From a bacterium (GTDB lineage: Bacteria > SM23-81 > DAOVCL01), in assembly GCA_029932675.1 (NCBI GenBank), contig JAOZPP010000072.1:1-18485 (forward strand): DNA of 18,485 nt, given 5' to 3'. The notes beneath the pieces were generated by a model. That model searched no databases and was not told where the DNA came from. It saw only the letters and a list, made by a program, of their open reading frames with translations. Every line of letters begins with the position of its first letter. Position 1 is the stretch's first letter. The position numbers and the translations under genes are program-made. Positions 1-18,485 of the stretch are shown here, one piece after another.

Positions 1-102
1 TAGCTAAATTCTTAGGCTGTTGACGCTAAATAGAAAAGCGAAAGTCGGGTTAAAGGAGAAGGAGGGAAGGAGGGATTTATCGCCCCAGAGCGGACCATAG
101 CT

Positions 103-780
103 ATGGCTAAAGAGCAGAATTGTCAAGGGATCTCCTTTACCTACAACGAACCCACTCTCTGGTTAGAGTATTGCCTGGATACAGCTATCAAGGCTAAGGA
201 AGTTGGCCTTCACACCAGCTTTGTTACCAACGGTTTCCTCACCCCGGAGGCATTGGATCTGATAGCTCCTTACTTAGATGCCTATCGGGTGGATGTGAAA
301 TCCTTCTCTGCAACCTTTTACAGGAAGGTAGCTGAAGTAAACGATTTTCAGGGGATACTGGAGGTGGCCGAAAGGGCAAAGCTTAAATGGGGAATGCACT
401 TAGAGGTGGTGACCAATCTTGTCCCCGAGCTCAACGATTCATCAGAGGAGTTAAGGGAACTGGCAAGATGGATAAGGGACAAACTTGGGCCTGGGACCCC
501 CTGGCATATCACCAAGTTCTTCCCCCACCTTGAACTCTCCGCCATACCGCCCACCCCAATTCAAGCCTTGGAAAGGGCCAGGGAGATAGGCATAGAGGAA
601 GGTCTGTGGTTCGTCTATATAGGAAATGTCTCCGGTCATCCCTTTGAGAACACCTATTGTCCCTCCTGCGGGGAGCTTTTGATCGAGAGAAGAAACACCC
701 GCATCCTTTCCTATCGGGTTGAGAAGGGTGGGTGTCCCCATTGTGGCCAGAGGATACCCATCGTAGGGGGAAGCCGATGA
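103..780 (+). CDS. amrS: AmmeMemoRadiSam-type radical SAM protein (AmrS), N-terminally truncated
   Basis: The 225 residues match the C-terminal part of AmrS, the radical SAM partner in the AmmeMemoRadiSam gene set. Seen: the GISFTYNEPTLWLEY segment (about residues 9-23), a TNGFLTPEAL strand/helix (42-51), and the C-terminal CPSC...CPHCG zinc-ribbon-like motif (186-214). The family normally has about 90-100 more N-terminal residues, including the CxxxCxxC that binds the [4Fe-4S] cluster; these are missing. The frame stays open upstream to 34, and the translation from about 37 (SESRVKGEG..FIAPERTIAMAKE) still looks like family sequence, so homology begins before the ATG at 103. A TAG at 31-33 closes that frame, and the other two frames also have stops in 1-33. 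The ATG has no good ribosome binding site. Without the cluster motif the product should be catalytically dead, so it may be a pseudogene or an assembly-edge artefact. Its stop overlaps the DUF72 start. Confidence 0.8.
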   Translation: MAKEQNCQGISFTYNEPTLWLEYCLDTAIKAKEVGLHTSFVTNGFLTPEALDLIAPYLDAYRVDVKSFSATFYRKVAEVNDFQGILEVAERAKLKWGMHLEVVTNLVPELNDSSEELRELARWIRDKLGPGTPWHITKFFPHLELSAIPPTPIQALERAREIGIEEGLWFVYIGNVSGHPFENTYCPSCGELLIERRNTRILSYRVEKGGCPHCGQRIPIVGGSR

Positions 781-1496
781 TAAAGCTTGGGTGTTGCGGA
801 TTTCCCATAGCTAAGGGGAAATATTATCGCCAATTCAAGGCGGTGGAGATCCAGAAGACCTTCTACCAACCACCTCAGCTTAAAACAGCTCAGAGGTGGA
901 GGGAAGAGGCTCCAGAGGACTTCGAGTTTACCCTAAAGGCCTGGCAACTGATCACCCACCCACCCCAGAGCCCCACCTATCGGAGGCTCAAAGTGGAGAT
1001 CCCTCTCCTTAAGGGGGAGAGCTATGGATACTTCCGCCCTACAGATGAGGTCTTTGCGGCCTGGGAGGAGACCAAGCAGGTTGCCCAAGCTTTGAAGGCA
1101 AAGCTGATTGTCTTCCAGTGCCCGGCCAGTTTCCGGCCAACCCCAAGGAATATAAAGAATATGGAGGAGTTCTTTAGCAGAGCAGAAAGAGGAGGGATGC
1201 TCTTTGGCTGGGAACCAAGGGGGGAATGGGGGAGGGAGGAGATTGAGGGGTTATGCCGCTCCCTTGATCTCCTCCATGTTGTAGACCCATTTAAAACTCA
1301 AGCTCTCTATGGTGCGATCCGCTACTTCCGCCTCCACGGGAAAGGAGGTTACCGGTATAGGTATTCTCAAGGGGAGCTTCTGCAATTGAAGGATTGGGCA
1401 GCCGAGGGGCCCACCTGGGTTATGTTCAACAATGTCTATATGCTTGAGGATGCCCTCAGGTTTTCCCAGGTCTTAGAGGGGAGCAGGAGGCAATAA
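777..1496 (+). CDS. DUF72 (YecE-like) family protein
   Basis: A 239-residue protein of the DUF72 family, a TIM-barrel-like family of unknown biochemical function. Seen: the N-terminal KLGCCGFP, then a VEIQKTFYQPPQ segment corresponding to the family's usual 'E.N.TFY..P' strand, FEFTLKAWQLITHP (usually F.F..K....ItH), and C-terminal YFRLHGKGGYRYRYS and WVMFNNVYM segments, in family order. The length is normal (about 240-260). I chose the ATG at 777 because it is preceded at the right distance by GGGGG (766-770) and overlaps the previous TGA as ATGA; a longer in-frame opening at 732 would lie inside the preceding gene. Coupling to the AmrS-like gene suggests co-transcription but does not reveal a substrate. 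Confidence 0.85.
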   Translation: MIKLGCCGFPIAKGKYYRQFKAVEIQKTFYQPPQLKTAQRWREEAPEDFEFTLKAWQLITHPPQSPTYRRLKVEIPLLKGESYGYFRPTDEVFAAWEETKQVAQALKAKLIVFQCPASFRPTPRNIKNMEEFFSRAERGGMLFGWEPRGEWGREEIEGLCRSLDLLHVVDPFKTQALYGAIRYFRLHGKGGYRYRYSQGELLQLKDWAAEGPTWVMFNNVYMLEDALRFSQVLEGSRRQ

Positions 1497-1502
1497 AAGT
1501 CC

Positions 1503-1530
1503 TTGACTATTTAGGGGGAAAGCGTATAAA
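1503..1530 (+). promoter_or_regulatory. Putative sigma-70 promoter for the radC-hsd operon
   Basis: TTGACT at 1503-1508 and TATAAA at 1525-1530 are separated by 16 bp, just after the DUF72 stop. The predicted transcript would start near 1537 and carry about 80 nt of leader before the radC GTG at 1616. A second TATAAT (1576-1581) is closer to radC but has no recognisable -35 at the right spacing. Confidence 0.55.
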
Positions 1531-1615
1531 TTTACAGGAGTTTGAATGACAAAGAGGTTAAAGAAGAATGTGTGTTATAATCTTTGGGCGTCACTTATTC
1601 AGGAGAGAGTAAAGG

Positions 1616-2317
1616 GTGAGCAGGCAAAATCGATCATATAACCTGCGCATCCGCGATCTGCCGGAGGGGGAGAAACCGCGGGAGAAGCTGAGAAAGCATG
1701 GGCCTTCAGCCCTGAAGAACTATGAGCTGATGGCCGTTATCCTGGGGAAGGGGACAAGGAGGGAAGGGGTCCTTGAACTCTCCCGGAGGATTATGGCCCA
1801 ATACGGGGGTCAGGCCATTTTTACCGAAGGTGATGTGGGGAAGGTAGAGAAGGTTTTGGGCCTCTCACCGGTGCAGGCCTGTCAGGTGGTGGCCGCTTTT
1901 GAATTGGGCAGAAGGATGTTTGGCCGACACTCAGAGGTTTTCCTCCGCTCACCTGAGGAGGTCTTTGAGTATGCAAAGGATATGGCCAGGTTAAGGAAGG
2001 AGCACCTTCGTGGGCTCTACTTGGACACCAGAAATAAGCTCATCCGTGACGAGGTGATCACCATAGGGACTTTGAACGAAAGCCTCGCTCACCCCAGGGA
2101 GATCTTCCATCCCGCGGTGGAGGTCCACGCGGCGGCCATCATCCTCGTCCATAACCACCCCTCCGGAGATCCGTTCCCCAGCAGGGACGATATCGAACTG
2201 ACCAAGCAGATATTGGAAGCAAGCAAGATTATGGAGATAGAGGTCCTCGACCATGTGATCATCGGCAGCAAGAGATACTATAGCCTTAAGGAGAACACAG
2301 AGATCTGGGGAAGGTAA
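1616..2317 (+). CDS. radC: RadC family JAB/MPN (JAMM) domain protein
   Basis: The 233-residue product has the RadC layout: an N-terminal helix-hairpin-helix-like region (about 12-100, with LPEGEKPREKL and ELMAVILGKGT) and a C-terminal JAMM domain (about 108-233). The metal-site motif HNHPSGDPFPSRDD (179-192) has His179, His181, Ser183 and Asp192 in the HxHPSGxxxPSxxD spacing. RadC was once called a DNA repair protein, but that role is not established; these proteins often sit in mobile or defence loci. The start is GTG at 1616, after GGAGAGTAAAGG. The stop is one base from the hsdR ATG, so radC heads the restriction operon and is probably translationally coupled to hsdR. Confidence 0.93.
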   Translation: MSRQNRSYNLRIRDLPEGEKPREKLRKHGPSALKNYELMAVILGKGTRREGVLELSRRIMAQYGGQAIFTEGDVGKVEKVLGLSPVQACQVVAAFELGRRMFGRHSEVFLRSPEEVFEYAKDMARLRKEHLRGLYLDTRNKLIRDEVITIGTLNESLAHPREIFHPAVEVHAAAIILVHNHPSGDPFPSRDDIELTKQILEASKIMEIEVLDHVIIGSKRYYSLKENTEIWGR

Positions 2318-2318
2318 G

Positions 2319-4838
2319 ATGCTGAACGAATCAGACACCCGGGCAAAGCTCATCGATCCCAAACTTCATCGAGCGGGTTGGAAGGAAGAGAGGATTCTGC
2401 GGGAGATAGATATCACTCAGGGCCAAATCTATCTCGTTGGCGAAGAGCCAAAGAGGAGAGAGAAGAGGAGGCCGGATTATATCCTCCTCTATAAACCATC
2501 TTTCCCCATTGCCGTGGTTGAGGCCAAGGACGAATCCCACTCCCCACTGGCCGGGCTTCAACGGGCCAAGGAATATGCTAAGATATTGGATGTGCAGTTT
2601 GCCTATTCGACCAATGGGCACGAAATCGAGGAGTTCGATTTTACTACCAACAAGCAGACAGCGCTCTCACAATTCCCCTCCCCTAATGAGCTCTGGGAGA
2701 GATACTGGGTTTCCAAATCACCTTTGGGTTTAAAAAAGGCAGCAGAAACCAAGGATCTTTTTGGGAATCCTTTGCTTTACCCTTACTACCTGGAACCTGG
2801 CGGTAAGATCCCCCGGTATTATCAGGATGTGGCGATCAGGAGGGTGATAGAGGCCATCCTTAATCACAAAAAACGAGTCCTTTTGACGATGGCCACTGGC
2901 ACGGGGAAGACCTATGTCGCCTTCCAAGTGGTATGGAAGCTGGTAAAATCAAAATATCGGCATCGAGTTCTCTATATTGCTGACAGGAATTTCCTAAAGG
3001 AGCAGGCCCATAATGACGAGTTCTATCCTTTCGGCGATGCGCGGGTCTATATTGAAGAGGGAAAGGCACCCAAGAACAGGAATATCTACTTCAGCATCTA
3101 TCAGGCCCTTTATAGCGAGCGGAACGGCAAACGGCTTTACCGGGAATATCCTCCCGATTTTTTCGATCTGGTAATTATCGATGAATGCCACCGCTCTGGG
3201 TTTGGCACTTGGCATGAGATCTTGAAGCACTTCCAAAATGCTATTCATCTTGGTATGACCGCGACTCCAAAGCGGACGGACAATATTGACACCTACGCCT
3301 ACTTTGGAGAGCCAGTCTACTCCTACAGCTTTGCTCAGGGTGTCTCCGATGGATTTCTCGCCCCCTTTCAACTTTTCCGCACCTTTACTAACATTGACAA
3401 AGACGGCCTTCATCTCCAGGAGGCAATCTATCAGGGTGCACAAATCTATATTCCCGAAGAGGCCGAGCCAAGGGAAATTTACACCATGCAAGATTTCGAG
3501 CGGGAGATCATCGTGCCAGATCGGACAAGAATCCTCTGTGAGCATTTGGCCCACCAACTCCAAACCTTTGGTCCCACCCAGAGAAGCATCATCTATTGTG
3601 CGACGATAGACCACGCAGCGGAGGTGGCCAAGGAGCTGCAGAATCATTTCTCCTATTTGGGCTATTCAGATTATGCGGTTAGAATAGTCGCTGAGGAGCC
3701 GGATGTGGATAAAATCTACGAGCGATTCAAGGATTCGGAGAAACCTACCCCTGTGGTGGCTACCACGGTGGACCTTTTGACCACTGGCGTGGATATACCC
3801 TCTGTGCATAACATCGTTTTGCTTAAGCCTACAGCCTCAAAAGTCGTCTTCAAGCAGATCATCGGCCGGGGAAGTAGGATTGATCCTTCATCTGGTAAGT
3901 ATTTCTTTCGCATTATTGACTATGTGAACGCAACCAGGTTGCTCGATGGATGGGAAGTGCCGCTGGAAGGTAAACCAAAGAAAACCCTGGAGGGACCTTT
4001 TAACCTATCCCTGAAAGGGATGGTTGTAGAATACGAAGCAATGATCCCTATATCAAATGCTAAAGTTATCGCTGAGATCGGACCAAATGTGCAGCGGAGG
4101 GCTCGCACAAACAAAGGGGGAGAGTTTACCCTTACCGAGCTTCCTCACTCCCCACTTACCCTTTTTTTCTCAGCAAAAGGCTTTCGCAGTCGTAAGTTGA
4201 CCATCATCCCGGAAGCTGACAATCCACCCTTGATCATTGAACTCAGGCCAGAGGTTCCAAAGGCGAAGAAGATCGTTATCCATAACCTGGAAGTACACAT
4301 CGAAGAGGAAACCCGTTTGGTTTACACCTCTGATGGTAGATCGCTAACTGAGGCTGAGTATATTGAATATTCAAAGGAAGGGGTTATCCAACGGGCTACC
4401 TCCTTGGAAGATCTGAAAGCGATTTGGTTGGATAAGGAGGCCCGCCACTCCTTCCTGCAAGAGCTAAGAGAGGAGACTATCTATCCTGAACTCATTGCTC
4501 TATTCCTGAAAATGCCCAATGTGGATACTTTTGATTTATTCGCCCATATAGCTTTCGATGCCCCGATTCTGAGCCGCGACCAACGGGCTCAAAGGGTAAT
4601 CAACCTCCATCAATCTTTTCTCAACAGCTTCGGTTCGGAGGCAAGGGAAGTCCTCTTGGCCCTCTTGGAGAAGTATCGCATCGGAGGGATTGAGGAGCTG
4701 CGGGCAGAGGCATTTCGCATCCCTCCTTTTGACCGAATGGGCTATGGGCCAGGAGTAATCAGACGCTTTGGTGGCCCCACCCAACTCTCTCTGGCTTTGG
4801 GTGGGCTTCAGGAAAGGATTTATGAGGTTAGCAAATGA
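2319..4838 (+). CDS. hsdR: Type I restriction enzyme, R (endonuclease/translocase) subunit
   Basis: An 839-residue HsdR of the EcoEI-like group. The N-terminal PD-(D/E)xK nuclease site is visible as RRPDY (Asp53) and VVEAK (Glu68, Lys70). The SF2 translocase follows: Walker A MATGTGKT (191-198), DECH box (288-291), motif III-like GMTATPKR (312-319), and motif VI QIIGRGSR (513-520). The C-terminal part (about 645-839) resembles the EcoEI R C-terminal domain, ending in a helical region that probably docks on the methylase. Residues about 566-644 look like an extra beta-sandwich domain, described separately. With HsdM and HsdS it would translocate DNA and cut it at a distance from unmodified sites. 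The start follows GGGGAAGG and lies one base after the radC stop; the stop overlaps hsdM as ATGA. No frame damage is seen. Confidence 0.95.
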   Translation: MLNESDTRAKLIDPKLHRAGWKEERILREIDITQGQIYLVGEEPKRREKRRPDYILLYKPSFPIAVVEAKDESHSPLAGLQRAKEYAKILDVQFAYSTNGHEIEEFDFTTNKQTALSQFPSPNELWERYWVSKSPLGLKKAAETKDLFGNPLLYPYYLEPGGKIPRYYQDVAIRRVIEAILNHKKRVLLTMATGTGKTYVAFQVVWKLVKSKYRHRVLYIADRNFLKEQAHNDEFYPFGDARVYIEEGKAPKNRNIYFSIYQALYSERNGKRLYREYPPDFFDLVIIDECHRSGFGTWHEILKHFQNAIHLGMTATPKRTDNIDTYAYFGEPVYSYSFAQGVSDGFLAPFQLFRTFTNIDKDGLHLQEAIYQGAQIYIPEEAEPREIYTMQDFEREIIVPDRTRILCEHLAHQLQTFGPTQRSIIYCATIDHAAEVAKELQNHFSYLGYSDYAVRIVAEEPDVDKIYERFKDSEKPTPVVATTVDLLTTGVDIPSVHNIVLLKPTASKVVFKQIIGRGSRIDPSSGKYFFRIIDYVNATRLLDGWEVPLEGKPKKTLEGPFNLSLKGMVVEYEAMIPISNAKVIAEIGPNVQRRARTNKGGEFTLTELPHSPLTLFFSAKGFRSRKLTIIPEADNPPLIIELRPEVPKAKKIVIHNLEVHIEEETRLVYTSDGRSLTEAEYIEYSKEGVIQRATSLEDLKAIWLDKEARHSFLQELREETIYPELIALFLKMPNVDTFDLFAHIAFDAPILSRDQRAQRVINLHQSFLNSFGSEAREVLLALLEKYRIGGIEELRAEAFRIPPFDRMGYGPGVIRRFGGPTQLSLALGGLQERIYEVSK
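4014..4250 (+). other. Carboxypeptidase-regulatory-like beta-sandwich domain inside HsdR
   Basis: This encodes HsdR residues about 566-644. The pattern is LKGMVVEYEAMIPISNAKVI, then RRARTNKGGEFTLTELP, then FFSAKGFRSRKLTI. It follows the CarboxypepD_reg / Pfam PF13620-like signature: 'G.V.D....PI.GA.V', 'T...G.F.l..LP', 'a.GF....'. Such Ig-like domains are mostly found in extracellular or cell-surface proteins. Here the segment lies between helicase motif VI and the C-terminal docking region of a cytoplasmic enzyme. This call is pattern recognition by eye; a profile search would decide it. Confidence 0.6.
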
Positions 4839-6319
4839 ATAGGCAATCGGAACTCTCTAAGCACCAAACCCGTAAGGACCTGGCTAACGAAATCTGGCGG
4901 GCCTGTGACATTATGAGGCGAGACGATGGGACCACTGGGGTTCTGGAGTATATGGAGCAACTCTCTTGGATGCTTTTCCTTAAGGCCTTTGAGGCTATTG
5001 ACGAACGGTATGAAGCGGAAGCTCTGGTTGAAGGGAAACGATACGAACGGATCATTGAAGATGGATATCGTTGGTCTGTTTGGACAAGGAAGGATTGGCA
5101 GGGCGAAGAACTTATCGATTTTGTTAACACCCAACTTTTCCCTTATCTGCGGAGGCTTCACGGAACCCCGGAGAAGGAAATAATTGCCACCATCTTCAGT
5201 GAGATCCGTTATAATCGGATGAAGTCTCCGTATAATCTTAAGGATGTTATTGATATTATAGATCGGGTTGATTTTCAACGAGTGGAGGATACCCACATAA
5301 TATCTCAGGTCTATGAAGATCTTCTCCTCAGGATGGGTAGGGAAGGTGGTGTTGCCGGGGAGTTTTACACCCCAAGGCCCATCATACGCTTTATGGTGAA
5401 AGTGGTCAATCCTCAGATTGGTGAGACTGTTTTTGATCCTTTCTGCGGTTCAGGGGGATTTCTGGTGGAGGCATACCAGCGAATGAGCAAATCTCGGGAG
5501 TTGACCTTGGAGGATTTCGAGTCCCTCCAACGGAATACCTTCTATGGTCAGGAGAAGAAACCCCTTCCCTATTTGCTGGGGATGATGAATATGATCCTTC
5601 ACGAACTCTTCACTCCAAATATCGTCCGCCGAAATACCCTTGAGGAGAATATCCGCAATATTCCGGAATCCCAGAGATTTCAGGTCATTCTCACCAACCC
5701 CCCCTTTGGAGGAAAGGAAGGGAAACACATCCAAAGGAACTTTCCCATCCCATCCCGTGCCACCGAACTTCTCGCCCTCCAATATGTGATGAAAAAACTG
5801 AGGCTCAATGGACGGTGCGGCATTGTCGTCCCAGAAGGGGTTTTGTTCAGAGGGGATAGCTTTGCGGCAGTGAAGAGGGAACTGCTGGAGAGCTATAACC
5901 TCCATACCATCGTCAGTCTCCCCTCTGGTGTATTCGCTAATGTTACCTCCTCAGGTCAGGGCCCCAAAACCAATCTCCTCTTCTTCGAGCGTCCTGGCCC
6001 CACCAAAGAGATATGGTTCTATGAACTTAATCCACCACCAGGGGTGAAATATACCAAGGCCCATCCCATTGAAGATGAACACCTGGTGGATGCTTACGAG
6101 AAGTGGAAAGATCGTGCAGTCTCCGATAACTCCTGGATAGTCCTCGCGGAAGAGGTTGTCAAAGGTGGCTACGATCTGACAGCTAAGAATCCCCACCGTA
6201 AGGATGAACAAAAACACCCCCCTCCTGAGGAGCTGGTGGCTGATGTGTTACAGAAGGAGAAGGCCATTACCAAGATATTGGAGGAACTCCAGGGTTTGCT
6301 GGGAGGACAAGATGGATGA
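4835..6319 (+). CDS. hsdM: Type I restriction-modification system, M (N6-adenine methyltransferase) subunit
   Basis: The 494-residue HsdM has an N-terminal helical HsdM_N domain (about 14-150) and an N6-adenine methyltransferase domain. Seen: GEFYTPRPI (175-183), the SAM-binding motif I FDPFCGSGGF (200-209), and the catalytic motif IV TNPPFGG (287-293), the NPPF form typical of adenine-N6 methylases. It should use S-adenosylmethionine to methylate adenine in the sequence chosen by HsdS, protecting host DNA. The ATG overlaps the hsdR stop (ATGA) and is preceded by GAGG at suitable spacing. Its stop lies inside the start of the next, broken gene. The length and motifs look complete. Confidence 0.95.
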   Translation: MNRQSELSKHQTRKDLANEIWRACDIMRRDDGTTGVLEYMEQLSWMLFLKAFEAIDERYEAEALVEGKRYERIIEDGYRWSVWTRKDWQGEELIDFVNTQLFPYLRRLHGTPEKEIIATIFSEIRYNRMKSPYNLKDVIDIIDRVDFQRVEDTHIISQVYEDLLLRMGREGGVAGEFYTPRPIIRFMVKVVNPQIGETVFDPFCGSGGFLVEAYQRMSKSRELTLEDFESLQRNTFYGQEKKPLPYLLGMMNMILHELFTPNIVRRNTLEENIRNIPESQRFQVILTNPPFGGKEGKHIQRNFPIPSRATELLALQYVMKKLRLNGRCGIVVPEGVLFRGDSFAAVKRELLESYNLHTIVSLPSGVFANVTSSGQGPKTNLLFFERPGPTKEIWFYELNPPPGVKYTKAHPIEDEHLVDAYEKWKDRAVSDNSWIVLAEEVVKGGYDLTAKNPHRKDEQKHPPPEELVADVLQKEKAITKILEELQGLLGGQDG

Positions 6320-7744
6320 GAAGAGAGTGTTAGAAATCTTGGCGAAAGGGAAATCAGAAACCGTTGAATTTAAGAGGTCATTCGATAAGGAAACGCTGGA
6401 GACAGTCTCTGCTTTTGCCAATACCAAAAGGGGGGTTAATTGTTATCGGAGTTAGCCGTCAGGGGAGGATTCAGGGTGTTGTCGTCGGCAGGGAAACTCT
6501 CCGGGACTGGGCGAATCAGGTTGTTCAAGGCACAGGGGTCCAGCTCTCCCTTAAATCCACCAAGTGTGAAAGTAAAACCCTGGTCGTTATCTCTGTGGCA
6601 GAAAGCCATATCAAACCGGTTCTTTATCGTGGAAGACCTTATAAACGTGTAGGAAGCACAATTCGGGAGATGAGTGTTGAAGAGATTACTCGTTTGGTTT
6701 TAGAAGGCAGAGGTGTCACTTGGGATGAGCTTCCTGAAATCCGAGCGAGCATTGATGATCTTGCTCTCGAAAAGGTTAAAAGATTTACTGAACTTGCCAA
6801 TCGTATTGGGCGAAGACCTATTCCGGAAGAAGGGGAACCGTTAAAGGTTTTGGTGAAACTTGGGCTGATCCAGGAGGGGAAACCGACAAGGGCAGCGATT
6901 CTCCTTTTCGGTGACCGTCCACAGAGGTTTTATCCGCAGGCCATTCTCAAGATGGGAAGATTCAAATCTGAAACTCTAATTATTGATGATAAGGAGATTG
7001 AAGGGACTCTTTTTGAGCAGGTGGAAGGGGCAATGCTATACTTTCGGGATAGGCTTCAGACAAGGTTTGAGTTCACCGGCGAGCCGCAACGGAAGGTCAT
7101 CTGGGAGTACCCTCTGGATGCCTTAAGGGAAGCAGTGATAAATGCTGTTTGTCACAGAGATTACCTCAGTAATGCCCTCAGCCAGATTAGGATTTACGAC
7201 GATAGAGGGGTGGTATGGAACTCAGGCAAACTTCCAGAGCCTCTCGATCCTGAAAAGCTGAAGGGCGAACACGAGTCCATTCCCCGCAATCGCAGAATCG
7301 CAGAGATGTTCTTCTATGCTTGCTGGTTATATAGAGCGCTGGGGTGGGGGAACCTTGAAGATCTTGGAAGAGTGTGGTAAATCTAAATTACCTGAACCTG
7401 ATTTCATAGATGATGGATATAGTTTCCGCATAATCTTCAGGAAGGACATTTTAACTGAGGAGTATCTAAGGAAACTTGGCCTGAACGAGCGGCAAATTAA
7501 GGCAGTGGTGTATGTAAAAGAGAAAGGGGGAATTACAAACAAGGAGTATCAGGAGCTGTGTAAAGTAAAGAAGAGGACCGCTTCTGATGATTTAAAGGGA
7601 CTTCAAGAGCAAAACATCTTTGAGCGAGTTGGTACCACTGGGAAAGGGACTTTCTATGTGCTGAAGGGGCAGCAAACGGGCAAAAGGGGCAAGAAAGGGG
7701 CACCAAAGGGGCGAAAAGGTAATGAAAAAGTAACAAAGAGGTAG
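6312..7744 (+). pseudogene. AlbA_2 / HATPase_c_4 ATP-binding protein (Schlafen-like, RecG C-term-related), frameshifted twice
   Basis: Three consecutive frames together spell one protein of about 475 residues. The first part (6312-6428) encodes MDEKRVLEILAKGKSETVEF...SAFANTK, the start of an AlbA_2 domain. The second (6430-7317) continues with GGLIVIGVSRQGRIQGV, YKRVGSTIREMS, and the HATPase_c_4 signature YPLDALREAVINAVCHRDY. The third (about 7321-7744) continues AGYIERWGGGTLKI, a winged-helix region and a basic KG-rich tail. The first lesion is an extra A in AAAAGGGGGG (6426-6435). The second is a 4-bp tandem duplication TGCTTGCT (7317-7324). Removing five bases restores one frame with no other stop. 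Genes of this family often sit between hsdM and hsdS; their function there is not established, but a regulatory or DNA-binding role is usually presumed. The start has GGAGG and overlaps the hsdM end by 8 bases. Confidence 0.85.
7694..7719 (+). repeat. Direct repeat copy A (AAAGGGGCA-type), end of the AlbA_2 gene
   Basis: This 26-nt purine-rich segment matches 7873-7898 at 22 of 26 positions. It encodes part of the KG-rich tail of the AlbA_2 protein and contains two AAAGGGGC units; a further one lies just upstream, ending at 7690. Confidence 0.6.
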
Positions 7745-7815
7745 TGAAAAGTAATGATTTGATAACGAGAAATAATTGGCTAATAAACGGCTAATTGGAT
7801 TAAACAAAATATGCC

Positions 7816-7844
7816 TTGGTGATTATTTGGCGAAATTATATAAA
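7816..7844 (+). promoter_or_regulatory. Possible secondary promoter upstream of hsdS
   Basis: TTGGTG (7816-7821) and TATAAA (7839-7844) are 17 bp apart, in an AT-rich 156-bp gap that separates hsdS from the rest of the operon. The -35 is weak. If active, it would keep hsdS expressed independently of read-through across the broken gene. Confidence 0.35.
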
Positions 7845-7872
7845 ATAAGAGACATAAACGATTTAAAGAGAT

Positions 7873-7898
7873 AAAGGGGCATCAAAGGAGCAAAAAGC
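7873..7898 (+). repeat. Direct repeat copy B (AAAGGGGCA-type), in front of hsdS
   Basis: This is the second copy of the 26-nt repeat at 7694-7719 (4 mismatches). It contains the AAAGGAG that probably serves as the hsdS ribosome binding site. The pair encloses about 150 bp of AT-rich sequence with no gene. Confidence 0.6.
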
Positions 7899-7900
7899 CG

Positions 7901-9127
7901 ATGGAACGGTATGAACTTCCCAAAGGCTGGCGATGGGTGAAGCTGGGGGAGGTGGCTGAAGTTTTTAGTGGATCTTCTGCACCTCAAGGGCAATTTTTTT
8001 TCGAGAAAGGCTTATACCCTTTTGTTCGAGTCCAAGATTTAGGTCGGTATGGGAGGACGAAGAATCTGTCAGATACGATAGACAAAATCAACGAGTTTGC
8101 TGTCAAGAACTATAGATTAAAAAGAGCCTCCAAAGGAACTATATTATTCCCTAAAAGTGGTGCGGCGATATTGACTAATAACCGAGCTATGTTGGGGATT
8201 GATGCCTATATAGTCTCACATTTAGCGGCTGTTAAAGCAATTGAATCTGTTGCTTTAGCAGATTTCCTATACTACTGGCTCTGTTACTTCGACCTCAGGA
8301 GATTCATTGAAAACGAAGCTTATCCATCGCTGAAGTTATCCAAAATCAAGTCACTTCAAGTCCCCCTCCCACCCCTTCCTGAGCAGCGGCGTATTGTGGC
8401 AAGGATCGAAGAGTTGATAAGCCGCATTGAGGAGGCTAAAAGACTCCGCCGTGCCGCCCGTGAGGAAGCCGAGGCCATCATGCCCGCCACACTATCCCAA
8501 ATCTATGCACGGATGAAAGAGAGGGGCGTAGTTCTCAAGCCACTTGGCGAAGTATGTGAAGTAAATCCTTCACGCAAGGGTGAAACGAATTACCCGGACG
8601 ATATGATGGTAACCTTTGTCCCAATGTCTGCTGTTGATGGGGAATTAGGTGCTATAGGCGCCCCAGAAGAGCGTCCTTTTGCGAAAGTCAAGAAGGGTTA
8701 TACCTGGTTCGTTGAGAACGACGTTCTGTTTGCAAAGATAACGCCTTGTATGCAAAACGGAAAGGCAGCAATTGCTAAAGACCTCTTGAACGGTGTTGGC
8801 TTCGGGTCTACAGAGTTTCATGTACTGCGTCCGCGCGTAGGGGTACTGCCAGAATGGATCTATTTCTTTGTAAGGCAACCGTCCTTCCGCAGACTTGCAG
8901 AGGCCAATTTTACTGGCTCTGTTGGGCAGCAAAGAGTGCCAGAAAGCTTCATGAAGTCACAAGAAATTCCATTGCCATCTTTGGATGAACAACGCCGCAT
9001 TGTTACCCACCTTGACCACCTGCAAGCCAAGGTGAGGGAGCTCCGTCGCCTGGAGGAAGAGACAGAAAGGGAAATTGAGGCGATGACCTCCGCCATATTG
9101 GATAAGGCATTTCAAGGAGAGCTATGA
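7901..9127 (+). CDS. hsdS: Type I restriction-modification system, S (specificity) subunit
   Basis: The 408-residue HsdS has the canonical two-repeat plan. Target recognition domain 1 spans about 1-153, beginning LPKGWRWVKLGEVAEV. Central conserved helix region 1 spans about 154-205 (PLPPLPEQRRIVARIEEL). TRD2 spans about 206-354, beginning VLKPLGEVCEVN, and conserved region 2 about 355-408 (IPLPSLDEQRRIVTHL, ending SAILDKAFQGEL). Each TRD reads one half of a bipartite DNA target; the helices set the spacing and bind HsdM. The two TRDs differ, so an asymmetric target is expected. The ATG follows AAAGGAG (7885-7891). The 3' end is partly duplicated at 11228-11307, which shows that a second hsdS end once existed nearby. 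Confidence 0.95.
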   Translation: MERYELPKGWRWVKLGEVAEVFSGSSAPQGQFFFEKGLYPFVRVQDLGRYGRTKNLSDTIDKINEFAVKNYRLKRASKGTILFPKSGAAILTNNRAMLGIDAYIVSHLAAVKAIESVALADFLYYWLCYFDLRRFIENEAYPSLKLSKIKSLQVPLPPLPEQRRIVARIEELISRIEEAKRLRRAAREEAEAIMPATLSQIYARMKERGVVLKPLGEVCEVNPSRKGETNYPDDMMVTFVPMSAVDGELGAIGAPEERPFAKVKKGYTWFVENDVLFAKITPCMQNGKAAIAKDLLNGVGFGSTEFHVLRPRVGVLPEWIYFFVRQPSFRRLAEANFTGSVGQQRVPESFMKSQEIPLPSLDEQRRIVTHLDHLQAKVRELRRLEEETEREIEAMTSAILDKAFQGEL

Positions 9128-9174
9128 CAGAAGGTAATGGGCTACGAAGAAAGTAGTTTCACTGGAAGACTTAC

Positions 9175-9192
9175 TTTCACCAATCGGTGAAA
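9175..9192. promoter_or_regulatory. Operator-like palindrome 1 upstream of the AbiE-like module
   Basis: TTTCACC-AATC-GGTGAAA is a 7+4+7 perfect inverted repeat, 25-42 bp upstream of the -35. Its arms match palindrome 2. Related half-sites occur at 9157-9163 (TTTCACT), 9204-9210 (AGTGAAA) and 9273-9279 (GGTGAAA). This is probably a binding site for the winged-helix antitoxin-like protein encoded downstream. Confidence 0.65.
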
Positions 9193-9216
9193 TTGGGCTA
9201 TATAGTGAAAAAGTTC

Positions 9217-9244
9217 TTGACAGAGTTTCATTATAAATTATATT
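9217..9244 (+). promoter_or_regulatory. Promoter of the AbiE-like module
   Basis: A perfect -35 TTGACA (9217-9222) and a -10 TATATT (9239-9244) are separated by 16 bp, about 40 bp upstream of the ATG at 9284. The -10 overlaps the left edge of palindrome 2, so occupancy there would block RNA polymerase. Confidence 0.65.
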
Positions 9245-9262
9245 TTCACCAACCGGTGAAAA
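9243..9262. promoter_or_regulatory. Operator-like palindrome 2 overlapping the -10
   Basis: TTTTCACC-AACC-GGTGAAAA is an 8+4+8 perfect inverted repeat starting inside the -10 element. Its centre is 69 bp from that of palindrome 1. AbiEi antitoxins are known to repress their own operon by binding inverted repeats at the promoter, and this arrangement fits such autorepression. Confidence 0.7.
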
Positions 9263-9283
9263 TACTACAAATGGTGAAAGTTT

Positions 9284-10336
9284 ATGAAAGAATCAGATGT
9301 TGGAAACAAAATCCGTGATAGCTTTGAGAATCTTTTAAGGGGTATCCCATTTCTCCAACTGAGAAGGACACTTATAGAAGAACCTCTGGGCAACATCCGC
9401 ATCGATTTGGTGTTTGAGGTTATAGTCAGAAATCGTCCACTAAAGGTTATTGTAGAGGTTAAATCCATAGGTGAACCCCGATATGTGCGGTATGCTATAG
9501 AGCAGTTGCAGCGATATTCAGCCCAACTTGATGATGCTTATGGAGTGGTGGCAGCACCATACATCGGCAATGATGCAGCTAATATTTGTAAGGAAAGCGG
9601 GATCGGATACATAGACTTAGCCGGTAATTGCTTTCTCAGTTTCGATCAAGTATATATTGAGCGTAAGAATTATCCCAATCCAAATGTAGAACGCCGTGCT
9701 CTTCGGTCCCTTTTTACCCCCAAATCGAGTCGGGTTCTCAGGGTAATGCTCTCTGACCCAAAGAGATCCTGGCAGGTGCAGGAATTAGCGAATGAAGCAA
9801 AAGTAAGCCTGGGTTTGGTGGCCAAAGTCAAGCAACGTCTTTTGGATATGGAATACGCTCTGGAAGAAGGGAGAAAACTTTTCCTAAGTCGCCCTGAGGC
9901 CCTTTTGAGCAAGTGGGCAGAAAGTTATTCATTCCGAGAAAATAAGATGTATGACTTCTTCGGCTTAGAAGAGCCTAAGGAACTGGAGCGAAAGATTGCC
10001 AAATATTGCGCGATGAGGGAAATCCCCTATGCTTTGAGCCTCTTCTCTGGTGCCGCCCTGGTAACCCCTTTTGCCCGTTACACAAGAGGATTTGTCTATG
10101 TCGGAGAAGATATTCAAGAGGTGGCAGGATTAGCAGGGTTGAAGAGGGTTTCTTCTGGGCCCAACTTAACCATCTTAGAGCCCTACGATGAGGGAGTTTT
10201 TTATGGGGTTAGGGAAATTAGGGGACTAATGGTAGCCTGCGATATCCAACTCTATCTTGACCTGATTGGATATAGGGGGCGTGGTGAGGAATCGGCCAAG
10301 TTTCTTTTGGAACAAAGGATCAAACCTCAATGGTAA
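9284..10336 (+). CDS. AbiEi-like antitoxin / transcriptional regulator (PD-(D/E)xK-like + winged helix)
   Basis: A 350-residue protein resembling the large AbiEi-family antitoxins of type IV toxin-antitoxin systems. The N-terminal domain (about 1-130) has a PD-(D/E)xK-like pattern: IRID (Asp41) and VIVEVKS (Glu58, Lys60), then GIGYIDLAGNC (106-116), a motif common in this group. A winged helix follows (about 137-200; SSRVLRVMLSD, SWQVQELANEAKVSLGLV). The C-terminal domain (about 205-350) contains SLFSGAALVTPFARY and LEPYDEGVFYG. Whether the nuclease-like site is active is unknown. Downstream, with a 7-bp overlap, is an AbiEii-like nucleotidyltransferase gene. The upstream palindromes suggest autorepression through the winged helix. 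The start is preceded by GGTGAAAG, which is also an operator half-site. The frame is intact, unlike its partner. Confidence 0.75.
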   Translation: MKESDVGNKIRDSFENLLRGIPFLQLRRTLIEEPLGNIRIDLVFEVIVRNRPLKVIVEVKSIGEPRYVRYAIEQLQRYSAQLDDAYGVVAAPYIGNDAANICKESGIGYIDLAGNCFLSFDQVYIERKNYPNPNVERRALRSLFTPKSSRVLRVMLSDPKRSWQVQELANEAKVSLGLVAKVKQRLLDMEYALEEGRKLFLSRPEALLSKWAESYSFRENKMYDFFGLEEPKELERKIAKYCAMREIPYALSLFSGAALVTPFARYTRGFVYVGEDIQEVAGLAGLKRVSSGPNLTILEPYDEGVFYGVREIRGLMVACDIQLYLDLIGYRGRGEESAKFLLEQRIKPQW

Positions 10337-11175
10337 CAAGAAGCAGCTATCCACAATCAGAGGTTGAAGCTTGTCATTCGGTATTATTAGAGATAATGAC
10401 CATATTGGGTGAGTTCAGGGAGAATATTGTCATAGTAGGGGGAAATGTTCCTCCACTCTTGGTTCCATCTGCTAAAGAGAAACATCCCGGAACCTTAGAC
10501 ATCGATTTTGCTTTAGATTTTCAGCATATTAGGGATGATACTTACAAAACTATTGTCCGGGCCTTGATGGATAAGGGCTACTATCAGAAGAAAGGGGATC
10601 AGCCGTTCAGATTTTATAGGGATATTGAGGATGCATCAGGACAAGGGATAACAGTGGAGGTTAACCTGTTGGCGGGGGAATACGGTGGCACAGGCAAAGG
10701 ATGACGCCATCAAATGGTGCAAGATGCTCAGGCTAGGAAAACGAGGGGATGTGATCTTGTCTTCAATAATACGGTAAAAATTGATCTTGAAGGACGACTG
10801 CCAAACGGGGGTAAGAATAGGGTAACTGTTAAAGTCGCTGCCATCGGACCGTTCTTAGTAATGAAGGGTATGGCACTCTGGGAAAGGATGAAGGAAAAAG
10901 ACGCCTATGATATCTATTACTGTTGCAAAAATTACCCAGGTGGTATTCCCTCGTTGGTCGAGGCAATAAAACCCATTATGAAAAATAGATTGGCGAAGGA
11001 AGGTCTGGGTAAAATTAAGTCAAAATTTGCTACAGTGGATGGAGTGGGGCCAACTTGGGTGGCAGATTTCCTTGAGCTTACCGATCTGGAGGAGAGAGCA
11101 AGGGTTCAGAGGGAGGCCTTTGAATTTGTAGATTTTTTAATGAAAGAGTTGAAGGTCAAGCCGTTTCGAGAATGA
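10330..11175 (+). pseudogene. AbiEii/AbiGii-type nucleotidyltransferase toxin, interrupted by an in-frame TGA
   Basis: Two stretches in the same frame (10330-10701 and 10705-11175) form one 281-codon gene with a single TGA at 10702-10704. The first half has the nucleotidyltransferase signature IVIVGGNVPPLL (residues 33-44) and GTLDIDFALDF (54-64; Asp57 and Asp59 are the likely metal ligands). The second half has the AbiEii-like KGMALWERMKEKDAYDI block and a Gly-Pro motif near the C-terminus. The intact family reads continuously across the stop (..GGTGKG-x-RHQ..), so the TGA is a nonsense change, easily reached from CGA. The codon for a third expected carboxylate may also be changed: VEVN at 109-112, where relatives have VxVD as I recall them. 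The start overlaps the antitoxin stop by 7 bp. AbiEii toxins are GTP-binding nucleotidyltransferases that stop growth. A full-length toxin is not expected here unless UGA is read through. Confidence 0.8.
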
Positions 11176-11227
11176 CGCTAAATTCTCTAACCCATTTTCG
11201 AATAAGGGAAGTGCGGTTTGTTTTGAC

Positions 11228-11307
11228 CGCCTACAAGAGGGGACAGAAAAGGAAATTGAGGCGGTGACGCTATCATATTGGATAAGGCATTTCAAGGGAA
11301 GCTATGA
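11228..11307 (+). pseudogene. Decayed copy of the hsdS 3' end
   Basis: This segment aligns with 9047-9127, the last 81 bases of hsdS, at roughly 80-85% identity with one 1-base deletion. It includes the same GATAAGGCATTTCAAGG stretch and the terminal GCTATGA. The deletion breaks the frame and nothing upstream of 11228 resembles hsdS, so it is a remnant. Together with the real hsdS end it brackets the AbiE-like module. The neighbouring 11176-11227 holds nothing I recognise. Confidence 0.85.
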
Positions 11308-11320
11308 TTGGGTGAGGGGT

Positions 11321-11348
11321 TTGAAATGGTGAAGCAGAGGAATAACAT
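11321..11348 (+). promoter_or_regulatory. Weak promoter candidate for the ABC exporter
   Basis: TTGAAA (11321-11326) and TAACAT (11343-11348) are 16 bp apart, directly after the hsdS remnant. The -10 is poor, and the start point would fall very close to the ribosome binding site (GGGGG, about 11356-11360), so this is tentative. Confidence 0.2.
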
Positions 11349-11364
11349 AGAACAAGGGGGATGA

Positions 11365-12267
11365 GTGGAGCAACTAACCTTGAGAGGGGTAAGTAAGTCC
11401 TTCGGCAGTCTCCAGGCGGTGAATGAGCTCGACCTAAGCGTAGGTGAAGGATGTATCTATGGCCTTCTTGGACCCAATGGGGCAGGGAAAACTACTACCA
11501 TCAGGATGATAATGGACATTTTGGCCCCAGATCAGGGGGAGATCAGGATCCTTGGCCAACCCAACTCCTCCAGAGTGCGGGACAGGGTAGGTTACCTCCC
11601 CGAGGAAAGGGGGCTCTATCGGAAGATGAAGGTGGGACATCTCCTCCTTTTTCTGGCCGAGCTCAAAGGGGTCAAAAAAACGACAGCTAAGGAGAGGATC
11701 GATTATTGGCTGGAGAGGTTCGACCTACTCGGTTGGAGCCAGAAGAAGATAGAAGAGCTCTCTCGAGGAATGCAGCAGAAGCTTCAATTTATTGTTAGCT
11801 TCCTTCATTCCCCTAAGCTGGTTATCTTGGATGAGCCTTTTACCGGCCTGGATCCGGTGAACATCAATCTGGTCAAAGAAGTGATGTTGGAGGAGAAGAG
11901 GAAAGGGACATCCATCATCCTCTCCACCCACCTCATGGAACAAGCCGAGAAACTATGCGATCAGATCTGTTTGATAAACGAAGGGGAGAAGGTCTTGGAT
12001 GGGGGCCTAAACGAGATAAAGGCCAACTATGGGAAGAACACTGTTGTCCTGGAATATGAAGGGCAAGCCGATTTCCTCACCGATAAGGAGGTTGTGGAAA
12101 GCTATGATGATTATGGGAAGTGGGTGGAGATCCATCCATCCCCCGGGATCAACCCGCAAGCCATCCTCAAGAGGGCTAGCCAGGAGGTAACCATCTTTAA
12201 ATTTGAGTTGGTTGAACCATCCTTGAATGAAATATTCATCCAAACTGTGCAGAAGGGGAAAGAATGA
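11365..12267 (+). CDS. ABC-2 type exporter ATP-binding protein (NatA-like)
   Basis: A 300-residue ABC ATPase. Seen: Walker A GPNGAGKTT (36-44), a YLPEERGLY segment at the Q-loop position (78-86; Glu in place of Gln, as is common in NatA-like proteins), signature LSRGM (132-136), Walker B LVILDEP (152-158), and the switch His in STHLMEQAE (189). The last 80 or so residues resemble the DUF4162 extension of ABC-2 exporter ATPases. It should power the permease encoded next, with which it overlaps by 4 bases. The GTG start follows GGGGG; an ATG at 11361 is in another frame. The substrate cannot be told from sequence: NatAB exports sodium, but relatives export drugs, lipids or peptides. Confidence 0.93.
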   Translation: MEQLTLRGVSKSFGSLQAVNELDLSVGEGCIYGLLGPNGAGKTTTIRMIMDILAPDQGEIRILGQPNSSRVRDRVGYLPEERGLYRKMKVGHLLLFLAELKGVKKTTAKERIDYWLERFDLLGWSQKKIEELSRGMQQKLQFIVSFLHSPKLVILDEPFTGLDPVNINLVKEVMLEEKRKGTSIILSTHLMEQAEKLCDQICLINEGEKVLDGGLNEIKANYGKNTVVLEYEGQADFLTDKEVVESYDDYGKWVEIHPSPGINPQAILKRASQEVTIFKFELVEPSLNEIFIQTVQKGKE

Positions 12268-13544
12268 GCAAGATAGGGACTATAATGAAAAGGGAGTTTC
12301 TGACCAGGGTACGAACAAAGGGTTTTATCATCGGGACATTGGCTATGCCCTTAGTCATTGTGATCCTTACCGGTGCCCCAGCCCTCTTGATGAGCCTGAA
12401 AAGCGAGAAACCCAAGAAGATATCGGTGGTTGATGAAACAGGGAGACTTTTTTCCAGCTTGAGAGCAGCCTTAAACGATACTGCAAAGGGGGGAATCAGG
12501 ATCTATAGGCTGGCTCAGGTAGAGGTTCCCCCTGGAGAGCTATCCCAAGTGCGGAGGGAGCTGACCAAAGGAGTTCAGAAGGGTAGGATCGATGGTTATC
12601 TAATCATCCCCGCCGATGTCTTTGAGGAAAATCAGGCGCAGTTCTATGCCCGGAATGTAAGCAACTTTCAGGTGAATGAGGATCTGCAGGGGGCTGTTTC
12701 TAAGGTGGTTTCCCATTTCCGGTTGAGCAGAAGCGGCCTTGATCCTGAGAAGGTGAAGAAACTGGTCAAGGGGGTCAACCTTAGGACTTTCAAGGTGACC
12801 GGAAAAGGGAGGGAAGAGGAGGATGTGGGGGGTACCTTTATGATTACCTACATTCTGGTCTTCTTTCTTTATATATCCTTGATGATCTATGGGGTGCAAG
12901 TTATGCGCGGGGTGATAGAGGAGAAGAGATCGCGGGTGGTGGAGATGATAGTCTCGGCTGCCAAGCCCTTTCACCTAATGGCCGGAAAGGTCTTAGGGGT
13001 AGGGGGAGTTGGACTTGCCCAGTTCCTCATCTGGGCCTTGTTAGTGGGGGGATTATCATTCTATGGAAAAAACTTGATAAGCTCTTTGGCTGGGCAGTTG
13101 GGCCCCTTTCCCGTTCCCCACATCCCGGTTTCCCTTCTTCTCTTCTTCGTTCTCTTCTTCCTCCTGGGTTACTTCCTCTATGCCACCCTCTATGCCGGAG
13201 TAGGGGCGATGGTCAATTCTGATGAGGATGCACAACATCTCCAGATGCCCTTGGTGGGCCTATTGGTTATCCCCTTTATGCTCATGTTTTACATCATTGG
13301 AAACCCAAACTCAGGGATTGCTACCCTTCTCTCCTTTTTCCCCTTCTTTACCCCCATAATTATGTTTATGCGCATAGCTGTACAGACCCCACCACTTTGG
13401 CAGGTTTTGGTCTCCATTGTGCTGCTGGGTTTCTCCATCGCCGCTATGATCTGGGTGGTGAGCAGGATCTATCGGGTGGGCATCCTGATGTATGGTAAGA
13501 GGCCCAGCCTGCCAGAGCTAGTGAAGTGGTTTAGGTATGGATAA
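12264..13544 (+). CDS. ABC-2 type exporter permease (NatB-like)
   Basis: The 426-residue membrane partner of the preceding ATPase. The layout is that of ABC-2 permeases with a large external loop: a short basic N-terminus (MKREFLTRVRTKGF), transmembrane helix 1 (about 22-44), a soluble extracytoplasmic domain (about 50-185), then about five or six hydrophobic helices between 190 and 405. RGVIEEKRSRVVEMIVSAAKP (219-239, between the second and third helices) is the conserved cytoplasmic coupling segment of this family. The ATG overlaps the ATPase stop and has GGGG five bases upstream. The gene ends in a convergent intergenic region. What it transports is unknown. Confidence 0.92.
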   Translation: MSKIGTIMKREFLTRVRTKGFIIGTLAMPLVIVILTGAPALLMSLKSEKPKKISVVDETGRLFSSLRAALNDTAKGGIRIYRLAQVEVPPGELSQVRRELTKGVQKGRIDGYLIIPADVFEENQAQFYARNVSNFQVNEDLQGAVSKVVSHFRLSRSGLDPEKVKKLVKGVNLRTFKVTGKGREEEDVGGTFMITYILVFFLYISLMIYGVQVMRGVIEEKRSRVVEMIVSAAKPFHLMAGKVLGVGGVGLAQFLIWALLVGGLSFYGKNLISSLAGQLGPFPVPHIPVSLLLFFVLFFLLGYFLYATLYAGVGAMVNSDEDAQHLQMPLVGLLVIPFMLMFYIIGNPNSGIATLLSFFPFFTPIIMFMRIAVQTPPLWQVLVSIVLLGFSIAAMIWVVSRIYRVGILMYGKRPSLPELVKWFRYG

Positions 13545-13636
13545 AGGGGGGACGAACAGACAGGTGAGCACAAATGGAAGGATTGTGGTTTTAGAGAGCA
13601 AAAGCGATAGAAGAACTGCAACTTTTCTTGAGTTTT

Positions 13637-13650
13637 CCCCTATCAAGGGG
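13637..13650. terminator. Short hairpin between convergent genes, possible terminator
   Basis: CCCCT-ATCA-AGGGG forms a 5-bp stem in the 136-bp gap between the permease and the convergent glycosyltransferase operon. It is followed on the + strand by GTTTAT only, a poor U-tract. It may weakly terminate either transcript. Nothing else is seen in the gap apart from the neighbouring inverted repeat. Confidence 0.3.
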
Positions 13651-13665
13651 GTTTATAGTTAAACC
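13650..13665. repeat. Inverted repeat GGTTTA-TAGT-TAAACC
   Basis: A 6-bp perfect stem with a 4-base loop, adjacent to the hairpin at 13637-13650 and 15 bases beyond the end of the minus-strand operon. It could contribute to termination of that transcript, but it is AT-rich and short. Confidence 0.3.
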
Positions 13666-13680
13666 ATCAAATTTGAAGAC

Positions 13681-16035
13681 CTAACTTCCTTGATAATCGA
13701 CGGGGATTGTTCCCTTCCCCCCTCTGAGCTCAGACTGCTGGAGTTCCTCCTCTAAGAGATCAGCCTCCTGAGCCACCAGATGCATTCGATGGAGGGCGAG
13801 CAACCAGGATATAGTTGACTCACCACCCTGGTTTTGATTGACCCCTCCTGGTTGAAGACCATCATAACAGCCTCCAGTGGAAAAATCGTAGAGCATCTGG
13901 TGGAGGTCATTCCTACCTAAAAACCAGCTAAAGGCCAGTTCCCTTATTTCCTGCCAATGATCATCCCGCGTAGCCATTTCCGCCTGCCAGCAGGCATCTA
14001 CCAATGCTGCTGCATTCACCGGCTGTTGGTCAAAACGGGCTCTCTCCTTACCCCGCTCAAACCATCCTTGGTTGCCGATCAAGGAGAGATGTCCCTCCTC
14101 CGTATCGCTTTGGAGTTCAATTAGCCATCTCAGGGATCGTAACCCCTGATTAAACATCTCCTCATCGGCCAGATGGCTTCCTGCAGCGATGAGGGCTTGG
14201 GTGAGGCGGGCGTTTTCATAGGAGAGGATGTCCTCGGCCCAGGGCCAGTCTGGACTGGAGTTTACCTCAAAGAGGGCATAGAGTCGGCGAGCGAGCTGGA
14301 TCATAATGTTCTTTACCTCGGTGTCGCCTGGAAAGCGTTGGAGGTAGTGGAGCGCCCCTAAGATGGAGAAGGCCCAAGGGCGTGGAAAGGAGAGGGAGAG
14401 GCAGGAGCGGATGGTTTGCTGAAAGAGGCGGACGGACAACCCCAAAATAGGAGGGGGAAGCGAACAGGAGGTAGCATAGCCCAAGGCCCAAACGGCCCGG
14501 CCATGGCTGTCCTCAGAGCCAACCTCTTCCAACCACTTTCTCTCATAGCTCATAAAGTTCCGCATCCTCCCGCTCTCCGGATCCAGAGCATAGTTAAGAA
14601 AGGCCAGGTAAGTGTGTAGAAGGGGGAATATCCCCTTGTCTTGAAAGAGTTCCCAGTTCATCAGGGTGATGATCAGGGCCCGGGCATTATCATCTGTGCA
14701 ATAGCCATGAAACCAATCCGGGGTGGTGAAGGTGGCATGCTGCACAAGGCCTGTGGTGTCAGTGAGCCTTTCGAGGTGGGCGAGGTCGATATCCGGGAGC
14801 GCCGGTGATTTAATGGTCTTTCGCCAAAGGCGTCCAGCCTTGGCCTGCTGGCCATATTCTGAGAGGGCTCTCTCAAAGGCCTCCGCGTATCTCCCCGAGG
14901 TTTCCCGCCAGGTCATCTGCCTACCAAACTGGTAGGCCAGTTTACGCATCCTATTTCGCTTGGTCTCATCGCTGAGAAGGTCGATGAGGCTCTCGGCGAT
15001 GGCCTGGCTATCCCGGAAGGGGACTAAGCTCCCTCGTCCCTCAGCTAAGAGTTCCTTCGCATACCAGGAAGGGGTAGCAACGATGGGTTTTCCACAGGCA
15101 GCAGCATAGGCAAGTGTGCCGGAGACGATCTGTTCTTCGGCGAGATAAGGGGCCAGATAGATGTCTGCCGCTACCAAGAGCTGCACCAACCTCTCCTGGG
15201 TAACGAACCGGTCATGGAAGCTGACCCACTCCTCCAACCTGTTTTCCTTCACCCTTCGTTCCAAGAGGAGGCGGTACTGCTCTCCAAAGTGTCGTTTAAC
15301 CTCAGGGTGGGTAGTGCCAACCACTAAATAGAGGACCTTGGGGAATTTTTTTGCCACTGTGGAAATAGCATCGATGGCAAACTCGATGCCCTTGCTTGGA
15401 TTGAGGAGTCCAAAGGTGAGGATAAGCCAACGCCCCTCGGCCTGAAATTGGTCCTTGTAGTAGGCCGGGTCGATAAAGGGTACATCTGGGGTCCCGTGGT
15501 GGATCATCACTATCTTCTTCGCTGGTATCCTATAGGCCTCGGTGAGTATATCGACAGCGGTCTTCGACTGAACGACCACAAGGGTGGAAAGGGAACTCAC
15601 CCTACGGAGGACATCCTTCTGGATTGGAGAAGGGGTTTTGAGCAGGGTGTGAAGGGTGGTTACTACAGGTTTCTTTAAATGCTCAAGGAGATAAAGGATA
15701 TGACTCCCCTCCTCTCCTCCAAAGATACCGAATTCGTGTTGGAGTGAGACGACATCGACGGGGGAAAGGTTTAGAAAATCTGCGGCATCTCGGTAATCGT
15801 CCTTATAGTGATCTCGGATTTCAAACTTCACCTCTGATGGATAGGGAGTAATAGGAGCAACCTTGTTTAAGGCCACCACTTGAAGGTTTTCATTTGTCTT
15901 TTCCGATAGGGTAGCCCCATACAGCCCGCTGAGGCCGTGGAGCAGATCTTGGGTGAAGGTTCCAATACCACACCGCCGGGGCGGATAAGTGCTGATAAAA
16001 GCTACCTTAAGAGGTTTAAACAATCCTGTGCCCAT
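13681..16035 (-). CDS. GT4-like glycosyltransferase fused to a glycosidase-like (probable alpha/alpha-barrel) domain
   Basis: A 784-residue two-part protein. Residues about 8-395 form a GT-B glycosyltransferase: VAFISTYPPRRCGIGTFTQD (11-30), SLQHEFGIFGG (97-107), TFGLLNPSKGIE (207-218), and SGTLAYAAACGKPIVATPSW (305-324). The usual GT4 E-x7-E is replaced by Gln302 and Tyr310 in this alignment. Residues about 410-784 are mostly helical with repeated acidic/aromatic motifs: FHGYCTDDNARALI (442-455), EDSHGRAVWALGYA (508-521), WPWAEDILSYENARL (597-611), FDQQPVNAAALVDA (678-691) and YDGLQPGGVNQNQGGES (724-740). This resembles (alpha/alpha)6 sugar-cleaving enzymes, but I cannot name the family. The start follows GGGGG at 7 bases and lies 4 bases after the upstream GT4 stop. 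It probably acts with that GT4 and the GH130 protein on one glycan. No signal peptide is seen, so it should be cytoplasmic. Confidence 0.85.
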   Translation of the reverse strand: MGTGLFKPLKVAFISTYPPRRCGIGTFTQDLLHGLSGLYGATLSEKTNENLQVVALNKVAPITPYPSEVKFEIRDHYKDDYRDAADFLNLSPVDVVSLQHEFGIFGGEEGSHILYLLEHLKKPVVTTLHTLLKTPSPIQKDVLRRVSSLSTLVVVQSKTAVDILTEAYRIPAKKIVMIHHGTPDVPFIDPAYYKDQFQAEGRWLILTFGLLNPSKGIEFAIDAISTVAKKFPKVLYLVVGTTHPEVKRHFGEQYRLLLERRVKENRLEEWVSFHDRFVTQERLVQLLVAADIYLAPYLAEEQIVSGTLAYAAACGKPIVATPSWYAKELLAEGRGSLVPFRDSQAIAESLIDLLSDETKRNRMRKLAYQFGRQMTWRETSGRYAEAFERALSEYGQQAKAGRLWRKTIKSPALPDIDLAHLERLTDTTGLVQHATFTTPDWFHGYCTDDNARALIITLMNWELFQDKGIFPLLHTYLAFLNYALDPESGRMRNFMSYERKWLEEVGSEDSHGRAVWALGYATSCSLPPPILGLSVRLFQQTIRSCLSLSFPRPWAFSILGALHYLQRFPGDTEVKNIMIQLARRLYALFEVNSSPDWPWAEDILSYENARLTQALIAAGSHLADEEMFNQGLRSLRWLIELQSDTEEGHLSLIGNQGWFERGKERARFDQQPVNAAALVDACWQAEMATRDDHWQEIRELAFSWFLGRNDLHQMLYDFSTGGCYDGLQPGGVNQNQGGESTISWLLALHRMHLVAQEADLLEEELQQSELRGGKGTIPVDYQGS

Positions 16036-16039
16036 TGCT

Positions 16040-17071
16040 TCACCCCCTTTCTTGTAAAATGCGTTCGTATACCTCTATATATTGATTTACCATCCTTTCG
16101 ACGGTAAAGCGGGCTTCAACCCATGATCGACACCGCTGGCGGTCCAACTGATGGATCTGAGGAATTACCTTGACGGCCTCTTCAGGAGAATGGACTAAAA
16201 ATCCGTTTTCCCCATCCTGAATGATCTCCGGGATAGAACCCCGGGGGATGCCGATCACCGGAGTACCACAGGCCATAGCCTCCACTAGGCTGAGCCCAAA
16301 GGGCTCATCAAAGTTGATTAAGTGGAGGAGAGCCTTGGCCTTCCCTAAAATTTCTCCCTTTCCCTCTGGTCCCACCGGCCCGATGTAACGGATGGAATCA
16401 TTGTCTAGCCAAGGGGCAACCTTTTCCTTATAGTAAACTCCGTCCTGAATGATCCCGGCAATCACCAGCGGAAGACCTGCTTCTCTGGCCACCTGAATGG
16501 CTTCATAGACCCCTTTGTCTTCATGGATGCGTCCGAAGACGAGCAGATAGTCGCCTTGATCCTCGTAAAAAGGATACTCCTCTACGGGAATGCCATGGTG
16601 GATAGTGGCCATATATTCCAGATCTGATTGCCGGTCAGCCTCGCTAATGGCGACATAATAGACCTTGCGGTTATATTTGCGATAGACCGGAAGGATCTTC
16701 GGGGAGGAGAAACCATGGATTGTGGTAAGCACAGGAGTAGCTACTAACCCAGAATAGGTGAGCGGCAAGAAGTCAAAGTGGTTGTGAATTAGATCGAACT
16801 CGCTGGCATGTTCAAAGACCTCTGATATGTGTAAGCATTCCCATACCTTAGGGCTAAGCTGAGGATCTTCTTCATAGGGATGTGGACAAATCCAATGGAG
16901 ACGAGCCTTGGTGTGCGAATCCCCAGTGGCGAAAAGGGTGACATCAATGCCCTCACGGACCAATCCCTCCGTTAAGAGGCTTACCACCCACTCCCAGGGG
17001 CCGTAGTGGCGGGGTGGGGTCCTCCAGGCGATGGGGCTGAGCATGGCAATATGGATATCCCTCAAGTCCAT
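16040..17071 (-). CDS. GT4 family glycosyltransferase
   Basis: A 343-residue GT-B fold glycosyltransferase. Seen: an N-terminal IAMLSPIAWRTPPRHYGPWE loop (acceptor side), FDLIHNHFDFLPL (92-104), YLLVFGRIHEDKGVYEAI (175-192) at the start of the nucleotide-sugar domain, and a canonical E-x7-E in DEPFGLSLVEAMACGTPVIG (Glu256, Glu264). Retaining transfer from an NDP-sugar is expected; with GH130 next to it, GDP-mannose or a similar donor is plausible but unproven. The ATG at 17071 has only AAGG right before it; a second ATG nine codons in is possible but would remove the first beta strand. It is the middle gene of a three-gene minus-strand operon, 15 bases after GH130. Confidence 0.92.
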   Translation of the reverse strand: MDLRDIHIAMLSPIAWRTPPRHYGPWEWVVSLLTEGLVREGIDVTLFATGDSHTKARLHWICPHPYEEDPQLSPKVWECLHISEVFEHASEFDLIHNHFDFLPLTYSGLVATPVLTTIHGFSSPKILPVYRKYNRKVYYVAISEADRQSDLEYMATIHHGIPVEEYPFYEDQGDYLLVFGRIHEDKGVYEAIQVAREAGLPLVIAGIIQDGVYYKEKVAPWLDNDSIRYIGPVGPEGKGEILGKAKALLHLINFDEPFGLSLVEAMACGTPVIGIPRGSIPEIIQDGENGFLVHSPEEAVKVIPQIHQLDRQRCRSWVEARFTVERMVNQYIEVYERILQERG

Positions 17072-17086
17072 CCTTATGGTAAAAGG

Positions 17087-18067
17087 TTATAGGGGGGGGC
17101 GCGATCTCCTCAGACACAGGTCGATCAGGTCTTCTATCTTGGCTGTGCCCACACAGAGGACCTGGTCTGCCCCTCCCCAGTAGATCTTCACCGTCCCATC
17201 CTCTTCCGGAACAGCACCGCAGCAGAAAACGACATTAGGTACATAGCCGGTTAGCTCCCAAGGATCTTCAGGCTGGAGTATCCATTCATCCGCTACTCCT
17301 CTAATTCGGGATGGCTCCTCCAAGTCATGGAGAACAACCCCCAGTCGGTAGATTGCCCCCCTCATTGTCTGAAAACATCCGTGATAGATGTGCAGCCAAC
17401 CCTGGCTTGTGGCGAATGGGGTAGCCCCTGGACCTATCTTCAGCTCATCCCAATGGTATTTCAACGGTTTCATTAAGATTTGAGAGTTCCCCCAATGGAT
17501 GAGGTCAGGCGAATAGGAGAGCCAGATGGACCAGGGGGATATCCCCGAATGGGGACGATCAAGCCTAAGATAATAACCATTAAATCTTTTGGGGAAGATG
17601 ACCACATTTCGGTAATCAACCTGGGTGATCAAAGCAACCCTCTCCACTTTCTTGAAGTCCTCGGTGCGCGCCAAACCCACCCTCACCCCATATCTAGAAT
17701 AGGCGCTGTAGGTTATCAGATACTCCCCTTCCACTTCGCAGATGCGTGGATCCTCAACCCCATACTCCTCGTAGGCAGAGAAGACCCCCTCCTTCGATGG
17801 CGTCATAAATGGTTGGGGATTAACCTGAAAATGGAAGCCATCTGAGCTTTCTGCGAGGCCGATGATCGAGCGTCCATTGCGCCGGTGAGCCCTGAAGAGC
17901 ATCAGGTACCTCTCTCCGATTTTGACGACACCGGCATTATGGACTGTTTCCACCGGATAGGGCACATCCTTCCTGGTGAGGATGGGATTTCCTTCGTATC
18001 GTTTGATGATGTTAGTATTCACAGGGGTATTCATCATAGATTTTGGGAAGCGGATGCTACCGATCAC
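17087..18067 (-). CDS. Glycoside hydrolase family 130 (mannoside phosphorylase-type)
   Basis: A five-bladed beta-propeller enzyme of GH130, up to 326 residues long. Seen: RYEGNPILTR at the N-terminus, the catalytic-acid motif GVEDPRI (Asp106), a K-I-G-P-G-A-T-P-F segment followed by GWLHIYHG (223-230), and a C-terminal GGADQVLCVGTA segment. GH130 members phosphorolyse or hydrolyse beta-1,4- or beta-1,2-linked mannosides and release mannose 1-phosphate when phosphate is used. The subfamily cannot be fixed by eye. No signal peptide is present, so it should be intracellular. The start is uncertain: the GTG at 18067 and the ATGs at 18037 and 18034 all lack a clear ribosome binding site, and family homology begins after them. 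It is the first gene of the operon. Confidence 0.9.
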   Translation of the reverse strand: MIGSIRFPKSMMNTPVNTNIIKRYEGNPILTRKDVPYPVETVHNAGVVKIGERYLMLFRAHRRNGRSIIGLAESSDGFHFQVNPQPFMTPSKEGVFSAYEEYGVEDPRICEVEGEYLITYSAYSRYGVRVGLARTEDFKKVERVALITQVDYRNVVIFPKRFNGYYLRLDRPHSGISPWSIWLSYSPDLIHWGNSQILMKPLKYHWDELKIGPGATPFATSQGWLHIYHGCFQTMRGAIYRLGVVLHDLEEPSRIRGVADEWILQPEDPWELTGYVPNVVFCCGAVPEEDGTVKIYWGGADQVLCVGTAKIEDLIDLCLRRSRPPL

Positions 18068-18378
18068 AAGAAGGTAAAATCAGGCTACACTCCCTCTGCT
18101 ATAAGGGGGTATCTAACCAATTACCAATTGGAACTTAACCCCATTGATTCCCAAATCCCCATGGGGGCTTTCCCCTCTGGCTTAGTGGTTTTGTGCTTAC
18201 CAGGATTGGCCACTCTCCTAATTGAGCCCTGTCCCTCGGAATTTGTTTAAACTATGGAATGCGCAGCTAAGGGATGAGAATCAGGAAAAAGGAAAAGAAG
18301 GCCTTACAGACCATATGGGGCGGTTTGATCTTGGCCTTAAATTAAATGCCTCTTTTGCTATGAGACTGAAGAGGGACT
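18068..18378 (-). other. Long untranslated leader of the GH130-GT operon, possibly regulatory
   Basis: About 310 nt separate the predicted transcript start from the GH130 start, with no convincing gene. Reading the minus strand, two nested short stems occur: GGCU/AGCC (18228-18225 with 18182-18179) and AGUGG/CCACU (18214-18210 with 18188-18184). A perfect CCCCATGGGG palindrome lies at 18157-18166. A 13-codon mini-ORF (18162-18121, MGIWESMGLSSNW) follows a GAGGGG at good spacing. I match none of this to a known riboswitch class. Confidence 0.3.
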
Positions 18379-18384
18379 CCTTAT

Positions 18385-18412
18385 ATTATAAGATAAAAGA
18401 CGGGGATGTCAA
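18385..18412 (-). promoter_or_regulatory. Consensus sigma-70 promoter for the GH130-GT operon
   Basis: On the minus strand a perfect TTGACA (18412-18407) and a perfect TATAAT (18390-18385) are separated by 16 bp. This is the best-matching promoter in the window and points toward the GH130 gene. The remaining bases to the window end (18413-18485) show nothing I recognise. Confidence 0.7.
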
Positions 18413-18485
18413 GGAAAAATCTAAGGGAATATGGCTGATGACCCCACATGGTAACCACCCTGAATAGATTCTCTCTCTTTCATCC

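What the first reader, a model, noticed from the sequence alone, without database searches (positions are those of the whole stretch)
13681..18067. GH130 - GT4 - (GT4 + glycosidase-like fusion) operon
Seen: three tightly spaced genes on one transcript, two making and at least one breaking glycosidic bonds, none with a signal peptide. Known: GH130 enzymes act on beta-mannosides. Inference: an intracellular mannose-containing oligosaccharide or reserve glycan is synthesised and recovered as mannose 1-phosphate. The pathway does not match a named one that I know.
Basis: partly seen in the sequence, partly recalled or inferred. Interest (0 to 1): 0.6.

Follow-up and report, generated by a model that had tools for sequence, protein, structure and literature searches.

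The report
Conserved bacterial mannose-glycan turnover operon
Three adjacent genes that recur together across many bacterial phyla, and in some relatives sit beside the mannose-activating enzymes, most likely build and recycle an unidentified mannose-containing sugar chain inside the cell; the pathway has no name and one enzyme domain in it has no described family.

Summary
Three minus-strand genes encode a GH130 (18067-17087), a GT4 (17071-16040) and a GT4 fused to an (alpha/alpha)6, glycosidase-like domain (16035-13681), with gaps of 15 and 4 bases and no signal peptides. The set is not a local accident. Of 37 fused homologues in diverse genomes, 30 have a same-strand GH130 within 3.5 kb. 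A Sphingobium plasmid reads ManC - PMI - fusion - GH130 - phosphomannomutase, a complete mannose-1-phosphate loop. The window's own genome has ManC, and a phosphomannomutase directly before further GH130 genes. So an intracellular mannose glycan with recovery as mannose 1-phosphate is well supported. Two parts of the reading need changing. GT4 enzymes make alpha bonds and GH130 cleaves beta-mannosides, so they cannot make and break the same bond. [quoted passage not shown] The C-terminal domain has no Pfam or NCBIfam model. It keeps four invariant acids shared with exported proteins found in GH130 loci (12 of 12). I found no named pathway. Function is inferred only; glycan, linkages and physiological role are unknown.

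The parts
17087..18067 (-). GH130 (type A), 326 aa; catalytic Asp106, preceded by Glu105; phosphate-site residues Arg153, Asn154, Arg171, His229 aligned with TM1225 and RaMP2
   Evidence: PF04041 E 2.5e-58; PDB match to TM1225 E 1.9e-58; motif table; residue numbers; 15-member clade, SH-aLRT 100, distinct from the beta-1,4 references
16040..17071 (-). GT4 (GT4b), 343 aa, glucosylsucrose-synthase-like; Tyr23, the Arg and Lys of the FGR/DKG motif and the EPFGL glutamate conserved
   Evidence: PDB match to 7fg9/8x3q E 1e-84; function of Tll1591 from PMC9909042
14851..16035 (-). N-terminal GT4 domain of the fusion (residues 1-~395)
   Evidence: PF00534 E 2.1e-18, PF13439 E 1.2e-8; nearest solved relative PimA, a GDP-mannose alpha-mannosyltransferase, weak at E 1e-8
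13681..14850 (-). C-terminal (alpha/alpha)6-like domain of the fusion; acids Asp448, Asp449, Asp725, Glu739 invariant across fused, split and exported homologues
   Evidence: Profile match to 7tem E 1.7e-22; conservation; low-confidence all-helical model, top fold match 7tem
18385..18412 (-). promoter-like site TTGACA-16-TATAAT upstream of the operon, about 310 nt before the GH130 start
   Evidence: 12 of 12 consensus match; consensus match only

Best explanation
The operon encodes the synthesis and turnover of a soluble, cytoplasmic, mannose-containing oligosaccharide. Inferred steps: sugar nucleotides (GDP-mannose, and UDP-glucose for GT4b) feed two retaining GT4 enzymes that build alpha-linked units. 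GH130 adds or removes beta-linked mannose reversibly, using alpha-mannose 1-phosphate and phosphate. The (alpha/alpha)6 domain fused to the second GT4 trims or releases the chain, so one polypeptide both extends and cuts. Mannose 1-phosphate returns to GDP-mannose through ManC or to glycolysis through phosphomannomutase and PMI. Shown here: gene order, domain make-up, retained GH130 phosphate-site residues, invariant acids, cross-phylum linkage, and mannose-pathway neighbours. Not shown: any activity, donor, linkage or the glycan itself.
For: Linkage: 30 of 37 fused homologues have a same-strand GH130 within 3.5 kb against 2 of 22 split ones (Fisher p 6e-8, not corrected for kinship). Genome level: 53 of 59 genomes with the C-terminal domain have GH130 against 55 of 327 without it. 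Mannose loop: ManC-PMI-fusion-GH130-PMM in Sphingobium amiense; PMI-fusion-GH130 in Devosia and Sinorhizobium, ManC-fusion-GH130 in Sphingobium cloacae; ManC beside split homologues in four loci; own-genome ManC and PMM directly upstream of tandem GH130. The same three-gene set (fusion, GT4b, GH130) in Deinococcus sp. KNUC1210, and with a second GH130 in Ilyobacter polytropus. GH130 keeps the phosphorylase residues. Exported relatives of the C-terminal domain sit near GH130 in 12 of 12 loci, most with ABC sugar-importer genes. Precedent for GH130 + ManC + GT4 in one cluster: Thermoanaerobacter, PMC4264767.
Against: No activity is known for the C-terminal domain or for this GH130 clade. GT4b resembles a glucosyltransferase, so a purely mannose product is unlikely. 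Seven fused homologues lack a nearby GH130 (one at a contig end), and two of their genomes (G015, G302) have no GH130 match at all. No mannose-activating gene lies in the window itself. Conserved acids do not prove catalysis. Survey genomes within one family are not independent.
Confidence: 0.5

Rival explanations
1. The product is a stress-protective compatible solute (a small mannosyl/glucosyl oligosaccharide), not a reserve. The same enzymes make it under stress and clear it afterwards.
For: Neighbours in some records are stress genes: DnaK, GrpE, universal stress protein and Dps in Sphingobium cloacae; GroES/GroEL in S. amiense; CsbD in Devosia. The nearest characterised GT4b relative makes glucosylsucrose, which accumulates under salt stress (PMC9909042).
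Against: Stress neighbours are anecdotal, confined to alphaproteobacterial plasmids, and not tested against background; the window has none beside it.
Confidence: 0.25
2. The genes salvage imported or recycled beta-mannosides, and the GT4s rebuild an envelope or exported glycan from the recovered mannose, as proposed for Thermoanaerobacter GDP-mannose salvage.
For: Exported relatives of the C-terminal domain lie with ABC importers and GH130; the Thermoanaerobacter cluster combines GH130, ManC and GT4 with an importer.
Against: None of the three window proteins looks exported; the adjacent ABC genes are a convergent exporter of DrrA/ABC-2 type; no importer lies in the operon. Neighbours of the other fused loci were clustered but mostly not annotated, so flippases or polymerases there are not excluded.
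Confidence: 0.15
3. The C-terminal domain is not a catalyst but a glycan-binding or regulatory module (as non-catalytic alpha-toroids can be) that positions the GT4 on its acceptor.
For: In the cytoplasmic forms it is nearly always adjacent to or fused with a GT4, and it has no Pfam model.
Against: Asp448, Asp449, Asp725 and Glu739 are invariant in cytoplasmic and in exported stand-alone homologues, which is expected of an active site.
Confidence: 0.15

Closest known systems
Thermoanaerobacter sp. X-514 GH130 cluster (Teth514_1785-1796; PMC4264767)
   Same: Intracellular GH130 phosphorylases clustered with ManC and a GT4
   Different: That cluster has an ABC importer and a GH5 and is read as salvage of outside oligomannan; the window has neither, but has the GT4-(alpha/alpha)6 fusion
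Leishmania mannogen turnover (GT108 dual glycosyltransferase-phosphorylases; described in PMC8950772)
   Same: Cytosolic beta-mannose glycan recycled by enzymes with the GH130-like fold; works alike if the best explanation is right
   Different: The window has GH130, not shown GT108, plus two GT4s; polymer and linkage unknown
Glucosylsucrose synthase Tll1591 (TeGSS; PMC9909042)
   Same: GT4b aligns end to end with E about 1e-84; catalytic Tyr18, Arg179, Lys184 and Glu256 conserved
   Different: Trp10, which stacks on the fructose of sucrose, is not conserved at the aligned position; the window partner is GH130, not sucrose-phosphate synthase
GH130 (TM1225, RaMP2; GH130_NC including beta-1,2 enzymes, PMC4599007)
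   Same: Fold family, catalytic Asp, phosphate-site residues
   Different: Own well-supported clade; Glu rather than Tyr before the catalytic Asp (GH130_NC-like) but Arg-Asn rather than Lys at the motif that types B and C carry; specificity not assignable
YPO2471 of Yersinia pestis (PDB 7tem, function unknown) and exported homologues
   Same: Homologous (alpha/alpha)6-type domain with the same conserved acids
   Different: Exported, stand-alone, homologues linked to uptake operons; the window's domain is cytoplasmic and fused to GT4

Membership tests
GH130 | Match to the GH130 family model above its cut-off | tested here: met
   PF04041 198 bits against 26
GH130 phosphorylase (not hydrolase) | Basic phosphate-binding residues kept rather than replaced by Glu as in BT3780 | tested here: met
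   Arg153, Arg171 and His229 align with phosphorylases TM1225 and RaMP2; the rule is from PMC4599007; which residues they are in BfMGP is from memory
GH130 beta-1,2-specific | Lys equivalent to BT3780 Lys199 | tested here: inconclusive
   Type B and C relatives have Lys where the window has Arg153, but BT3780 itself was not in the alignment
GH130_1/GH130_2 (beta-1,4) | Tyr before the catalytic Asp | tested here: not met
   Window has Glu105-Asp106; rule from PMC4599007
Glucosylsucrose synthase (TeGSS) | Catalytic Tyr18/Arg179 and UDP-phosphate contacts Lys184/Glu256 | tested here: met
   Aligned identical residues in P0002; Arg, Lys and Glu are common in GT4, so only Tyr is telling
Glucosylsucrose synthase (TeGSS) | Trp10 stacking on fructose of sucrose | tested here: not met
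   Ala15 at the aligned position, with a Trp one residue on
Glucosylsucrose synthase (TeGSS) | Uses UDP-glucose and sucrose | not testable with these tools
   Needs an assay
Thermoanaerobacter-type GDP-mannose salvage cluster | ABC sugar importer in the cluster | tested here: not met
   Adjacent ABC genes are DrrA-like plus ABC-2 exporter, convergent
Mannogen (GT108) system | Cytosolic beta-1,2-mannan and GT108 enzymes | not testable with these tools
   No GT108 model was searched and the glycan is unknown
Any Pfam or NCBIfam family for the C-terminal domain | Match above a curated cut-off | tested here: not met
   None for the window's domain; best among 20 relatives are C5-epim_C 1e-7 and GH127 2.5e-4

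The most novel reading that the evidence does not exclude
A widespread bacterial counterpart of mannogen: a cytoplasmic glucose/mannose hetero-oligosaccharide made and recycled by a bifunctional GT4-glycosidase polypeptide (a new GH family in its C-terminal half) together with GH130, closing a mannose-1-phosphate cycle.
Probability: 0.3. Interest if true: 0.8.

Novelty: new variant of a known kind. Interest (0 to 1): 0.57.

Why it matters
If right, bacteria of many phyla hold an overlooked intracellular mannose glycan with its own build-and-recycle machinery, comparable in role to glycogen, trehalose or Leishmania mannogen. It would give a function to a conserved GH130 clade and to an (alpha/alpha)6 family without a Pfam model that includes a solved but unexplained structure (7tem), and it offers a rare natural fusion of a glycosyltransferase with a glycosidase-like enzyme.

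Tried and rejected
Riboswitch or structured leader in the ~310-nt 5' region: no Rfam match, even at E 5, and folding no better than shuffles (z 0.64). Viral origin: no relative in viral contigs or phages. Simple AGE-type epimerase for the C-terminal domain: weak similarity only, and no invariant catalytic His pair. First adjacency count used non-overlapping ORFs and missed GH130 genes hidden by longer false ORFs; redone in six frames. Tree-based test of fused form against GH130 linkage: too few independent pairs. Literature: no paper found on this gene set. The genome-contig scan with the single protein gave only one named relative, a KSB1 bacterium.

Full report
Observation. A perfect sigma-70-like promoter match lies at 18412-18385, and the gene after the fusion is convergent, so the unit appears to be exactly three genes. 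The window is a whole 18,485-base contig of a 3.03-Mb genome, 97% complete.

GH130. PF04041 matches at 2.5e-58; the best solved relative is TM1225. The catalytic Asp106 and the phosphate-site residues Arg153, Asn154, Arg171 and His229 align with the beta-1,4 phosphorylases TM1225 and RaMP2, so a phosphorylase is likelier than a hydrolase by the rule of PMC4599007. Glu precedes the catalytic Asp, as in GH130_NC, not Tyr as in GH130_1/2. The window protein belongs to a 15-member clade ('type A', SH-aLRT 100) separate from types B and C. Linkage specificity cannot be assigned.

Stand-alone GT4 (GT4b). It aligns over its whole length with Tll1591 (7fg9/8x3q, E about 1e-84), a UDP-glucose:sucrose alpha-1,2-glucosyltransferase (PMC9909042). 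The catalytic Tyr18 is kept; Trp10, which contacts the fructose of sucrose, is not. In a Sphingomonas parapaucimobilis plasmid a 58% identical GT4b sits with a GH130 and a GH13 most like alpha-glucosidases. A glucosyl donor is therefore a serious possibility.

Fusion. Residues 1-395 are GT4, with PimA (GDP-mannose) as a weak nearest solved relative. Residues ~406-765 have no Pfam or NCBIfam model. A 20-sequence profile matches 7tem (YPO2471, function unknown) at 1.7e-22 and cellobiose 2-epimerases at 4e-5, which points to an (alpha/alpha)6 fold; a low-confidence model agrees. Asp448, Asp449, Asp725 and Glu739 are invariant in over 60 cytoplasmic and 12 exported homologues.

Comparative evidence. 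In 386 genomes, strong matches to the C-terminal domain occur in 59, of which 53 also have GH130; of the other 327, 55 do. Fused forms have a same-strand GH130 within 3.5 kb in 30 of 37 loci; split forms (separate GT4 and C-terminal genes) in 2 of 22. Split forms lie beside ManC in four loci and beside PMM- or nucleotidyltransferase-like genes in others (these read from sequence, not family-searched). Fused forms make up 36 of 38 rows of a clade with SH-aLRT 100 that holds the window. GT4b accompanies 10 of the 37 fused loci, all with GH130.

Mannose evidence. Sphingobium amiense has ManC - PMI - fusion - GH130 - PMM in a row; Devosia and Sinorhizobium have PMI - fusion - GH130; S. cloacae ManC - fusion - GH130; two Rhizobium plasmids fusion - GH130 - AGE epimerase. 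Ilyobacter has GT4b - GH130 - GH130 - fusion, and Deinococcus sp. KNUC1210 has fusion - GT4b - GH130, the window's set, though its GH130 is only 39% identical and of the Lys type. The window's genome has a ManC-like gene (292 bits, below the cut-off of the bifunctional GMP_PMI model) and a phosphomannomutase/phosphoglucomutase directly upstream of type B GH130 genes, plus a further GT4 - GH130 pair.

Exported relatives. Twelve distant homologues of the C-terminal domain, most with lipoprotein- or signal-like N termini, lie in loci that hold GH130, most with ABC sugar-importer genes. This ties the domain to GH130 substrates independently of the GT4.

Mechanism. By the definitions of the CAZy families (own knowledge), GT4 enzymes retain the donor's configuration and give alpha-glycosides; GH130 enzymes invert and act on beta-mannosides. 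They cannot make and break the same bond. I therefore read the system as two GT4s building alpha-linked parts, GH130 adding or removing beta-mannose through mannose 1-phosphate, and the (alpha/alpha)6 domain cutting the chain. All catalytic steps are inferred.

Known systems. The closest are the Thermoanaerobacter GH130-ManC-GT4 cluster (PMC4264767), read by its authors as salvage, and Leishmania mannogen turnover (PMC8950772). Neither is reported with the fusion. No paper on this gene set was found in the open-access library searched, which lacks most subscription journals.

Verdict. A real, conserved, unnamed operon; the mannose reading is well supported, the simple loop is not, and the role is open.

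Noticed in passing
window 2319-9127: Type I restriction-modification genes by reading (R 2319-4838, M 4835-6319, S 7901-9127), interrupted by an ATP-binding-like ORF 6364-7744 that seems split by a frameshift near 7316-7380.
   Followed up: no
window 9284-11175: Possible defence or toxin-antitoxin-like pair by reading (HTH-like protein followed by a nucleotidyltransferase-like ORF split near 10704).
   Followed up: no
window 11365-13544: ABC exporter, DrrA-like ATPase plus ABC-2 permease, convergent with the GH130 operon.
   Followed up: partly
L067 8022-10094 (own genome, contig C106): Tandem type B GH130 genes behind a phosphomannomutase; the second copy is broken, its matches lying in two separate pieces.
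   Followed up: partly
L065 7974-10335 (own genome, contig C42): A second, divergent GT4 - GH130 pair in the same genome, and a tandem GH130 pair on C104 (L066 8815-10730).
   Followed up: partly
L144-L155: Exported homologues of the C-terminal domain in GH130 loci, most with ABC sugar importers; probably an undescribed secreted glycosidase family that includes PDB 7tem.
   Followed up: partly
L056-L064, L117-L142: Split GT4 + C-terminal-domain gene pairs, mostly without GH130, several beside ManC or phosphomannomutase-like genes: possibly a related pathway.
   Followed up: partly
window 18068-18378: Long (~310 nt) leader between a consensus-perfect promoter and the GH130 start; no RNA family or unusual folding found.
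   Followed up: yes
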